Below, piece by piece: positions 1 to 64,000 of a DNA stretch of 64,000 bases (positions are counted from its first letter, which is position 1; every line of letters starts with the position of its first letter). This stretch comes from Flavobacterium sp. N502536 (GTDB lineage Bacteria; Bacteroidota; Bacteroidia; Flavobacteriales; Flavobacteriaceae). A program made the translations under genes and the position numbers. The stretch spans positions 1,984,001 to 2,048,000 of the forward strand of contig NZ_CP110011.1 in assembly GCF_025947345.1 (NCBI RefSeq). The letters run 5' to 3'. The notes beneath the pieces are model-generated. The model did not search any database, had not been told where the DNA came from, and saw only the letters and a list, made by a program, of their open reading frames with translations.

Positions 1-77
1 GAGCGATTTTGAATTACAAAATTGCCGAAGTAGCACTAATCAAATCAAAAGGTCAACTTAAAACTCTTATTAAATAA
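1..77 (+). CDS. TolC-family outer membrane efflux protein, C-terminal end only
   Basis: Frame 3 is open from the left edge and ends at TAA 75-77. It encodes about 24 residues ending in KSKGQLKTLIK, the usual style of tail on flavobacterial TolC-like outer-membrane channels. The start of an RND adaptor gene only 9 nt downstream fits the standard TolC-adaptor-permease operon order. Assignment rests mainly on this context because so little of the protein is present. Confidence 0.6.
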   Translation, partial: AILNYKIAEVALIKSKGQLKTLIK

Positions 78-86
78 CTAATTACA

Positions 87-1154
87 ATGAAGAAAACTAT
101 TATAACAATCGTAATCATAATTGCAGCCCTGGGTGTGATTGGATATGTCTTAAATAATAATAAGAAAGAGAACAAGGAGAAAACAGATATCGTAGCCGAA
201 AAAAATGCTGCTGTTTCCGTAAAAGTATCTCCTGTAAAAACAGAAGAAGTTTCACTGGATTTCGTAGCCAACGGAAATTTTCAACCAATTCAGCAATTGA
301 CATTTTCTGCTGAAAAATCAGGAAAAGTAATCAGCGTTCTGGCTAAAGAAGGAGACTATGTAAGAGTAGGTCAAACCTTATTGACCATGAGAGGAGATGT
401 TATTAATGTAAACGCACAGGCAGCAGAAGCAGCGTATCAAAATGCAAAATCAGATTATAGCAGATACGAAAATGCGTTTAAAACAGGAGGGGTTACCAAA
501 CAACAACTGGATCAGGCAAGATTAGCGTTGACAAATGCACAATCTCAATATACACAAGCTAAAATTGATGTTGGTGATACCAGAGTAAAAGCACCAATCA
601 ACGGTTTTATCAATAAAAAATACATTGAGCCGGGATCTATCTTGACAGGTATGCCAGCAACAGCATTGTTTGATATCGTAAACGTTTCTAAGTTGAAATT
701 GGTAGTTACGGTAAACGAAAATCAGGTAGCGAGTTTAAAAGTTGGAGATAACATTAATGTATCTGCAAGTGTTTACCCGGACAAATCGTTTTCAGGAAAA
801 ATTACTTTCATCGCTGCAAAAGCAGATGAGTCTTTAAACTTCCCGGTTGAAATTGAAATTACAAACAATACCAACAACGACCTGAAAGCAGGTATGTACG
901 GAACTGCAAACTTTGCATCCAAACAACAAAAACAACACCTTATGGTGGTACCTAGAAATGCATTCGTAGGAAGTGTGAGCAGTAACGAGATTTTTGTAGT
1001 AGAAAAAGGTACTGCAAAATTAAGAAAAGTAACCGCTGGAAGAATTTTAGGTGATAAAGTAGAGATCATCAACGGATTAACTGATGGAGAAACTGTAATA
1101 ATTACAGGTCAAATTAACCTGCAAGATGGTAACTCAGTAGAAATTATTAAATAA
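87..1154 (+). CDS. RND efflux periplasmic adaptor (membrane fusion protein)
   Basis: A 355-residue protein with an N-terminal membrane anchor or signal (residues ~4-22) and no lipobox cysteine. A lipoyl-like barrel half (SGKVISVLAKEGDYVRVGQ, ~75-95) is followed by a coiled-coil hairpin rich in Ala/Gln (~110-155), the second lipoyl half (DTRVKAPINGFINKKYIEPG) and a beta-barrel plus membrane-proximal domain. This is the HlyD/AcrA adaptor layout. It would bridge the inner-membrane pump at 1247-4423 and the TolC-like protein upstream. The substrate cannot be told from sequence. The start ATG lies 9 nt after the upstream stop, so the genes are probably cotranscribed. Confidence 0.93.
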   Translation: MKKTIITIVIIIAALGVIGYVLNNNKKENKEKTDIVAEKNAAVSVKVSPVKTEEVSLDFVANGNFQPIQQLTFSAEKSGKVISVLAKEGDYVRVGQTLLTMRGDVINVNAQAAEAAYQNAKSDYSRYENAFKTGGVTKQQLDQARLALTNAQSQYTQAKIDVGDTRVKAPINGFINKKYIEPGSILTGMPATALFDIVNVSKLKLVVTVNENQVASLKVGDNINVSASVYPDKSFSGKITFIAAKADESLNFPVEIEITNNTNNDLKAGMYGTANFASKQQKQHLMVVPRNAFVGSVSSNEIFVVEKGTAKLRKVTAGRILGDKVEIINGLTDGETVIITGQINLQDGNSVEIIK

Positions 1155-1246
1155 TTGTACCGCTTTAAGCCTTACGCCGTAAGCTTTAAGCCTTTAATAA
1201 GAGCCTAAAGCCTACAGCGTATAGCCTACAGCCTAAAATAACATAT
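1155..1246. repeat. Intergenic AAGCCTA/TAGGCTT repeat cluster
   Basis: The 92-nt gap between adaptor and permease is built of short iterations of aagcct, tagcct and acagcct with interleaved inverted copies. The 18-mer at 1220-1237 occurs in reverse complement at 58797-58814 in the leuD-leuC gap, so this is a dispersed flavobacterial-type intergenic repeat and not an operon-specific signal. It could fold into RNA hairpins inside the efflux transcript. Confidence 0.7.
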
Positions 1247-4200
1247 ATGAAATTAGCCGAAATATCCATAAAACGTCCGTCGTTAGTAATTGTACTGTTT
1301 ACAATTCTAACATTAGGTGGACTGTTTAGCTACAGCCAGTTAGGTTATGAGCTGATCCCGAAATTTGAACAGAACGTTATTACCATTTCTACTATCTATC
1401 CGGGAGCTTCTCCTAGTGAGGTAGAAAACACAGTGACCAAGAAAATTGAAGATGCGATCGCATCCCTGGAGAATGTCAAGAAAATTGACTCGAAATCGTA
1501 CGAGAGTTTATCTATTGTTTCGATTACACTGACTTCAAATGCAAAAGTCGATTTCTCTTTGAATGATGCACAGCGAAAAATAAACGCGATTATTAGTGAT
1601 TTACCCGATGATGTGAAAACACCGGCACTAACCAAATTCTCGCTGAGTGATTTACCAATCATGACGCTTGGTGCTAACGGAAAAATGGACGAAGCAGAAT
1701 TTTATGACTTAATTGACAAAAAAATTGCTCCTATTTTATCCCGTGTACAAGGTGTGGCTCAGGTAAACATTATTGGTGGTTCAGAGCGTGAAATTCAGGT
1801 CAACCTTGATGCATTAAAAATGCAGGGTTACGGATTATCTGTTCCGCAGGTACAACAAAACATTCTGACTTCGAATTTGGATTTCCCAACGGGTAACATC
1901 CAGACGCGTGAGCAAAAAATATTAATCCGTTTAGCGGGTAAATACAAAAGTGTTGAAGAATTAAGAAACTTAGTGGTTTCTTCTCAAAACGGAATTCAGG
2001 TTCGTTTAAGTGATATTGCCGATGTTCAGGATACCCAAAAGATTGCTGAAAAAATATCACGTGTAGATCAGAAAAGTGCGATCGTTTTGCAAATTGTAAA
2101 ACAATCAGATGCTAATGCGGTTGCGGTAAGTGAGCATTTATTAGCAACAATTGCGACTCTTGAAAAAGATTATAAAGTAAACCAGTTAAAACTGGAAGTA
2201 GCAAAAGACAGTACCATTTTTACATTAGAGGCGGCAGATTCTGTAGTACACGATTTATTAATTGCGGTAATACTGGTAGCGTTTGTAATGTTGTTCTTCC
2301 TGCACAGTATCAGAAACTCGCTGATTGTAATGGTATCGATTCCGGCATCTTTGATTGCTACTTTTATCGGTATTTATTTAATGGGATACACTCTGAACTT
2401 AATGAGTTTATTAGGACTTTCTCTTGTGGTAGGTATTCTTGTGGATGATGCGATTGTGGTATTGGAGAACATCTACAGGCACATGGAGATGGGTAAAAGC
2501 CGAATTCGTGCTTCGTACGACGGAACAGCCGAAATTGGTGGAACCGTAACTTCGATTACCTTAGTAATTGTGGTGGTATTCTTGCCTATTGCGATGAGTT
2601 CTGGTTTGGTTTCTGATATTATTACACAATTCTGTGTTACGGTAATTATTTCGACCATGTTGTCGCTTTTAGCTTCGTTTACAATTATTCCATGGTTATC
2701 ATCTCGTTATGGTAAATTAGAGCATATTGAAGGAAAGAACTTATTTGGAAGAATCATTCTTGGTTTCGAAAGTTATTTGACACGTTTTACAGACTGGGTT
2801 TCTCACTTGTTAACCTGGTGTCTGGACCATTATATTAAAACATTTGCGGTAGTAATTGTATTGTTTTTTGCTTCTACAATTGGTTTAATGGCCGGTGGTT
2901 TCATTGGAGGGGAGTTCTTTGCTTCTTCTGATAGTGGGGAGTTCTTAGTTCAGATCGAAATGCCGAAAGATGCTTCGTTAGAGCAAACCAACTTCATGAC
3001 CCAAAAGGCAGAAGCGTATTTGAAAGCACAGGAATATGTGCACAGTCAGATTACAACGGTAGGACAAACCAGTGAAGGTTTTGGAGCATCGCAAGCAACG
3101 GCTTACAAAGCAGAGATTGATGTAAAAATGATCGAGCAAAAAGACCGTACAGATGATGCTAACGTTTATGCAGCAAAAATCAAACGTAAGTTAGAAAAAG
3201 TACTGGTTGGAGCTAAAGTAAAAACAGTTCCGGTTGGTATCTTAGGAACTGCTGAGGATGCTACATTAGGGTTGATCGTAACAGGTCCGTCAACAGAAAG
3301 TGCGATGGCATTTGCGAAATTGGCAGAGGCAGAATTACGTACGATTCCGGGAACCACAGAGATTAAATTAACGGTTGAGGATGGAAACCCGGAGATCAAC
3401 GTTAAGGTAGATCGTGATAAAATGGCAGCATTAGGTTTAACACTTCAAACAGTTGGTTTAACCATGCAGACTGCTTTTAGTGGAAATACCGATGGTAAAT
3501 ACAGAGCTGGTGAATACGAATACGACATCAACATCAGATACAATGCCTTTGACAGAAAAAGTATTACAGACGTTAGTAATTTGATCTTTATCAATGCAGC
3601 TGGTCAACAAATTAAACTGTCTCAGTTTGCCGACATTACAGAAGGATCAGGACCTAGCCAGTTAGAGCGTAGAGATAAATCGGCTTCGGTAACGGTAAAA
3701 GGACAAAACGTTGGAGTACCGTCAGGAACAATCGTTCAACAATGGCAGGTGAAATTAGACAAACTGAAAAAACCTGCTGGTGTAAACTACATCTGGGGTG
3801 GTGATCAGGAGAACCAATCGGAAGGATTTGGTACTTTAGGAATCGCTTTATTAGCCGCTATTATTTTGGTTTACCTGGTAATGGTTGGACTTTATGACAG
3901 CTTTGTTCACCCGTTTGTGGTATTGTTTGCTATCCCGCTTTCGTTTATCGGTGCGATGTTAGCCCTGGCTTTGACCAACAACTCATTGAACATCTTTACG
4001 ATTTTGGGGATCATCATGTTGATCGGTCTGGTGTGTAAGAATGCGATCATGCTGGTCGATTACACCAACCAGAGAAGAGCTGCAGGTGAATCTATCCGTA
4101 CAGCATTAATTCAGGCCAACCACGCTCGTTTGCGTCCAATTTTGATGACAACTATTGCGATGGTATTTGGTATGTTCCCAATTGCATTGGCGTCAGGAGC

Positions 4201-4423
4201 AGGAGCTGAATGGAAAAACGGTTTGGCATGGGTAATTATCGGAGGATTGATTTCTTCTTTATTCCTTACCTTAATTGTAGTTCCGGTAATCTATAATATC
4301 ATGGAGAAAATTATTCATAAATTCTCTAAAGGAGAAAAAATCAATTACGAAACTGAAATGTTCGCCGATTATACGCCAACAGAATTAAGTGAAGATGGTT
4401 TTAATCCTAAACATACTCATTAA
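1247..4423 (+). CDS. RND efflux permease, HAE1/AcrB type
   Basis: At 1058 residues it has the normal length for an AcrB/MexB-type proton-driven exporter. TM1 is near residues 10-30. The TM4 proton-relay acidic pair appears in VGILVDDAIVVLENIYRH at about 398-400, and the C-terminal repeat has LVCKNAIMLVDYTNQRR near 928. Two large periplasmic porter loops follow TM1 and TM7, as in the family. The motif set fits hydrophobic-drug exporters better than metal exporters. It completes the tripartite pump with the upstream adaptor and TolC-like gene. Confidence 0.95.
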   Translation: MKLAEISIKRPSLVIVLFTILTLGGLFSYSQLGYELIPKFEQNVITISTIYPGASPSEVENTVTKKIEDAIASLENVKKIDSKSYESLSIVSITLTSNAKVDFSLNDAQRKINAIISDLPDDVKTPALTKFSLSDLPIMTLGANGKMDEAEFYDLIDKKIAPILSRVQGVAQVNIIGGSEREIQVNLDALKMQGYGLSVPQVQQNILTSNLDFPTGNIQTREQKILIRLAGKYKSVEELRNLVVSSQNGIQVRLSDIADVQDTQKIAEKISRVDQKSAIVLQIVKQSDANAVAVSEHLLATIATLEKDYKVNQLKLEVAKDSTIFTLEAADSVVHDLLIAVILVAFVMLFFLHSIRNSLIVMVSIPASLIATFIGIYLMGYTLNLMSLLGLSLVVGILVDDAIVVLENIYRHMEMGKSRIRASYDGTAEIGGTVTSITLVIVVVFLPIAMSSGLVSDIITQFCVTVIISTMLSLLASFTIIPWLSSRYGKLEHIEGKNLFGRIILGFESYLTRFTDWVSHLLTWCLDHYIKTFAVVIVLFFASTIGLMAGGFIGGEFFASSDSGEFLVQIEMPKDASLEQTNFMTQKAEAYLKAQEYVHSQITTVGQTSEGFGASQATAYKAEIDVKMIEQKDRTDDANVYAAKIKRKLEKVLVGAKVKTVPVGILGTAEDATLGLIVTGPSTESAMAFAKLAEAELRTIPGTTEIKLTVEDGNPEINVKVDRDKMAALGLTLQTVGLTMQTAFSGNTDGKYRAGEYEYDINIRYNAFDRKSITDVSNLIFINAAGQQIKLSQFADITEGSGPSQLERRDKSASVTVKGQNVGVPSGTIVQQWQVKLDKLKKPAGVNYIWGGDQENQSEGFGTLGIALLAAIILVYLVMVGLYDSFVHPFVVLFAIPLSFIGAMLALALTNNSLNIFTILGIIMLIGLVCKNAIMLVDYTNQRRAAGESIRTALIQANHARLRPILMTTIAMVFGMFPIALASGAGAEWKNGLAWVIIGGLISSLFLTLIVVPVIYNIMEKIIHKFSKGEKINYETEMFADYTPTELSEDGFNPKHTH

Positions 4424-4459
4424 GATTTAAAATCTTAATAAAGAAATTCCAAATTCCAA

Positions 4460-4475
4460 TCCCGATACTTCGGGA
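4460..4475. repeat. Short TCCCGA/TCGGGA hairpin
   Basis: A perfect 6-bp stem (TCCCGA at 4460-4465, TCGGGA at 4470-4475) with a 4-nt TACT loop, just after a short TTCCAAATTCCAA string. It lacks a following T-run, so it is a repeat-type hairpin and not an obvious terminator. Confidence 0.5.
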
Positions 4476-4490
4476 GGAAATGGTAAAAAT

Positions 4491-4527
4491 AAAATCCCAA
4501 ATTCCGAAAGGAGTTTGGGATTTTTTT
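4491..4527 (+). terminator. Rho-independent terminator of the RND operon
   Basis: A stem of aaaatcccaaattcc (4491-4505) with ggagtttgggatttt (4510-4524), one A/G mismatch, GAAA loop, followed by a run of T. It ends the efflux operon and sits between convergent genes, so it may also act on the minus-strand gene at 4628. Confidence 0.85.
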
Positions 4528-4627
4528 ATGGTTTAAATTTAGATAAGCTGTTGGGTGTAATTCATATAGAATTGATTTCTATATGTTAAAAATAAATAAT
4601 TTTAACAGCTTAAAATTATGCATTTTA

Positions 4628-5464
4628 TCAAATGAGCACTTTTTTGATGTGTTGATTTTCTATGGCCGAGTGTATTTTTGTTGAGATCTCGTTATAATCA
4701 GGATTGTAGTTGTCCCATATTTTCCAGACATCGTCTCTTTTTTTGATAAAGTAGGTTTGCCTGTTCACCTTATTCAGGACAATCGTAGTAACGTCATTTT
4801 CGTTTTTCCACTCCAGATTCCAAAACTCCTTTACCGTAAGAATAGCGATATTTTCTTCGATACTTGAAATTTTAAAATCATAAAGCTCAAAATTAGACCG
4901 ATTATCTTCACAGTTTAAATGATATTTTAAAGTCGAATAATTTTCAAAAAGATCCTTAATCCTTTTTGCAAAAGGCCCTTCTTTGAATACAAAATCGCAT
5001 AATCCATCCATACTAACGACAGGTAATTTTTGTAACGAATTAAACTCTTCCTGACAATAATCGCTAATCAGTTTTTCAAAAAAGGAAGCTGATTCCGTTT
5101 TGTTTTCAGGCTCTAAAGTTTTTACAGCGTCTGTTGCTTCATCATTCAAAAAATGGTTTAAAGAAGGGTATCCAATAAAAATAGCCAGTTTGTCGAGACT
5201 TTTTAAAAAACGCAAATCAGAGTTTTTGGTTTTAGAAGAATCATTGGTAAAAATTCTTTGTAAGGTCATACTCGAGATCGAGCATCCGAGTTCATTTCTT
5301 TTAGCCCCCTGCATGAATTCTGATTTCTCTAAAACATCAGAGATGATTTCCGACAGGATGATATAATGTGCTCTTTTCCACTCCTGAACACCCGACAGAG
5401 TGCTGTTTTGTATAATTGGATGCGATTGTATGCCTTTTATTAATTTTTCTATAATGATTTCCAT
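4628..5464 (-). CDS. Hypothetical protein with HTH-like N-terminus and NTF2-like C-terminus
   Basis: 278 residues, no signal peptide, so probably cytoplasmic. The segment CSISSMTLQRIF followed by DLRFLKSLDKLAIFIGYPSL (~60-105) resembles the short helical module often found at the N-terminus of Bacteroidota signalling proteins, where a S-x-x-T-L-x-R-x-F helix precedes a TLDxLAxFLGY helix. The C-terminal ~110 residues (ISSIEENIAILTVKEFW to RDDVWKIWDNY) alternate strands in an NTF2-like way. I do not recognise a named family. It is divergent from the papain-like gene at 5663, so a regulatory link is possible but unproven. Confidence 0.6.
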   Translation of the reverse strand: MEIIIEKLIKGIQSHPIIQNSTLSGVQEWKRAHYIILSEIISDVLEKSEFMQGAKRNELGCSISSMTLQRIFTNDSSKTKNSDLRFLKSLDKLAIFIGYPSLNHFLNDEATDAVKTLEPENKTESASFFEKLISDYCQEEFNSLQKLPVVSMDGLCDFVFKEGPFAKRIKDLFENYSTLKYHLNCEDNRSNFELYDFKISSIEENIAILTVKEFWNLEWKNENDVTTIVLNKVNRQTYFIKKRDDVWKIWDNYNPDYNEISTKIHSAIENQHIKKVLI

Positions 5465-5662
5465 GGGCGAATTTTTTTAATAATGGAGGTTCTTTTTCAA
5501 GATAATTAAATACAATTCCTGCTAGTTAAATCCCGGTTATAGATTTGTGTGTAAGATAAGTTATAGTTGTGATCTTTTTAGTGTTAATGTTATGCCAAAA
5601 TTACTAATAAATTTGTTAAATAGTTTAACAGACTGAAAATTAACAACAAAAAACCAACAATT

Positions 5663-6631
5663 ATGAAAAAACCACTTATTAAATTTTCAATTAGAAAAAT
5701 CGCTCTTGTACTTTTTGCATTGCTTGCTTTATACTCTTGTGATAAAGGAAATGATCAGGCTGAAGCCGATGTGCAGCAAAAATTAATGGATGGCAATGTC
5801 GATCTTTTGGACAAAGGAAGATACGGACTTGCTCAGATGCCGGATGCTTATTTAAAGAGTATCGAATTTTTAACTCCGGTGGATTATCGTGCCAGAATCG
5901 CCGAGTTAAGACCAGATTTAATTACAAGCACTCAAAAAATGTCTTTGACAGCGAAAGTTGCAGCAGTTAAAAATTTACCAACGCCACCGGTTGGAGATCA
6001 GGGAAGCGAAGGATCCTGTGTGGGCTGGGGAGTAGGATATGCGGCACACAGTATCGCCCGATATCTGAACAACTCGGTTCATCAAAGCAATTGGAGTGGT
6101 GCTTCAAGAAGTGCGGCTTACATTTACAATCAGATAAAATTAGGCAATTGCGGAGCGGGTTCTTACCCAAATGACGCCATGAATCTGATCAAAAATCAGG
6201 GAGAATGTTCAGAGGCTCAGATGCCTTATATTGCAGGTGGCTGTTTTACACAACCTTCGACACAGCAGAAAAACTGGGCAGCGGCCAGAAAAACAGGCGG
6301 CTGGTTTAATGTTAACCCAGGAAGTACAGCAGATATCAAGTACTATTTAAACCAAAATTATGCTGTTGCGGTATGTTTTGATGTCAATCAGAGTTTTTAT
6401 GATATCCGTAACAACAACCATGTTTGGTCTAGTCTTTACGGCAGCAGACAGGGTGGACACTGTGTTTGTATCGTAGGTTATGACGACGCAACCGGACTTT
6501 TTAAAGTACAAAACTCCTGGGGAGCAGGCTGGGGACGCAGCGGTTTCTTTTATGTAACGTACAACAATATTGCAAACGGAGCCTTCAACTGGGCAGGATG
6601 TATTATTCCTAATCCGGGAGCAAATTCGTAA
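5663..6631 (+). CDS. Papain-family (C1) cysteine peptidase lipoprotein
   Basis: 322 residues. A lipobox (LYSC, Cys26) predicts a lipoprotein. The catalytic Cys is C119 in QGSEGSCVGWGVGYA, followed by the papain His H266 in GGHCVCIVGYDD and Asn N284 in VQNSWGAGWG. All three active-site positions and the oxyanion Gln region are present, so it should be an active thiol protease at the cell surface or periplasm. Residues ~27-100 form a propeptide-like segment. It stands alone between a divergent hypothetical gene and a strong bidirectional terminator. Confidence 0.9.
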   Translation: MKKPLIKFSIRKIALVLFALLALYSCDKGNDQAEADVQQKLMDGNVDLLDKGRYGLAQMPDAYLKSIEFLTPVDYRARIAELRPDLITSTQKMSLTAKVAAVKNLPTPPVGDQGSEGSCVGWGVGYAAHSIARYLNNSVHQSNWSGASRSAAYIYNQIKLGNCGAGSYPNDAMNLIKNQGECSEAQMPYIAGGCFTQPSTQQKNWAAARKTGGWFNVNPGSTADIKYYLNQNYAVAVCFDVNQSFYDIRNNNHVWSSLYGSRQGGHCVCIVGYDDATGLFKVQNSWGAGWGRSGFFYVTYNNIANGAFNWAGCIIPNPGANS

Positions 6632-6652
6632 CCATAGGTTCGTTGAATTAAA

Positions 6653-6690
6653 AAAGGAGACCGTCTAAATCAGACGGTCTCCTTTATTTT
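6653..6690. terminator. Bidirectional terminator, 14-bp perfect stem
   Basis: aaaggagaccgtct (6653-6666) pairs perfectly with agacggtctccttt (6672-6685) across a 5-nt loop. A T-rich tract follows on the plus strand and an A-rich tract precedes it. It separates the convergent peptidase gene and the SprB-repeat gene and can serve both. Confidence 0.92.
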
Positions 6691-6718
6691 TAACAGAAAG
6701 TTTTAACTCTTAGTAGCT

Positions 6719-9700
6719 TTATTTCTTCACAATTTTAACTGTTTTAAGCTTTCCTTCTGCTTTAACTTTCAAGAAATAAAACCCTGAGGCAACATTCGAC
6801 AAATCGATTTCAGAATGGGTATCGTTTATTTTCTTAGTCAGAACAGTTTTTCCGGATACTGATATTAACTCAACTTCATCAATAGCCGAAGTATTGTGTA
6901 GCGATAAAGTATGCTGAACCGGATTTGGATAAAATCTGAAATCAGACAAAGCAAAATCTGGTGTAGCAAGCGATCCGTCTACTTTTGCAGTTACTGCAAG
7001 ACGTTCTTTACTTTCGATTCCGTCAATGGTTTGCGAAGCATAATAGGTAACTCCGTCTACCAAAAGAGTTGTCGGAGACAAAGGCGTTTCGGCAGTTTTA
7101 CTCGTTTTACCTGTTGAAGCACCTTTAGTGCTGTACCATTTTATATTTTGACCTTCAATGACTAAATCGCCTAAAGTTTGTCCTGCTTTAAAGGTAACAG
7201 CGATTTCTTTTTTGCCATCAATTAAAGGAGCCGGAGGATCAATGGTAACCATTATTAAATGCATACAGCCGTTTAGGTCCCTTACCGTTATTTGATACGT
7301 CCCATAATTAACAACGGTAAAAATATTACTGGATTGAAAAACAATTCCGTCTAATGAAAATTGATAATTACCTGTGCCACCGGCAGCAGTAACGGTTATG
7401 GTTTGATTATTGACAGTTGCAACTGCGGTTATAGGTACAGGTGGAGCCAAACGAATAGCGACAGTCTGATTACAATCGTTAGCATCTTTTATGGTTATAA
7501 TATGATCACCAGGATTTAGACCCGTAAAAGTTGTGGTACTCTGAAAGGCATTCTGAAAAGAACCTCCGTTTATCGAGAAAAAATAAGGCGCTTTACCACC
7601 TGAAGCCCTAACTTCTATTACTCCATTCGAGAAACAAGATACCGCCGAAACAACTACAGCATTTACTACAAGTGGTTCTAAAGCCATTATGGTCGAAGTA
7701 AACCTGTAGGTATCATTATTAATATCGCGAACAGTTACGGTATAATTACCGGGCTGAAGAATTAAAAATTCATTAGAAAGGTTGTACGTAGCTCCGTTAT
7801 CTATCGAATATTGATAAGGAGCTGTGCCACCAATAGCTGTTGCTATTATTTTTCCTGCATTATAACAAGTAGGCTGTACTACAATGGCTGTTGCCGAAAG
7901 GGCGTTGGGTTCCGAAATTGTTAACTGTTGTTGAATCGAGGAGCAGCCTTTGGCATCTTTTACCACTACACTATAGGTTCCGGATACCAGATGATTAAAA
8001 GTATTGGCGCTTTGTTCTGCAATTATAGTTACATTATTACTGTTCAGAAGGGAATAGGTGTATGGAGCCGTTCCTCCGGTAGCAGTTACGGTTATACTTC
8101 CGTTATTGTTGCCCGCAGTTGTTGCATTTGTTAATACGACCGTACTTGTTGGAAGAGGGTGTGGAGCTATGTCAACATTTACGGTTGCATAACAGCCATT
8201 GCGGTCCTTGACATGTAACATATGGGGGCCGGCCGTTAATTTTTTTGAAATATTAACGGTCGAAAAGGTATTTAATCCGTCAAAGGAATAGGTATACGGA
8301 GCTTGTCCCCCGGTTGCGGTAATCGTTACCGTGTCATTATCTTCACAAGTAAGAGCCGGACTAACAGCTACTGTTGCAACCAGTGAAACCGGTGATGCTA
8401 TAACAAACGGTATACTGAATTTGCATCCGTTTGCATCCATAACATCTAAGATATAATTTCCGGCATAAGCACCAGAATAAAGAGAACTGGATTGATATGG
8501 AAGACCGTTTAATGAATACTGATACGGAACTGTACCTCCTGTTGCATTAATGACAATATGACTAATAGGGGAAGAAGAACAATCGGTGATTGTTGTATGA
8601 TCAACAGTTGCGGTTAGAGGAACAGGTTGTTGTAAAATGATGCTATTGGTAATTACAGAACAATCCAGTGAATCTTTTACACGCACAAAATAGTTTCCTG
8701 CATTTAAATTTGTAAAAACAGGATTGGAAGTGTACGTCACTCCATTATCCAATGAATACTGATACGGTTTTTTACCTCCGGAAGCAGTAACATTTATTGT
8801 AGCATTACTTGAGCAATCTATAATTTTAGTAATTACGGCAGTAGCTTTTAAAATGTTTAAATTGTCCAGACTAACCATAACAGTAGTTGTAGTGTTCTGG
8901 TTGTCTTTAACCGTTATGACATAGTTTCCGGGAGATAAACCAGAAAATACATTTGAAAAAACGTAGTTTACACCATTATCTATAGAATAGGAATAAGGAC
9001 CGAAACCTCCGGTTGCATAAACCGTAATTTTTCCTTTAGCATTTTCACAGGTTATTGGAGTTACTACAGCTGAAGCCAGAAGAACAGGAGACTGAGAAAT
9101 TTCTACATAATTAGGTTGAAAAAAACATCCTTTTGTGTCTATAGTTCGAACCGTATAAGTTCCTACAGGCAGATTATCAAAGGTATTAGAGTCTTGCCAA
9201 TCGGTAATTATTCCATTATAACTTTCTAAAGAGTACTTGTAAGGCGGTGTTCCACCTGTTGAGGATGCAGTAATCGAATTACCGTTAACAGCAAGTGTTG
9301 ATTGTATTAAAGTAGGTTCCAATAATGTGATCGATACAGTTGTACGACAGCTATTTTTATCTAAAACATGTAGGGTGTGAGTTCCGGGACCAACATTCCT
9401 AAAAGTATCATCAGTTTGAAATTGACCGTTGTCAAGAGCGTAGGTATAAGGAGATTGTCCCTGAGTTACATTTACTCTTACTACACCATCACTGGAACTA
9501 TTACAGCTTATTGGTAAGATAATCTGTGCTGAAGCTAATACTGGTTTTGCACTTGCGATTGTAATGGGAGCGATAGTTCTGAAACCATTTGAATCCCGAA
9601 CGGTTACCTGATAACTCCCTGCATTTAAATTAGAAAAGACATTTGAATTTACAAAATTCTCCGGACTAGTCATGGAATATTGATAAGGAGCTGAGCCTCC

Positions 9701-11683
9701 GGTTGGTGTTACCGTTAGGGTACTTTTTAAATCCGTACAGGTGATAGGAGTTGCGTTAGCGATTGCCGTAAATGGAATCGATTCAGAAATAATGATATTA
9801 GAGAACAGTACCTGACCGCCTTGTGAGTCTGATACGATTATATCATAGGAACCATTGACCAGGTTTGTAAATATATTAGACTGAGTGGTAGTTAATGGAG
9901 TTCCCGACGACTTTTGAAGTCTATAACTATAAGGCGTGATACCTCCACTGGTCGTAATTGTAACAGTACCTTTGTCGACTACATAAGACGAAACAAGCGG
10001 GGTAGGCTCTACTACTGTTATAGGGATATTTACCGTACATTTATTAGGGTCTTTTATAGAAATAGTGTGATTACCATAAGTTACCATTCCAAAAATTCTC
10101 GAATCCTGATAACTACCTCCATCAAGGGCGTATTGATATTTTCCATAACCTCCGCTTGCATTAACGGTTACAGTTCTGTAATAATAGGTAATTTGGGCAG
10201 TTATCGGAGTAGGATCTTCTAATACTACTGTTGTCGAAACAATACAGCCGTTTGAATCTTTTGCAGATAAAGTATAATTTCCTGCTGGTAAATTTTCAAA
10301 AAGATTATTAGAAGAATAAGGCTTTCCATTTATTGAAAAAAGAATAGGCGATTTTCCGTTAGAGGTCCCCACTAATATCGAACCATTAGAATCTCCGTGA
10401 CACAATATACTTTTATAGGTCGCAGTTATTAGGGGTATTTTTATTGGATCTATAGTGGCAGTTGTAGTAACTACAGCGTTTTGTGCATCGAGAACTTTTA
10501 AATCGTAAGTTCCCGCGCTTAAATTAGAGAACACATTAGAATTGCTATAAGTATTTCCGTTATCTATTGAGTATTGATAAGGCAAAGTTCCTCCATTTGG
10601 AGTAATCGTAATCGTTCCGGTCGTAATCACGCACGTAATTGGCGTTACTGATGCCGTCGTCGTAAGCGGAGTAGGTTCATTAAGGATATTGATCCCTTTT
10701 TGTGAAAGAATACAGCCATGACGGTCTGTTACAACTACTTCGTACGATCCAACGGCTAAACCTGTAAATGGATTAGTTGTTTTAGAAGGAATTGGGTTTC
10801 CACCGCTGTCTTTAAGAGCAAAGGTGTATGGGCTAACTCCGCCAGAAACCAGTAGTTCTATTTTTCCTGCATTCGCAGCATTACTATCATTTGTTACAAT
10901 TGGATTTATAGCAATAGGAGTGTTAAGTAGGCGCATGGTAAAAGGAAGAGAAATAATGCAGCCCGTTGCATCTTTTATTCTTACGGTGTAGTCTCCAACG
11001 GTTAAATTTTTGAAAACATTCGCACTTGTAAACGCTCCGTCTGCAATAGAATAGAGATAAGGTGCTTTCCCTCCTGATGCGGTAACCTGAAAAGTACCGT
11101 CGTTTCCTCCCTGACAGGTAACAGCTACCATGTTGGCAAGCCATGTCAATGGAGTTAAAGATTCGACCACTATTGTCTTTGAAGCTACACAGCCATTACC
11201 ATCCCTAACGTATACGGTTTGATTTCCAGGGCTTGGAGTAATAATAACATTGTTTTGCGTATACGTAACACCAAAATGTGAATATTCATAATTAAAATCA
11301 CCACCATTTCCTGAAATGACGATTCTTGGAACACAATTTACATATTCAACTCTTGCATCAGCCGTTAAAGCGGGATTTACAATCAAATTAAAATAGTTTG
11401 TAGTTATGCTTCCATTATGGTCAATTCTGGCATAAATAGTTTTTGAACTTTCCGTACTGCTATAACTTTCCGGATTTGTAATCACATTTAAGTTATCAGT
11501 TGCATCTGCAAGACTTAAATGATAACTAACCGTTGTTTCGGCGGGGTTTAAATTGCCAATTAAAAGTGTTTTTTGAGTCGTTAAATTAAAAGAAGTGTCT
11601 CCTGCACAATGCTTGATATCATTGACCTGAGCATAAAAATAATTAGAAAACAGTAAAATAAAAAAAAGTAAAGTTTTTTTCAT
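6719..11683 (-). CDS. SprB-repeat surface protein with T9SS type A sorting domain
   Basis: A large secreted protein of 1,654 residues from the chosen ATG at 11683; 13 further in-frame residues upstream lack signal-peptide character, while MKKTLLFFILLFSNYFYAQ is a clean signal. About 17-18 tandem repeats of ~65-85 residues follow the scheme GGxxPYxYSxDxGxxY....NVFxNLxAGxYxVxVxDxxGC, the SprB-repeat signature. The last ~75 residues (DFRFYPNPVQHTLSL to VKIVKK) are a T9SS type A sorting/anchoring domain. In Flavobacterium johnsoniae SprB is the mobile gliding adhesin; this is a much shorter relative and may be an adhesin. Repeats are diverged from one another, so the array is old. Confidence 0.92.
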   Translation of the reverse strand: MKKTLLFFILLFSNYFYAQVNDIKHCAGDTSFNLTTQKTLLIGNLNPAETTVSYHLSLADATDNLNVITNPESYSSTESSKTIYARIDHNGSITTNYFNLIVNPALTADARVEYVNCVPRIVISGNGGDFNYEYSHFGVTYTQNNVIITPSPGNQTVYVRDGNGCVASKTIVVESLTPLTWLANMVAVTCQGGNDGTFQVTASGGKAPYLYSIADGAFTSANVFKNLTVGDYTVRIKDATGCIISLPFTMRLLNTPIAINPIVTNDSNAANAGKIELLVSGGVSPYTFALKDSGGNPIPSKTTNPFTGLAVGSYEVVVTDRHGCILSQKGINILNEPTPLTTTASVTPITCVITTGTITITPNGGTLPYQYSIDNGNTYSNSNVFSNLSAGTYDLKVLDAQNAVVTTTATIDPIKIPLITATYKSILCHGDSNGSILVGTSNGKSPILFSINGKPYSSNNLFENLPAGNYTLSAKDSNGCIVSTTVVLEDPTPITAQITYYYRTVTVNASGGYGKYQYALDGGSYQDSRIFGMVTYGNHTISIKDPNKCTVNIPITVVEPTPLVSSYVVDKGTVTITTSGGITPYSYRLQKSSGTPLTTTQSNIFTNLVNGSYDIIVSDSQGGQVLFSNIIISESIPFTAIANATPITCTDLKSTLTVTPTGGSAPYQYSMTSPENFVNSNVFSNLNAGSYQVTVRDSNGFRTIAPITIASAKPVLASAQIILPISCNSSSDGVVRVNVTQGQSPYTYALDNGQFQTDDTFRNVGPGTHTLHVLDKNSCRTTVSITLLEPTLIQSTLAVNGNSITASSTGGTPPYKYSLESYNGIITDWQDSNTFDNLPVGTYTVRTIDTKGCFFQPNYVEISQSPVLLASAVVTPITCENAKGKITVYATGGFGPYSYSIDNGVNYVFSNVFSGLSPGNYVITVKDNQNTTTTVMVSLDNLNILKATAVITKIIDCSSNATINVTASGGKKPYQYSLDNGVTYTSNPVFTNLNAGNYFVRVKDSLDCSVITNSIILQQPVPLTATVDHTTITDCSSSPISHIVINATGGTVPYQYSLNGLPYQSSSLYSGAYAGNYILDVMDANGCKFSIPFVIASPVSLVATVAVSPALTCEDNDTVTITATGGQAPYTYSFDGLNTFSTVNISKKLTAGPHMLHVKDRNGCYATVNVDIAPHPLPTSTVVLTNATTAGNNNGSITVTATGGTAPYTYSLLNSNNVTIIAEQSANTFNHLVSGTYSVVVKDAKGCSSIQQQLTISEPNALSATAIVVQPTCYNAGKIIATAIGGTAPYQYSIDNGATYNLSNEFLILQPGNYTVTVRDINNDTYRFTSTIMALEPLVVNAVVVSAVSCFSNGVIEVRASGGKAPYFFSINGGSFQNAFQSTTTFTGLNPGDHIITIKDANDCNQTVAIRLAPPVPITAVATVNNQTITVTAAGGTGNYQFSLDGIVFQSSNIFTVVNYGTYQITVRDLNGCMHLIMVTIDPPAPLIDGKKEIAVTFKAGQTLGDLVIEGQNIKWYSTKGASTGKTSKTAETPLSPTTLLVDGVTYYASQTIDGIESKERLAVTAKVDGSLATPDFALSDFRFYPNPVQHTLSLHNTSAIDEVELISVSGKTVLTKKINDTHSEIDLSNVASGFYFLKVKAEGKLKTVKIVKK

Positions 11684-11778
11684 ACGTATAGGTTTGTTAA
11701 TTGGAGCAACAAATATATACAAAAAAACGTACTAAAAATTTCGATACTGGAATCCGGCTTTTTAAAATTTGGAATTTA

Positions 11779-12216
11779 TTATTTCAGGTACAAATAATGA
11801 TTGTAGTAATCGATAATCGCTTTACCTTCAAGCAAAACGTCGGCCCCAATAATACCCTGAACCGGTTTTGTTTTGTACGATTCTAAAGCTTCATTTACGT
11901 GGGAAAGATCAAAAATAACCAGGCTAAAATTAGCATTTTTCCAGCGGCCGAGCTGTAGCTGATTGTGCTTTGAAATTTGTGTTAGCATTCCCGTTCCTCC
12001 CGCTCCCGAAGCTTTGGTTTTAGACTTTTTTGCAGTCAGCTCAAAACGTTCAATACTCTCAAATCCTACACAGGAATTAGAGGCCCCGGTATCTAAAATG
12101 AAATTTCCCGAAACACCATTGATTTTTGCCTTAATTGATAAATGCTGTGTTTTGGTGACTTTAAATTTTATTTTTTTGTATTTCTCTTTTTTGAGAACCT
12201 CGTGAAGATTTTCCAT
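11779..12216 (-). CDS. Retropepsin-like aspartic protease
   Basis: 145 residues. The aspartyl-protease signature FILDTGAS places the catalytic aspartate at D42, and AGGTGM (flap-like) and IIGADVLLEGKAIIDY follow, as in single-domain retropepsin-like proteins that dimerise. There is no signal peptide. The start ATG overlaps the 3' end of the CHAT gene by 49 nt; no other ATG lies near the conserved N-terminus, so the long overlap looks real and suggests translational coupling. It is the last gene of the CHAT gene pair. The target is unknown. Confidence 0.85.
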   Translation of the reverse strand: MENLHEVLKKEKYKKIKFKVTKTQHLSIKAKINGVSGNFILDTGASNSCVGFESIERFELTAKKSKTKASGAGGTGMLTQISKHNQLQLGRWKNANFSLVIFDLSHVNEALESYKTKPVQGIIGADVLLEGKAIIDYYNHYLYLK

Positions 12217-14831
12217 TTTCGGTACTGATTGAAAATCAAAAATAAACCAATTGCGGCCAATAAACTAATGATATAAAAGATATAATTTGGGGATTTTTCT
12301 TCTGCCGAAAGAGCACCGTAATACACAAAAGAACTCCAGTAATAAGGAGATTTTTTGGCATTCGAAATGGATTTGTCCTGTAAAAAAGCAAGTTTGGCGT
12401 TTGCATTTGCTTCAAAATAAGGCAGACCGTTTTTGATGTTTTTATAAAAATCAGCCATAAAAACTGAGGTGGTGTAATCATTCACTTTCCATAACGAAAA
12501 CAATAAATTCTGAGCTCCCGCAAACTGAAAACCTCTTGCCACGCTCATCGCACCTTCGCCTTTGTACAACTTGCCGATTCCCGTTTCGCAGGCGCTTAAA
12601 ACGACTAAATCAGGCTTAATATTCAGATTGTACAATTCCGAATATAAAATTTCCTGATCGTAGAACCGGATGCTCGCGGGCGTTTCGACATCACCAGAAG
12701 AGGCGTGAGTACTTAAATGTAAAATGGAATAACGATTGGCGTTACTCTTAAAATTGGAGAAAGTAGCTTGGGAGTTCTCTAAATAGTTTCCTTTGAAATT
12801 GCTTCTGATGGCTTCGAGTTCTTTCTTCGAATAGCGCAGTTCAAAAGGAGTATTTTCGAAAACAGGAAAAACGCCCAAAATTGTATTTCGGGAATGTAAA
12901 ACCGGTTGGGCATTGAGATATTGGTTTGCTGAAGTATTGTACGCAATCCTGAAATCATTTAACAAATAAGGCATTTTGGCAAAATTTGTCGTTTTGGATG
13001 TACTTGTCAACAGCGCTTCAAAAGGCAGGAAGTTCAAAATACCGTCAGGAACAAGGATGAGGTTTTGGTAAACGGTATTTTGAGGCAATCGTAACAAATC
13101 GTATACTTTTTTGCCATAGTAATTGTATCCCGAAATATCATTTGTAATGGCCGCTGCCGTATTGAAATAATTGATGAATTTTAGAATATATGGCATTGCT
13201 TTATGAGCAGTATAAAGGTGATGGAGACTGATCCGGTTATTTTGCAGGGTGAAATAGTACAGGTTTTCGGCCCCCATAAAATAGTACACCAGCACCGCTT
13301 TGTCTTTCTCTAATTTGGAGAACAGCGCTTTTAAATCGCAATTGTCAGGAAGTAAATTCGGGTTTTTAGATTGCATTTGCTTTAGGGAAAGCATAAGCTC
13401 ATTTTGTTTTTGAATAGCCTTATTTAGACTTGGAATATGAGCCGAATCGCCTTTTTGCTGTTCTTTTACAATCAAATTGTTTAAACTTTGAAGTTGCTGT
13501 AAAAGCAATTTCTCCGCTGTCGTTGCCTTTTTGATGTTCGATTGATAACTCTTTAAAACCCCTGATTTTGTTCGTTCAGCCAATTGAAATGCGTCCTCCA
13601 GATACTCCGTTTTATTTTCCTTTTGAAACAAGCGATCATAAATCGAAAGACATTTTTCGGTACGATGGCGGGAGCGTATCTGAGCAATTATTTTAGAGTT
13701 TTCATAAAGCGTAATGTTCATCAGCAGCTCTTCGATATAAAGAGAAAGCTGGTACGATTGCAATGCTTTTTTAGGCTGATTCTGACTTAAAAAAACCTGT
13801 GCCTGTAAATCGAGGGCATCAATTAAAACCGTTTCGGCATACAGTTGATTTTGATTCGGCAAAACCTCTTTGGCCTGATAATCGGGGATCAATAGTTTAA
13901 AAATGCTTTCGATCTGACCGGTAGTTTTGGCATGTTTTCCCTGATCAAAAAGCAACAAAGCCTTTTCATAATACAGTTTCGCTATTTTTCGGACGTGTAC
14001 ATGAGGCGCTTCCCGTAAAAGCTTCTCCGCTTTGACTAAATAAGAATCTGCCGCTTCAAATTCGTTCTTCTGCCGCTTAAGCATGGCCAGATTCCGATAC
14101 GAATTCGACAAAGTTTCGGATTGGTTTTTTTCGTTTTTCAGATAATTTACAGAGGACTCAAAACTGTTTTCGATTTTTTGATATACCTCAGGACGCATCA
14201 AACCTTCCGTTGAACTCAACAGGTAATTGTTTCCCAGATTATTGAGCACGATTCCTCTCTGAACATTTGTGAGTTTTTCGGTTTTTAGTATTTGTTCTAA
14301 TAAATCAATGGCCAGATGAAACTTTCCCGAACTCTGATATACATTGGATAAATTGAGGATTGCAGCAAATTTTTGCTTTTGGGCATCGGGATAGGCGGGA
14401 GTTGTATTGACAATAAAAAAATACTGTTTTATCGTATTTTCGGCACTGTCGTAATCGCCCAAAACGGTGTATAAATTTCCTAAAGGTTTCAGGCAGTATT
14501 CAATAATATCATAATTGCCAAGTTTGTTTTTCTGGTAAATCTGCCAGGCTTTTTCGTAACTCGCAATAGCGTTTTCTGTTTTTCCAAATTGATTTTCATA
14601 GTAGGCTTTATTGCAGTTTAAAACTACAATGGCAAGTAATTCGTCTTTGGTTTTTGACTTCGGATTTTTCCAGAAAGCGACCTCGGTATTCTTTAAATTT
14701 TGTAACGCCTGGGCCGAAGGATGTCCAATAAAAGAGTCAATTGCTGTATATATTTTATCTTCCTGACTCTGTCCTAAAACATTCAGATTTAAAAAAAGGA
14801 AGATTAAAACATATAAGCGATGTAAGTTCAT
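12168..14831 (-). CDS. Periplasmic TPR-CHAT protease with C-terminal membrane anchor
   Basis: 887 residues: signal peptide (MNLHRLYVLIFLFLNLNVLG), a long alpha-helical TPR-like solenoid (~25-420), a coiled-coil (~430-490), then a CHAT caspase-like domain (~550-840). The catalytic dyad is H709 (LHLSTHASSGD) and C748 (VVLSACETGIGKLYKGEG). A hydrophobic segment (YIFYIISLLAAIGLFLIF) near the C-terminus followed by a basic tail predicts anchoring with the protease in the periplasm. CHAT proteases act in regulated cleavage, for example Craspase-type and gasdermin-linked systems, but those are cytoplasmic. A secreted, membrane-tethered CHAT protein paired with a retropepsin is distinctive. Confidence 0.9.
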   Translation of the reverse strand: MNLHRLYVLIFLFLNLNVLGQSQEDKIYTAIDSFIGHPSAQALQNLKNTEVAFWKNPKSKTKDELLAIVVLNCNKAYYENQFGKTENAIASYEKAWQIYQKNKLGNYDIIEYCLKPLGNLYTVLGDYDSAENTIKQYFFIVNTTPAYPDAQKQKFAAILNLSNVYQSSGKFHLAIDLLEQILKTEKLTNVQRGIVLNNLGNNYLLSSTEGLMRPEVYQKIENSFESSVNYLKNEKNQSETLSNSYRNLAMLKRQKNEFEAADSYLVKAEKLLREAPHVHVRKIAKLYYEKALLLFDQGKHAKTTGQIESIFKLLIPDYQAKEVLPNQNQLYAETVLIDALDLQAQVFLSQNQPKKALQSYQLSLYIEELLMNITLYENSKIIAQIRSRHRTEKCLSIYDRLFQKENKTEYLEDAFQLAERTKSGVLKSYQSNIKKATTAEKLLLQQLQSLNNLIVKEQQKGDSAHIPSLNKAIQKQNELMLSLKQMQSKNPNLLPDNCDLKALFSKLEKDKAVLVYYFMGAENLYYFTLQNNRISLHHLYTAHKAMPYILKFINYFNTAAAITNDISGYNYYGKKVYDLLRLPQNTVYQNLILVPDGILNFLPFEALLTSTSKTTNFAKMPYLLNDFRIAYNTSANQYLNAQPVLHSRNTILGVFPVFENTPFELRYSKKELEAIRSNFKGNYLENSQATFSNFKSNANRYSILHLSTHASSGDVETPASIRFYDQEILYSELYNLNIKPDLVVLSACETGIGKLYKGEGAMSVARGFQFAGAQNLLFSLWKVNDYTTSVFMADFYKNIKNGLPYFEANANAKLAFLQDKSISNAKKSPYYWSSFVYYGALSAEEKSPNYIFYIISLLAAIGLFLIFNQYRKWKIFTRFSKKRNTKK

Positions 14832-14863
14832 ATAATAGAAGATGCAGTATTACGATCGTCTGT

Positions 14864-14914
14864 CTGAGCGAAGTCGAAGACCTTTATTGTCGGGAAGCCT
14901 TCGACTTCGCTCAG
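14864..14914. repeat. Inverted repeat CTGAGCGAAGTCGAAG
   Basis: CTGAGCGAAGTCGAAG (14864-14879) and its exact reverse complement (14899-14914) flank a 19-nt loop in the gap between two minus-strand genes. From memory this sequence is a widespread intergenic palindrome in bacterial genomes including Bacteroidota. No T-run follows, so it is a REP-like element more than a terminator. Confidence 0.8.
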
Positions 14915-14943
14915 GGTGACATTCAATGGCGAATAAAAAACAT

Positions 14944-16896
14944 TTAAAACTTCCAGATTCCATAAAACTGAAAATAATTAAAATTCTGTTCAAAATTAAT
15001 CACATAACGTGCCCCGAAACTGGGTCCAATTCTGGCAAAACCAGCGGTTAGGTCAAACAAAACTCCGGTTTTTAAATTCACAAAACTGTTCTTTACCGAA
15101 TTGGATTGCGTTCGGGTATTAATCAGAAACTGATCTGTACCACCTTCAAAAGTTTCAATTTTTTGGGTTTGGTTTTGTTCTGACGAAACATCAAAATTGG
15201 CCTGGATTCCGGCGCCAATTCCGATATAATTGTTAAGGTTATACCGAATTAATACCGGAATTTCCCAGTTTACATTTTTGTTTTCGGTTGTCGTGGTCGT
15301 GCGTTGCAATTGCTTTACACCATTTGCACCTACTACAGTCTGATCGATTATTGTTAGTCCGCTTTCGTATTTGTTCAGGGCATTAAGCCATTCTGCCTGC
15401 CAGTAAAAGCGATAGGACTTAAAAGGCGAAATAGTGGCACCCACAAAATAGCTTGTCGATTTTTGAAGATCAGGATACACATTATAACCTGCTTTTGCTC
15501 CAATTGAAATTCCGGGCAGGAATCGGGTGGTAGCGTAGTTGGTAATTATAGGTTCATTTTTATCGAAAATAATAGCCGTTCGGCTTCGGGTTTTTACTTT
15601 GTGAAAGTCTTCGCCAAATTTCATCGAATATTTTACAAAGCCTTTTGTACTGTCTTTCTCGCGTACATTTTTCTGTTCGCTTCCGGGTAAGTAAATGTTT
15701 TTGAAAGTAAAAAAGATTTGATTTTTTTTGATAATCGTATCCAGGCAGCTTGTTGTTGGAACTTCGTTTTTTGGACAAATGGGGCATTTTGGATACATGT
15801 CTTCAATCTGGAAGGTTTTTTTGTCAAACATATCCGGGATGTCCGTTTCAAGTCGGATCATTCGGGCAGGACCTTCACCGTTGTTTTGAAAGCGTGTTTT
15901 AAAGTTTACTCTTTTAAAACGAACCAGTCGGTAATTCATCAAACTTCCGTTAGATCCCATTTTATTAGGGTCGTGGGAGGTTACGATCTCCATTTCGAGA
16001 TTCTTTATTTTATGATTTTTATAACTTCGGTTCGGAACAAAAATACCACGCATCGTAACCGTTGCGCTGGTGTCTTTGATCATTTCGGGAGTTGTTTTAA
16101 AGGTGTAAAAAACATTTCGGGTTTCATTGGGGTTGGCCTCATCAAACTCGATGACCGAAACATTATGATAGATTTTATTGGCATCCAGCAACGATGCATC
16201 GAGGTCTTCTTCGGTGGTTGTATTTCTGTATTTTTTGGTTTTAAAGGTGTTTTCGGCAGACGCAACATAATTTTTAGAATCGTCCAGATCGTCAATACTT
16301 GCTACTGTTTTTTCTTTTACCTCACGCTCGTTGGCATAGGTGCGAAAATCAACCAGCTCGAAGTTATTGTCCTTAAATTGTTTCTCATTGTAAAACAAAT
16401 ACAGTTTTCCGCTTGAAACATAATTCTCAAGATTTTGATAACTTACTACAACTACCATTTCCTGTTCGGGAATAGGATCGCAATTTTTTAAGATCGCAAA
16501 TCCGTTTTGATCGGCTATAGAGGCAATGTCTTTATAGTTGGTATCGGTAAGATCATTTACGGCTACTTTTTTGGGGCGTGTTGCCGGAGGTTTTCCGTTG
16601 TCGTAATTGTTGGTCACAGCAAGTCTGGTGGTATAGGTGTCCTTTTTTTTGTAGACATGTTTGGGTTCCGCTTCTTTGCTGTAATGTCCGTCGCCGAGCT
16701 CCCATAAATAAGAATAGCTGGGTTTTGGAGCTCCCGCAATCGGAATTAAAGGCGGAGTTTCGGGTTTATACGTAACCGCATTTCCGTTCTGAATGAAAAC
16801 AATATTGGCTCTTCGCGTTATGGTGTCTTTTACCTTCGTTTGTCCCATTGCGAAAACAGAAAGCAGCATCAATAAAATAGACGATAGTGGTTTCAT
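14944..16896 (-). CDS. PKD-domain protein with outer-membrane beta-barrel C-terminus
   Basis: 650 residues with a signal peptide (MKPLSSILLMLLSVFAMGQ). A PKD fold lies at ~45-105 with its signature LWELGDGHYSKEAEPKHVYKKKDTY. The central part has repeated beta-rich stretches and a possible CPIC pair. The C-terminal ~190 residues (SIGAKAGYNVYP to FQFYGIWKF) alternate polar/aromatic strands and end in phenylalanine, as outer-membrane beta-barrels do. It is probably an outer-membrane protein with a periplasmic PKD module. It sits directly upstream of the CHAT gene on the same strand, so it may be the outer-membrane partner of that protease. Confidence 0.75.
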   Translation of the reverse strand: MKPLSSILLMLLSVFAMGQTKVKDTITRRANIVFIQNGNAVTYKPETPPLIPIAGAPKPSYSYLWELGDGHYSKEAEPKHVYKKKDTYTTRLAVTNNYDNGKPPATRPKKVAVNDLTDTNYKDIASIADQNGFAILKNCDPIPEQEMVVVVSYQNLENYVSSGKLYLFYNEKQFKDNNFELVDFRTYANEREVKEKTVASIDDLDDSKNYVASAENTFKTKKYRNTTTEEDLDASLLDANKIYHNVSVIEFDEANPNETRNVFYTFKTTPEMIKDTSATVTMRGIFVPNRSYKNHKIKNLEMEIVTSHDPNKMGSNGSLMNYRLVRFKRVNFKTRFQNNGEGPARMIRLETDIPDMFDKKTFQIEDMYPKCPICPKNEVPTTSCLDTIIKKNQIFFTFKNIYLPGSEQKNVREKDSTKGFVKYSMKFGEDFHKVKTRSRTAIIFDKNEPIITNYATTRFLPGISIGAKAGYNVYPDLQKSTSYFVGATISPFKSYRFYWQAEWLNALNKYESGLTIIDQTVVGANGVKQLQRTTTTTENKNVNWEIPVLIRYNLNNYIGIGAGIQANFDVSSEQNQTQKIETFEGGTDQFLINTRTQSNSVKNSFVNLKTGVLFDLTAGFARIGPSFGARYVINFEQNFNYFQFYGIWKF

Positions 16897-16910
16897 AACT
16901 AGAGGGTTTT

Positions 16911-16980
16911 AGTCCTGATGGTAGCGGCATCCTTTTGTATCGGGGTTCGGTACAAAAGATACAGCGGACAGCAGGATTAG
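16911..16980. repeat. Imperfect inverted-repeat element upstream of the PKD gene
   Basis: The left part (tcctgatggtagcggcat then ccttttgtatcgg) and right part (ttcggtacaaaagat then acagcggacagcagga) form an interrupted inverted repeat whose apex is CCTTTTGTA/TACAAAAG. I recall elements of this general form (GCGGCATCCTTTT...AAAAGATACAGCGGA) as common in Flavobacterium intergenic DNA. It would lie in the 5' leader of the PKD gene. Confidence 0.5.
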
Positions 16981-17015
16981 CTTCTGAAAAGCATCAGAAT
17001 TAATTTGAAAACTGG

Positions 17016-17062
17016 ATTAAATGTAAAAAAAAGTGATGAGCAAATCACCACTTTTTCTTAAA
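17016..17062 (-). terminator. Terminator downstream of the 17077 lipoprotein gene
   Basis: On the minus strand a GTGAT/ATCAC stem with a TTGCTC loop is followed by eight T, immediately after the TAA of the lipoprotein gene. A longer alternative stem pairs the flanking AAAAAGTG with CACTTTTT. It implies that the downstream PKD gene has its own promoter. Confidence 0.6.
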
Positions 17063-17076
17063 AAGAATTTTGTAAG

Positions 17077-18057
17077 TTACTGAATAGCATTGATTGCGGC
17101 TACCAGTTGGGCTTCGGTACCTACAACTGTTTCGGCAAGTGTAAAGGTGTACACATCATTTGCTGCAACGGTTACGGCCTTGATTGCGTATCGCCATTGA
17201 CCATTGTCTTCGGTTGCAAAAATCACATGGCATTTTAAGCCAATCGGAATTTGTCCGTAGTGCTCGCTGAACAATCCTGCTGCGGTGTAAGTGTCTAATT
17301 TCGCAAGTGCATTCCCTTCGCCATCGTAGGACAGGTAAACGGCACTGTTGGTGTTGTTGTAACCATCTGGAGCATCAACCAACAGTGTAGTTTTTGGTCT
17401 TGGGTCGCTGTAAAAACGGTCTACGTTGGTCCATCCAAAGTTTCCAAAAGTCACAAAGTAATTGGTTCCTTCTCCCTGAACGCCGCCTTTACCGCCGGTT
17501 CCGTCTGCATTTGGTTTAGGCACTTCCCAGGTCAGTTCGTCATTTTGATCGATTACTCCGGTCCATAAAGTCATGGCATTGTCTACACCATCTGTTAGGG
17601 CAGCGGGAACGATCATATTCATAGGGCAGGAAATTTTAAGTTCGACTCCGCCCTGAGTCGCTTTGATGAAAAACTCACCACCCGAAATCAAGAGGTTTTT
17701 CTTTCCGTCAGGCATAACTCCCATCGTAGGTTTGTTGGTAACCAGCATCTTTCCTTTGTCAAAAAGTTCAATGTATTCAATATCCACTGCTCCTGTTACC
17801 GCGACTCCGTTTTTAGTCAGACAGTCGCCGTTGAGGGTTAATTTTACTCCTTTGGCCGAAGTCACCGTTACCACACCGGTTCCGGCAGTAATGGTAAATT
17901 TTTGTGTAGCCGATTTTACCCCTTTGCTACTGATGCTTTTAAAAGCGGAAGCTGAAGGCGGCAAAACAAGATTATCGTCGCTGTCGCCATTGTCGCAACT
18001 TACAAAACTGATTGCCAGTAAAAATAAAAGTCCGATTTTTCTAAAGTTTGTGTTCAT
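17077..18057 (-). CDS. Hypothetical lipoprotein of the CHAT/sigma module
   Basis: 326 residues. Signal peptide with lipobox VSC (MNTNFRKIGLLFLLAISFVSCDNG) predicts a lipoprotein. The rest is beta-rich with several Gly/Thr-Val strands (FTITAGTGVVTVTSAKGVKLTLNGDCL) and a Gly-rich linker (GTGGKGGVQGEGT). I do not recognise a family. Two tandem copies of the module's promoter-like motif lie 68-168 nt upstream, more than any other gene here, so this may be the most strongly induced target of the neighbouring sigma factor. Confidence 0.75.
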   Translation of the reverse strand: MNTNFRKIGLLFLLAISFVSCDNGDSDDNLVLPPSASAFKSISSKGVKSATQKFTITAGTGVVTVTSAKGVKLTLNGDCLTKNGVAVTGAVDIEYIELFDKGKMLVTNKPTMGVMPDGKKNLLISGGEFFIKATQGGVELKISCPMNMIVPAALTDGVDNAMTLWTGVIDQNDELTWEVPKPNADGTGGKGGVQGEGTNYFVTFGNFGWTNVDRFYSDPRPKTTLLVDAPDGYNNTNSAVYLSYDGEGNALAKLDTYTAAGLFSEHYGQIPIGLKCHVIFATEDNGQWRYAIKAVTVAANDVYTFTLAETVVGTEAQLVAAINAIQ

Positions 18058-18124
18058 GATTTCTAATTTTTATAAATCTGTCCTGATGATCAGGTGGTTT
18101 TCAGATTTCGGTTGTTAATTATAG

Positions 18125-18155
18125 TTATATCAATTTGGGTTTGATATTGTTACCC
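18125..18155 (-). promoter_or_regulatory. Site A: GGGTAACAAT-N12-TTGATATAA promoter-like motif
   Basis: On the minus strand GGGTAACAAT (18155-18146), 12 nt, then TTGATATAA (18133-18125). Identical blocks and spacing recur at sites B and C. The GTAAC block contains the AAC core typical of ECF-type -35 elements, and the second block sits where a -10 would be, about 68 nt before the lipoprotein ATG at 18057. Proposed to be read by the adjacent sigma factor. Confidence 0.7.
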
Positions 18156-18194
18156 TTGCTGTTGAAATTTATTTTTGAATTTGTTGAGATGTGG

Positions 18195-18225
18195 TTATAT
18201 CAATTCTTTTAAACAATTGTTACCC
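18195..18225 (-). promoter_or_regulatory. Site B: second GGGTAACAAT-N12-TTGATATAA motif
   Basis: Same two blocks and the same 12-nt spacing as site A, exactly 70 bp further upstream, between the lipoprotein gene and the stop codon of the small membrane protein. A tandem second promoter for the lipoprotein gene is the simplest reading. Confidence 0.65.
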
Positions 18226-18245
18226 TATTTTTTGTATTTCAAAAT

Positions 18246-18545
18246 TTATGCAGAGAGGCACTTGTCTTCAAAGAGATTACCGTCCTCATCTACGGCAACG
18301 AGAATGTTTGTTTTTCGTGAAAGCCTCACCATGCAATAGAGCCATACGATAAACCAAAGTCCAAAGGTGATACAGGTAAGAAAGAGATGTAAAGGATGAT
18401 TGATTGCTTTTTGTTTTTTGGATAAAACAACATACGGAAGCTTCTCGTTATGCTCCACAATCACAAAACCATTTCGTGTTTTGGCAGAAATCATTTGGTA
18501 AAATTGATCTAAATTCTTTTCGCTTACAAGTTGACAGGTTTCCAT
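18246..18545 (-). CDS. Small membrane protein of the CHAT/sigma module
   Basis: 99 residues. An N-terminal hydrophilic part (~1-50) precedes one strong hydrophobic stretch (LHLFLTCITFGLWFIVWLYCMV, ~52-74) that could be one or two short membrane segments, then an acidic tail (VDEDGNLFEDK). No family recognised. Motif site C lies 64 nt upstream of its ATG in the same orientation, so it is a likely member of the same regulon as the lipoprotein at 17077. Confidence 0.65.
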   Translation of the reverse strand: METCQLVSEKNLDQFYQMISAKTRNGFVIVEHNEKLPYVVLSKKQKAINHPLHLFLTCITFGLWFIVWLYCMVRLSRKTNILVAVDEDGNLFEDKCLSA

Positions 18546-18608
18546 TTTTCTTGATTTTTTGATGGTTCTCAGGACTTTGTCCCGACAATTTTCAGGAGTC
18601 CTTTGGTG

Positions 18609-18639
18609 TTATATCAACTTGATATGTTAATTGTTACCC
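18609..18639 (-). promoter_or_regulatory. Site C: third GGGTAACAAT-N12-TTGATATAA motif
   Basis: Same blocks and spacing as A and B (18639-18630 and 18617-18609). Sites A and C also share GAAATTTATTT at the same distance beyond the GGGTAAC block, an AT-rich position that could act as an UP element. C drives the small membrane protein and lies in the divergent gap 57 nt before the sigma ATG, so it may link expression of both. Confidence 0.7.
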
Positions 18640-18695
18640 CTTTGTATGAAATTTATTTCCAATTGTTTTTTAAATTAGCTACAAAAAGGTTTTTT

Positions 18696-19277
18696 ATGGT
18701 TAAGGCTAAAATTCATCCCGATCAAATGTATATTGATGGCATTGCTGCAAATAACTCAGTAATCATTCAGATCATTTACAAAAAATTCGTTCCTAAAGTG
18801 GTGATGTTCGTCATGAACAATTCCGGAGACAAGGAACATGCTCAGGATGTGGTTCAGGAAGTTATGATTTTGCTTTTTAATCAGGCCAAGGCGAAAACCC
18901 TGCAACTCACTTGTCCCTTTGATGCTTACTTTTTTTTATTGTGCAAAAGGAAGTGGCTTAACGAACTTAAAAAAACAGCGAACAAAGGGGTAACAATTAA
19001 CGAAGATGCAGTATCTATGAATGAATCTGCACTGGAATTAATTGGTCAAACAGAAGAATTTGATGAAAAACAGCAGCTTTTTGATGCGATGTTTCAGAAA
19101 TTGGGAGACAAATGCCAGGAGTTGTTAAAGCTTAGTTTCACCACTAAAACGATGGAAGAAGTTGCGGCTAAACTCAATGTAACTTATGGGTATGTCCGTA
19201 AGAAAAAATCGTTGTGTGTGGGCCAGTTGACACAGTGGATTCAGGAAGCTAAAAATTTTAATTCGCTAAAAAATTAA
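18696..19277 (+). CDS. Sigma-70 family (ECF-like) RNA polymerase sigma factor
   Basis: 193 residues from ATG 18696. The open frame extends 31 codons further upstream but that part overlaps promoter-like site C and has no sigma homology. Region 2 is seen in MNNSGDKEHAQDVVQEVMILLF, and region 4 in MEEVAAKLNVTYGYVRKKKSLC, whose helix-turn-helix would read the -35. The linker is short, as in ECF sigma factors. It is followed after 6 nt by a membrane-bound TPR protein, the likely anti-sigma partner, and faces genes carrying three identical promoter-like sites. Confidence 0.9.
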   Translation: MVKAKIHPDQMYIDGIAANNSVIIQIIYKKFVPKVVMFVMNNSGDKEHAQDVVQEVMILLFNQAKAKTLQLTCPFDAYFFLLCKRKWLNELKKTANKGVTINEDAVSMNESALELIGQTEEFDEKQQLFDAMFQKLGDKCQELLKLSFTTKTMEEVAAKLNVTYGYVRKKKSLCVGQLTQWIQEAKNFNSLKN

Positions 19278-19283
19278 GGAATC

Positions 19284-20009
19284 ATGAACGAAGAACGCTA
19301 TATATTATTCGATCAATACCTTCAGGAGGAAATGACTGTTGAGGAGCAGGATCGTTTTGAGAAACAATTGTCTGAGGATCATGAACTGGCTTCGGAGTTT
19401 GAAACTTTTAAAGAAGTACAGTCACAGCTTAGGAACAAATTGGGTCATGAAGAAGAAAGAGAAGCTTTTACAGCAAACCTTACCCAGATTTCAGAGAAAC
19501 ATTTCAATGCCAACAAGCCTAAAGTGGTTCGAATGCGACCTTGGTATTTTGCGGCAGCGGCATCGATTATTATTTTATTCGGACTGTTCTTTTTTGATTA
19601 TAATGGGACTCCTGAATTTGAAGATTTTAATCATCCGGAAACAGCTTCTTTTGTCGAACGTGGTGATACAGACGAAACCTTAAAACAGGCTGAAAAGGCT
19701 TTTAATGAAGGAAAATATGTATTGGCAATTCCGTTTTTTGAGGAATTGTTAAGCGAAAATAAAACGGCTGAAATGCAATATTTTTACGGAATTTCTTTAT
19801 TGGAAGAAGACCATTATAAACCCGCAGAAGCCATTTTTAATGAACTAAAATCAGGTACTTCTGTTTATAAAGAGAAAGCCAAATGGTATCTGGCACTGTC
19901 TAAACTAAAACAGAAAGATTACAAGGGTTGCAAAGAAATGCTGCAGACCATTTCGCAGGATTATGAAAACTACGATGATGTTCAGGAACTGCTGGACGAT
20001 TTGGATTAG
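19284..20009 (+). CDS. Membrane-anchored TPR protein, probable anti-sigma partner
   Basis: 241 residues: a cytoplasmic acidic helical domain (~1-85, MNEERYILFDQYLQEEMTVE...), one transmembrane helix (WYFAAAASIIILFGLFFF, ~88-105), and a periplasmic domain with TPR-type helices (ETLKQAEKAFNEGKYVLAIPFFEELL and following). The topology copies that of anti-sigma factors, whose cytoplasmic part binds the sigma and whose outer part senses a signal; there is no zinc-finger HxxxCxxC. The gene starts 6 nt after the sigma stop. TPRs on the outside could meet the periplasmic TPR-CHAT protease. The anti-sigma role is inferred from topology and context. Confidence 0.75.
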   Translation: MNEERYILFDQYLQEEMTVEEQDRFEKQLSEDHELASEFETFKEVQSQLRNKLGHEEEREAFTANLTQISEKHFNANKPKVVRMRPWYFAAAASIIILFGLFFFDYNGTPEFEDFNHPETASFVERGDTDETLKQAEKAFNEGKYVLAIPFFEELLSENKTAEMQYFYGISLLEEDHYKPAEAIFNELKSGTSVYKEKAKWYLALSKLKQKDYKGCKEMLQTISQDYENYDDVQELLDDLD

Positions 20010-20029
20010 TTGTTTGTTAAAATAGAATC

Positions 20030-20062
20030 AAACCCGACAGGTTTTCAAAACCTGTCGGGTTT
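20030..20062. terminator. 33-nt palindromic hairpin AAACCCGACAGGTTTT, copy 1
   Basis: AAACCCGACAGGTTTT and its exact reverse complement are separated by one C. It ends the sigma/TPR operon. An identical stem occurs at 21865-21897 and half copies nearby, so it is both a terminator-like structure and a dispersed repeat. Confidence 0.8.
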
Positions 20063-20187
20063 ATTATTTAGAAAAACAGGTTTTTACGTAAAGCCGTAAA
20101 CGAATCCGGAATTTTAGTTTTACATTCGGCTGATTTTTTTTTACGAGAATTTACCAAAAAACAATTTCAACCTAACCAGTTATTTAC

Positions 20188-21843
20188 ATGAACAAAATTA
20201 CTTTAGTTCTTCTTATTGTATGCACTCAAACGATCTTTGGCTATGCCAAAATTACCCAAACCGAAAAACTTGCTGCGACCTGCAAAGTCTGGGGATTCTT
20301 AAAATATTACCACCCTGCAGTTGCCAGTGGGAAAACAAACTGGGATGAAAAACTTTTTGAGGTTTTGCCCAAAGTTGAAAAAGCACAAACCAAAGAAGAG
20401 TTTTCTGCTGTAATAGAAAAATGGATTGAAAGTTTGGGAGAAGTACCCGCTAATACACCAGCGGCTTTGGATCCAAAAACTGACTATTTTACTAAAAATT
20501 TAAATTTAGAATGGGCGCAAAAAGGGAAACTGTTCACTAAAAGCCTTTCTCAAAAATTGAAATTTATTACAGAGAATAGATTTCAGGGCGTGAATCATTA
20601 TGTAAATCAAGAGGGCGAAAATGTGCGTTTGCAGTTTGTTAACGAACCAGAGTATACTGATTTTAAATGGACAGATAAAAATTTACGTCTTTTGGCACTA
20701 TTTCGTTTTTGGAATTATATAGAGTATTTTTTCCCGTATAAATATGTAATGGATCAGAATTGGGACGAAGCGCTTACGGAGATTCTGCCTCATATCGAGA
20801 CTCCTGCTTCCGAAAAGGAATTTTTATTGGCCATGCGTGAAATATCGATAAAACTTAACGATACCCATGCCGGGACCAGTAGTCCGGATATGATTAAATA
20901 TTTGGGCGGAGAGAAATATATTCCTTTTACAGCTAAATTTATAAATGATAAAGCTGTAATTGTTGCGCTGGCAAATGATTCGTTAGCCAAAATAGACGAC
21001 TTAAAAATTGGCGATATTATAACAAAAGTGGATGGGAGCACAATTGCACAACAATTAGCAGCGCTTTCAAAATATATGCAGGGATCTAATAAAGCTGTAG
21101 CGACTTATGTAGGAGGTTTTATAATGTTTACAGGAGATACAGATGATTTAGAAATCGAATTCATTAGAGATAATGTGACATCAACAAAGAAAATACATCG
21201 TTATCCAAACGGAAAAATTAAAAGATCGCCACCCAAAAAAACTGCAAAATGGGAAATTCTGGCAGACAATATTGGTTTTGTAAGGATGAGCAAAGTGCCA
21301 AAAGAGGAAGTTGCAAAGATGATGGAGGAATTAAAAGGAACACAAGCGATTATTTTTGATGTCAGAAGCAGACCACTCAATACCGATTTTTTAGTCAGTG
21401 AATATCTAAATCTGGAGCGAAAACCAATGTTAAGATTACTTCAACAAGACTTAAGCTACCCTGGCCGTTATTATTTTAGGAATGATATGGAAGAATGTGG
21501 TAAAAGCAATCCCGATTATTATAAAGGTAAAGTAGTAGTTTTGGTAGGTTCAGGAACTCATAGTTTTGGTGAACAAACCGTAATGAGCCTTCAGACAGCA
21601 CCAAATGTTACCATTGTAGGTACTCAGACATCGGGCTCCGATGGGCCAAATTATGAGTTTAGTATTATCAACGGATTTGAGTCTTCTTTTACTTCAATGG
21701 GTGTTTTTTATCCAAATAAAAAAGAAACGCAGCGTATTGGGATTGTCCCGGATATTAAGGTAATCCCAACTATTTTGGGTGCTCAACAAGGTAAAGACGA
21801 AGTTTTCGATCGCGCTTTACAGTTTGTTAAAACAGGGAAATAA
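20188..21843 (+). CDS. S41 family serine peptidase
   Basis: 551 residues with a signal peptide (MNKITLVLLIVCTQTIFGYA). An N-terminal helical domain, a PDZ-like part (~265-340, DLKIGDIITKVDGSTI) and an S41 core with IIFDVRSRPLNTDFLVSEYL and VVLVGSGTHSFGEQTVMSLQ follow. The nucleophile should be S459. The lysine expected in the CtpA-type GxxTxGK motif is replaced (GTQTSGSDG), so the enzyme is nearer to tricorn-like S41 members or uses another base. It lies between two copies of the CCCGACAGG palindrome. Its role is unknown. Confidence 0.85.
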   Translation: MNKITLVLLIVCTQTIFGYAKITQTEKLAATCKVWGFLKYYHPAVASGKTNWDEKLFEVLPKVEKAQTKEEFSAVIEKWIESLGEVPANTPAALDPKTDYFTKNLNLEWAQKGKLFTKSLSQKLKFITENRFQGVNHYVNQEGENVRLQFVNEPEYTDFKWTDKNLRLLALFRFWNYIEYFFPYKYVMDQNWDEALTEILPHIETPASEKEFLLAMREISIKLNDTHAGTSSPDMIKYLGGEKYIPFTAKFINDKAVIVALANDSLAKIDDLKIGDIITKVDGSTIAQQLAALSKYMQGSNKAVATYVGGFIMFTGDTDDLEIEFIRDNVTSTKKIHRYPNGKIKRSPPKKTAKWEILADNIGFVRMSKVPKEEVAKMMEELKGTQAIIFDVRSRPLNTDFLVSEYLNLERKPMLRLLQQDLSYPGRYYFRNDMEECGKSNPDYYKGKVVVLVGSGTHSFGEQTVMSLQTAPNVTIVGTQTSGSDGPNYEFSIINGFESSFTSMGVFYPNKKETQRIGIVPDIKVIPTILGAQQGKDEVFDRALQFVKTGK

Positions 21844-21864
21844 TTTAGTATCGTATACCGATTC

Positions 21865-21897
21865 AAACCCGACAGGTTTTTAAAACCTGTCGGGTTT
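21865..21897. terminator. 33-nt palindromic hairpin AAACCCGACAGGTTTT, copy 2
   Basis: The same 16-bp perfect stem as at 20030-20062 with a single T at the apex, 22 nt after the S41 stop codon. It acts as a terminator candidate and begins the tandem duplication that follows. Confidence 0.8.
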
Positions 21898-22108
21898 ACT
21901 ATTTTGTTCAGTCAGATAAACAGTACAGCTATAAAAAATCTGTTTTTATCCGCGTTTTCACGAAGTGAATCCGTAAAAATCGGCGTCTCCTGGTTTTTAA
22001 AACCTGTCGGGTTTATTATTTTGTTCAGTCAGATAAACAGTACGGATATAAAAAAATCCGTTTTTATCCGCGTTTTCACAAAGTGAATTTGCAAAAATCC
22101 ACGTCCAA
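21875..22108. repeat. Tandem duplication of ~117 bp intergenic DNA
   Basis: Two copies (about 21875-21991 and 21992-22108), each starting with ggtttttaaaacctgtcggg and carrying attttgttcagtcagataaa and ttttatccgcgttttcac. They differ by scattered substitutions and a small indel. The 339-nt gap 21844-22182 holds nothing else I can support; a short ORF across it merely reads the repeat. Confidence 0.85.
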
Positions 22109-22182
22109 TTTTTCCTCATTTCATTCAAATTGGGAAAGTTTTTAATATTATCGTAATTTTGGGCCATTAAAAATTACAACAA

Positions 22183-22962
22183 TTGAATTTGAAGACCATA
22201 ATTACCGATACACATACACATTTATATTCTGAAGAATTTGATCAGGATCGCGACGAGATGATGCAAAGAGCGATAAATGCCGGAGTAACCCGTTTTTTTA
22301 TTCCTGCTATTGATGCCGCTGCAACACCGTCTATGTACGATCTGGAGCAAAAGTATCCCGATTATGTATACCTGATGATGGGGTTGCACCCTACCTACGT
22401 GAAAGACAATTACGAAGAAGAGTTACAACATGTGGAAAAGGAGTTAGCCAGACGAAAGTTTTACGCCGTTGGTGAAATCGGAATCGATTTGTATTGGGAT
22501 AAAACACATCTTAAAGAGCAGCAAATTGCTTTTAAAAGACAAATTCAACTGGCGAAACAATATAAATTGCCTATTGTGATTCATTGTCGTGAAGCTTTTG
22601 ATGAAATATTTGAAGTGCTCGAAGAAGAAAAATCAGCGGATTTATTTGGGATTTTTCATTGCTTTTCAGGGACATACGAACAGGCACTTCAGGCGCTCTC
22701 TTATAACATGAAATTGGGAATCGGTGGAGTCGTAACCTTTAAAAACGGAAAAATCGATCAGTTTTTAAATCAAATCGATTTGAAGCACATTGTTTTAGAG
22801 ACTGACTCTCCTTATTTAGCGCCAATTCCATACCGTGGAAAGCGAAATGAAAGCAGTTACTTAGTAAATGTTATTGCCAAATTAGCCGATATATACGATG
22901 TTTCGGAAGAAGAAATTGCAGAGCGAACCACTCAAAATTCGAAAGACGTTTTTGGGATTTAA
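22183..22962 (+). CDS. TatD family metal-dependent hydrolase
   Basis: 259 residues. The metal ligands typical of TatD-type TIM barrels are visible: THTH near residue 10, the Glu in AVGEIGID, IVIHCRE, FHCFSG and LETDSPYLAP. The reading frame has no ATG near the conserved N-terminus and a stop at 22168-22170, so translation must start at TTG 22183 or TTG 22189. TatD proteins are 3'-5' DNA/RNA exonucleases or related hydrolases. A 64-nt gap separates it from the acyltransferase. Confidence 0.9.
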   Translation: MNLKTIITDTHTHLYSEEFDQDRDEMMQRAINAGVTRFFIPAIDAAATPSMYDLEQKYPDYVYLMMGLHPTYVKDNYEEELQHVEKELARRKFYAVGEIGIDLYWDKTHLKEQQIAFKRQIQLAKQYKLPIVIHCREAFDEIFEVLEEEKSADLFGIFHCFSGTYEQALQALSYNMKLGIGGVVTFKNGKIDQFLNQIDLKHIVLETDSPYLAPIPYRGKRNESSYLVNVIAKLADIYDVSEEEIAERTTQNSKDVFGI

Positions 22963-23025
22963 CCCATACCTTACAATAGTTTGATTTTTTTTTGTTCTTT
23001 TGCCCACTTAAAACCAATATAAATA

Positions 23026-24162
23026 ATGCAGAGATTTGATGCCATTCGACCGTTTTATGATTCTGAAATAAATGAAGCACTTCATGATGTTGTCAATCAT
23101 CCGATGATGAAAACCATGATGAACTTTACTTTTCCGGAAGTAGCAGATGAGGTTTGGAAAGAGCAGCTTAAAAAAACACATTCGATTCGTGATTTTCAAT
23201 GCAACTTTATTTACAATACCATACAAAAGGTTTTAGAGAAAAGTTCAGAAGGGCTTACCACTTCGGGATTTGAGAAATTAGAAAAAAACACCTCTTACTT
23301 ATTTATCTCGAATCACAGAGATATTTTATTGGATACCACCTTATTAAATGTTTGTCTTTTCGAGCATGGTTTAGTCATGACGGCATCTGCAATTGGAGAC
23401 AATCTGGTAAAAAAAGCATTCCTGAGTACTTTGGCAAAACTAAACCGAAACTTTTTGGTTTTAAGAGGTTTAACGCCAAGAGAAATGTTGCAGAGCTCTA
23501 AATTATTATCGGAGTATATCGGACAATTATTGCTTCGTGAAAACCGTTCGGTTTGGATTGCACAAAGAGAAGGGCGTACCAAAGACGGAAATGATGAAAC
23601 TAATCCGGGAGTCTTGAAAATGATCGGAATGGGGTCTGATGAACCGAATCTGATGGATTATTTTAAGAAATTAAAAATCGTTCCGGTTTCCATTTCATAC
23701 GAATACGACCCGACAGATGTTCTGAAAATGCCACAGTTAATGGCAGAAGCCAATAATGAGGTTTATATTAAAGAAAAAAACGAGGATTTCATGACCATTT
23801 TAAGTGGTATCATGGGAACTAAAAAAAGAATACATATTTCTGTTGGAGACGTTTTAGATACAGAGATCGATAAGATTGTAGCAGAAAACGACAATGCCAA
23901 CAAACAAGTGCAGGCTTTGGCGCAGGTTATCGACGATTCGGTTTTGAAAAATTATCAATTATGGCCAACGAATTTTATTGCTTACGATATTTTAAACGAG
24001 ACCAATAAATTTGCTCATTTGTACAAAGAAAGTGAAAAATCATTGTTTGAGCGTCGTTTAGAAATGCGTATCGGAAGTGATAACCCAGTGACAAGACAAG
24101 GATTTTTGGCTATGTATGCCAATCCTGTTGTCAATAAATTAAAATATCAGGATGTCATCTAA
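23026..24162 (+). CDS. 1-acylglycerol-3-phosphate acyltransferase-like (PlsC family) protein
   Basis: 378 residues, longer than the ~240 of classic PlsC. The acceptor motif is SNHRDILLD (H97, D103), so the usual HX4D has one extra residue. FP-type second motif RSVWIAQREGRTKDGND and a third motif IVPVSISYEYDP follow, as in acyltransferases of glycerophospholipid synthesis. No clear transmembrane helix is visible. It overlaps the asparaginase gene by 11 nt, so the two are coupled. Substrate assignment is uncertain. Confidence 0.78.
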   Translation: MQRFDAIRPFYDSEINEALHDVVNHPMMKTMMNFTFPEVADEVWKEQLKKTHSIRDFQCNFIYNTIQKVLEKSSEGLTTSGFEKLEKNTSYLFISNHRDILLDTTLLNVCLFEHGLVMTASAIGDNLVKKAFLSTLAKLNRNFLVLRGLTPREMLQSSKLLSEYIGQLLLRENRSVWIAQREGRTKDGNDETNPGVLKMIGMGSDEPNLMDYFKKLKIVPVSISYEYDPTDVLKMPQLMAEANNEVYIKEKNEDFMTILSGIMGTKKRIHISVGDVLDTEIDKIVAENDNANKQVQALAQVIDDSVLKNYQLWPTNFIAYDILNETNKFAHLYKESEKSLFERRLEMRIGSDNPVTRQGFLAMYANPVVNKLKYQDVI

Positions 24163-25183
24163 AGCTAAAATACTGCTGATTTATACCGGAGGAACGATCG
24201 GTATGAGCAAAGATTTTGAGACGGGCGCACTTAAAGCGTTCAATTTTGGTAAATTATTGCAAAAGATACCCGAAATCAAACAATTAGATTGTGAGATCGA
24301 AACGGTTTCGTTTGAAACTCCTATTGATTCTTCGAATATGAATCCGGAAGAGTGGACAAAGATCGCTACTATTATTGAAGAAAATTATGCTGCTTACGAC
24401 GGGTTTGTAGTACTTCATGGTTCAGATACCATGTCGTATTCTGCTTCGGCATTGAGTTTTATGCTCGAGAATTTAGCAAAACCGGTAGTGTTTACGGGTT
24501 CTCAGCTTCCAATAGGAGACTTGCGTACCGATGCCAAAGAAAACCTCATTACAGCCATACAGATTGCGTCACTTCAGGAAAACGGAAAGCCGGTAATCAA
24601 CGAGGTTTGTTTGTATTTTGAATATAAACTGTATCGCGGTAACCGAACTTCAAAAGTAAATGCAGAACATTTTAAGGCATTTACAGCACCAAATTATCCT
24701 GAATTGGTAGAATCAGGAGTTCATTTAACGTTAAACAGACACCTGTTTCTTCCTGCAAATACAGACGGAAAACTACTCGTTCATAAAAATTTAGACAGTC
24801 ACGTTGCAATCATAAAAATGTTCCCGGGAATGAGCGAAGTGGTTTTGGCTTCCATTCTGGCAATTAAAGATTTAAGAGGAATCGTTCTGGAAACTTATGG
24901 TTCCGGAAACGCCCCAACAGAAGACTGGTTTTTAAATCTAATCGAAAAAGCAATTCAGTCCGGATTACACATTGTTAACGTTACACAATGTTCGGGAGGA
25001 AGTGTCAATATGGGACAATATGAAACCAGTACTGCTTTGAAATCTCTTGGAGTGATCTCAGGAAAAGACATCACTACAGAAGCAGCCATTACAAAATTAA
25101 TGTACTTGTTAGGACAAAATATTCCTCAGGCCGAGTTTAAAACGATTTTCGAAACGGCTTTACGTGGGGAGATTTCTTTATAA
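24152..25183 (+). CDS. ansA: L-asparaginase, type I (cytoplasmic)
   Basis: 343 residues without a signal peptide. The first active-site threonine is in LLIYTGGTIGMS, and the second in VVLHGSDTMSYSASAL, followed by PVVFTGSQLPIG, all hallmarks of asparaginase/glutaminase enzymes. Length and lack of an export signal fit the cytoplasmic type I enzyme that turns asparagine into aspartate and ammonia. The ATG lies inside the preceding acyltransferase gene. Confidence 0.9.
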   Translation: MSSKAKILLIYTGGTIGMSKDFETGALKAFNFGKLLQKIPEIKQLDCEIETVSFETPIDSSNMNPEEWTKIATIIEENYAAYDGFVVLHGSDTMSYSASALSFMLENLAKPVVFTGSQLPIGDLRTDAKENLITAIQIASLQENGKPVINEVCLYFEYKLYRGNRTSKVNAEHFKAFTAPNYPELVESGVHLTLNRHLFLPANTDGKLLVHKNLDSHVAIIKMFPGMSEVVLASILAIKDLRGIVLETYGSGNAPTEDWFLNLIEKAIQSGLHIVNVTQCSGGSVNMGQYETSTALKSLGVISGKDITTEAAITKLMYLLGQNIPQAEFKTIFETALRGEISL

Positions 25184-25344
25184 AATTCCAAATTTTTTAA
25201 ATTCCAAATTCCAAACTTTACGTTGATTGTTTTCTTCGTTTTGGAATTTGGAATTTCTATTTTGGAATTTTAAAAGTTTGGGATTTGCAGCTTTACAAGA
25301 TTGGAATTTGGGATTTAAAAAGATTGGAATTTGGAATTTAAATT
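25184..25344. repeat. TTGGAATTTGGAATTT repeat cluster
   Basis: The gap between the convergent asparaginase and MFS genes is made of forward and inverted copies of ttggaatttgggattt-like units. Related strings occur at 4445-4459, 52287-52316, 52890-52950 and 61490-61510. The inverted copies (aaattccaaattcc against ggaatttggaattt) could form a long hairpin and serve as a bidirectional terminator. Confidence 0.75.
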
Positions 25345-26577
25345 TTAGTCTTTGTAACGAACCTCACAGGTTCCAAACTCCTCCTGAGTACTACGGTTTT
25401 TATAATATACATAAACAAGTACCGAAATAATACACACTACACCCTGAATGGCCACTGTTTCTCGGGTTCCGATAATGTGTGAGACATAACCAATAATCAA
25501 ACTTCCCACAGGAATCATTCCCTGATATGCCATCAGATAATAACTAATACTTCTCGAACGCATATTTACCGTACTTTGCGTCTGGATATAAATGTTGATT
25601 GATGAGGTTTGTGCCATCATTCCTATACCGCTCAATGCCATACAAATAAGTGCTACAGTTAAACTATTGGAATAGGCCAATATGATAATGCTAAAGCCCA
25701 GTAATAAGCTTGCTGCAATCATTATTTTGCCCATATTGTCGGCTTTTTTAAGGTTAGCCAGATAAATAGCAGATAGTATTGAACCAATTCCGGCGGCGCT
25801 TTCAAACCAGCTGAAAGTCTGCGCATTTCCGTTAAAAATATCTTTGGCAAAAACAGGCATTAAAGTATTGAAAGAAATAACAAATAAACTGCTGCACATT
25901 AACATCAGAAGCATTTTGGCCATCTCGGTTTCTTTTTTTACATAATCCAGACCTTCCAGAAAATCATCTACCATTTTCATTTTATCCGTGGCCTTAATAT
26001 GCGGTGTAATTTTCATCAGTAACAGCGAGATCAAAACCGGAATGTAGCTTAAGAAATTGCCAATAAAACAAATATCTTCACCATAATTGTGCAGAATAAT
26101 TCCCGCCAAAGCCGGACCGGCAATTCGGGCAAAATTATTCAGGGTAGAGTTTAGAGCGACGGCATTTGGTAAATCCTCTTTGTTGTCGACAATATCAATC
26201 ATCATTGTTTGTCTGCAGGTCATGTCAAAAGAATTGATGATTCCCTGGATCAGACTTAAGGCTAGTATAAAGTTGATGTTGTATATTTTCAGGTAAATCA
26301 ACAGCGCCAAAGCACCCGCCTGAAGCATGGCCAAAGATTGTAATAGAATCATAGCGCGATGCCTGTCGTAGCGCCCAATAATACTTCCGGCTAAAGGAGC
26401 CAGGAATAGGGAAGGTATCATGCTTAAAAACGTTGCTAATCCCAACAGGAAAACCGAACCGGTAACACTGTAAACCATCCAGCTTACGGCTGTTTTTTGA
26501 AGCCAGGTTCCAATTACAGAAACAGATTGTCCGTAAAAGAATAACTTGAAGTTTTTTGATTTTAACGCTTGAAACAT
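25345..26577 (-). CDS. MFS transporter, EntS-like exporter family
   Basis: 410 residues with about 12 hydrophobic segments. The N-terminus MFQALKSKNFKLFFYGQSVSVIGTWLQKTAVSWMVY and the loop PLAGSIIGRYDRHR after TM2 match the MFS_3 (enterobactin-exporter-like) group. The substrate is unknown. It is divergent from a LysR regulator with a palindrome in the 92-nt gap, so it is a likely regulated target. Confidence 0.9.
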   Translation of the reverse strand: MFQALKSKNFKLFFYGQSVSVIGTWLQKTAVSWMVYSVTGSVFLLGLATFLSMIPSLFLAPLAGSIIGRYDRHRAMILLQSLAMLQAGALALLIYLKIYNINFILALSLIQGIINSFDMTCRQTMMIDIVDNKEDLPNAVALNSTLNNFARIAGPALAGIILHNYGEDICFIGNFLSYIPVLISLLLMKITPHIKATDKMKMVDDFLEGLDYVKKETEMAKMLLMLMCSSLFVISFNTLMPVFAKDIFNGNAQTFSWFESAAGIGSILSAIYLANLKKADNMGKIMIAASLLLGFSIIILAYSNSLTVALICMALSGIGMMAQTSSINIYIQTQSTVNMRSRSISYYLMAYQGMIPVGSLIIGYVSHIIGTRETVAIQGVVCIISVLVYVYYKNRSTQEEFGTCEVRYKD

Positions 26578-26638
26578 GATGCCTGATATTTTTTTTACAA
26601 AGTTCGGGATTATGATTTCATTAGAAAAATTAATAATT

Positions 26639-26655
26639 TTACTTATAATAAGTAA
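26639..26655. promoter_or_regulatory. LysR-type operator palindrome
   Basis: TTACTTATAATAAGTAA is a perfect 17-nt palindrome (8+1+8) in the divergent gap between the MFS and LysR genes, 15 nt before the LysR ATG. LysR proteins bind such interrupted dyads with a T-N11-A core and usually repress their own gene while controlling the divergent one. Confidence 0.6.
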
Positions 26656-26669
26656 TTAAACTTATCAAT

Positions 26670-27539
26670 ATGGAAATTTATCAGTTAGAATATTTTATCA
26701 AAACAGCAGAAGTACTGCATTTTACAAAAGCGGCCGACTTGTGTTTTGTAACGCAATCCGGCTTATCGCAACAGATAAAAAAACTGGAAGAAGAACTCGA
26801 AATGCCTTTGTTTAAAAGGATCGGAAAAAAAGTGCAGCTTACGGAAGCCGGTGCTGTTTTTCTGATTCACGCCAGAAAAGTTATTGAAAACGTAGAGAAC
26901 GGAAAGCAGGCTATTGAAGATTTAAATGAAATGATTGGTGGTGAACTGCGAATCGGGGTAACCTATATTTTCGGACTTTTGATTCTGCCTGTTATCAATA
27001 CTTTCGCCAAACAATACCCCAACCTGAAAATTGTGGTCGAATACGGTACCACAGAAGCTTTAGAACAAAAATTACTGACGAACGAGTTGGACTTGGTTCT
27101 GGTGATTTCGTCGCATGAAATAAATATTCCTGTGGAGAAAGTTCCTTTGTTTACTTCGCAAATGGTGTTGGTAGTTTCGAAAACACATTCTTTAGCCACT
27201 TTAGACAAAATTGCATTTAAGAAAATAGAGGAAATCCCGCTTGTTTTGCCGGGGAAAGGTTCGAATTCAAGGGAATTTGTAGAAGATTTATTTGCTAAGA
27301 ACAAAATGAGACCGAAAATCTCGATCGAACTCAACTCGATTCATGCCTTGTTGCAAATGGTTCAGGATAGTGATTGGGCTACAATAGTTGCCGAAAAAGC
27401 CCTAAAAGGCTGGGATGATCTCAAAGCCATTCAGATTACGGGCGTGCCCACAAAAAGAGAGTCGTTTATGCTGACCATTGGAGGTTATCAAAAAAAGGCT
27501 GTAAAACTATTTATGGAAGAATTTAGAAAAAGTATGTAA
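26670..27539 (+). CDS. LysR family transcriptional regulator
   Basis: 289 residues, normal LysR length. The winged helix is at the N-terminus (MEIYQLEYFIKTAEVLHFTKAADLCFVTQSGLSQQIKKLEEELEMPLFKR), followed by the linker helix and a periplasmic-binding-protein-like effector domain (~90-285). It resembles the CynR/OxyR-like groups but the effector is not identifiable. Divergent from the MFS exporter with a palindrome between them, it most likely controls that exporter. Confidence 0.92.
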   Translation: MEIYQLEYFIKTAEVLHFTKAADLCFVTQSGLSQQIKKLEEELEMPLFKRIGKKVQLTEAGAVFLIHARKVIENVENGKQAIEDLNEMIGGELRIGVTYIFGLLILPVINTFAKQYPNLKIVVEYGTTEALEQKLLTNELDLVLVISSHEINIPVEKVPLFTSQMVLVVSKTHSLATLDKIAFKKIEEIPLVLPGKGSNSREFVEDLFAKNKMRPKISIELNSIHALLQMVQDSDWATIVAEKALKGWDDLKAIQITGVPTKRESFMLTIGGYQKKAVKLFMEEFRKSM

Positions 27540-27599
27540 AGTAATATCAGATTTTGTTTTTCTAAGTCAAATTTTTTTATGTTCTTTGCAGACCAATTT

Positions 27600-27686
27600 A
27601 GAGAGGTGTCCGAGTGGTTGAAGGAGCTAGCCTGGAAAGCTAGTATATGGGTAACTGTATCGAGGGTTCGAATCCCTTCCTCTCTG
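27600..27686 (+). tRNA. tRNA-Ser (GGA)
   Basis: An 87-nt cloverleaf. The acceptor stem is AGAGAGG (27600-27606) with CCTCTCT (27679-27685), discriminator G86. The anticodon stem CTAGC/GCTAG holds loop CTGGAAA, giving anticodon GGA. A long variable arm (TATATGGGTAACTGTAT region) is the class II serine hallmark, and GGGTTCGAATCCC is the T arm. The 3' CA follows directly but full CCA is not encoded. It marks the left edge of the 27.7-34 kb island. Confidence 0.95.
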
Positions 27687-27691
27687 CAAAA
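27652..27691. repeat. Left copy of 40-nt direct repeat (att-like) in tRNA-Ser 3' end
   Basis: The 3' end of tRNA-Ser plus four A. A second copy at 33934-33973 matches at 35 of 40 positions by eye. Such pairs flank elements integrated at tRNA 3' ends. Confidence 0.65.
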
Positions 27692-27787
27692 ACAAGCAAT
27701 GTATTTTGCTTAAATTTATTAAAAGCTAAAAAAACCGGTAAGTTATAAACTTGCCGGTTTTCTTTTTTTACACCAGTACCTTATATC

Positions 27788-28474
27788 TTAGATTTCCTTA
27801 AGGTTGTCCTTGTAAGTACGGCCTATGGGCAACTCCTTGCCATCTCTGAGCTGTACCATACGTGAATTGAATGATACGATGTGGTTTTTCAAAATCAGGT
27901 ATGACTTATGTATTCTAATAAAGCCCAGATGACGGTGCATTTCTTCAAACTTTGCCATACGTTCCAGGACCATGTATTTTTTATAACGGGATACAATTTT
28001 GAGGTATTCTCCAAAACCTTCTATCCAAAAAATATCATCCAGTTTTACTTTGTTTACAATATTGTCGGATTTAAACATAATGTAATCTTCAACAATGTTT
28101 TTAGACTTTATAAAGCGGTGGTATTCTTTGGCTTTTGTAATGGCCTTTTCAAAACGCTCAAAACTTATGGGTTTTATAAGGTAATCTACAACATCAAGCT
28201 CAAATGCTTTGGCGGCATGCTGTTCTTCAGCGGTTATAAAAATACAGAGCGGCTTGTTGTGTGTATTTTGCAGTAATTCTATTCCGTTGATGCCGGGCAT
28301 ATTAATATCCAGTATCAGCAGATCAGCTTCATTGTGCTGCAAAAAATCCATGGCTTCCTTTGGGTTGCTGTAGGTAGCCAGCAACTTTATGTCATCCGTT
28401 TTGGCACAATATTGTTTTATCAGCTCCAGCGCAAGGTATTCATCGTCTACGCCTACAACCTGCAATTGATTCAT
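27788..28474 (-). CDS. LytTR response regulator
   Basis: 228 residues: a receiver domain (1-120) with the acidic pair D10/D11, phospho-acceptor D56 in LLILDINMPGING, T in FITAEEQ and K in LIKPISFERF; then a LytTR DNA-binding domain (~130-228, DIFWIEGFGEYLKIV, MVLERMAKFEEMHRHLGFIRIHKSYLI). It overlaps the histidine kinase by 4 nt (ATGA), a two-gene operon. Regulators of this type usually control an adjacent transporter, here the genes diverging from 29756. Confidence 0.93.
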   Translation of the reverse strand: MNQLQVVGVDDEYLALELIKQYCAKTDDIKLLATYSNPKEAMDFLQHNEADLLILDINMPGINGIELLQNTHNKPLCIFITAEEQHAAKAFELDVVDYLIKPISFERFEKAITKAKEYHRFIKSKNIVEDYIMFKSDNIVNKVKLDDIFWIEGFGEYLKIVSRYKKYMVLERMAKFEEMHRHLGFIRIHKSYLILKNHIVSFNSRMVQLRDGKELPIGRTYKDNLKEI

Positions 28475-29571
28475 AACTTTATTTTGAGAGTAGAAAAGTA
28501 CGTTTTATTTGATAATTCATCAAACAATTCATAATTTTCTGTGTATTCCATTGCAAGTATTTTTTTCAATGCAACCAGTCCCATTCCGTTATATCCTTTA
28601 TTATTGCTAACCTGAGCGTGCTCCGGTACAGAGTTTTCTATCCGGAACAACAAGTTATCATCGATTTTATCAAACTTCACAACAATATAGGCATCTATAG
28701 CGGTTCCAATGTCTGAATGTTTAAGTGCATTCTCAAAAAGGGTAAAATATATAGAAGGAGGAACCTCTACCTGTTCCTGGGCTTCACTGTCATTTAGCTC
28801 AAATACGATATTGAGTGTATTGTTGTACTTGAGCTGGTACAAACCCGCAAGTGCCTTCATTATTTCAAACTCTTTGTGTATGGCAATCGTTTTTTTATCG
28901 GTTTCATATATAACATATTGCAGCAACTGACTTAGCTGTAGTATTGCTTCGGTCGTATTAGCATGCTGGCTGTAACTGCCCGCATAAATATTATTAAGGG
29001 TGTTGAGTAAAAAGTGAGGATTTATCTTTGACTTCATAAGGTTGAGGTCGGTCTCATTTTTTTTTACCTCAAGGTCAAGATAGTCGTATTCTATTAAAAA
29101 CTTATGTTTTGATATTCCCAAAAAGGAAGCTACTAAAATCACTATACTTTGCGAACTGTATACGCTTATCAAAAAAAGCGTTTGGTCTTGTGCTACACCG
29201 CTCCCTTTTGAAAATTCAGGCTCAGCGAGCAGTCGTAGCAATGTTGTGGATATAAATAATATCAGGGCATACAACAGGTATTCAGGATACTTATTGGTTT
29301 GATAATAGGCGGGAACTAAATAGGCATAACAAACAATATACAAGGCAGTATTGATCGTCATAATAAATAGTATCCTATACAACGCAAAAGGCATTTCGGT
29401 AAAATAAAACATTGAAATTATCAGAAAGGAGGTATATATCACAAAAAATAAAACATGTTGAAACCGGATAAGGTTTGTCCATTGTTTTTTCATGAGGCTG
29501 CCTATAATCTTTTGTTCAAACAGTAATCTAAAAGCTACAAGGAGGATAATGATGTTTATTAGTAAAACCAT
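28471..29571 (-). CDS. LytS-like sensor histidine kinase
   Basis: 366 residues. The first ~160 are hydrophobic (about 4-5 membrane segments, starting MVLLINIIILLVAFRLLF), with no recognisable sensor domain. The phosphorylated histidine is in KSKINPHFLLNTLNNIY, and the ATPase part carries FTLFENALKHSD and GYNGMGLVALKKIL, the His_kinase (LytS/YehU) pattern. It partners the LytTR regulator. By analogy with E. coli BtsS, kinases of this type can sense carboxylates, which suits the transporters next door, but that is inference. Confidence 0.9.
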   Translation of the reverse strand: MVLLINIIILLVAFRLLFEQKIIGSLMKKQWTNLIRFQHVLFFVIYTSFLIISMFYFTEMPFALYRILFIMTINTALYIVCYAYLVPAYYQTNKYPEYLLYALILFISTTLLRLLAEPEFSKGSGVAQDQTLFLISVYSSQSIVILVASFLGISKHKFLIEYDYLDLEVKKNETDLNLMKSKINPHFLLNTLNNIYAGSYSQHANTTEAILQLSQLLQYVIYETDKKTIAIHKEFEIMKALAGLYQLKYNNTLNIVFELNDSEAQEQVEVPPSIYFTLFENALKHSDIGTAIDAYIVVKFDKIDDNLLFRIENSVPEHAQVSNNKGYNGMGLVALKKILAMEYTENYELFDELSNKTYFSTLKIKL

Positions 29572-29755
29572 ACTTTTTTGTGTTAAAAATTATTCACCCT
29601 TTAAAATTATATCATTTAAAATACAAATATCATTATTTTAAAGTATGCACTTTGCGTTGTTTGTTTATTAAATGAGTCGTTCGTTGAAAATTAATTTTTT
29701 GAGAAAATCAATCCTATACTTTTACCTCAGACAAATAAATTAACAATTTATCAGA

Positions 29756-30448
29756 ATGTATAGAATTTATATATCAATCATGTTTTTTTTAATGCTTTTT
29801 TCTACGAAAGCATCAGCACAACAAGATAATCTTAACATGTGGCTGCAATATACAATGTCGGCAAAACTGAGCGAAAAGTACAGCTTTACAGCCCTTTCTC
29901 AATATCGTGCATACGATTTGGTAAAAGATTCACGTCTTTTTTTAGTTTCGACCTACTTGGAAAGAAAGTTAGACAACGACCTTTATCCAGCTGTGGGTTA
30001 TATGTTTTTGGTACTTCAACCCTACACAAGTCTTACCGATAAAAAGGTACGTTATGAAAACAGACCGTTTCAGCAGTTAACAATCAAAAGCAAACTGGGG
30101 CGTACTACATTACTACACCGTTATCGTGTCGAGGAACGTTTTTTAACCAATCCTGATGATTTTGTTTTGAGACTGCGTTATCTCATATCGTTAAAAATCC
30201 CATTGGGTAAAGAAAAGGGAAATAACCTTTTGTATGGCATTCTAAAAAATGAAATTAGGATGAATGTGGTAAAGGAGGAACAATTTGACAGCAACAGGAT
30301 TACAGCCGGATTGGGTATTAATCTCGGTAAACAATCAGCAATAGAACTTTCATTTGTCAATCAGGTAAGTCCTGATGATACAAGCAACTATGTATTGGCG
30401 GGTTTTAGAAACTCATTTGACTGGTCGGCTAAAACAGAAAATAATTAA
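29756..30448 (+). CDS. DUF2490 family outer-membrane protein
   Basis: 230 residues with a signal peptide (MYRIYISIMFFLMLFSTKASAQ). The mature protein is a run of amphipathic beta strands with alternating aromatic residues (YSFTALSQYRAYDLV, TTLLHRYRVEERF, SAIELSFVNQVSPDD) as in DUF2490 barrels. It likely forms a small outer-membrane pore. First gene of the five-step cassette ending at 33886, and an outer-membrane entry route for citrate or dicarboxylates would fit. Confidence 0.8.
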   Translation: MYRIYISIMFFLMLFSTKASAQQDNLNMWLQYTMSAKLSEKYSFTALSQYRAYDLVKDSRLFLVSTYLERKLDNDLYPAVGYMFLVLQPYTSLTDKKVRYENRPFQQLTIKSKLGRTTLLHRYRVEERFLTNPDDFVLRLRYLISLKIPLGKEKGNNLLYGILKNEIRMNVVKEEQFDSNRITAGLGINLGKQSAIELSFVNQVSPDDTSNYVLAGFRNSFDWSAKTENN

Positions 30449-30466
30449 ACTTAAAAATATAGAGTC

Positions 30467-31759
30467 ATGCTTACAATCTTAGGATTTTCAATGATCATTG
30501 TATTTATGTACCTGATCATGACAAAGCGCTTGTTTCCGTTAACGGCGCTCATACTTATCCCTATACTTTTTGCCATTTTAGGAGGTTTTACTGCCGATCT
30601 TGGTTCGATCATCATGGAGGGTGTAAAGAATATTGCTCCCACCGGCATTATGCTTATTTTTGGGATACTCTTCTTTAGCATAATGATTGATGCCGGATTA
30701 TTTGACCCGCTGGTAAACCTGATATTAAAGTTTGTAAAAGGTGATCCTTTAAAAATAGCCGTGGGTACTGCCTTGCTTACCATATTGGTTTCACTTGATG
30801 GTGATGGTGCGACTACCTATATGATCGTTGTGGCTGCAATGTTGCCCTTGTATAAAAAACTGGGCATGAATCCGCTTGTTCTTGCGTGCATTATAATGCT
30901 TGGTGGCGGGGTAATGAATATACTGCCTTGGGGCGGGCCTACAGCACGTGCGATGACCACTCTTAAAATGGATGCGTCAGAACTGTTTATGCCAATGATC
31001 CCAGTCATGATTGGCGGTATACTATGGGTACTATTTGCCGCATTCTGGCTCGGGCTTCGCGAAAAAAGAAGAATTGCTCGCGAAGGTGACACGAACAAGT
31101 ATCTTATAAACGAGGAAGAAGTTATTATAGAACGCGAGCTCAGAAGGCCAGGACTGATATGGTTTAACCTTCTGCTTACTATCCTTCTGCTGGCTTCCAT
31201 GATGTTTGATGTACTGCCATTGGCCGTTTCCTTTATGATAGCATTCTGTATTGGGCTTATCATTAATTACTCCAAAGTAGAGGAACAGCAAAAAGTATTG
31301 AAACTGCATGCGGGCAACGCCCTTTCTGTAGCATCGATGATATTTGCAGCTGGTATTTTTACAGGCATACTTTCGGGTACCGGAATGATGGATGCTATGG
31401 CCGCTTCTATGATAGCAATGGTGCCCGATACTTGGGGCAGTGCTTTTCCGGTTATAACAGCGGTAAGCAGTGCACCGTTAACCTTTTTTTTAAGCAACGA
31501 TGCTTATTATTTTGGGATACTGCCATTAATTACAGAAACCGGTATACATCTAGGCGCTACAAAGTTAGAAATAGGAGTGGCGTCCCTTATCGGTCAGGGG
31601 GTTCATTTGTTAAGTCCGCTTGTACCTTCTACCTATCTTTTGGTAGGTTTGGCAGGTGTTGAGTTTTCTGACCACGTAAAATTTACTATAAAATGGGCTT
31701 TGGGTTCATCATTGGCTATGCTTATTGCGGCGATGCTTATCGGGTTAATAACTTTTTAA
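30467..31759 (+). CDS. CitMHS family metal-citrate/H+ symporter
   Basis: 430 residues with about 11-12 membrane segments. The family-typical glycine-rich motifs LVSLDGDGATTYMIV, MLGGGVMNILPWGGPTARA and FLSNDAYYFGILPLI are present. CitMHS carriers in Bacillus take up citrate complexed with Mg, Ca or Mn. It follows the DUF2490 gene after 18 nt and precedes a dicarboxylate symporter. Codon choice (many CTT, ATA, GGC) differs from the TTA-rich flanks. Confidence 0.9.
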   Translation: MLTILGFSMIIVFMYLIMTKRLFPLTALILIPILFAILGGFTADLGSIIMEGVKNIAPTGIMLIFGILFFSIMIDAGLFDPLVNLILKFVKGDPLKIAVGTALLTILVSLDGDGATTYMIVVAAMLPLYKKLGMNPLVLACIIMLGGGVMNILPWGGPTARAMTTLKMDASELFMPMIPVMIGGILWVLFAAFWLGLREKRRIAREGDTNKYLINEEEVIIERELRRPGLIWFNLLLTILLLASMMFDVLPLAVSFMIAFCIGLIINYSKVEEQQKVLKLHAGNALSVASMIFAAGIFTGILSGTGMMDAMAASMIAMVPDTWGSAFPVITAVSSAPLTFFLSNDAYYFGILPLITETGIHLGATKLEIGVASLIGQGVHLLSPLVPSTYLLVGLAGVEFSDHVKFTIKWALGSSLAMLIAAMLIGLITF

Positions 31760-31800
31760 AATTACCTTTACGGAGCAATTTAATGAGTAAGGTTTAAAAA

Positions 31801-33045
31801 ATGAATACCACACAACAACAACCGGAAAGTACTGGAATACCGCAAAAGTATTTGAAAAATTTAGCAGCTTATGTCACACTAGCATTGCTGTTAGGAATTG
31901 CTGTAGGTCACTATTATCCCGAACAGGGTATTCAGCTGGATTTTTTAGGAAGTGGATTTTTATACCTTATTGAACCGCTTATACAGCCCATCATATTTTT
32001 GACTATAATTATAGGCGTAAGCAGTATTGACAATCTTAAAAAAGTGAGTCGTGTAGGGCTTAAGGCGCTCGTTTATTTTGAAATAATAACTACTCTTGCC
32101 ATGATAATGGGCATAATGGCAGCATTATTTATAGAACCCGGCAAGATAGAAAAAAGATTTATCGATGCAGCCCTGCCCAAACATTTTACAGCTACCGAAT
32201 CACTTGATGGCGGCTGGTTTAACTTTATAATACTGAATCGACCGCTGGTATTGGTTTTGTTGGCAGTCATAACAGGTGTTTTGCTTAGCCTTTCGCCGGG
32301 TCGGGCAAAGTATGTAACTGCCCTGCAAAAATTTATGACCTTTTTGTATAAGATACTGATGTACCTGTTTTTGCTTATACCGGTTGCTGCTTTTGGCGGA
32401 ATGGCTTACGCAGTATCGCGATTTGGCATACATAGCCTGTTGCCTTTAGGGAAATTGCTGGCGACTACTTACATAACCATGGCACTCTTTGTATTTATAG
32501 TACTGGGGCTTTTGCTGAGGTATTACAACATAAGTCTCTGGAAGTTTCTGAATTATATTAAAGAAGAACTGCTTATTGTTTTTAGTACATCATCATCCAG
32601 AACAGTGTTTCCTTTAATTGTTGCAAAGCTTGAAAAAGCAGGGTGTAGTAAAGCTGTAGTAGGTCTTTCAATACCGTTGGGTTATTCTTTTAACCTTGCG
32701 GGTGCGTCTATATTTTTGCCCGTATGTACCTTGTTTGTTGCTCAGTTGTTTGACATCCCGCTTACTTTTCACGATATTATAACTATAGGGTTGGTTATCA
32801 TGATTACATCAAAAGTGGCATCGGGAATACCGGGATCTGGTTTTATCGCTCTTACCATAACATTTACAACACTCAATAAATTTCCTTTAGAAGGCTTGGC
32901 ACTGCTTTTCAGTATTGATAAGTTCATGAACGAAGCTCGTACCATAACTAATTTTATAGGTAATGGGGTAGCCGTTATTCTCATTTCGAAATATGAAAAT
33001 GATTTTGAGCCAAACCCCGAAATTGACCTTTCAATATCAAAATAA
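31801..33045 (+). CDS. Dicarboxylate/amino acid:cation symporter (DAACS, DctA/GltP-like)
   Basis: 414 residues with about 8 membrane helices and two re-entrant loops. The serine-rich hairpin appears as LIVFSTSSSRTVFPLIVAKLEKAG and the second signature as GYSFNLAGASIFLPVC followed by ITSKVASGIPGSGFIALT. These match DctA/GltP carriers of succinate, fumarate, malate, or aspartate/glutamate. It is cotranscribed in the island operon. The exact substrate is not readable. Confidence 0.92.
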   Translation: MNTTQQQPESTGIPQKYLKNLAAYVTLALLLGIAVGHYYPEQGIQLDFLGSGFLYLIEPLIQPIIFLTIIIGVSSIDNLKKVSRVGLKALVYFEIITTLAMIMGIMAALFIEPGKIEKRFIDAALPKHFTATESLDGGWFNFIILNRPLVLVLLAVITGVLLSLSPGRAKYVTALQKFMTFLYKILMYLFLLIPVAAFGGMAYAVSRFGIHSLLPLGKLLATTYITMALFVFIVLGLLLRYYNISLWKFLNYIKEELLIVFSTSSSRTVFPLIVAKLEKAGCSKAVVGLSIPLGYSFNLAGASIFLPVCTLFVAQLFDIPLTFHDIITIGLVIMITSKVASGIPGSGFIALTITFTTLNKFPLEGLALLFSIDKFMNEARTITNFIGNGVAVILISKYENDFEPNPEIDLSISK

Positions 33046-33085
33046 TAAACAAGCCATAAGGCACCATTCTTTAAAATAATACAAA

Positions 33086-33886
33086 ATGACTGAATTACTT
33101 ACTACGATTAATAGCCTTTGGCAAGATATTATTGCACATCCCGGTACATCACTGGCAATTATTGGAAACCTTATTCTTATTGAAAGCTTGCTCTCTGTAG
33201 ATAATGCAGCCGTACTGGCTACAATGGTAATGGATTTGCCTGAAAATCAGCGTGACCGTGCGCTTAAGTATGGTATTTGGGGCGCTTATTTTTTTAGGGG
33301 TGTTGCCATGATATTTGCTTCGGCACTTATTGCCATTTGGTGGCTTAAGCCTATTGGTGGACTTTACCTGCTCTATCTGGTGTATTCATGGTATAAAGAC
33401 AAGCAAAAAGAAGGAGGCGAAGAAGAAAAAGTAAATAAGGAAGGTAATTGGTTATACCGTGTAACAGTAGGCTCAATAGGCCATTTTTGGGCTACTGTTT
33501 GCCTTGTAGAGCTTATGGATATGGCCTTTTCAATAGATAATGTCTTTGCAGCTGTGGCCTTTACGCCAAACATCATATTAGTATGTATTGGTGTATTTAT
33601 AGGTATCTTGGCGATGCGTTTTATAGCACAGTGGTTTGTGGGGCTTATGCAAAAATACAATTTTCTGGAAACCGCAGCTTTTGTAGTAATTGCCATTTTA
33701 GGAATCAAACTGGCGTTGTCCTTATATGAACATTTTTATCCCGAAACAGCATTCAGTAAATTCTTAGCAAGCCATGCTGCAGATATAGGAATCTCAGTCC
33801 TTACCGCTGCTGTATTTTTTGTACCGATACTAACCAGCACCTTCTTTAATTTTCCAATGAAAACCAAACCAGTTGCTCATAAATAA
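33086..33886 (+). CDS. TerC family membrane protein
   Basis: 266 residues with about 7-8 membrane segments. Two signature acidic motifs are seen: ESLLSVDNAAVLA (D39) and LMDMAFSIDNVFAA (D151), as in TerC/Alx proteins. Members of this superfamily export manganese in several bacteria. The gene is 40 nt after the DAACS gene and is last in the island operon. A Mn or Ca exporter beside a metal-citrate importer would be sensible, though not shown. Confidence 0.87.
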   Translation: MTELLTTINSLWQDIIAHPGTSLAIIGNLILIESLLSVDNAAVLATMVMDLPENQRDRALKYGIWGAYFFRGVAMIFASALIAIWWLKPIGGLYLLYLVYSWYKDKQKEGGEEEKVNKEGNWLYRVTVGSIGHFWATVCLVELMDMAFSIDNVFAAVAFTPNIILVCIGVFIGILAMRFIAQWFVGLMQKYNFLETAAFVVIAILGIKLALSLYEHFYPETAFSKFLASHAADIGISVLTAAVFFVPILTSTFFNFPMKTKPVAHK

Positions 33887-33900
33887 ATTATAAGCTTATG

Positions 33901-33969
33901 AGCGAAGAGTAGTTGAAGAAACTGGTATAGTCGTAACTGTATCCAGAGTTCGAATCCCTTTCTTTCTGT
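33901..33969 (+). pseudogene. Decayed tRNA-Ser copy
   Basis: The segment matches the intact tRNA-Ser at 27600-27686: GAGTAGTTGAAGAA against GAGTGGTTGAAGGA (D arm), then GTATA-GTCGTAACTGTATC, AGAGTTCGAATCCCTT and TCTTTCTG against the T arm and acceptor. About 13 nt covering the 5' half of the anticodon arm including GGA are missing, and acceptor pairs are broken, so no functional tRNA can fold. It bounds the island on the right. Confidence 0.8.
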
Positions 33970-33973
33970 AAAA
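33934..33973. repeat. Right copy of 40-nt tRNA-Ser direct repeat
   Basis: Right-hand partner of 27652-27691, 35 of 40 identical, ending TTTCTGTAAAA. Together they bracket about 6.2 kb. Confidence 0.65.
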
Positions 33974-33981
33974 TAAAAAAT

Positions 33982-34015
33982 CCCGCAATTTCATTTTTTA
34001 AAATTGCGGGGTTTT
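33982..34015. terminator. Bidirectional terminator at island edge
   Basis: cccgcaattt (33982-33991) pairs perfectly with aaattgcggg (34001-34010), 9-nt loop, T-rich tract after and A-rich tract before. It ends the island operon and the convergent phosphodiesterase gene. Confidence 0.88.
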
Positions 34016-34055
34016 ATTTTTGAGATCTAAACAAAAAGATCTTTTTTTCATATTA

Positions 34056-35678
34056 TTATTTTCCTGTTGGCAGCAAAGAGTTGCCTTCCAATGACCAGCC
34101 AAAAGGAATATCTAAACCAAACCATTTAAGTGAAGAATAAGCAATATCGGTCATTTTTGGCACTTCACCAGTAATTGCTTTTCCGCATTTTAAAGGATCG
34201 GTACCGGAAGTCCAGGTTGGATTATTGCTTAGCGACATAGAAATATTACTTGGGCTTGAATCGGTAAAAATATTTCCTGACCCCGTATCTCCTTTCCAAT
34301 ACCCTATCAGGCTACTGTAATCAGGATGAGAAGTGGTTACAGCTGTGCACATATTATTTAAAATGGAAGATTCGGGCAGGGCTTTGTTCCAGATACGAAC
34401 TTCCGCTATATTTCCATTGATGGTTCGACCGTAAGCTAAAGTTCCGTCCTGACCAATTGCAAGCGGGAGACCTGAAGATAAGCTTCCGAAATCGCTACTG
34501 ATAGCTGCCTGATTAGCAAGAGCACCGTCTTGGTAAATTTTGAATGATCGGGCTGTACGGTCTACTACCATAACCAGATGGTGCCATTTCCCGTCGTTAA
34601 TCGGATAACTTCCCTTTAAATCCATTCGACTTGATCCGGTTCCAATATTTGCCCGCCATGAGGCACCGTCGCCTGCAATTACAAACCCCGGATTTGATCC
34701 GGACGCCCATTTTTTGTTTGAAACAATAGCGGGATCACTTGAGAAACCGGATGTTTTCACTTTGCATTCGACTGTGAAATCTGAAGTTCCAAAATTATAA
34801 AGAGGATTCGTGGTTGAGGCGTAAATTTTGTTAGAGTTGAAGTTTACAAATGATCCGGTTATAGAGGTTTCAGGATCGGCTTGTTGTGTAGGGAAATCTT
34901 TGTTGTGAAAAACAGTAAAAATATTTCTCTCCTGATAAGACGAACCACCATGAGATTTACCAACTCCACCGTGATCAGTGGAGACAATTATCAGCCAGTC
35001 TTCATTAGCATAGGTGGATCTGCTTTTTAAGGTATTTAAAATTTCTCCAATATAAACGTCTGTCGTTTCAATAGCGGCTTTATATTCAGGAATGCTTCCC
35101 GAAAATCCGTATGCATGTCCTGCGTGGTCAACATCATCAAAATGTAGAAATAAAACATCAGGGTTATTGTTTTTGAGGGTATTTACAGCTTCGTTTTTTA
35201 CCTCCAAATCGGTTGCAGGTGTTTTTTCTACATCAATACCATCAATTATATAATTATTAATAGGTTTCCAGAATGCAATAGATACAGTGTTCAGGGCAGG
35301 ATTCTGGGTTTCAAGACGTTTTAAAAAACTGGGATAAAGAGCAAAATTTGGAGTTGAAAAAGAATTGTCGGTAACGCCATGTTTGGATGACGAAACTCCC
35401 GTAAGCATCGTAGACCATCCGTTTCCGCTCCAAGTAGGAGAGTTGGTCAGAGCATCAAAGCTGTAAACAGAATTGTTGAGCAGGCTTTTAACATTTGGAG
35501 TGTTCGAACTCATTAAGGCATCACCTCTGCACCCGTCTATCCCGATAAGGAGCAGTTTTTTTGTTTTTGGGGTCAACGACGGTTCTGATTTTTGATCAGA
35601 GTGATTGTCGGAGCAGGAATAGTTTAAAAATAGAACTATCAGGATCGCGATAGAACCAAGTAGGGTTTTTCTGTTCAT
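34056..35678 (-). CDS. Alkaline phosphatase/phosphodiesterase-fold lipoprotein with LamG-like domain
   Basis: 540 residues. Lipobox NYSC near residue 22. The type I phosphodiesterase/nucleotide pyrophosphatase fold begins LLLIGIDGCRGDALM, with the likely nucleophile in NSPTWSGNGWSTMLTG and metal ligands in LFLHFDDVDHAGHAYGF and IIVSTDHGGVGKSHGG. From ~295 to ~470 a LamG/concanavalin-like jelly roll follows (TSDFTVECKVKTSGF, KWHHLVMVVDRTARSFKIYQDG, NGNIAEVRIWNKAL). Splicing a carbohydrate-binding-like domain before the C-terminus suggests an enzyme on a polymeric or glycan-linked phosphate ester. Single gene; no operon partner. Confidence 0.88.
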   Translation of the reverse strand: MNRKTLLGSIAILIVLFLNYSCSDNHSDQKSEPSLTPKTKKLLLIGIDGCRGDALMSSNTPNVKSLLNNSVYSFDALTNSPTWSGNGWSTMLTGVSSSKHGVTDNSFSTPNFALYPSFLKRLETQNPALNTVSIAFWKPINNYIIDGIDVEKTPATDLEVKNEAVNTLKNNNPDVLFLHFDDVDHAGHAYGFSGSIPEYKAAIETTDVYIGEILNTLKSRSTYANEDWLIIVSTDHGGVGKSHGGSSYQERNIFTVFHNKDFPTQQADPETSITGSFVNFNSNKIYASTTNPLYNFGTSDFTVECKVKTSGFSSDPAIVSNKKWASGSNPGFVIAGDGASWRANIGTGSSRMDLKGSYPINDGKWHHLVMVVDRTARSFKIYQDGALANQAAISSDFGSLSSGLPLAIGQDGTLAYGRTINGNIAEVRIWNKALPESSILNNMCTAVTTSHPDYSSLIGYWKGDTGSGNIFTDSSPSNISMSLSNNPTWTSGTDPLKCGKAITGEVPKMTDIAYSSLKWFGLDIPFGWSLEGNSLLPTGK

Positions 35679-35738
35679 TTTCTAATTATTTTAAAGGGCT
35701 AAGTAACTTTACTAAACTGCTGCAAGTTCGGTATTAAA

Positions 35739-35996
35739 AAGCGCTTTATACATGATAAAAATCATATTGCATTGAAAAACAGCCTGTTGCTTTCTGTGGT
35801 TTGGATAGCTATTGCTCTGAAATTGTTAATTGCTTTTTCAGAAGAGTTTCTCTGGGAGTTTTTCGTTTGGAATGAAAATATCACGGTAAGTAGTTTCGAT
35901 TTTTCAGGATGGCAATTTCTATTCGTGCCGCTTCTGAGTGTACCTCAATTTACACACTATATTTTAGATGGCTTTATCTGGAAATCTAAAACCTGA
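35739..35996 (+). pseudogene. Probable 3' remnant of a membrane protein gene
   Basis: An open frame encodes FIHDKNHIALKNSLLLSVVW, then two hydrophobic stretches and a TQFTHYILDGFIWK-like end. There is no ATG before the hydrophobic part; the first possible start is TTG 35772 (74 residues), while the frame stays open back to a stop at 35736-35738. The conserved-looking C-terminal HYILDGFIWK suggests the tail of a larger protein whose 5' part is gone. A genuine small membrane protein starting at TTG is possible. Confidence 0.4.
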
Positions 35997-36077
35997 TTCC
36001 AATAAGATAAAAACCTCTTGTGAAAATTAATTCACAAGAGGTTTTATTTTTTTTACTAGATATATCTAAATGTTTTA

Positions 36078-36857
36078 TTACTTGGATTTAGAAAGGGAGT
36101 CTAATTTTTCGATTTTTTCTTCCAGAACTTTAATTTTTTCATTCTGTTTCTCAAGTTCAATTATCTTTTTGTTTTGCTCTATTACATAAAGAGTTAATTC
36201 TTCGATTTTCTGTAAAAACTTTGAATTTAGATTACCTAAATCAGCTCCGTTTTCTTGCATTTCTTTGGCAGTAGCAACTTCTGGCAGATGTTTTTCAGTT
36301 TTTACAAATTTTTCCAGTTCATTTAAGGGTAACAATTTGTAATTTTTTTCAAAAACAAAATCTGCCCCATCTAAATTTACTTTAATTTCATTAGCTCTAA
36401 TCGTTCCATTGACATCTAGTTTGTAACTGGCATTCTGCTGACTGGTTTTTCCAATCAAAAGATTGCCATTTGCTATGTAATGATTTGAACTTCCGCTAAT
36501 TTTTAGACTGCCTGATGACTCAATATTATTTTTAGAATCGAGCAATGTGATCCATTCTGACCAGGTATTTTCGTTGTAAAATGCTTGTCGATATCTAATT
36601 TTTGAGTTATCCCATCCACCAAAATTTAATTGACTGGTCTGATGATTGGCAAAGCCATAAATTTCCAAAATAGTGCCATATTGTGTGGGGCCTCCAGTAT
36701 TGTAACTATCCCATAATTTTAATGACATTGGACTTATTCCTGTTCGCGGAGGTGCTGAAAAATCATTTCGATGAAGGTTAAAAGTTAATTCTTCGATTTG
36801 AGAATAACCGCATATTGGTAGTACAGCAAGAAATAAAATAAGGTGTATTTTTTTCAT
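36078..36857 (-). CDS. Secreted protein with C-terminal coiled coil, fibre-like family
   Basis: 259 residues with a signal peptide (MKKIHLILFLAVLPICGYSQ). The middle segment YKLDVNGTIRANEIKVN followed by FEKNYKLLPLNELEKFVKTE and KHLPEVATAKEMQENG is a motif set common in Bacteroidota secreted proteins related to fibre-tip modules. The last ~60 residues form a heptad coiled coil (IEELTLYVIEQNKKIIELEK...). It probably makes a trimeric surface fibre. No phage genes surround it, so it is not a prophage remnant. Function unknown. Confidence 0.8.
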   Translation of the reverse strand: MKKIHLILFLAVLPICGYSQIEELTFNLHRNDFSAPPRTGISPMSLKLWDSYNTGGPTQYGTILEIYGFANHQTSQLNFGGWDNSKIRYRQAFYNENTWSEWITLLDSKNNIESSGSLKISGSSNHYIANGNLLIGKTSQQNASYKLDVNGTIRANEIKVNLDGADFVFEKNYKLLPLNELEKFVKTEKHLPEVATAKEMQENGADLGNLNSKFLQKIEELTLYVIEQNKKIIELEKQNEKIKVLEEKIEKLDSLSKSK

Positions 36858-36903
36858 TTTAAAGAGGTTTATTGTTTGTTAACATCAAAAGTAATATTTT
36901 ATG

Positions 36904-37410
36904 CTAAAGCTTAATCTCAAACAAACTAAAAGAGCCCTCTTTATAATGTTCCGGTAATTCACTTGTCCATTCGATAGTGCTGATACCTTTGTATTCGAAA
37001 CCACAGCTGGTGTAATACTTGTTTATTCTTTCGTTTCCGCTGTGAGTGTCAAGACGAATGTACTTTTTGTTGTTTTCTTTGGCGTATTCTTTTGCCCAAT
37101 CGATAATTTTTTTGACATACGATTGCCCCCTGAATTTTGGATTTGTAGCAATACGATGTAGATAAATGGCAGGATCGGCACTAGCTTCTTTCCAGATAAT
37201 GAGATCATTAAAAGTAAGAACAAATGTACAGGCTACTTCCTCTCCTTCTTTGATGATAAAATGACGATTCTCGGCAATTTCTGTTTCTATAAGAGTCCTT
37301 TCAAAACCTCTCCAGCTTTTGTTGTTGACCGTTTTTTGATACGATGTAGCTGCATTGTAAAGAGCAAAAACGGCATCGATATCTTCATTTGTAGTTTTAA
37401 AAAATTCCAT
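36904..37410 (-). CDS. GNAT family N-acetyltransferase
   Basis: 168 residues. Acetyl-CoA binding motif A is read as LHRIATNPKFRGQSYVKKIIDWAKEYAKENN (the R/Q-x-x-G-x-G/A loop here is FRGQSYV) and the following RLDTHSGNERINKYYTSCGFEYKG matches motif B. Cytoplasmic. The substrate cannot be inferred; the gene stands alone between a secreted protein and a nitrilase. Confidence 0.87.
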   Translation of the reverse strand: MEFFKTTNEDIDAVFALYNAATSYQKTVNNKSWRGFERTLIETEIAENRHFIIKEGEEVACTFVLTFNDLIIWKEASADPAIYLHRIATNPKFRGQSYVKKIIDWAKEYAKENNKKYIRLDTHSGNERINKYYTSCGFEYKGISTIEWTSELPEHYKEGSFSLFEIKL

Positions 37411-37490
37411 GATTGAGGGATGTACTGTAGATTAATGAATTCTTCAAAGGTAAATCTTTAAGCAGCGTAAAGCCCCATGAAACATCAGTT

Positions 37491-38450
37491 TTAACTTTTT
37501 TTAGGAACATCCAGCCATACTACATTTTGTTCGGATTGATGCTCCTGACCAATAATATCCCGATACAATTCTGGCCTTCTTGCTTTTATGTAACGATTGC
37601 CACCAGCCTGAGTACATTTTTCAGGAGTGAGTATTGCGGTTGTAAAAGAGTCATCAAAAGAGCGGCATTCGGCCAAAACATCTCCAAAAGGGTCAATAAT
37701 CATCGAACAGCCATTTTTCAGCTGATCGTCGTCCATACCGATTGGGTTAGAGAATATAGCGTAAATAGCATTGTCATAGGCTCTCGCGGGCAGCCATTTC
37801 ATTAGCCAGTCTCTGCCTTTCATTCCGTCAAATTCCAGTCGGAGAGAAGTAGGATCGGCTTCGCGGTTTTCCCATAGTTGTGGAGCAACAAAACCAGCAC
37901 CCGGTCGGGTAGAGGGCGTACACATGGTAACATGCGGCATGAAAATGATCTTGGCCCCTAAAAGAGTGGTAGCACGAACATTTTCGATAATGTTGTTGTC
38001 GTAACAGATTAAAATTCCACATTTCCAGCCTTTAATCTCAAAAATACAATAACGATCGCCCGGAGTGAGGTATGGGTTTATAAACGGATGCAGTTTTCGG
38101 TATTTGGCAACTAAACCGTTTTGGTCGACACACACATAAGCTTTGAACAAATTATCGTCTTCGTCTTTTTCAAAAAGACCGGCCAGAATCACGATGTTAT
38201 TGTTTCGGGCAATTTCAGTCAATTTCACGATGCTTTCTCCACTCGGAATTAATTCTGCCAGGTCTAACATTTGTTCTTTTGATAAATGTCGTGCAAAAGT
38301 ATAACCGGTTACCGAGCACTCGTGAAACGAAATAACATCACAACCCTGACGCGCTGCCTGTTGCGAAAGTTTTTCAATTACAGCTAAATTATACGTTTTG
38401 TCACCGCTTTTATTCTCGAACTGAGCGGTGGCTATTTTTAGATTTTTCAT
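37491..38450 (-). CDS. Nitrilase superfamily carbon-nitrogen hydrolase
   Basis: 319 residues. The catalytic Glu-Lys-Cys triad is visible as E44 (VISFHECSVTG), K119 (VAKYRKLHPF) and C149 (GILICYDNN), in the normal order and spacing. It would hydrolyse an amide or nitrile. It is 70 nt downstream of an AraC regulator on the same strand, so it may be that regulator's target. Confidence 0.9.
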   Translation of the reverse strand: MKNLKIATAQFENKSGDKTYNLAVIEKLSQQAARQGCDVISFHECSVTGYTFARHLSKEQMLDLAELIPSGESIVKLTEIARNNNIVILAGLFEKDEDDNLFKAYVCVDQNGLVAKYRKLHPFINPYLTPGDRYCIFEIKGWKCGILICYDNNIIENVRATTLLGAKIIFMPHVTMCTPSTRPGAGFVAPQLWENREADPTSLRLEFDGMKGRDWLMKWLPARAYDNAIYAIFSNPIGMDDDQLKNGCSMIIDPFGDVLAECRSFDDSFTTAILTPEKCTQAGGNRYIKARRPELYRDIIGQEHQSEQNVVWLDVPKKS

Positions 38451-38519
38451 AATGCGTACTATTGATTTGAGACAAAAGTAGCACTAGTCTTATTTTAGAA
38501 ATTGTACAAAACCGACATT

Positions 38520-39347
38520 TTAGAAAACAATAGGTGGAGCGGTTTTGAGAAGATTATTGGTTAATTTTCCGGTATTGTTTAGATACTCTTTTGGAGTTAT
38601 TCCGGTATGTTTCCTGAATTCTTTGATCAGATGAGACTGGTCCGAAAATCCGGCATTGTAACAAAGACTTGTGAGATTGGTATCGGCAGCTTTGTCTTTT
38701 AGTAACTTTAAAAAATAATGCAGTTTTATAATGTTTCCAAATTTCTTCGGATTTAATCCAATAGATTCCTGGAACTTCCTTTCCAGATGCCTTTCGGTAT
38801 AACCAGTATGTTTAGCCAGCTGTTTTACATTAAAACTTCCTTTGTGGGCAGTAATGAAACGAATCGAACTTTCTATGATTAATTGGTGAGCCCCCTTTTT
38901 GTTAGCAATATAGGTACTGAAAAAATGATTTAGTAGCACAACTTTCTTTGGAATCGTGTAGTGTCCGGATATTTTTTCCTGAAGAATCAAACCGTTCTGC
39001 TCAAAAATGTCGTCAATAGAGATTATCGCATCCAGAAACTCATAAGCCGGAATTCCCAGCAATTGGTGCATCCCGTTTGGCTGAAAAACAACAATCACTA
39101 AATTGATTTCACTATCCGAATAAATGTCTTTAAATCCGGTAAGCTGTCCGTATAAAAAAGAATCAGGTAAGTGGTTGTGTACTCCGCAATCATTAAAATC
39201 AGAACTGAGTTTGCCTTTTAAGGAAAATACAATGCCCGTATTACCATCAGAAAACAAGCGAAGTTTTTGTACAGCCATTTCATTATGATCTAAAAAAAGA
39301 TAATGTTTAATGTAAGGCGATAATTCTTCTGATGGTGAAATCTGCAT
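38520..39347 (-). CDS. AraC family transcriptional regulator
   Basis: 275 residues. The C-terminal ~100 hold two helix-turn-helix units (SFNVKQLAKHTGYTERHLERKF and TNLTSLCYNAGFSDQSHLIKEF followed by GITPKEYL). The N-terminal 150 residues form a cupin-like sensing domain starting MQISPSEELSPYIKHYLFLD. It precedes the nitrilase gene and could be in one transcript with it. Confidence 0.92.
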   Translation of the reverse strand: MQISPSEELSPYIKHYLFLDHNEMAVQKLRLFSDGNTGIVFSLKGKLSSDFNDCGVHNHLPDSFLYGQLTGFKDIYSDSEINLVIVVFQPNGMHQLLGIPAYEFLDAIISIDDIFEQNGLILQEKISGHYTIPKKVVLLNHFFSTYIANKKGAHQLIIESSIRFITAHKGSFNVKQLAKHTGYTERHLERKFQESIGLNPKKFGNIIKLHYFLKLLKDKAADTNLTSLCYNAGFSDQSHLIKEFRKHTGITPKEYLNNTGKLTNNLLKTAPPIVF

Positions 39348-39523
39348 GGTTTAAAGAATTGATGGAACGCAATCTGTTACGGTCAATTTTAGAAGATCAT
39401 TTTTGATGGATAACGAAATAACTTTTGATAAAATTAAGGATATTTTTTCAATTATGGTTTTTTGGTTTCCTTGTTGGGGCTGCTTTTTATAGTATTATTT
39501 AGTCTGTGGAAGAGCTCAGAATA

Positions 39524-40255
39524 TTAATTCTGTAAAGCCACTCTTATCTTGGGTAAAATACGTTCTGCATATAAAGTATAAGCTTTGGCTGAAGGATGTA
39601 AGCCATCTCCGGCTACGAGCTCAGGATTTGTCAGACCTTTACGTGAAATATCAGTTATCGAAACAAAAACAATAGCATTCTGTTTGCAGTAGTTTTCGGC
39701 AAAGCTATTGTATTGATCGATTTCGCTTGAAATTCGCTCACCTTGTCCACCCATCTGTACTTCTCCAAAACGAGTATAGGCATAATCGGGTATTGAGATG
39801 ACAATTACCTTTTTTTTATCTCCTTTTGCCAGAACAACTGCTTTGTTTACGAGTTCTGGAAATTCTTTCTCATAGATCGAAAAACTTTTCCCCTGATACT
39901 GATTGTTCACTCCAATAAGAAGGGTAACGATATCGTAAACAGGATCGGGATTTTGGGTATTTATTGCCGAAATTAAATTAGTAGTGGTCCATCCGGTGGT
40001 TGCAATAACTTTTAACGAGAAGCTGGCTTGCGGATAAATTGCCGTTAAACTTGATTTTAACTGTTCAGGAAATCCACAGGTTTCGCAAACACTTTGTCCG
40101 ACGGTGTAGCTGTCTCCAAGAGCCAAATATTTTATAGAACCGGTAAGTGGGGTAACTGGAGCGACAGGAGTTTCTGAAGTCGTTTCGTCAGCACTACAGC
40201 TCAAGAGGAATATAGAAAGGGTAACAATAACTATTTGTTTGAAATGCAGTTTCAT
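39524..40255 (-). CDS. SGNH/GDSL hydrolase lipoprotein
   Basis: 243 residues. Lipobox LLSC, Cys20. The nucleophile S49 is in ALGDSYTVG, block III appears as LLIGVNNQYQG and block V as GDGLHPSAKAY (D217, H220), matching the Ser-Asp-His geometry of SGNH esterases. A CETCGF pair near the active site is unusual and may form a disulfide. It probably acts on acyl or acetyl esters at the cell surface. Confidence 0.9.
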   Translation of the reverse strand: MKLHFKQIVIVTLSIFLLSCSADETTSETPVAPVTPLTGSIKYLALGDSYTVGQSVCETCGFPEQLKSSLTAIYPQASFSLKVIATTGWTTTNLISAINTQNPDPVYDIVTLLIGVNNQYQGKSFSIYEKEFPELVNKAVVLAKGDKKKVIVISIPDYAYTRFGEVQMGGQGERISSEIDQYNSFAENYCKQNAIVFVSITDISRKGLTNPELVAGDGLHPSAKAYTLYAERILPKIRVALQN

Positions 40256-40322
40256 AATTTAGATAAATTAAATTTCGGCCCATTTTAAACAAATAGTTAC
40301 GTTAAATAGCTTGATTTGGTTT

Positions 40323-41105
40323 TTAGACCATCTCTGTTTTCATCAGAATTTCTTCTTCAATAGCGTTCCAGAGTCCGATACGTTTTTCTAATGCCAGAAT
40401 CGAAATTTCTTCCACTTCTTTCCATTTTTGAGCATCATCTTCACATAAATCAGTTATCATCTGCATGGCCATTGGTCCGTGTTCGTCGGCATCCAATTCG
40501 ATATGTCTTTCAAAATAGTATAAAAGTTTGCTTAAATCGGTTTCAGGAAGGTTTTTCTGGAAATTTTTCAGGATTGCCGTGAACATACTCGGAATTAAAT
40601 CTTCTCTTCCAAAAGTAAATGCCGCAGCAATTTGATGCGGTTTTCCTTCTTCAATTACTCTAAAAGTAAAATCTAAGAAAGCTTTTGTATCAGGATGTAA
40701 GGAACTTTGTTTTATGGCAACAAAAATATTGTGCAGCGAATTTACTTCAGCCAAAAAGGTATTGATTCCGCTTGTATCGGCGCCACAATCTTCCATGGCT
40801 TCAAGATACATTTCATAATGACTTTGTCTTTTTCCATCAATACTTAAATCTGTTTCTTCTGCCAAAACAATTTCGTTGATTAAGTATCTTGTTTCCGGAT
40901 TTTTTGTAGCAAACCAAGGCGTAGAAGTACAGGTAAGCTTAGATTGTAATGCTTTTAATAATGACATGAAATCCCAAACAGCAAAAACATGAGTTTCTAA
41001 AAAACGATGTAAGTCATCAATGCTTTGGATTTTATTGTATAATGAATGTTGTAAAAGTTGATCTTTTTGAGGTTGAATGCTATTGTTTATAGTTTCAATA
41101 TTCAT
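40323..41105 (-). CDS. DUF3050 (haem-oxygenase-like helical) protein
   Basis: 260 residues from ATG 41105; seven more residues upstream (MHKKNTQ) are in frame but not conserved-looking. The stretch FLETHVFAVWDFMSLLKALQ, EIVLAEETD and YFERHIELDADEHGPMA contains regularly placed His/Glu residues on helices, like di-iron or haem-oxygenase-type folds, and agrees with DUF3050. A TATATTTG element lies just upstream. Biochemical role unknown. Confidence 0.82.
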   Translation of the reverse strand: MNIETINNSIQPQKDQLLQHSLYNKIQSIDDLHRFLETHVFAVWDFMSLLKALQSKLTCTSTPWFATKNPETRYLINEIVLAEETDLSIDGKRQSHYEMYLEAMEDCGADTSGINTFLAEVNSLHNIFVAIKQSSLHPDTKAFLDFTFRVIEEGKPHQIAAAFTFGREDLIPSMFTAILKNFQKNLPETDLSKLLYYFERHIELDADEHGPMAMQMITDLCEDDAQKWKEVEEISILALEKRIGLWNAIEEEILMKTEMV

Positions 41106-41123
41106 TTGCGTATTTTTTTTGTG

Positions 41124-41131
41124 CAAATATA
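41124..41131 (-). promoter_or_regulatory. TAnnTTTG -7 element for the DUF3050 gene
   Basis: On the minus strand TATATTTG matches the Bacteroidota -7 consensus exactly and lies about 20 nt before the ATG at 41105. No convincing TTG at the -33 position is present. Confidence 0.35.
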
Positions 41132-41160
41132 AAAAGCTTCCCGTTAAGAAGAAGCTTTTT
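41131..41160 (-). terminator. Terminator of the glutaryl-CoA dehydrogenase gene
   Basis: aaaaagcttc (41131-41140) and gaagcttttt (41151-41160) form a 10-bp stem with a 10-nt loop. On the minus strand the stem ends in TTTTT, 32 nt after the dehydrogenase stop codon. Confidence 0.75.
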
Positions 41161-41191
41161 GTATTGGTTTTGTATATATTTTAATAGATGT

Positions 41192-42373
41192 TTATGATTT
41201 AAATGCTGGAATTCCAGTTACATCCATACCGGTTATCAAGAGATGAATGTCATGCGTTCCTTCATAAGTAATCACACTTTCAAGATTCATCATATGGCGC
41301 ATGATCGAGTATTCGCCTGTAATACCCATTCCGCCCAACATTTGTCTTGCTTCACGTGCAATGTGTATGGCCATATCCACATTATTACGTTTGGCCATTG
41401 AGATTTGTGCAGTAGTAGCTTTTCCTTCGTTACGTAAAACACCTAAACGCCAGGTTAATAATTGCGCTTTTGTGATTTCGGTAATCATTTCGGCTAATTT
41501 TTTCTGTTGCAACTGCGTTCCTCCAATTGGTTTCCCAAATTGAATTCTTTCTTTGGCATAACGTAAAGCAGTGTCGTAACAATCCATAGCAGCTCCGATG
41601 GCTCCCCAGGCAATTCCGTATCGTGCAGAATCTAAGCACCCAAGAGGTGCTCCAAGTCCCGACTTATTAGGTAATAGATTTTCTTTAGGAACTTTTACAT
41701 TGTCAAAAATTAATTCTCCGGTCGAAGAAGCTCTAAGTGACCATTTATTATGGGTCTCAGGAGTTGTAAAACCTTCCATGCCGCGTTCAACGATTAAACC
41801 GTGAATTCTTCCTTCTTCATCTTTTGCCCAAACGATCGCAATATCTGCGAAAGGAGCATTTGAGATCCACATTTTGGCACCATTTAAAAGATAGTGATCT
41901 CCCATATCTTTGAAATTAGTAATCATACTTCCCGGGTCAGAACCATGATCCGGTTCTGTCAAACCAAAGCATCCCATAAATTCTCCGGTAGCCAGTTTGG
42001 GTAAGTATTTCATTCGTTGCTCTTCATTTCCATACTTCCAAATAGGATACATTACTAGTGAAGATTGAACTGAAGAAGTCGATCGAACACCTGAATCTCC
42101 ACGTTCTATTTCCTGCATGATTAAACCATAAGAAATTTGATCCAGACCTGCACCTCCGTACTCTACCGGAATATAAGGTCCGAAACCGCCAATTTCTCCA
42201 AGTCCTTTTATAATTTGTGTTGGAAATTCTGCTTTTTGGGCATATTCTTCTATAATAGGAGAAACTTCTCTCTTGACCCAGGCACGTGCTGATTCGCGAA
42301 CTAATTTGTGTTCGTCTGTCAATAAGTCATCTAGGTTGTAATAATCCGGTGCTTGAAATAGGTCTGGTTTCAT
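41192..42373 (-). CDS. gcdH: Glutaryl-CoA dehydrogenase
   Basis: 393 residues. The sequence follows glutaryl-CoA dehydrogenases closely: VRSTSSVQSSLVMYPIWKYG (with the substrate-binding Arg), GCFGLTEPDHGSDPGSM, WSLRASSTGELIFDNVKVP, ARYGIAWGAIG, and the catalytic base in VITYEGTHDIH. It would oxidise and decarboxylate glutaryl-CoA to crotonyl-CoA in lysine/tryptophan breakdown. No other gene of that pathway lies nearby. Single-gene transcript ending at the hairpin 41131-41160. Confidence 0.88.
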   Translation of the reverse strand: MKPDLFQAPDYYNLDDLLTDEHKLVRESARAWVKREVSPIIEEYAQKAEFPTQIIKGLGEIGGFGPYIPVEYGGAGLDQISYGLIMQEIERGDSGVRSTSSVQSSLVMYPIWKYGNEEQRMKYLPKLATGEFMGCFGLTEPDHGSDPGSMITNFKDMGDHYLLNGAKMWISNAPFADIAIVWAKDEEGRIHGLIVERGMEGFTTPETHNKWSLRASSTGELIFDNVKVPKENLLPNKSGLGAPLGCLDSARYGIAWGAIGAAMDCYDTALRYAKERIQFGKPIGGTQLQQKKLAEMITEITKAQLLTWRLGVLRNEGKATTAQISMAKRNNVDMAIHIAREARQMLGGMGITGEYSIMRHMMNLESVITYEGTHDIHLLITGMDVTGIPAFKS

Positions 42374-42537
42374 TTTTGTTAGTTTTATTATACAAATCTA
42401 CGTAATATAAATATAACAAAATACAGTTAAATTGTTATATTTTTATAAATACTGAAGAAGAAAAATAGTATAAACACAAATTAATTTTAGTTTATTGCGA
42501 ATTTATAAGCTATTTTTGAGATTCAAAAACAAAATGA

Positions 42538-44283
42538 ATGAGGCTGATCATCTCTTTTATACTCTTTTTTGTTCTGAATAATACCTTTTCTCAAGAGAAA
42601 AAGGTTTTTACGGAACAGGAGTACTTAATATTGCAAGACAAAATTCGACTAACGGCAAATGCCAATGTTGACAGTTCGATTGTATATGCTAGTCAGTTGG
42701 CGAAATCCAATAGTAATAAACATTTGGCTTTTGCTAATGCAGCATTGTCTTATTTGATTCAGTTAAAAGGAAATACAGCAAAATCTAAAGAAAAATACCA
42801 GTTAGCCTTAAAATCCTTAGAAAAAATGCCCGATGGGCAGGAAAAAACACAGCTTAGGTCCTACTTGTACAATTATGCCGGATTATCCGAATGGAAAAGG
42901 GAGAACTATAGCGACGCCATCGAAAATTACCAGCAGGGCATAAAGCTTTCGATACAGATTGACGATATTATTCAAATTGTAAAGTTTAAGAGTAACATTG
43001 CGGCTATAAATGTTGCTGTAGGTAATTACCGGCTTGCGATAAAGGACTTGCGGAGTCTTAGCGAATTTGTTGATAAAAACGAAAGCGTTTATACCAAACA
43101 GCAATACCTCAATAATAAGAGTAATATCAATCTTAGTTTAGCAGGATCATATGAGAGTTTTTATATGAAAGATCCTAAAAAGAAGATTTTACTGGACTCT
43201 GCCGAGTATTTCTATCAAAAAACCATTAGTTACTCTCAAAATTTTCCCGACAATAAGATTGTGGCAAAACTTAGTTTAGGTAATATTTACAGCGAATTAA
43301 AAGAGTACAAAAATGCCGAAAAGACCTACTACGATATCATCTTTTTGGCCAATCAAAACAGTATGCTGGATATTTTATGTACGACTCATTACAATTTGGG
43401 GGACTTGTATTTTAATATCAAAAAGTATGATAAAGCATTGGTGTTCTTTAAAAAATCAGACTCTATAGGCAACATTACTAAAACGAATCAGGTTGATCAT
43501 CTGAAGTCCAATTACTATCAGGCAAAAATTTACAACATCCTTAAAGAGCCTGAACTGGCCTATAAACACTCAAAAATTTACCTGGATAATTACGAAAAAT
43601 CGGAATCAAAATTAAATGATGAGGTTTTAGAAGTAAATTACAAACTTGGCGTTGGTGATTTGACTAACGAGATGGTTACCATTCAGGAGAAATACAAATA
43701 CGACGTTTTTCTGAACAAAGCGCTAAAAGTATTTTATGTCGTTTTATTCATAGGAATTGTCTTTCTGCTGATCAAAAACATACGCGATAAAAATAAGGCG
43801 CATAAAAAGATGAATGCTTTAATTGAAGAGTTCAAAGCTAATTTAGAAAAGAAAAACGAGCCCGAACCGGAACGAGAGACCATTCTTGAATCTGAAGAAA
43901 TACAGTCTAAGAAAGAGAATGTCAATTTAAGTATTGATGAGGCAAAAGAGAATAAAATTGTAGAAAAACTGTTGGCTTTAGAAAGTAAACAGGAATATTT
44001 ACATGCCGATTTTACGCTGCCATATGTGGCTAAAAAAATAAAAACCAACACCACCTATTTGTCTTATGTCGTAAACAAACGATTTGGTAAATCTTTTGGG
44101 GAATATTCAAATGAGCTGAAAATTAACTATGTGATTAATGAAATGATAACAAATCATATGTATCGTAAATATTCAACTCAGGCCATTGCCGAAAGTGTTG
44201 GTTTTAAAAATGCGGTATCTTTTGCTAAATCATTTCGCAAAAGAACTGGAGTGTCCCCAGCTCAATTTGCGAACAATATCTAA
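42538..44283 (+). CDS. Membrane-spanning TPR regulator with AraC-type HTH
   Basis: 581 residues: signal-like N-terminus (MRLIISFILFFVLNNTFSQ), a long TPR solenoid (~40-380, periplasmic by topology), one transmembrane helix (~396-417, FYVVLFIGIVFLLI), a charged linker, and an AraC-type DNA-binding domain (~470-581, LPYVAKKIKTNTTYLSYVVNKRFGK, STQAIAESVGFKNAVSFAKSF). The sensor is outside and the DNA-binding part inside, so it is a one-component receptor. It ends 16 nt from the stop of the last peptide of the double-glycine array, convergently. By position it is the natural candidate to sense the exported peptides. Confidence 0.88.
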   Translation: MRLIISFILFFVLNNTFSQEKKVFTEQEYLILQDKIRLTANANVDSSIVYASQLAKSNSNKHLAFANAALSYLIQLKGNTAKSKEKYQLALKSLEKMPDGQEKTQLRSYLYNYAGLSEWKRENYSDAIENYQQGIKLSIQIDDIIQIVKFKSNIAAINVAVGNYRLAIKDLRSLSEFVDKNESVYTKQQYLNNKSNINLSLAGSYESFYMKDPKKKILLDSAEYFYQKTISYSQNFPDNKIVAKLSLGNIYSELKEYKNAEKTYYDIIFLANQNSMLDILCTTHYNLGDLYFNIKKYDKALVFFKKSDSIGNITKTNQVDHLKSNYYQAKIYNILKEPELAYKHSKIYLDNYEKSESKLNDEVLEVNYKLGVGDLTNEMVTIQEKYKYDVFLNKALKVFYVVLFIGIVFLLIKNIRDKNKAHKKMNALIEEFKANLEKKNEPEPERETILESEEIQSKKENVNLSIDEAKENKIVEKLLALESKQEYLHADFTLPYVAKKIKTNTTYLSYVVNKRFGKSFGEYSNELKINYVINEMITNHMYRKYSTQAIAESVGFKNAVSFAKSFRKRTGVSPAQFANNI

Positions 44284-44298
44284 AACAATTTGTTTGAA

Positions 44299-44445
44299 TC
44301 AAGGATGCCCTTCAACATCGGTACTTCCTTTTCCGTTCCCTCTGATAGTATCACCAGGATCGTCACCGCCCCCAATTGTTTGTTGTTCTCTTCTTGATAA
44401 TTTTTCGTTTTCAAAATTTTTGAATTCTATTTTTTTCGTTTTCAT
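44299..44445 (-). CDS. Double-glycine peptide 6 of array (extended tail)
   Basis: 48 residues, starting MKTKKIEFKNFENEKLSRREQ and having QQTIGGGDD at the leader end. The core carries PGDTIRGNGKGST and then DVEGHP, so the stop used by copies 1-4 has been lost and six residues added. Leader LSRREQQTIGG fits the shared LSxxEQKxxxGG pattern. Stop TGA lies 16 nt from the TPR-AraC gene. Last and most divergent in leader among the six. Function unknown; a secreted peptide is inferred. Confidence 0.8.
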   Translation of the reverse strand: MKTKKIEFKNFENEKLSRREQQTIGGGDDPGDTIRGNGKGSTDVEGHP

Positions 44446-44448
44446 TTT

Positions 44449-44586
44449 TTAAATATTTACTGGTTGTGTAGACCCTTTTCCATTACCTCTGTTAGTATCA
44501 TTGTCACCTCCTCGAACAGCTTTTTGTTCTTTTTTTGAAAGTGTATTGCTCGTAAAAGCTTCGAAATTTAGTTTTTTATTTTCCAT
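44449..44586 (-). CDS. Double-glycine peptide 5 of array (variant core)
   Basis: 45 residues, starting MENKKLNFEAFTSNTLSKKE. Leader end QKAVRGG, then DNDTNRGNGKGSTQPVNI. It keeps RGNGKGST but the PGDTI part of the core is replaced and five residues follow the normal end. Only 3 nt separate its stop from the start of copy 6. Probably secreted by the C39 exporter at 48084 because it shares the leader motif. Confidence 0.82.
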   Translation of the reverse strand: MENKKLNFEAFTSNTLSKKEQKAVRGGDNDTNRGNGKGSTQPVNI

Positions 44587-44605
44587 TTTGTTAGAATTTT
44601 AGTTG

Positions 44606-44749
44606 TTAGGTAGATCCTTTTCCATTTCCTCTGATGGTATCACCAGGAATACCAGATTCTTCTTCTCCTCCTCCTTTAACCGTTTTTTGTTCTTTTTTTG
44701 AAAGTATATTGTGGGTGAAATCTTCGATGTTCAATTTTTTATTTTCCAT
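44606..44749 (-). CDS. Double-glycine peptide 4 of array
   Basis: 47 residues. Leader MENKKLNIEDFTHNILSKKE then QKTVKGGG; core EEESGIPGDTIRGNGKGST ends exactly at the stop. It differs from copy 3 at only four residues, one being Cys to Gly before IPGDTI, so this copy has no cysteine. A 19-20 nt linker (CTAAAATTCTAAT-like) precedes each of copies 3-5 and probably carries the translation signal. Confidence 0.87.
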   Translation of the reverse strand: MENKKLNIEDFTHNILSKKEQKTVKGGGEEESGIPGDTIRGNGKGST

Positions 44750-44769
44750 TTTTATTAGAATTTTAATTG

Positions 44770-44913
44770 TTAGGTAGATCCTTTTCCGTTTCCTCTGATG
44801 GTGTCACCAGGAATGCAAGATTCTTCTTCTCCACCACCTTTAACCGTTTTTTGTTCTTTTTTTGAAAGCGTATGATGGGTGAAATCTTCGATGTTTAATT
44901 TTTTATTTTCCAT
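44770..44913 (-). CDS. Double-glycine peptide 3 of array
   Basis: 47 residues. Leader MENKKLNIEDFTHHTLSKKE then QKTVKGGG; core EEESCIPGDTIRGNGKGST with a single cysteine. The near-identity to copies 2 and 4 at DNA level indicates recent tandem duplication. The acidic EEE run directly after the glycine motif is shared by copies 2-4 only. Confidence 0.87.
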   Translation of the reverse strand: MENKKLNIEDFTHHTLSKKEQKTVKGGGEEESCIPGDTIRGNGKGST

Positions 44914-44932
44914 TTTATTAGAATTTTAGTTG

Positions 44933-45079
44933 TTAGGTAGACCCTTTTCCATTTCCTCTGATAGTGTCACCAGGAATACAAGATTGTTCTTCTTCTCCTC
45001 CACCTCTAACCGTTTTTTGTTCTTTTTTTGAAAGTGTACTAAGGGAGAAATCTTCGATGTTTAATTTTTTATTTTCCAT
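44933..45079 (-). CDS. Double-glycine peptide 2 of array
   Basis: 48 residues. Leader MENKKLNIEDFSLSTLSKKE then QKTVRGGG; core EEEQSCIPGDTIRGNGKGST, one cysteine. Conserved hydrophobic and LSKKEQK positions match double-glycine leaders cleaved by C39 peptidases. Second gene of the array and probably cotranscribed with copy 1. Confidence 0.87.
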   Translation of the reverse strand: MENKKLNIEDFSLSTLSKKEQKTVRGGGEEEQSCIPGDTIRGNGKGST

Positions 45080-45099
45080 CTTTTTTTGATTTTTAATGA

Positions 45100-45237
45100 T
45101 TAGTTAGACCCTTTTCCGTTGCCTCTAATTGTGTCTCCAGGAACATTAGAATCATCTCCTCCGCGAACCGTTTTTTGCTCTTTTTTAGATAGTTTTTCTA
45201 ATTGAAAATCTTCAAATTTTTGCGCTTGATTTATCAT
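45100..45237 (-). CDS. Double-glycine peptide 1 of array (promoter-proximal)
   Basis: 45 residues. Leader MINQAQKFEDFQLEKLSKKE then QKTVRGG; core DDSNVPGDTIRGNGKGSN, no cysteine and Asn instead of Thr at the end. It is the most divergent at its very N-terminus and lies nearest the promoter region, so it may be the founder copy. A TAnnTTTG match (45267-45274) sits 30 nt upstream. Confidence 0.85.
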   Translation of the reverse strand: MINQAQKFEDFQLEKLSKKEQKTVRGGDDSNVPGDTIRGNGKGSN

Positions 45238-45266
45238 GTTTGTTAGTATTAGGATTATTGATATAC

Positions 45267-45274
45267 CAAAACTA
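45267..45274 (-). promoter_or_regulatory. TAnnTTTG-like element upstream of peptide 1
   Basis: Minus-strand TAGTTTTG matches the -7 consensus and is 30 nt upstream of the first array ATG. No clear TTG -33 lies at the expected place, so the promoter may need an activator. Confidence 0.4.
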
Positions 45275-45335
45275 TATAAAAAGGAAAACGCTTAATCGAG
45301 AATAGGCTTTTTGGGCTTTTTAACAAAATATTTTT

Positions 45336-45368
45336 CAATTAAGTAATTGATAATCAATTACTTAATTG
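45336..45368. promoter_or_regulatory. Perfect 33-bp palindrome, operator candidate
   Basis: CAATTAAGTAATTGAT, a central A, then its exact reverse complement. Each arm holds a smaller dyad CAATTA-N2-TAATTG (45336-45349 and 45355-45368), 19 bp apart centre to centre. It lies in the divergent gap between the peptide array and the VKOR-exporter genes. No T-run follows, so it is better explained as a binding site for a dimeric regulator than as a terminator. Confidence 0.65.
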
Positions 45369-45497
45369 TTTCATTCAGACTGATATAATTTATAAATTGT
45401 ATGTAGTATAATTAATAAAATGTGTACTACCAGCGCTTTTTTCTCAATAAAAACAACAATATTTGCAGTGTAATTATGATTTTAAAGACTCGAAAAG

Positions 45498-47069
45498 ATG
45501 TTAAAACTTGTCCAAAAATTTCTACAAATAAACAAGTACTCGGAGATCAAAAATGAGTTTAAAGATTTGTTTCTTTCTCATCCAAATTATCCTAGTTTAT
45601 TTGCGATAACAGATTCTCTGGATTTACTGTCTGTAGAGAATGCTGCGATAAGAGTTCCGAAGGAGCAAATAGTAGATTTGCCTTCAAATTTTTTGGCTTA
45701 TTTCAAAGAAGAGTTAATATTGGTTGAAAAGGCAAAGAATTTTGTTCGAATCAATACAGTGAAAAAAGGAAGTCATAAAATGGCGTATGAAAAGTTCTTA
45801 TTAGATTGGAATGGAGTTATCGTGGCAATTGAGCCAAACAATGTTGTTGCGAGAGAGAATTTGAAAATGGAGTTCAGCTGGTTGAAATATGGTTTACCGC
45901 TTTTGTTATTAGTGGGATTGTCATTTTTTTATAATACTTACAGTTCATTCAGCCTTGTTTTTTTAGCGACCTCTATTTTAGGGTTTATTGTAAGCGTTTT
46001 TATTGTTCAGGAAAAATTAGGGTTTAAGAATACTATTGTTTCAAAACTTTGCAATTTGAGTTCAAACTCGTCTTGTAGTTCTGTTATCAATAACAAAGAA
46101 GGAAATGAAAGTAAATGGATTAGTTTTCCAGACCTGCCATTAATGTTCTTTGGGGCCAGTTTGATTGCAATTTTGGTTAAACCATTAGAATCGTCAATTT
46201 TTGTTGGTTTTTTAAGCTTATTGGCCATACCGGTTATAGTGTCTTCGATTTGGATTCAAAAATTTGAGATTCAAAGATGGTGCGTAATGTGTTTAATGGT
46301 ATCTGCTTTGATTTTTGTACAAAGTGTGATATGGTTTGCGTCAGATCTGTTTACGTTGAGTTTTAGTTTTGCCGAAATTTTTCCATTCTTGTTCTCGTTG
46401 GTACTCTTGGTTCCGATCTGGGCAGTTTTGAAAACAATCATAACCAGCATTTTGGGAACGGAAAATTCGCTTAAAGAGATGAAAAAGTTTAAAAGAAACT
46501 ATTCTTTATTGAACTTCTTATCTAAAAAAGTGCCTCATATAAATGGACTTGAGGATTTAAGAGGCTTGAATTTTGGAAATAGAAACGCTGCTGTTAAACT
46601 ATCGGTAATCATTAGCCCTAGTTGTGCACATTGTCATAAAACATTTCAGGAGGCATTTGATTTAGTCTTGAGATTTCCGGATAAGATAAACCTGAATGTG
46701 TTGTTTAACGTGAATCCTGAAAATATCGATAACCCATATAAAGTAGTTGTCGAAAGGCTTTTAACCATAAACAGAGCTACACCAGGGAAAACAGTGGAAG
46801 CGATTTCAGATTGGCACATTAAAAACATGAGCCTTAAAAAATGGTTGAAAAAATGGCATGTTGATTCAGTAAGCATGATGATCAGTCAGGAGATAAACAA
46901 ACAATACGAATGGTGTGCTAAGAATGATTTTAATTATACACCGATTAAAATTGTAAACGATAAAGTTTTTCCGGCAGAGTATGAGCTGGGTGAACTAAAA
47001 TATTTTCTGAACGATTATATTGAAGAGAAAGAAACTAAAGAAACGATGGTTTTGGAAAAAACAGCGTAG
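45498..47069 (+). CDS. Pseudo-C39/VKOR/thioredoxin fusion oxidoreductase
   Basis: 523 residues in three parts. Residues 1-115 resemble a C39 peptidase fold (HPNYPSLFAITDSLDLLSVEN, WNGVIVAIEPN) but lack the catalytic Cys. Residues ~130-310 are a VKOR-like membrane domain with C185, C193 and the redox pair C262-VM-C265. Residues ~355-510 are a thioredoxin-like domain with C376-AH-C379. Such VKOR-Trx fusions oxidise periplasmic thiols, as DsbB/DsbA do. It precedes a six-cysteine double-glycine peptide and is the likely folding enzyme for it. The inactive C39 part may bind leader peptides. Confidence 0.87.
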   Translation: MLKLVQKFLQINKYSEIKNEFKDLFLSHPNYPSLFAITDSLDLLSVENAAIRVPKEQIVDLPSNFLAYFKEELILVEKAKNFVRINTVKKGSHKMAYEKFLLDWNGVIVAIEPNNVVARENLKMEFSWLKYGLPLLLLVGLSFFYNTYSSFSLVFLATSILGFIVSVFIVQEKLGFKNTIVSKLCNLSSNSSCSSVINNKEGNESKWISFPDLPLMFFGASLIAILVKPLESSIFVGFLSLLAIPVIVSSIWIQKFEIQRWCVMCLMVSALIFVQSVIWFASDLFTLSFSFAEIFPFLFSLVLLVPIWAVLKTIITSILGTENSLKEMKKFKRNYSLLNFLSKKVPHINGLEDLRGLNFGNRNAAVKLSVIISPSCAHCHKTFQEAFDLVLRFPDKINLNVLFNVNPENIDNPYKVVVERLLTINRATPGKTVEAISDWHIKNMSLKKWLKKWHVDSVSMMISQEINKQYEWCAKNDFNYTPIKIVNDKVFPAEYELGELKYFLNDYIEEKETKETMVLEKTA

Positions 47070-47155
47070 TATTTAAGAAATAGTGACAACAGACAGAAAC
47101 TTCAGCTGTCTTAAAATGACTGAGGTGCGAATTCAAAAAACAAAAACCTTTAGTT

Positions 47156-47353
47156 ATGTTAAAAATCATTTTAAACTTAGAAGGTGCTCAAAGGCTAAGT
47201 GCATACGAGCAAAAAGGGATTGTTGGAGGACAGCCGATTAATCCGCCGAAAAAATGTTGTGTTTGCCCGGGTAAAGGTTCGTCTACTCTAGTAGCCTGTG
47301 ATTCGATTTGTTCGAATGGTACAATACCGGCAGTGCTTCCGGATTGTTTATAG
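47156..47353 (+). CDS. Cysteine-rich double-glycine peptide (bacteriocin-like precursor)
   Basis: 65 residues. Leader MLKIILNLEGAQRLSAYEQK then GIVGG; the core from residue 26 has cysteines at 34, 35, 37, 48, 52 and 64, enough for three disulfides. LSxxEQKxxxGG is shared with the six array peptides, so the same leader peptidase probably handles all. It lies 86 nt after the VKOR/thioredoxin gene. No lanthionine, radical-SAM or cyclodehydratase enzyme is nearby, so disulfides are the only modification suggested. Confidence 0.87.
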   Translation: MLKIILNLEGAQRLSAYEQKGIVGGQPINPPKKCCVCPGKGSSTLVACDSICSNGTIPAVLPDCL

Positions 47354-48083
47354 TCCTAAAAGGATAAGAAATGACGAAAGTTGTTTTTGATATTAATTTT
47401 TAGCGTTTTAATAGAAGTATGAAATAGCCTTTTTTAGAATTTAGTCATGTTTTTTTTAATTTGTAGGCGCTCGATCGTGGAACATTGAGCAAATTTCCCG
47501 ACATTGATGATTGGTGTAGGGATTCTTAGGAAATTGGTCACTGTGTTGATTTTAATTGGTTAGGGTTAACCAGTGCCATGTCCTAAAGAAATTATATTTC
47601 TAATAAATATGTTTTTAAATACTCTAAACAGAGAAGATTAATTTCTTCTCTGTTTTTTTTTGGTTTATTTTTAGGTGTTTAGTTCATTTTTGATTTCTGT
47701 ATCTTAAATGTATTCGTAAAGTCAACGGAGAGATTCAGAGACAGAGGTTTAATTAGCTGAAATGTATAAGTGGTAGTTTTAGTAGCAGAGGTTAAAAAAA
47801 CGGGAATAAAGGCTCTAAATGATTTAATTGGTTTAATATTGTGATAGAGTGGTGCTATCGCTTTTCAGCAGGAACAAATGAAGCAGGTAAATTGGAGCTC
47901 GTATTTTAGATCAGAGGTTGATAATTTTAATAATTTTAGTTTTCAAAGTGGATTGAAGTTTTTTTAACTATAAATCAAAAGGAAAAACAATTAATTACGA
48001 ATTTTTGGCGGGTAAATATTATATTTTTGTAAGAGAAAGAATGGCAGGGCTATTTGCATATAAATGATTAACTCTAAATTAAA
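47354..48083. other. 730-nt gap without a supported gene
   Basis: Between the cysteine-rich peptide and the ABC exporter. I read both strands for further double-glycine peptides and found none. It holds a good terminator at 47626-47660 and, at 48064-48087, a seven-codon ORF (MINSKLN) whose TGA overlaps the exporter's TTG start. The rest shows no recognisable feature. Confidence 0.6.
47626..47660 (+). terminator. Rho-independent terminator
   Basis: AAACAGAGAAGA (47626-47637) pairs perfectly with TCTTCTCTGTTT (47644-47655) across 6 nt, then a T-run. It ends the VKOR/peptide transcript, so the exporter genes have their own promoter or depend on readthrough. Confidence 0.88.
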
Positions 48084-50276
48084 TTGAAAAAATTCACCAA
48101 TTATAGGCAGGTCGATTATAAAGATTGCGGGCCAACATGTTTAAAAATAATAGCAAAGCATTACGGTAAAACAATCAATATACAGGAGTTGAGAGATTTC
48201 AGCGAAACAACTCGTGAAGGAAGTAATCTGCTTTTTTTGAGTGATGCAGCTGAGAAAATTGGTTTTAGAACTTTAGGCGTAAAATTAAATCTGGAAAGAT
48301 TAGAAGAGGCTCCATTGCCTTGTATTCTGCATTGGAACAAAAATCATTATGTAGTACTCTACAAAATTAAAAAAAACAGCTACTATATTTCCGATCCGGC
48401 TTTTGGCCTGATTGAATACAATAAAGAAGATTTTATTAAATTTTGGATCGGAAACAATGCCGATGAATCTACTCAGGAAGGAATAGCATTGCTGATTGAA
48501 GCTACTCCTAAATTTTTCCAGTCTGATTTTGATAAAGAGGACAATCGCGGACTTGGTTTTGGATTGTTGTCGCAATATGTGCTTCGGTACAAGTCGTTTT
48601 TAATACAGTTAAGTATAGGATTGCTGGCAAGTACTTTACTACAGCTGATCTTTCCGTTTTTAACCCAAAGTATTGTTGATGTTGGGATTCAGAATCAGAA
48701 CATTCATTTTATCTATCTGATACTTTTTGCCCAATTGTTCCTTTTTGCGGGAAGAACAGGTTTGGAGTTGATCAGAAGCTGGATTCTATTACACCTTTCT
48801 ACCCGAATCAATATTTCACTAATCTCAGATTTCTTTATTAAACTAATGAATCTGCCCATTTCGTTTTTCGATGTGCGAATGACAGGCGATATCATGCAGC
48901 GAATTAACGATCATCACAGGATCGAAAAAATTCTAACCACATCGTCATTAAATGTTTTGTTCTCAACTATCAATATGGTTGTTATGGGAGGCGTTCTGGC
49001 TTACTTTAATCTCAAGATCTTTTTGGTGTTTTTTGCGGGAAGCCTGCTTTATTTTGGATGGATTACCTTATTTTTAAAAAGAAGAGAAGTATTGGATTAC
49101 AAGCGTTTTGCTGAAGTCTCCAGCGAGCAAAGTAAAGTGATGGAGCTGATTAATGGAATGCAGGAAATAAAGCTTCACAATGCCGAAAAGCAAAAACGCT
49201 GGGGTTGGGAATACATACAGGCAAGACTCTTTAGGGTCTCAATAAAAGGCTTAGTTTTAGAGCAGACACAAACGATTGGTTCTTCTGTAATCAACGAGTT
49301 AAAAAACATTTTTATTATATTTCTTTCGGCAAAACTGGTAATTGACGGCTCCATCACACTGGGGATGATGTTGGCAATCAGTTCGATCGTAGGAAGTTTA
49401 AACGGTCCCATTACGCAGCTAATCGAATTTGTCAGAGAGCTGCAGGATGCCAAAATATCATTGGCCAGATTATCGGAAATCCATGAAAAAGAAGACGAAA
49501 CACAACAGGAAGTTTTTCAAACTAATGATGTTCCTTTTGATTCGGATATCGATATCAATAACCTTTCTTATCGATATTTGGGTTCGGATATTCCTGTTCT
49601 GGAGGATTTAACGCTGAAAATCCCCGCCAATAAAGTAACGGCAATAGTAGGAGTCAGCGGAAGCGGAAAAACAACTTTGATGAAACTCCTGTTGAAATTC
49701 TACGAACCTGAAAAAGGCGAGATCAACATTGGAAATGCACAATTAAAAAATATCTCGCAAAAAGCCTGGCGGTCCAATATTGGTGCTGTGATGCAGGAAG
49801 GCTTTATTTTTAGTGACACCATCGCGAATAACATTGCAATTGGCGTTGATAAAGTAGATAAAGAGCGCTTGGTTTATGCGGCTGATGTAGCCAACATAAA
49901 AGAATATATTACAGGTTTACCATTGGGATACAATACCAAAATAGGTTCTGAAGGGTTGGGAATGAGTACAGGGCAGAAACAACGTTTGTTAATTGCCAGA
50001 GCAGTTTATAAAAATCCCGAAATATTGTTTTTTGACGAAGCTACATCGGCATTGGATGCGAACAATGAAAAAGAAATAATGCAAAAGCTGGATGTTTTCT
50101 TTAAGGACAAAACCGTCGTAGTTATTGCGCATCGCTTGAGTACAGTTATGAATGCTGATCAAATTGTGGTTTTAGACAAAGGAAAAATCATTGAAATTGG
50201 CAGCCATACTGTTTTGGTACAGCAAAAAGGAAATTATTTCGAACTGGTTAAGAATCAATTGCAATTAGGAAATTAA
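48084..50276 (+). CDS. C39 peptidase-containing ABC exporter for double-glycine peptides
   Basis: 730 residues. N-terminal C39 peptidase with full triad: C15 (YKDCGPTCLKIIAKHYGK), H88 (WNKNHYVV) and D104 (YISDPAFG). Six-helix exporter domain (~170-450), then an ATPase with Walker A GVSGSGKTT (523-531), signature GMSTGQKQRLLIARA and Walker B ILFFDEATSALD. This is the family that cuts after Gly-Gly and exports the peptide. The frame has no ATG before the conserved N-terminus; the start is TTG 48084. HlyD follows after 3 nt. The seven-peptide set nearby provides the obvious substrates. Confidence 0.95.
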   Translation: MKKFTNYRQVDYKDCGPTCLKIIAKHYGKTINIQELRDFSETTREGSNLLFLSDAAEKIGFRTLGVKLNLERLEEAPLPCILHWNKNHYVVLYKIKKNSYYISDPAFGLIEYNKEDFIKFWIGNNADESTQEGIALLIEATPKFFQSDFDKEDNRGLGFGLLSQYVLRYKSFLIQLSIGLLASTLLQLIFPFLTQSIVDVGIQNQNIHFIYLILFAQLFLFAGRTGLELIRSWILLHLSTRINISLISDFFIKLMNLPISFFDVRMTGDIMQRINDHHRIEKILTTSSLNVLFSTINMVVMGGVLAYFNLKIFLVFFAGSLLYFGWITLFLKRREVLDYKRFAEVSSEQSKVMELINGMQEIKLHNAEKQKRWGWEYIQARLFRVSIKGLVLEQTQTIGSSVINELKNIFIIFLSAKLVIDGSITLGMMLAISSIVGSLNGPITQLIEFVRELQDAKISLARLSEIHEKEDETQQEVFQTNDVPFDSDIDINNLSYRYLGSDIPVLEDLTLKIPANKVTAIVGVSGSGKTTLMKLLLKFYEPEKGEINIGNAQLKNISQKAWRSNIGAVMQEGFIFSDTIANNIAIGVDKVDKERLVYAADVANIKEYITGLPLGYNTKIGSEGLGMSTGQKQRLLIARAVYKNPEILFFDEATSALDANNEKEIMQKLDVFFKDKTVVVIAHRLSTVMNADQIVVLDKGKIIEIGSHTVLVQQKGNYFELVKNQLQLGN

Positions 50277-50279
50277 ATC

Positions 50280-51572
50280 ATGACAAAAGATACTACATTT
50301 GAACTAAGAAGTGAAGAAGTTCAGGACATTCTCACCAAAGTACCGCATTGGATGATTCGTTGGGGTACCGTACTGATATTTGTGATCATTTCTATGCTTT
50401 TTTTCGTGTCCTGGTTTATCAAATATCCGGATGTTGTTACGACTCAGATCGTCATTACAACCAATATTCCTCCAGAGAAAATAGTTTCCAAATCTTCGGG
50501 CCGTATTGAAGCAATTCTGGTCAAAGACAAATCGATTGTTTCCAAAAACAGTACACTTGCCATCATTGAAAACACGGCCAATTATAAAGATGTTTTTTTG
50601 TTGGAGAAAATTATTGCAGAATACAATATTAACGATCCGAAAAAAGCTTTTCCTTTTGAATTGTTGAAAAACACCCAGTTGGGCGAGATTGAAAGCGCCT
50701 TTGCTGTTTTTCAGAAAGACTATCAGGCAGAACAATTAAATAAAAATTTGCAGCCTTTTGAAGTCGAAAATCGGGCGCAGATTTCGGAGAAAGTTCAGAT
50801 CAAAGACAGATTGGAAATTTTGCAGCAGCAAAAAGTAATTAACGAAAGCGAATTACAGCTTCAGAAAAATGAAATTGCAAGATTCGAAACCTTATTCAAT
50901 AAAGGAATCATCTCTGCGCAGGAGATGGAAGTGAAAAAACTGGGATATCTTCAGGCGCAAAAGAATTATAGAGGCCTTTTGTCTTCTATTTCTCAGTTAA
51001 AGTCGGCTTTAATTACCAATTCCAAATTGAGTCAGAACTCGCAAATCAGTGGTACCAAGGAAGAAGTTACTTTAGGAAGAAATATGGCGCAGTCTTTTTA
51101 TCAGCTTAAAAAAGTAATAAAAGACTGGGAGCTGGCCTATGCTTTAAAATCATCTGTAAGCGGAGTAGTTACTTTTTTACAGGTTTGGACAGAGAATCAA
51201 ACCATTAGTGTCGGAGATAATGTTTTTTCGATTATTCCGGATACTAAAAATGGTTTTGTAGGTAAGGTAAAGGCGCCGGCATTAAATTCAGGGAAAATAA
51301 AAGTAGGGCAGATGGTCAACATTAGATTGGCGAATTTTCCCGACCGGGAATTTGGAGTGCTAAAAGGAAAAATCCGAAACATCTCTCTGGTTCCTGATAA
51401 AGATGGAAATTTATTATTAGACGTAGCACTTCCAAACGGACTGGAAACGTCGTATAAAAAACAAATTGTTTTTCAGCAGGAAATGAAAGGAAGCGCCGAG
51501 ATTGTAACCGAAGATTTACGCTTAATCGAGAGGATTCTGTATCAGTTTAAAAGTATGTTTGAGCAGGTCTAA
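50280..51572 (+). CDS. HlyD family secretion adaptor
   Basis: 430 residues. One N-terminal membrane helix (~28-48, GTVLIFVIISMLFFVSWFI), lipoyl half-motif (SKSSGRIEAILVKDKSIVSKNSTLA), a long coiled coil (~150-280), second lipoyl half (LKSSVSGVVTFLQVWTENQTIS) and C-terminal beta-barrel. It is the partner of the C39 ABC exporter three nucleotides upstream. Peptides would cross the outer membrane through a TolC-like protein that is not encoded in this locus. The last 4 nt overlap the convergent methyltransferase gene. Confidence 0.93.
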   Translation: MTKDTTFELRSEEVQDILTKVPHWMIRWGTVLIFVIISMLFFVSWFIKYPDVVTTQIVITTNIPPEKIVSKSSGRIEAILVKDKSIVSKNSTLAIIENTANYKDVFLLEKIIAEYNINDPKKAFPFELLKNTQLGEIESAFAVFQKDYQAEQLNKNLQPFEVENRAQISEKVQIKDRLEILQQQKVINESELQLQKNEIARFETLFNKGIISAQEMEVKKLGYLQAQKNYRGLLSSISQLKSALITNSKLSQNSQISGTKEEVTLGRNMAQSFYQLKKVIKDWELAYALKSSVSGVVTFLQVWTENQTISVGDNVFSIIPDTKNGFVGKVKAPALNSGKIKVGQMVNIRLANFPDREFGVLKGKIRNISLVPDKDGNLLLDVALPNGLETSYKKQIVFQQEMKGSAEIVTEDLRLIERILYQFKSMFEQV

Positions 51573-52276
51573 AATTTCAGGTAAAAATCTTTAGTGAGTT
51601 CAATGTATTCCGGAGTATAGACATGTCTTTCGATTTCGATCGTTAATTCATCTGTCTCTGTTTCCGGGACTTCATTTCGGCTAAAAGCAATCAAACTTCT
51701 TTTAATCTCTGAAGTTGGAGTACCTTTTACGCGTGTAATTTTGATCGGGTATAATTCTGATTCTTTGGCCAGAGCAACAAATTTTTCTTCTTCTTTATAA
51801 GGAAGAATTACTGCAAAAATCCCGTTTTCTGAAAGCAATAAATCAGCAGCCTCGATTAATTCTTCAAAAGGCATTGCGTCCTGAAAACGTGCCAGATCGC
51901 GCTGTTCGTTTTCGGTTTTGTAATTCTCGGAGTAAAAAGGTGGATTTGAAACAATCAAATCGTATTCGTCTTCCGGTTCTTCGATAAATTCATCTAATCC
52001 GGCATGGAAACAAAATAAGCGGTCTCCCCACGGAGAGTTTTCAAAATTATCAACAGCCTGTTCGTAAGCATCTTCATCAATTTCAAGTGCGTCAATCTGC
52101 TCCGCAGGAGTGCGTTGTGCCAGCATCAAAGCAATAATTCCGGTTCCGGCTCCAATGTCTAAAACGCTAAACGGATTATGACTTATGGGTGCCCAGGAGC
52201 CCAGTAAAACACCATCAGTACCCACTTTCATAGCGGTTTTGTCTTGTTGAACTGAAAATTGTTTGAATGTAAACAT
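51569..52276 (-). CDS. tRNA1(Val) adenine-37 N6-methyltransferase-like (TrmN6/YfiC family)
   Basis: 235 residues from ATG 52276, which gives the family-typical start MFTFKQFSVQQDKTAMKVGTDG; an upstream in-frame extension runs into a TTGGAAT repeat and is not used. SAM-binding motif LDIGAGTGIIALMLAQRT and the adenine-methyltransferase NPPF motif in IVSNPPFYSENYK are present. It would methylate adenine-37 of tRNA-Val. Convergent with hlyD and overlapping it by 4 nt. Confidence 0.9.
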   Translation of the reverse strand: MFTFKQFSVQQDKTAMKVGTDGVLLGSWAPISHNPFSVLDIGAGTGIIALMLAQRTPAEQIDALEIDEDAYEQAVDNFENSPWGDRLFCFHAGLDEFIEEPEDEYDLIVSNPPFYSENYKTENEQRDLARFQDAMPFEELIEAADLLLSENGIFAVILPYKEEEKFVALAKESELYPIKITRVKGTPTSEIKRSLIAFSRNEVPETETDELTIEIERHVYTPEYIELTKDFYLKF

Positions 52277-52286
52277 ATAGAGAAAT

Positions 52287-52316
52287 TCCAATTTTTTTAA
52301 ATTCCAAATTCCAACC
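52287..52316. repeat. TTCCAAATTCCAA string
   Basis: Short tract of the genome-wide TTGGAAT/ATTCCAA family directly upstream of the methyltransferase ATG, on the same theme as 25184-25344. Confidence 0.55.
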
Positions 52317-52417
52317 AAACAGGAGGAAATTCCAAAGAAGAAAATCTAAGTTCCGATTTAAGTTGTATGTGGGAGGCTTATTTTAAGTTGCAAAAATAAG
52401 ACTAAAATTCTAATTAA

Positions 52418-52768
52418 TTATTTTGATGTTTTAGTGATTATTGCCGATAGAATTTTTCGTAATTCTTCTATTTCGAATAATAAAGAATTGGAAGCGATTC
52501 TCTGATCAGGATTTAATTCGTGTAATAATCTCAGCCAATACTTAGATTCTTTGGCTTCTTTTCGGGAAATTTTTAGTCTGAATATTAAATCTTTATCTCC
52601 AAGCTTTTCGTTTGCTTCAATATAATTAGCACCAACCGAACCAGACGATCTTATGAGTTGTTTGCCATCTTCAATATTTGATATTGTTTTTGATAGACTT
52701 CCGATGTAATTTCTGCATTCTTTTGCAAACAAAAAAGTTCTCTCTTCTAAATCGTATGGTTTGCTCAT
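52418..52768 (-). CDS. Four-helix bundle protein
   Basis: 116 residues, all helical. The pattern FAKECRNYIGSLSKTISN, QLIRSSGSVGANYIEANE and KISRKEAKESKYWLRLL matches the small four-helix-bundle family first seen in 23S rRNA intervening sequences. It is not inside an rRNA gene here. Function is unknown; family members are frequently mobile between intergenic sites. Confidence 0.88.
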   Translation of the reverse strand: MSKPYDLEERTFLFAKECRNYIGSLSKTISNIEDGKQLIRSSGSVGANYIEANEKLGDKDLIFRLKISRKEAKESKYWLRLLHELNPDQRIASNSLLFEIEELRKILSAIITKTSK

Positions 52769-52884
52769 TATATAAATTCTATTTTCTAAATTTAAAAACC
52801 TAGCTGTTAGGGTTTAAAAGTAGCAAAAAAACAATTAATGTAAGTTTTTTCTTTCAAAAATATAATAATGAATAAGTTTGGTAT

Positions 52885-52950
52885 CCCTTTGGAATTTGGA
52901 ATTTCTTTTTAGACTTGGAATTTGGAATTTGAGCTTTGGAATTTAAAAAA
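52885..52950. repeat. TTGGAATTTGGAATTT repeat
   Basis: Three to four copies of ttggaattt(gg/tt) units between the four-helix-bundle gene and rimM, the same family as at 25184-25344. Confidence 0.65.
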
Positions 52951-52967
52951 GATTGGAGTTTCTAGAC

Positions 52968-53492
52968 TCAAAGGTACATCTCTACCAATCCTTCAGGTAA
53001 ATTCATGATGACCTTTTTGTTTTCACGGTCTATTTTTACCAGGAATTGATCGATCATCGGAATTAACATTTCGACTTCGCCATTCAAAACTTCAAAAAGA
53101 GGTTGTGCTGTTGTATCATTTACGGCAGCGATTTTTCCAAAAACGCCTAAACGTTGGTCTTCGATTTCAAAACCGATTACTTCATGGAAATAAAACTTGT
53201 TGCCGGAAAGTTTTGGCAACATGCTTAAAGGAAGATAGATCGCATTGCCAAGCAGGGCATCTGCATCTTCTTCTGTGTTTACATCTTCAAAACGGATTCT
53301 TAAGAAATCGTTTTTGTGTAAAGAACTTGTTTCAATAAAAAAAGGAACCAAGTGTTTGTTGCATTCAACAAACACTGATTCCAGATTTTCGTATAACTCA
53401 GGTTCATCCGTGTCTAAATAAGCCAGAACTTCACCTTTGAAACTAAATTTTTTAGCGATTTTACCTAAATAAAAACATTCTTCTTTACGCAT
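52968..53492 (-). CDS. rimM: Ribosome maturation factor RimM
   Basis: 174 residues. N-terminal barrel starts CFYLGKIAKKFSFKGEVLAYL, with the conserved GKI...GEV pattern. The PRC-barrel half contains FYFHEVIGFEIEDQRLGVFG and ends EMLIPMIDQFLVKIDRENKKVIMNLPEGL, both typical. RimM assists 16S rRNA processing at the 30S head through S19. It follows rpsP by 15 nt, the standard bacterial order. Confidence 0.95.
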   Translation of the reverse strand: MRKEECFYLGKIAKKFSFKGEVLAYLDTDEPELYENLESVFVECNKHLVPFFIETSSLHKNDFLRIRFEDVNTEEDADALLGNAIYLPLSMLPKLSGNKFYFHEVIGFEIEDQRLGVFGKIAAVNDTTAQPLFEVLNGEVEMLIPMIDQFLVKIDRENKKVIMNLPEGLVEMYL

Positions 53493-53507
53493 TCTCGCTG
53501 GCTAAAA

Positions 53508-54077
53508 TTATGCTTCAGTTGTTTCGTTATTCTCTTCAGCAGCAGGAGCTTCTTCAGTAGTAGCATCAGCTTCAACTTCAGTAACTTCTTCAGCTGCAGG
53601 AGTTGCAGCAGCGATAGCGTCAGCTTCAGCCTGAGCTGCAGCAGCTAAACGTTTAGCGTTAACTTCTTGTTCTGCTTTTAAAGCTTTAGCTTTAACATCA
53701 GCTTGTGCTTTTGTTAAACCATCTTTTTTAGCATCAACTTTTCCAGCTTTAGCCTCTAACCAAGCAGCTAATTTAGCGTCAGCTTGCTCTTGAGTTAAAG
53801 CTCCTTTACGGATACCTCCATCAAGGTGGTGTTTCAATAAAGCACCTTTGTAAGAAAGAATTGCTCTAGCAGTATCAGTTGGTTGTGCACCATTGTGTAA
53901 CCATTTAACTGCGCTATCAAGGTTTAAGTCGATAGTTGCCGGGTTTGTGTTTGGATTGTAAGTACCGATTTTCTCTAAGTATTTACCATCTCTTTTTGAG
54001 CGTGCATCTGCAGCTACAACCCAGTAAAAAGGTTTTCCTTTTTTACCGTGTCTTTGTAATCTAATTTTTACTGACAT
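53508..54077 (-). CDS. rpsP: 30S ribosomal protein S16 with long Ala/Glu tail
   Basis: 189 residues against about 80-90 in most bacteria. Residues 1-80 are plain S16 (MSVKIRLQRHGKKGKPFYWV, ...DGKYLEKIGTYNPNT). From ~95 on there is a charged, Ala-rich tail (AKLAAWLEAKAGKVDAKK) ending in an acidic TEEAPAAEENNETTEA, a flavobacterial-type extension probably unstructured. First gene of the rpsP-rimM pair. Confidence 0.95.
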   Translation of the reverse strand: MSVKIRLQRHGKKGKPFYWVVAADARSKRDGKYLEKIGTYNPNTNPATIDLNLDSAVKWLHNGAQPTDTARAILSYKGALLKHHLDGGIRKGALTQEQADAKLAAWLEAKAGKVDAKKDGLTKAQADVKAKALKAEQEVNAKRLAAAAQAEADAIAAATPAAEEVTEVEADATTEEAPAAEENNETTEA

Positions 54078-54273
54078 AATCGTATGATTAAATTTTGAGG
54101 TACTCGACCCCTGTTAATTAAGGGCGCAAAGATATAATTTTTTTATGAATTATACGTTCGAAATCATATTAAATGCATTTCAGCTGTATTTCTATGGCTT
54201 TTTGTCCTTTTTAACTTCAATTTTTAATTAATTATCCTTAAATGAGGTATTTTTGCCTCAAATTCACCGTGAT

Positions 54274-54756
54274 ATGAAAAAAATAATTTCTTTGGTATTA
54301 CTGCTTTTTATCGTTTCCTCTTGTTCTGAAGATGTAAAATTTAATAATCCTGCTTTCCAAAGCTTAAAGGAGAATGTGTTTTGGCGTGCTGCGAATTATA
54401 ATGCTTCCAGTACTGTGAACGGCGGTTTTATTATTGAGGGTGATCTCGGATTTGAAAAAGTAATTTTAAAAGTTCCGGAGCCAACAGCACAAACCTACAT
54501 ACTGGGGCGTGACAATATAACGATCGCAACTTACTTAAATACACAATCGTCGCCATCCTCCCGATTTTCTACAGGTATGAATAAAGGAGATGGGCAAATC
54601 GTGATTACCGAGTATAATGCCGAGAATAAAACGATCTCAGGAACGTTTAAATTTACGGCCTTGAATGAGGATGAAAAGAATACCGAAAAGCCAAAAGTTA
54701 GTTTTACGGAAGGTGTTTTTTACAAAATTCCAATTTCGACAACATTTGAAAATTAG
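54274..54756 (+). CDS. Hypothetical lipoprotein, DUF6252-like
   Basis: 160 residues from ATG 54274; the seven codons upstream lack signal character. Lipobox SSC at Cys18 (MKKIISLVLLLFIVSSCSED). The remainder is beta-rich with FWRAANYNASSTVNGGFIIEG and ITEYNAENKTISGTFKFTA, resembling small Bacteroidota lipoproteins grouped as DUF6252. Cell-envelope location; function unknown. Confidence 0.75.
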   Translation: MKKIISLVLLLFIVSSCSEDVKFNNPAFQSLKENVFWRAANYNASSTVNGGFIIEGDLGFEKVILKVPEPTAQTYILGRDNITIATYLNTQSSPSSRFSTGMNKGDGQIVITEYNAENKTISGTFKFTALNEDEKNTEKPKVSFTEGVFYKIPISTTFEN

Positions 54757-54890
54757 CGTTTTAATTTGCGACGGTTTGGTTTTGTTGATTTCTGTTTTTT
54801 TAAATCAAAATAAAAACATAAATAAACTAATATATAGTAGATTACAGAAAAATAAGACTACATTTGCTACATTATTATAAATAAGTACAT

Positions 54891-55241
54891 ATGAACATTT
54901 TTGTTGGAAGCCTTCCATTCAGTATTGAGGAAGCAGATTTAAGAGAGTCTTTCGAGGCTTACGGAGCAGTAGATTCAGTTAAAATCATTACTGATAAATT
55001 TACAGGAAGAAGCAAAGGTTTTGGTTTTGTTGAGATGCCAAACGATGCTGAAGCTCAAAAAGCAATTGATGAATTGAACGGAGCTACTGTTCAAGGTCGT
55101 GCAATTGTAGTTAATAAATCTGAGCCGAAACCTGAAGGTGAGAGAAGAAGCTTCAATAACAACCGTGGAGGTGATTCTCGCGGAGGTTACGGAAACAACC
55201 GTGGTGGAAATGACCGTGGTGGTAACAGAGGAGGATATTAA
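54891..55241 (+). CDS. RRM RNA-binding protein with Gly/Arg-rich tail
   Basis: 116 residues. One RNA recognition motif (1-82) with RNP2 IFVGSLPF and RNP1 SKGFGFVEM, then a RGG-type tail (GGDSRGGYGNNRGGNDRGGNR). Bacterial RRM proteins of this size are RNA chaperone-like and often cold-regulated. Followed by a strong hairpin. Confidence 0.93.
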   Translation: MNIFVGSLPFSIEEADLRESFEAYGAVDSVKIITDKFTGRSKGFGFVEMPNDAEAQKAIDELNGATVQGRAIVVNKSEPKPEGERRSFNNNRGGDSRGGYGNNRGGNDRGGNRGGY

Positions 55242-55260
55242 TATTTTTTTCTAAATATAT

Positions 55261-55295
55261 AAAAGGGATCAACTTGCGTTGATCCCTTTTTTTTT
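55261..55295 (+). terminator. Rho-independent terminator of the RRM gene
   Basis: aaaagggatcaac (55261-55273) pairs perfectly with gttgatccctttt (55278-55290) around a TTGC loop, followed by TTTTT. A second inverted repeat (gtttcacgtt/aacgtgaaac) lies just downstream, near the leuB stop. Confidence 0.93.
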
Positions 55296-55356
55296 GTTTC
55301 AGGTTTCAAGTTTCACGTTCCAAAGTTCCAGCAACTTGAAACGTGAAACAAAAAAA

Positions 55357-56418
55357 TTATAAGTTAGCAACAAGCCAGTCTCCAACTTCGCTGGTTTTGT
55401 ATGCTTTGGTACCTTTTGGAGCTAAATCTTCTGTCACAATTCCTTCTTCCAGAGATTTGTTGACAACGGCTCTAATCGCCTCAGCTTCGTCTTTTAGTCC
55501 AAAGGCATCTTCAAACATCATGGCAGCAGATAAAATAGTAGCCAGTGGATTTGCAATATTCAATCCTGTAGCTTGTGGATAAGATCCGTGAATTGGTTCG
55601 TATAAAGAAGTGTGTTCTCCAACAGAGGCAGAAGGCATTAATCCCATAGAGCCTGAAATTACAGAAGCTTCATCGGTTAAAATGTCACCAAATAGATTCT
55701 CTGTAATCAAGACATCGTATGAATTTGGCCATTGTACCAAACGCATGGCAACAGCGTCTACAAATTCGTAAGATACAGTAACTTCCGGATAATCTTTTTC
55801 CATTGCCTGAACCGTTTCTCTCCATAGACGGGAAGTTTCCAGAACGTTTGCTTTGTCAACACAACACAATTTTTTGCTGCGGGTCATCGCCAGTTCAAAA
55901 CCTTTTTTTGCTAAGCGCTGCACCTCGGCTCTCGTATAAACGCAGTTGTCAAAGGCAGTATCTCCGTTGTCTCTTCTTCCTTTTTCTCCAAAGTAAATTC
56001 CTCCTGTTAGCTCTCTTAAGAAAACCAGATCAGTTCCCTCGATTCTTTCTCTTTTTAAAGGAGAATTGTCAATTAAAGAAGGGAAAGTAAAGGTTGGGCG
56101 TACATTGGCAAACAACCCTAATTTTTTACGCATCAGCAACAAACCTTGCTCCGGTCGAACAGGTGCGCTTGGATCGTTATCGTATTTTGGGTGCCCTATT
56201 GCACCAAATAAAACCGCATCGGCTTTCATGCATATTTCGTGAGTCTCGTCAGGATAAGGAATTCCAACCGCATCGATTGCGCATGCTCCTGTTAAGGCTG
56301 GTGTCCATGTTATTTCGTGATTGAATTTTTTTGCAATAGCATCAGATACTTTTACGGCTTCATTTATGACCTCAGGACCAATTCCGTCTCCTGCTAATAG
56401 GGCTATATTAAATTTCAT
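55357..56418 (-). CDS. leuB: 3-isopropylmalate dehydrogenase
   Basis: 353 residues. NAD-binding and metal motifs are visible: LLAGDGIGPEV, TLFLRELTGGIYFGEKGRR-type region (LVFLRELTGG), LCCVDKANVLETSRLWRE and ENLFGDILTDEASVISGSMGLMPSAS. Oxidative decarboxylation of 3-isopropylmalate, third step of leucine synthesis. Last gene of the leuCDAB cluster. Confidence 0.96.
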   Translation of the reverse strand: MKFNIALLAGDGIGPEVINEAVKVSDAIAKKFNHEITWTPALTGACAIDAVGIPYPDETHEICMKADAVLFGAIGHPKYDNDPSAPVRPEQGLLLMRKKLGLFANVRPTFTFPSLIDNSPLKRERIEGTDLVFLRELTGGIYFGEKGRRDNGDTAFDNCVYTRAEVQRLAKKGFELAMTRSKKLCCVDKANVLETSRLWRETVQAMEKDYPEVTVSYEFVDAVAMRLVQWPNSYDVLITENLFGDILTDEASVISGSMGLMPSASVGEHTSLYEPIHGSYPQATGLNIANPLATILSAAMMFEDAFGLKDEAEAIRAVVNKSLEEGIVTEDLAPKGTKAYKTSEVGDWLVANL

Positions 56419-56458
56419 TATTTTTTTGGTATTTCGTTTTTATTAAGGTTCTAAGGTT

Positions 56459-56540
56459 CTGAGTTGCTAAGGTTCTAAGTTTTTTTACTTCTGAACGACT
56501 ATTTTTTAAGTCTTAGTGCCTTAGAATCTTAGCAACTTAG
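56459..56540. repeat. CTTAG-type inverted repeat between leuA and leuB
   Basis: Left arm (56459-56479) and right arm (56520-56540) match at 19 of 21 positions in reverse complement and are built from CTAAG/CTTAG units (ttgctaaggttctaag). A hairpin-forming intergenic repeat that the leu transcript must pass; no long T-run follows. Confidence 0.7.
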
Positions 56541-56548
56541 TAGCTTTT

Positions 56549-58068
56549 TTAGGTAACTATATTCAACATTTTTTGAGTAGCAATAATGGCTGCGACTGTT
56601 TGATCCGAATCCAGGCCTCTTGTTTTAAATTCTTTTTCGTTGTTTACCCAGGTGATAATGGTTTCGCACAAAGCATCGGAGCTGCTTCCCGGGGGATTCT
56701 TACCGCGTAGTCAATTAACTTAGGAAGTGTTAGTTTTTTGCTTTTGTATATCTTGGATAAGGCATTCATAAAAGCATCAAACTGACCGTCGCCCTGAGCA
56801 TTCTCTTCGATGATTTCATCTCCGAATTTCAGGCATAAAGTCGTTGATGGACGCATTCCTTTGGAGTGAACTAATATATAGGACTCGATTTTTATTCTTT
56901 CTTCGTACGTATGGCTGTCCAGAACATCAGAAATAATGTAGGGAAGATCTTCCTTTGTTACGGTCTCTTTTTTGTCGCCCAGTTCGATGATTCTTTGGGT
57001 AACCAGCTTCAAATCTTCCTGATTCAGTTTTAAACCTAATTCCTGAAGGTTTTTTTCGATATTGGCTTTTCCGGAAGTTTTTCCTAAAGCATATTTTCGT
57101 TTTCTTCCAAAGCGCTCCGGAAGTAAATCGTTAAAGTATAAATTGTTTTTATTGTCTCCGTCTGCATGAATTCCGGCAGTTTGGGTAAAAACATTGTCTC
57201 CGACAATTGGTTTGTTGGCAGGGATTCTGTAACCTGTAAAAGTTTCTACCAGTTTGCTTACGCTGTATAGCGAAGTCTCTTTGATGTTGATGCTTACCTC
57301 TGGCAGATAGTCGTTTATTACGGCTACTGTGCTTTCGAGCGGTGCATTTCCGGCACGTTCGCCCATTCCGTTTACGGTTACATGAAGTCCGTTGATACCG
57401 GCTTTTATGGCCTCCATAACATTGGCAACGCTTAAGTCGTAGTCGTTATGGGCATGAAAATCAAAATGAATTTTAGGGTATCGCGCTCTTATTTTTGAAA
57501 GGAATTCGAAAGTCAAAGACGGAATTAATACCCCCAGCGTATCCGGAAGTAAAATTCGTTTAATAGGTTGAGTTGCCAGGAAATCCAGAAATTGAAAAAC
57601 ATAGTCAGGAGAATTTCGCATTCCGTTGCTCCAGTCTTCTAAATACACATTGGTGTCGATATTGTTTTCTTTTGCTAAAGTAACGATGTGGGCAATTTCA
57701 GCAAAATGTTGTTCAGGTGTTTTTTTTAATTGATGGGTGAGGTGATTCAATGAACCTTTAGTCAATAAATTCTGGACTCTTGCACCTGCTTTTTTCATCC
57801 ATTCTATTGAAACGCCGCCGTCTACAAACGATAAAACTTCGATGCGATCGATGTATCCTTTTTCGGCTGCCCAGGTTGTAATGCCTTTTACGGCCTGAAA
57901 CTCTCCCTCACTTACACGTGCAGAGGCAATTTCGATTCGGTCAATATTTAATTCATCCAATAGTAATTGTGCAATGGTCAGTTTTTCTGCAGCAGAAAAT
58001 GATACTCCCGAGGTTTGTTCGCCGTCGCGGAGTGTTGTATCCATTATTTCAATTTTTCTCTTTTCCAT
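56549..58068 (-). CDS. leuA: 2-isopropylmalate synthase, frameshifted near the 3' end
   Basis: The open frame from 58068 covers 474 residues and ends at 56644 with an abnormal tail (VRIPREAAPMLCAKPLSPG). Up to there it is a complete synthase: DTTLRDGEQT, HFDFHAHNDYDLSVANV, catalytic barrel and most of the LeuA regulatory domain. In the -1 frame after the C5 run at 56691-56695 the normal end VRIPPGSSSDALCETIITWV continues for about 50 codons to TAA 56549-56551, giving a full ~506-residue protein. One C is missing, by mutation or by sequencing error in a homopolymer. Confidence 0.9.
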
Positions 58069-58135
58069 ATTGATTTTCGAAATTCCTTTCTACAGGTAAA
58101 TTGTTGTTGTGTTGTTTGGTTTAAGTGATAAAGAC

Positions 58136-58167
58136 CCGACAGATTTAAAAAAAAAACCTACCGGGCC
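58136..58167. repeat. Degenerate CCCGACAGG hairpin
   Basis: cccgacagattt and aaacctaccggg form a mismatched stem, a decayed relative of the perfect palindromes at 20030 and 21865. It lies in the leuD-leuA gap. Confidence 0.5.
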
Positions 58168-58189
58168 TCAAGGGACTGGACTTGATTTT

Positions 58190-58786
58190 TTAATAAGGAA
58201 GTTTATCGGCAAAAGCCACAATTTCTTCTTTAATATTTTGTAAATAATCAATGTCGTCAAAACCATTGATCATGTTGTTCTTTTTGTAACCGTTAATTGC
58301 AAATGATTCCTGTTGGCCTGTCGTCAACAAAGTAATCGTTTGATTTGGTAAGTTGATTTCTAATTCAGTTTTAGGATCAGCTTCGATTGCTTTGAAAATG
58401 GTATCTGCAAATTCAGGACTCACCTGAACCGGCAAAACTCCAATATTCAAACAGTTTCCTTTGAAGATATCCGCAAAGAAACTTGAAACTACAGCTCTAA
58501 AACCGTAATCATAAACTGCCCAGGCAGCGTGTTCTCTTGAAGATCCTGAACCGAAGTTTTTTCCTCCAACAAGAATTTTTCCGCTATAAGTTGAATCGTT
58601 TAAAACGAAATCGGCTTTTGGAGTATCGTCTCCGTTGTATCTCCAGTCTCTAAACAGGTTGTCTCCAAAGCCTTCACGTTTAGTCGCTTTCAGAAAACGA
58701 GCCGGAATGATTTGATCGGTATCTACGTTTTCAATTGGCAGCGGCACTGCGCTGCTGGTAAGTATATTAAATTTATCGTATGCCAT
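58190..58786 (-). CDS. leuD: 3-isopropylmalate dehydratase small subunit
   Basis: 198 residues. [21 protein letters not shown] and the swivel-domain signature [27 protein letters not shown] match LeuD. It pairs with LeuC to isomerise 2- to 3-isopropylmalate. Lies between leuC and leuA. Confidence 0.96.
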
Positions 58787-58796
58787 TTTTGTTTGC

Positions 58797-58935
58797 TTTA
58801 GGCTGTAGGCTATAAGCTTTAGGCTTTTCCTACAGTGTATTATTTTGTTTGCTTTAGGCAGTGAGCTATAAGCTGTGAGCCTTTTTTTGAAAATCTGTTA
58901 TAAGCTTAAAGCCTATTGCTTAAAGCTTATAGCAA
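58797..58935. repeat. GCTTTAGGCTGTAGGCTATA repeat cluster
   Basis: Forward and inverted copies of ctttaggct, tgtaggc and gcttaaagc fill the leuD-leuC gap. The 18-mer at 58797-58814 is the reverse complement of 1220-1237 in the efflux operon. Confidence 0.75.
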
Positions 58936-58938
58936 GAA

Positions 58939-60333
58939 TTAAAACAGCTCTCTCGGGTCTGTTAGTTTTCCGGTAACAGCGGCAGCGGCAGCCATAATCG
59001 GACTTGCTAATAAGGTTCTTGAACCGGGACCCTGACGGCCTTCAAAATTTCGGTTAGAAGTACTTACTGCATATTTTCCGGCAGGAACCTTATCGTCGTT
59101 CATCGCTAAACAGGCAGAACAACCCGGCTGACGTAATACAAAACCGGCATCCGTAAGAATGTCTAAAATACCTTCTTCTTTAATTTGAGCTTCAACAACG
59201 TGAGAACCGGGAACTAACCAGGCTGTAACGTTATCTGCTTTTTTTCTTCCTTTTACAATTTCGGCGAAAGCCCTAAAATCTTCAATACGTCCGTTGGTAC
59301 AGCTTCCTAAGAAAACATAATCAATTGGTTTTCCAATCATCACATCGTCTTCGTTGAAGCCCATGTATGCTAAAGATTTTTTGTAAGTTTCGGCACCGCC
59401 TTCAACCTGGTTGGCATTTGGGATATGTTTGGAGATACCAATTCCCATTCCAGGGTTAGTACCATAAGTAATCATTGGTTCAATATCTGCAGCATTGATG
59501 TTCAATTCGGCGTCAAAAATAGCGTCCGCATCTGTTTTTAATGTTTTCCAGTAGGCAACAGCTTTGGTCCAGGCTTCCCCTTTTGGAGCATATAATTTTC
59601 CTTCAAGGAAGTCGAAAGTCGTCTGATCAGGAGCGATCATTCCGCCTCTCGCACCCATTTCAATACTAAGGTTACAAACCGTCATACGGCCTTCCATCGT
59701 CATATTTTCAAAAACATCACCGGCATATTCAACAAAATAACCTGTTCCGCCAGAAGTGGTTAACTGAGCAATAATATAAAGAGCAACGTCTTTTGGGCCA
59801 ACACCTTTACTTAATTGACCGTTTACGTTGATACGCATTTTCTTTGGTTTTGGCTGCATGATACATTGAGTAGAAAGTACCATTTCAACTTCAGAGGTTC
59901 CGATACCAAAAGCAATAGCTCCAAAAGCACCATGAGTAGAGGTGTGTGAATCTCCGCAAACAATAGTAGCACCTGGCAAAGTAATTCCGTTTTCAGGACC
60001 TACTACGTGTACAATTCCATTTTTAATATGTCCCAATCCCCAGTGTGAAATACCGTATTCATTGGCATTGTCTTCAAGAGCCTGAAGCTGATTGGCTGAT
60101 AACGGATCCTGAACTGGTAAATGTTGGTTAATCGTTGGTGTATTGTGGTCTGCAGTTGCAAAAGTACGTTCCGGGTATAAAACAGTAACGCCTCTGGCTT
60201 TCAATCCTAAAAAAGCAACAGGACTTGTAACTTCGTGAATGAAATGGCGGTCAATAAAAAACACATCTGGTCCATCTTCAATTTTACGCACTACATGTGA
60301 ATCCCATACTTTGTCAAATAATGTCTTACTCAT
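58939..60333 (-). CDS. leuC: 3-isopropylmalate dehydratase large subunit
   Basis: 464 residues. Aconitase-type enzyme with 4Fe-4S ligand cysteines in FLGSCTNGR and [11 protein letters not shown], plus [15 protein letters not shown]. First gene of the leuCDAB cluster on the minus strand. Its leader (60334 onward) is long and carries no attenuator that I can identify. Confidence 0.96.
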
Positions 60334-60936
60334 TTTTTATTTTTTTAATTGTAATTTCTATAATCACAGCAACTTCCTGCTTATATAATAGGAAAGCAAA
60401 ATTAGAAAAAGCTGCAAAGTGGTCAATTTCAATATTTCATTATATACGATACCCAAACTGAAAATACAAATTGCGATTGGCTTTTGTACGATCGGTTTTG
60501 GATCTCAAAAGGAATACGAAATGGGTTTTATTTTTCTTTTTCGGATTAGTTTTTGACGAACGGCTTTTGTTTTTAAGAGTCGGCGGAATCCCCTATAAAT
60601 CACTATGAAATATGGTTTTTTGGTTTTAAAAATGTAACAAAATCAATAAAAACGGCAATAATTGTTAATTTTTAATTCTTTTTTGAGTTTGTGAAAGGTC
60701 AAATACGAACACTTTTTAAAGGGGGTTAAATGCGTTTGACAGGTTTGATTAGATGTAAAATTTTAATGGAAATAATACGACATCCAAGAACTGTATTTTT
60801 TTGTTTTTTAGAATGAAAATAAATGAAAAGAAGCAGGATCGTTTGGAAAGAAATTGACCGCTAATGACGGCTATCTGACATTTGCTTCTAAAAGCAAGGG
60901 TTAACTTTGACTATTCTAATTTTTAAAAATAATATC
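60334..60936. other. ~600-nt gap between divergent leuC and the DUF417 gene
   Basis: AT-rich with no supportable ORF or RNA gene. I looked for a leucine leader peptide, T-box or hairpin attenuator on the leuC side and saw none. Promoters for both genes must lie here but no consensus element stands out. Confidence 0.5.
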
Positions 60937-61356
60937 ATGAATTTAAATGAATTTGCGTACAAACTGGGGGTTGTGGGAACTGTAATTATTTTGGTCTGGG
61001 TAGGGCTTTTTAAGTTTACGGCGGTCGAAGCCGGAGCGATAAAAGAACTGGTTGAAAATCATTTTGCCATGGGCTGGATGTACAAAGTAATGTCGGTGCA
61101 GCAGGTTTCAAATCTTATTGGAATATTTGAAGTATTGACCGGGATTGGTCTGCTGGCTTCTTTGTTTTTAAGAAGAATTGGTTTTTATGCCGGTTTTGCG
61201 TCAGTGGTTATATTTGTAACGACGCTGAGTTTTTTAGTGACCACTCCGGGTGTTTTTAAAATGGTTGAAGGGTTTCCAGTAACCGATTTTTTTATTTTAA
61301 AAGACATTCCGTATCTGGCAATTTCGCTGCTGGTTTTTGTAAAAGGCAAAGAATAA
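60937..61356 (+). CDS. DUF417 (YkgB/RclC-like) membrane protein
   Basis: 139 residues from ATG 60937; the in-frame TTG at 60907 has no support. Four membrane helices and the family pattern LNEFAYKLGVVGTVIILVWVG, KFTAVEAGAIKELVENH and the loop TTPGVFKMVEGFPVTDFFILKD, matching DUF417 proteins related to E. coli RclC and YkgB, linked with redox or reactive chlorine stress. Single gene. Confidence 0.85.
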   Translation: MNLNEFAYKLGVVGTVIILVWVGLFKFTAVEAGAIKELVENHFAMGWMYKVMSVQQVSNLIGIFEVLTGIGLLASLFLRRIGFYAGFASVVIFVTTLSFLVTTPGVFKMVEGFPVTDFFILKDIPYLAISLLVFVKGKE

Positions 61357-61522
61357 AAAATATTGAATGGTATTGATAAAAACCTACATTCTTTCTCTAA
61401 AAAAAGACTAAATTTGAACTTCCTCGATTTTGTATCTCAACTTTTTTTATAACTCACATAATCAGTGATTTAGGAGATGCGAAACTTAGAATTTGGAATT
61501 TTAAATTTGTCTTTTTATACCT

Positions 61523-64000
61523 ATGTACTTAATATTCGATACCGAAACTACTGGATTACCAAAACGTTGGGACGCTCCAATAACCGATTCTGATAACTGG
61601 CCTCGCTGTATTCAGATCGCATGGCAGCTTCATGACGAAATGGGGCAGCTGATAGAACATCAGGATTACCTGGTGAAGCCTGACGGATTTAATATTCCGT
61701 ATGATGCAGAACGTATTCACGGAATTTCGACAGAATTGGCTGATGCCGACGGAATCACCCTGGCTGAGGTTTTGGAGAAATTCAATATTGCTTTAAGTAA
61801 AACCAAGTTTATTGTTGGTCAGAATTTAGGTTTTGACGTTAATATTATGGGGGCCGAATTCCATAGAATGGGCGTGGATTCTCCTATGAGTTCGATGCCG
61901 GTTCTGGATACCTGTACCGAGGTTACGGCTTCGTTATTGCAGCTTCCGGGAGGTCGTGGAGGTAAATTTAAATTACCAACCCTAACCGAGTTACACAGTT
62001 TTCTTTTCAACAAACCTTTCGCGGAAGCGCACAACGCAACTGCCGACGTTGAGGCAACTACGCGTTGTTTTCTGGAGTTAATCAGAAGAGAAGTTTTTAC
62101 CAAAGAAGAGCTGGATGTTCCTAAAGATTATTTCAAGGAATTTCAAAATAGAAATCCACAGGAATTTCCGTTAATCGGATTAAAACATATCAATTTAAAG
62201 GCTGCCTCGGATAAAATCAGAGAGCAGTTAAAGGCTTTAGAATCTGTTGGAAAAGAACCTGCCGTTTCGCATTCTGACAGAGAAGATTTTAAAGCAGCAA
62301 AATATGCGCATTTGCACAATCATACGCAGTTTTCGGTATTGCAATCAACGATAGGAATTGGAAATATCGTTGCGGCTACTGCCAAGAATGGAATGCCGGC
62401 CGTTGCTATGACCGATACCGGAAACATGATGGGAGCTTTTCACTTTGTGAGCGCCGTTATGAATCACAATAAAGGGGCATCGGCCAAAAACAAAGCTTTG
62501 GTGGAAGCAGGTGAAGAGCCAACCGAAACCGAGATAAAACCGATTGTGGGCTGCGAATTTAATGTTTGTGAGAACCACCTGGATAAAAGCAAAAAAGACA
62601 ACGGTAATCAGGTTGTATTATTAGCCAAAAACAAAAACGGTTATCACAATCTGGCCAAAATGTCGTCGATTGCCTTTACCAACGGATTTTATTATGTTCC
62701 GAGGATTGACCGCACCATTATTGAAAAATACAAAGAAGACATCATGGTGTTGTCGGGGAATTTATACGGAGAGATTCCGAGTAAAATTCTGAATATTGGT
62801 GAAAACCAGGCCGAAGAAGCTTTGATTTGGTGGAAAGAACAATTTGGAGATGATTTTTATCTGGAAGTGATGCGTCACAATCAGGAAGATGAAAACCGTG
62901 TAAACAAAACACTGATTGAATTTTCTAAAAAACACGATGTCAAATTAATTGCCACCAATAATACCTACTATTTAAATAAGGAAGACGCCAACGCCCACGA
63001 CATTTTGCTGTGTGTAAAAGATGGTGAAAAACAAGCGACACCAATTGGCCGTGGCCGTGGATATCGTTACGGATTGCCAAATCAGGAGTACTACTACAAG
63101 TCGGGAGAAGAGATGAAAAAGCTCTTTACCGATTTGCCGGATGCGATCATTAACATTCAGGAAATCATAGACAAAGTGGAAGGGTACTCGCTTTATCGGG
63201 ATGTATTGCTTCCTAAATTTGATATTCCGGAAGAGTTTGTGGTTGCCGAAGATGAAGCTGACGGAGGTGTTAGGGGAGAGAATAAATATTTGCGTCATCT
63301 TACTATGGTGGGTGCAAAAAAACGATACGGCGAAATTACAGAGTCTATTCAGGAACGTTTGGATTTTGAGCTTCTGACCATTTCGAACTCCGGATATCCG
63401 GGTTACTTTTTGATCGTTCAGGATTTCATCGCCGAAGCCAGAAATATGGACGTTTCGGTGGGTCCCGGTCGTGGATCTGCTGCCGGTTCTGCGGTAGCGT
63501 ATTGTTTAGGAATTACCAATATTGACCCGATTAAGTACGATTTGCTTTTTGAGCGTTTCTTAAATCCGGATCGTGTATCGATGCCCGATATTGATATCGA
63601 TTTTGATGACGAAGGCCGTGGCCGTGTTATGGACTACGTAATTAATAAATACGGTCAGAATCAGGTAGCGCAAATTATTACCTATGGTAAAATGGCAACC
63701 AAATCGGCGATTCGTGATACGGCTCGTGTACTGGATTTACCATTGTTTGAAGCCGATAGAATTGCAAAACTGATTCCGGCAATGATGCCTTCCAAATGGA
63801 ATTTAGCGCGTTTTATTTCAGAAAGCGAGGATGAAGTTAAAAAAGCACTTCGTTCTGATGAATACGACAATGTAAAAGAATTAATCGCCATTGCCAATGA
63901 AGATGATTTGGCGGGAGAAACCATTCAACAGGCAAAAATTCTTGAAGGATCGATGCGAAATACCGGAATTCACGCCTGTGGTGTAATCATTACGCCATCG
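61523..64000 (+). CDS. dnaE: DNA polymerase III alpha subunit with N-terminal exonuclease domain (truncated by window)
   Basis: 826 codons are present from ATG 61523 to the window edge in one open frame. A DEDDh exonuclease comes first (FDTETTG with D6/E8, HGIS, NLGFDVN, HNATADVEAT), then a PHP domain (KYAHLHNHTQFSVL at ~262) and the polymerase core with GPGRGSAAGSAVAY and the catalytic aspartates PDIDIDFDD (689-695). Alpha subunits in Bacteroidota often carry an exonuclease fusion in place of a separate epsilon. The 3' third lies beyond the window. Confidence 0.93.
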   Translation, partial: MYLIFDTETTGLPKRWDAPITDSDNWPRCIQIAWQLHDEMGQLIEHQDYLVKPDGFNIPYDAERIHGISTELADADGITLAEVLEKFNIALSKTKFIVGQNLGFDVNIMGAEFHRMGVDSPMSSMPVLDTCTEVTASLLQLPGGRGGKFKLPTLTELHSFLFNKPFAEAHNATADVEATTRCFLELIRREVFTKEELDVPKDYFKEFQNRNPQEFPLIGLKHINLKAASDKIREQLKALESVGKEPAVSHSDREDFKAAKYAHLHNHTQFSVLQSTIGIGNIVAATAKNGMPAVAMTDTGNMMGAFHFVSAVMNHNKGASAKNKALVEAGEEPTETEIKPIVGCEFNVCENHLDKSKKDNGNQVVLLAKNKNGYHNLAKMSSIAFTNGFYYVPRIDRTIIEKYKEDIMVLSGNLYGEIPSKILNIGENQAEEALIWWKEQFGDDFYLEVMRHNQEDENRVNKTLIEFSKKHDVKLIATNNTYYLNKEDANAHDILLCVKDGEKQATPIGRGRGYRYGLPNQEYYYKSGEEMKKLFTDLPDAIINIQEIIDKVEGYSLYRDVLLPKFDIPEEFVVAEDEADGGVRGENKYLRHLTMVGAKKRYGEITESIQERLDFELLTISNSGYPGYFLIVQDFIAEARNMDVSVGPGRGSAAGSAVAYCLGITNIDPIKYDLLFERFLNPDRVSMPDIDIDFDDEGRGRVMDYVINKYGQNQVAQIITYGKMATKSAIRDTARVLDLPLFEADRIAKLIPAMMPSKWNLARFISESEDEVKKALRSDEYDNVKELIAIANEDDLAGETIQQAKILEGSMRNTGIHACGVIITPS

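Follow-up and report, generated by a model that had tools for sequence, protein, structure and literature searches.

A double-glycine peptide array beside a TPR-AraC membrane protein: a candidate species-specific peptide signalling system in Flavobacterium

Six short double-glycine peptides are encoded in tandem next to a putative membrane-bound regulator in Flavobacterium sp. N502536, which raises the question of what such an array is for. An initial annotation of the 64,000-nucleotide stretch of DNA analysed here (the window) described the peptides as a secreted signal or toxin, amplified in the absence of modification enzymes; the adjacent TPR-AraC protein (termed REG below), the species-specific change of a peptide motif and a conserved DNA element did not figure in it. 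We propose, at a probability of about three in four, that the array encodes an exported linear pheromone that is read by the one-component regulator REG and controls a bacteriocin-type locus.

The six double-glycine reading frames of 45-48 codons described earlier were borne out by the ORF list and by alignment. On the minus strand, peptide 1 occupies 45100..45237 (45 aa, core DDSNVPGDTIRGNGKGSN), peptide 2 44933..45079 (48 aa, core GEEEQSCIPGDTIRGNGKGST), peptide 3 44770..44913 (47 aa, core GEEESCIPGDTIRGNGKGST), peptide 4 44606..44749 (47 aa, core GEEESGIPGDTIRGNGKGST), peptide 5 44449..44586 (45 aa, core DNDTNRGNGKGSTQPVNI) and peptide 6 44299..44445 (48 aa, core DDPGDTIRGNGKGSTDVEGHP), with gaps of 20, 19, 20, 19 and 3 nt between them. 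All six copies share a leader with F-x4-LS-x2-EQ that ends in GG, and their alignment contains 16 invariant columns, D-T-x-RGNGKGS included. RGNGKGS(T/N) is kept in every copy. The loss of the conserved end that had been ascribed to copies 5 and 6 is wrong: both contain RGNGKGST plus a short C-terminal tail, QPVNI in peptide 5, which lacks PG and has DTN instead of DTI, and DVEGHP in peptide 6, in which PGDTIRGNGKGST is intact. The statement that gene callers miss such frames held only in part, as many relatives already bear NCBI names ('rSAM-modified peptide', 'TIGR04149 family rSAM-modified RiPP'); a profile built from the six peptides returned 49 database proteins, of which five are those of the window itself or near-identical ones.

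Among the copies in the window, the best-matching 9-mers differ at pN 0.026 versus pS 0.536. Because the synonymous codons differ, the identity of the motif reflects selection on the peptide and not recent copying. Within 54 arrays, best-matching 9-mers are 95.1% identical and leaders 75.0%, while between loci both are about 54% identical, a comparison in which the choice of best-matching 9-mers favours high identity and the identical procedure on between-locus pairs served as the control. The initial annotation had named a dN/dS near 1 as evidence against the reading frames; among copies within genomes, the level at which this was examined in place of a comparison between genomes, the motif has a dN/dS of 0.12. 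A motif defined by glycine content alone was out of register (dN 0.308, dS 0.576) and was replaced by the best-matching 9-mers. Across loci, the motif takes forms such as RGNGKGS, DPSKGDGKGN, EPTKGNGNGN, DPGKATGNGNG, DPIRGGGGGTGTP, EPKKGGGGNGNN, YPIKTNGGGNG and NPIRGTGSGNG, and the cores of 60 loci fall into 44 clusters at a cut of 0.3 and 33 at 0.4. Pherotypes are signal variants that usually come with matching receptor changes (PMC7595303), and a motif that is constant within a genome and varied between species is, judged from the sequences, a pherotype pattern. In one locus (L144), the fifth peptide carries the motif twice in its core (IDPSKGDGKGNTTQTQYIDPSKGDGKGNTL), as if two signals were made per precursor.

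Array peptides were matched in 97 of 398 genomes of the genus, the window's own included; REG was found at E 1e-60 in 97 as well, and both occurred in 91. Thirty-five named Flavobacterium loci share the locus order of the window to the extent that their sequence stretches cover it, with REG in 34 and a contig that stops inside the array in the remaining one. The window and 70 further loci with a close REG (best copy 62-94% identical) contain one to eight convergent peptides in 70 of 71 cases, 212 in total, and the single locus devoid of peptides is cut by a contig end. For more diverged REG copies (36-51% identity), pattern and profile searches revealed a convergent peptide, its core rich in Gly, Pro and Asn, in 9 of 20 loci (seven by pattern, two by profile) and in nine of ten further loci, in one of them displaced. 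Four diverged loci gave no pattern match in the expected gap; the profile search returned GK/GS variants in L211 and L212, a displaced peptide in L213 and nothing convergent in L217. With GK or GS in place of GG, cleavage may differ in L211 and L212. Among 90 genera in the order, REG was detected at E 1e-50 in no other genus, and few REG-like proteins outside the genus have double-glycine neighbours.

The neighbouring genes bear on what the array peptides could be. The locus runs from an exporter (C39-ABC, HlyD) through a VKOR-thioredoxin protein and Cys-rich double-glycine peptides to the array and REG. The VKOR-thioredoxin gene (45498..47069, plus strand; VKOR 1.4e-11 in Pfam) is divergent from the array; the N-terminus of its product is weakly C39-like (C39 0.0029, Thioredoxin_4 0.023, both under the cut-offs), and the protein might bind leaders or oxidise Cys-rich peptides. 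It is followed on the same strand by a 65-aa Cys-rich double-glycine peptide (47156..47353), a candidate bacteriocin-like effector without a match in NCBIfam or Pfam, by a C39 peptidase-containing ABC transporter (PCAT, 48084..50276; Peptidase_C39 2e-35, ABC_tran 3e-30), whose matches to bacteriocin ABC models are under the curated cut-offs, and by an HlyD-type membrane-fusion partner (50280..51572; HlyD_3 2.5e-13). PCAT presumably cleaves at GG and exports the peptides. Between 42000 and 52000, no Rfam family matched at gathering scores. In 15 of the 35 loci L029-L063 (e.g. L034, L042 and L058), a Cys-rich peptide of the form IP(E/D)CW...AIEAGC(V/I)L...R(L/V)CC recurs on the VKOR side, little changed across many species, unlike the array motif.

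This setting would also suit array peptides that themselves act as secreted effectors or unmodified bacteriocins, multiplied to raise the dose, with REG sensing something else: the leader is of the double-glycine type, a PCAT and bacteriocin-like peptides are neighbours, and arrays reach eight copies. We nevertheless regard this reading as unlikely. Array cores are 12-37 residues long (mean 21) and hydrophilic (mean GRAVY -1.35), with 1% aromatic residues, and 0 of 211 contain two or more Cys (of the 212, one from L199 was left out for its masked bases); such short, linear and Cys-poor sequences lack the amphipathic or disulfide-bonded character of bacteriocin cores and make a pore-forming or disulfide bacteriocin less likely. 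The double-glycine cores on the VKOR side, present in 54 of 71 loci, have two or more Cys in 109 of 110 cases, a GRAVY of 0.0 and 9.5% aromatic residues. The simplest reading of these compositions is that putative signal peptides lie on one side and, on the other, disulfide bacteriocin-like effectors together with a redox protein and the common exporter. Moreover, a private motif per species that is the same in all copies is more what one would expect of a receptor ligand than of a toxin.

The candidate receptor, REG (42538..44283, plus strand, 581 aa), is convergent with the array, its 3' end lying 15 nt from peptide 6. It consists of a signal-peptide-like N-terminus, a TPR superhelix (helices 26-362), a hydrophobic stretch at 395-413 that is predicted to form a membrane helix, and an AraC-type HTH (about 466-581). 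Pfam reports TPR_1 at 1e-12 and the AraC family domain HTH_18 at 1.4e-12 (48.2 bits versus a cut-off of 33.6). The AlphaFold2 model (mean pLDDT 82) has a TPR fold similar to that of peptide-binding TPR proteins, the Rap and NprR pheromone receptors among them; we did not count a fold match by itself as proof of function. From this layout, the TPR domain should lie outside the cytoplasm.

If the motif were the ligand of this domain, the two would be expected to covary, and they do. In Mantel tests on 60 loci (11 of 71 were dropped for missing VKOR, PCAT, HlyD or peptides), core distance correlated with TPR distance once four neighbouring genes had been partialled out (r 0.378, p 0.001), and still did so when synonymous distances were taken out (0.286, p 0.001); it did not correlate with the distances of VKOR, PCAT or a flanking acyl-CoA dehydrogenase. 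HlyD covaried with the core in each of the two Mantel data sets (0.096, p 0.029; 0.252, p 0.001), but not in 30 disjoint species pairs that share no branch in the control-gene tree, for which the partial rank correlation between core and TPR was 0.63 (p 0.0003). That the motif tracks the TPR domain also argues against the bacteriocin explanation. Mapping the covarying TPR sites onto the groove revealed no clear enrichment, and in a pherotype-labelled tree test the control and TPR trees differed hardly at all in the number of changes required, since motifs are private to almost every species.

The covariation could instead arise if the peptides and REG were co-inherited neighbours that do not bind each other, REG sensing envelope stress or another ligand and recombination mimicking coevolution. 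In line with this, synonymous sites of REG also track the core, and the leader correlates with the TPR domain as strongly as the core (0.62 for the leader in the 30 disjoint pairs). Exchange of a REG-array cassette is visible in L154 and L156, a pair that equally illustrates motif and REG changing together: two flanking genes are 95-96% identical, the motifs differ and the REG genes are only 79.5% identical; in L203/L206, the motif changed with few REG changes. REG and the array clearly travel as a cassette, which accounts for part of the covariation. As an explanation of the whole, co-inheritance seems improbable to us, even more so than a bacteriocin array: the signal persists once synonymous and leader distances are removed, core and leader each retaining about 0.5 with the other removed, the strongest constraint within genomes falls on the motif, and the TPR fold of REG is common to pheromone receptors.

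The DNA between the array and the VKOR gene contains a candidate operator. A conserved 26-bp element, ATACTACATACAATTTATAAATTATA, lies there at 45384..45409 on the minus strand (consensus ATAC(T/C)ACATACAATTTATAAATTATA). Allowing two mismatches, it was found in 69 of 398 genomes of the genus, as a single copy in each and always with a close REG and peptides, and it was absent from every genome of the genus that lacks these. Among the 71 genomes with a close REG, the two misses are one site with three mismatches (L171) and one contig that ends before the site (L169). The source genome contains no second copy within three mismatches, and in 9 of 10 aligned diverged loci the core AATTTATAAAT precedes the VKOR gene. 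The HTH of REG is nearly invariant between species; that the single site next to it hardly varies either suggests this as the place where REG acts. Bacteroidota promoters have a -7 box with the consensus TAnnTTTG, and TAGTTTTG (45267..45274, minus strand) may be such a box ahead of peptide 1; TAG(T/C)TTTG is present in 16 of 24 aligned upstream regions. A sigma-70 scan of 44200-45560 returned 5 promoter-like sites versus 4.9 expected from shuffles. Between the element and peptide 1, a perfect 15-bp AT-rich inverted repeat lies at 45336-45368, which is not kept in the other loci aligned.

The NCBI names of many relatives point to a third reading, precursors of a radical-SAM-modified RiPP (TIGR04149, GG_sam_targ_CFB), which we consider very improbable: although one of five scanned copies (one of six in a genome search) scores above the curated cut-off of 25 bits and Bacteroides TIGR04149 peptides adjoin radical-SAM genes (PMC4573289), the model matches mostly the leader, which is alike, the core is unlike, and the array has no radical-SAM partner nearby. 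A genome-wide search, which among modification enzymes covered the radical-SAM family, placed the nearest such gene about 92 kb from the array, and in 15 further locus and flank proteins (scanned as sets of 5 and 10) Pfam detected no RiPP-modifying domain. Of the initial description, the part that concerns missing modification enzymes therefore stands for the locus, and its alternative of signal or toxin leans to the signal.

For the pheromone reading, we envisage the following course of events. The array would encode pro-pheromones whose leader is cut off behind GG by the C39 domain of PCAT; PCAT and HlyD would then export a linear Gly-rich peptide, in which a C-terminal motif some ten residues long (here DTIRGNGKGS) may be the specific signal. 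This peptide would be bound in the groove of the presumably periplasmic TPR superhelix of REG, and the signal would pass via one membrane helix to the cytoplasmic HTH, which may act at the 26-bp element and upregulate the array, in a positive feedback, as well as the divergent VKOR, bacteriocin and export side. A bacteriocin-type locus would in this way be governed by a self-contained quorum-sensing switch based on peptides, in which motif and TPR domain would have diversified jointly into species-specific pherotypes with HTH and operator nearly constant.

Signalling by peptide pheromones is textbook knowledge for Gram-positive bacteria. The streptococcal BlpC/BlpH and ComC/ComD systems resemble the proposed one in their double-glycine pro-pheromone, C39-ABC exporter, linked bacteriocin-like peptides and pherotypes, the latter with matching receptor change (PMC7595303). 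Their receptor, however, is a histidine kinase with a response regulator, whereas the gene adjacent to the array encodes the one-component TPR-membrane helix-AraC protein; in addition, the Flavobacterium arrays have up to eight pro-pheromone copies and a Gram-negative host. RRNPP receptors (Rap, NprR, PlcR, Rgg, PrgX) likewise have a TPR superhelix, and their peptides are re-imported before sensing. They are intracellular (PMC10075063, whose discussion concerns Firmicutes genomes only), whereas REG, with its signal-peptide-like N-terminus and membrane helix, is predicted to sense outside. Transmembrane regulators such as ToxR, TcpP and the Bacteroides hybrid regulators also join an outside sensor, a membrane helix and an inside DNA-binding domain in one polypeptide, but the sensor of REG is a TPR domain and its proposed ligand a self-made peptide. 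Such regulators are reported to be enriched in Bacteroidota (PMC10269533), and the words AraC, TPR and tetratricopeptide are absent from the main text of that survey.

Peptide quorum sensing as such is known; the TPR-AraC receptor architecture we found nowhere described, and the open full-text literature, outside which most subscription journals and preprints lie, yielded no comparable peptide pheromone system in Bacteroidota. With somewhat less assurance than for the function itself, we think it rather likely that the locus represents an undescribed class of quorum sensing, with double-glycine arrays, an extracytoplasmic TPR-helix-AraC receptor, dozens of pherotypes, a near-invariant DNA-binding domain and a single genomic operator. 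If so, Bacteroidota would possess a species-private language encoded in the genome, of which sender, exporter, receptor and target site are all known. A synthetic peptide some ten residues long would suffice to test it, and pherotype swaps that occur naturally could be used to map its specificity. A function would also be assigned to peptides whose current annotation is radical-SAM RiPP, and a ligand class to one family of membrane-bound TPR-AraC regulators.

REG itself varies in number and integrity among the loci. It is present in two or three tandem copies in 10 of 71 (L157, L158, L160, L161, L164, L168, L172, L173, L176 and L177), and all ten have a single array peptide, versus 6 of 60 loci with a single REG and peptides. 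The extra copies in L168, L172, L176 and L177 align with REG only over residues 1 to about 418-449 and so are without the HTH part. REG is split over two overlapping frames at L037:10380-12127 and in G602 (L131, L139), possibly as a frameshifted copy. The best other REG-like HTH of the source genome lies in a 257-aa frame (G000:C1:358369-358758; L094, L249), near which are two hydrophobic small ORFs with GG.
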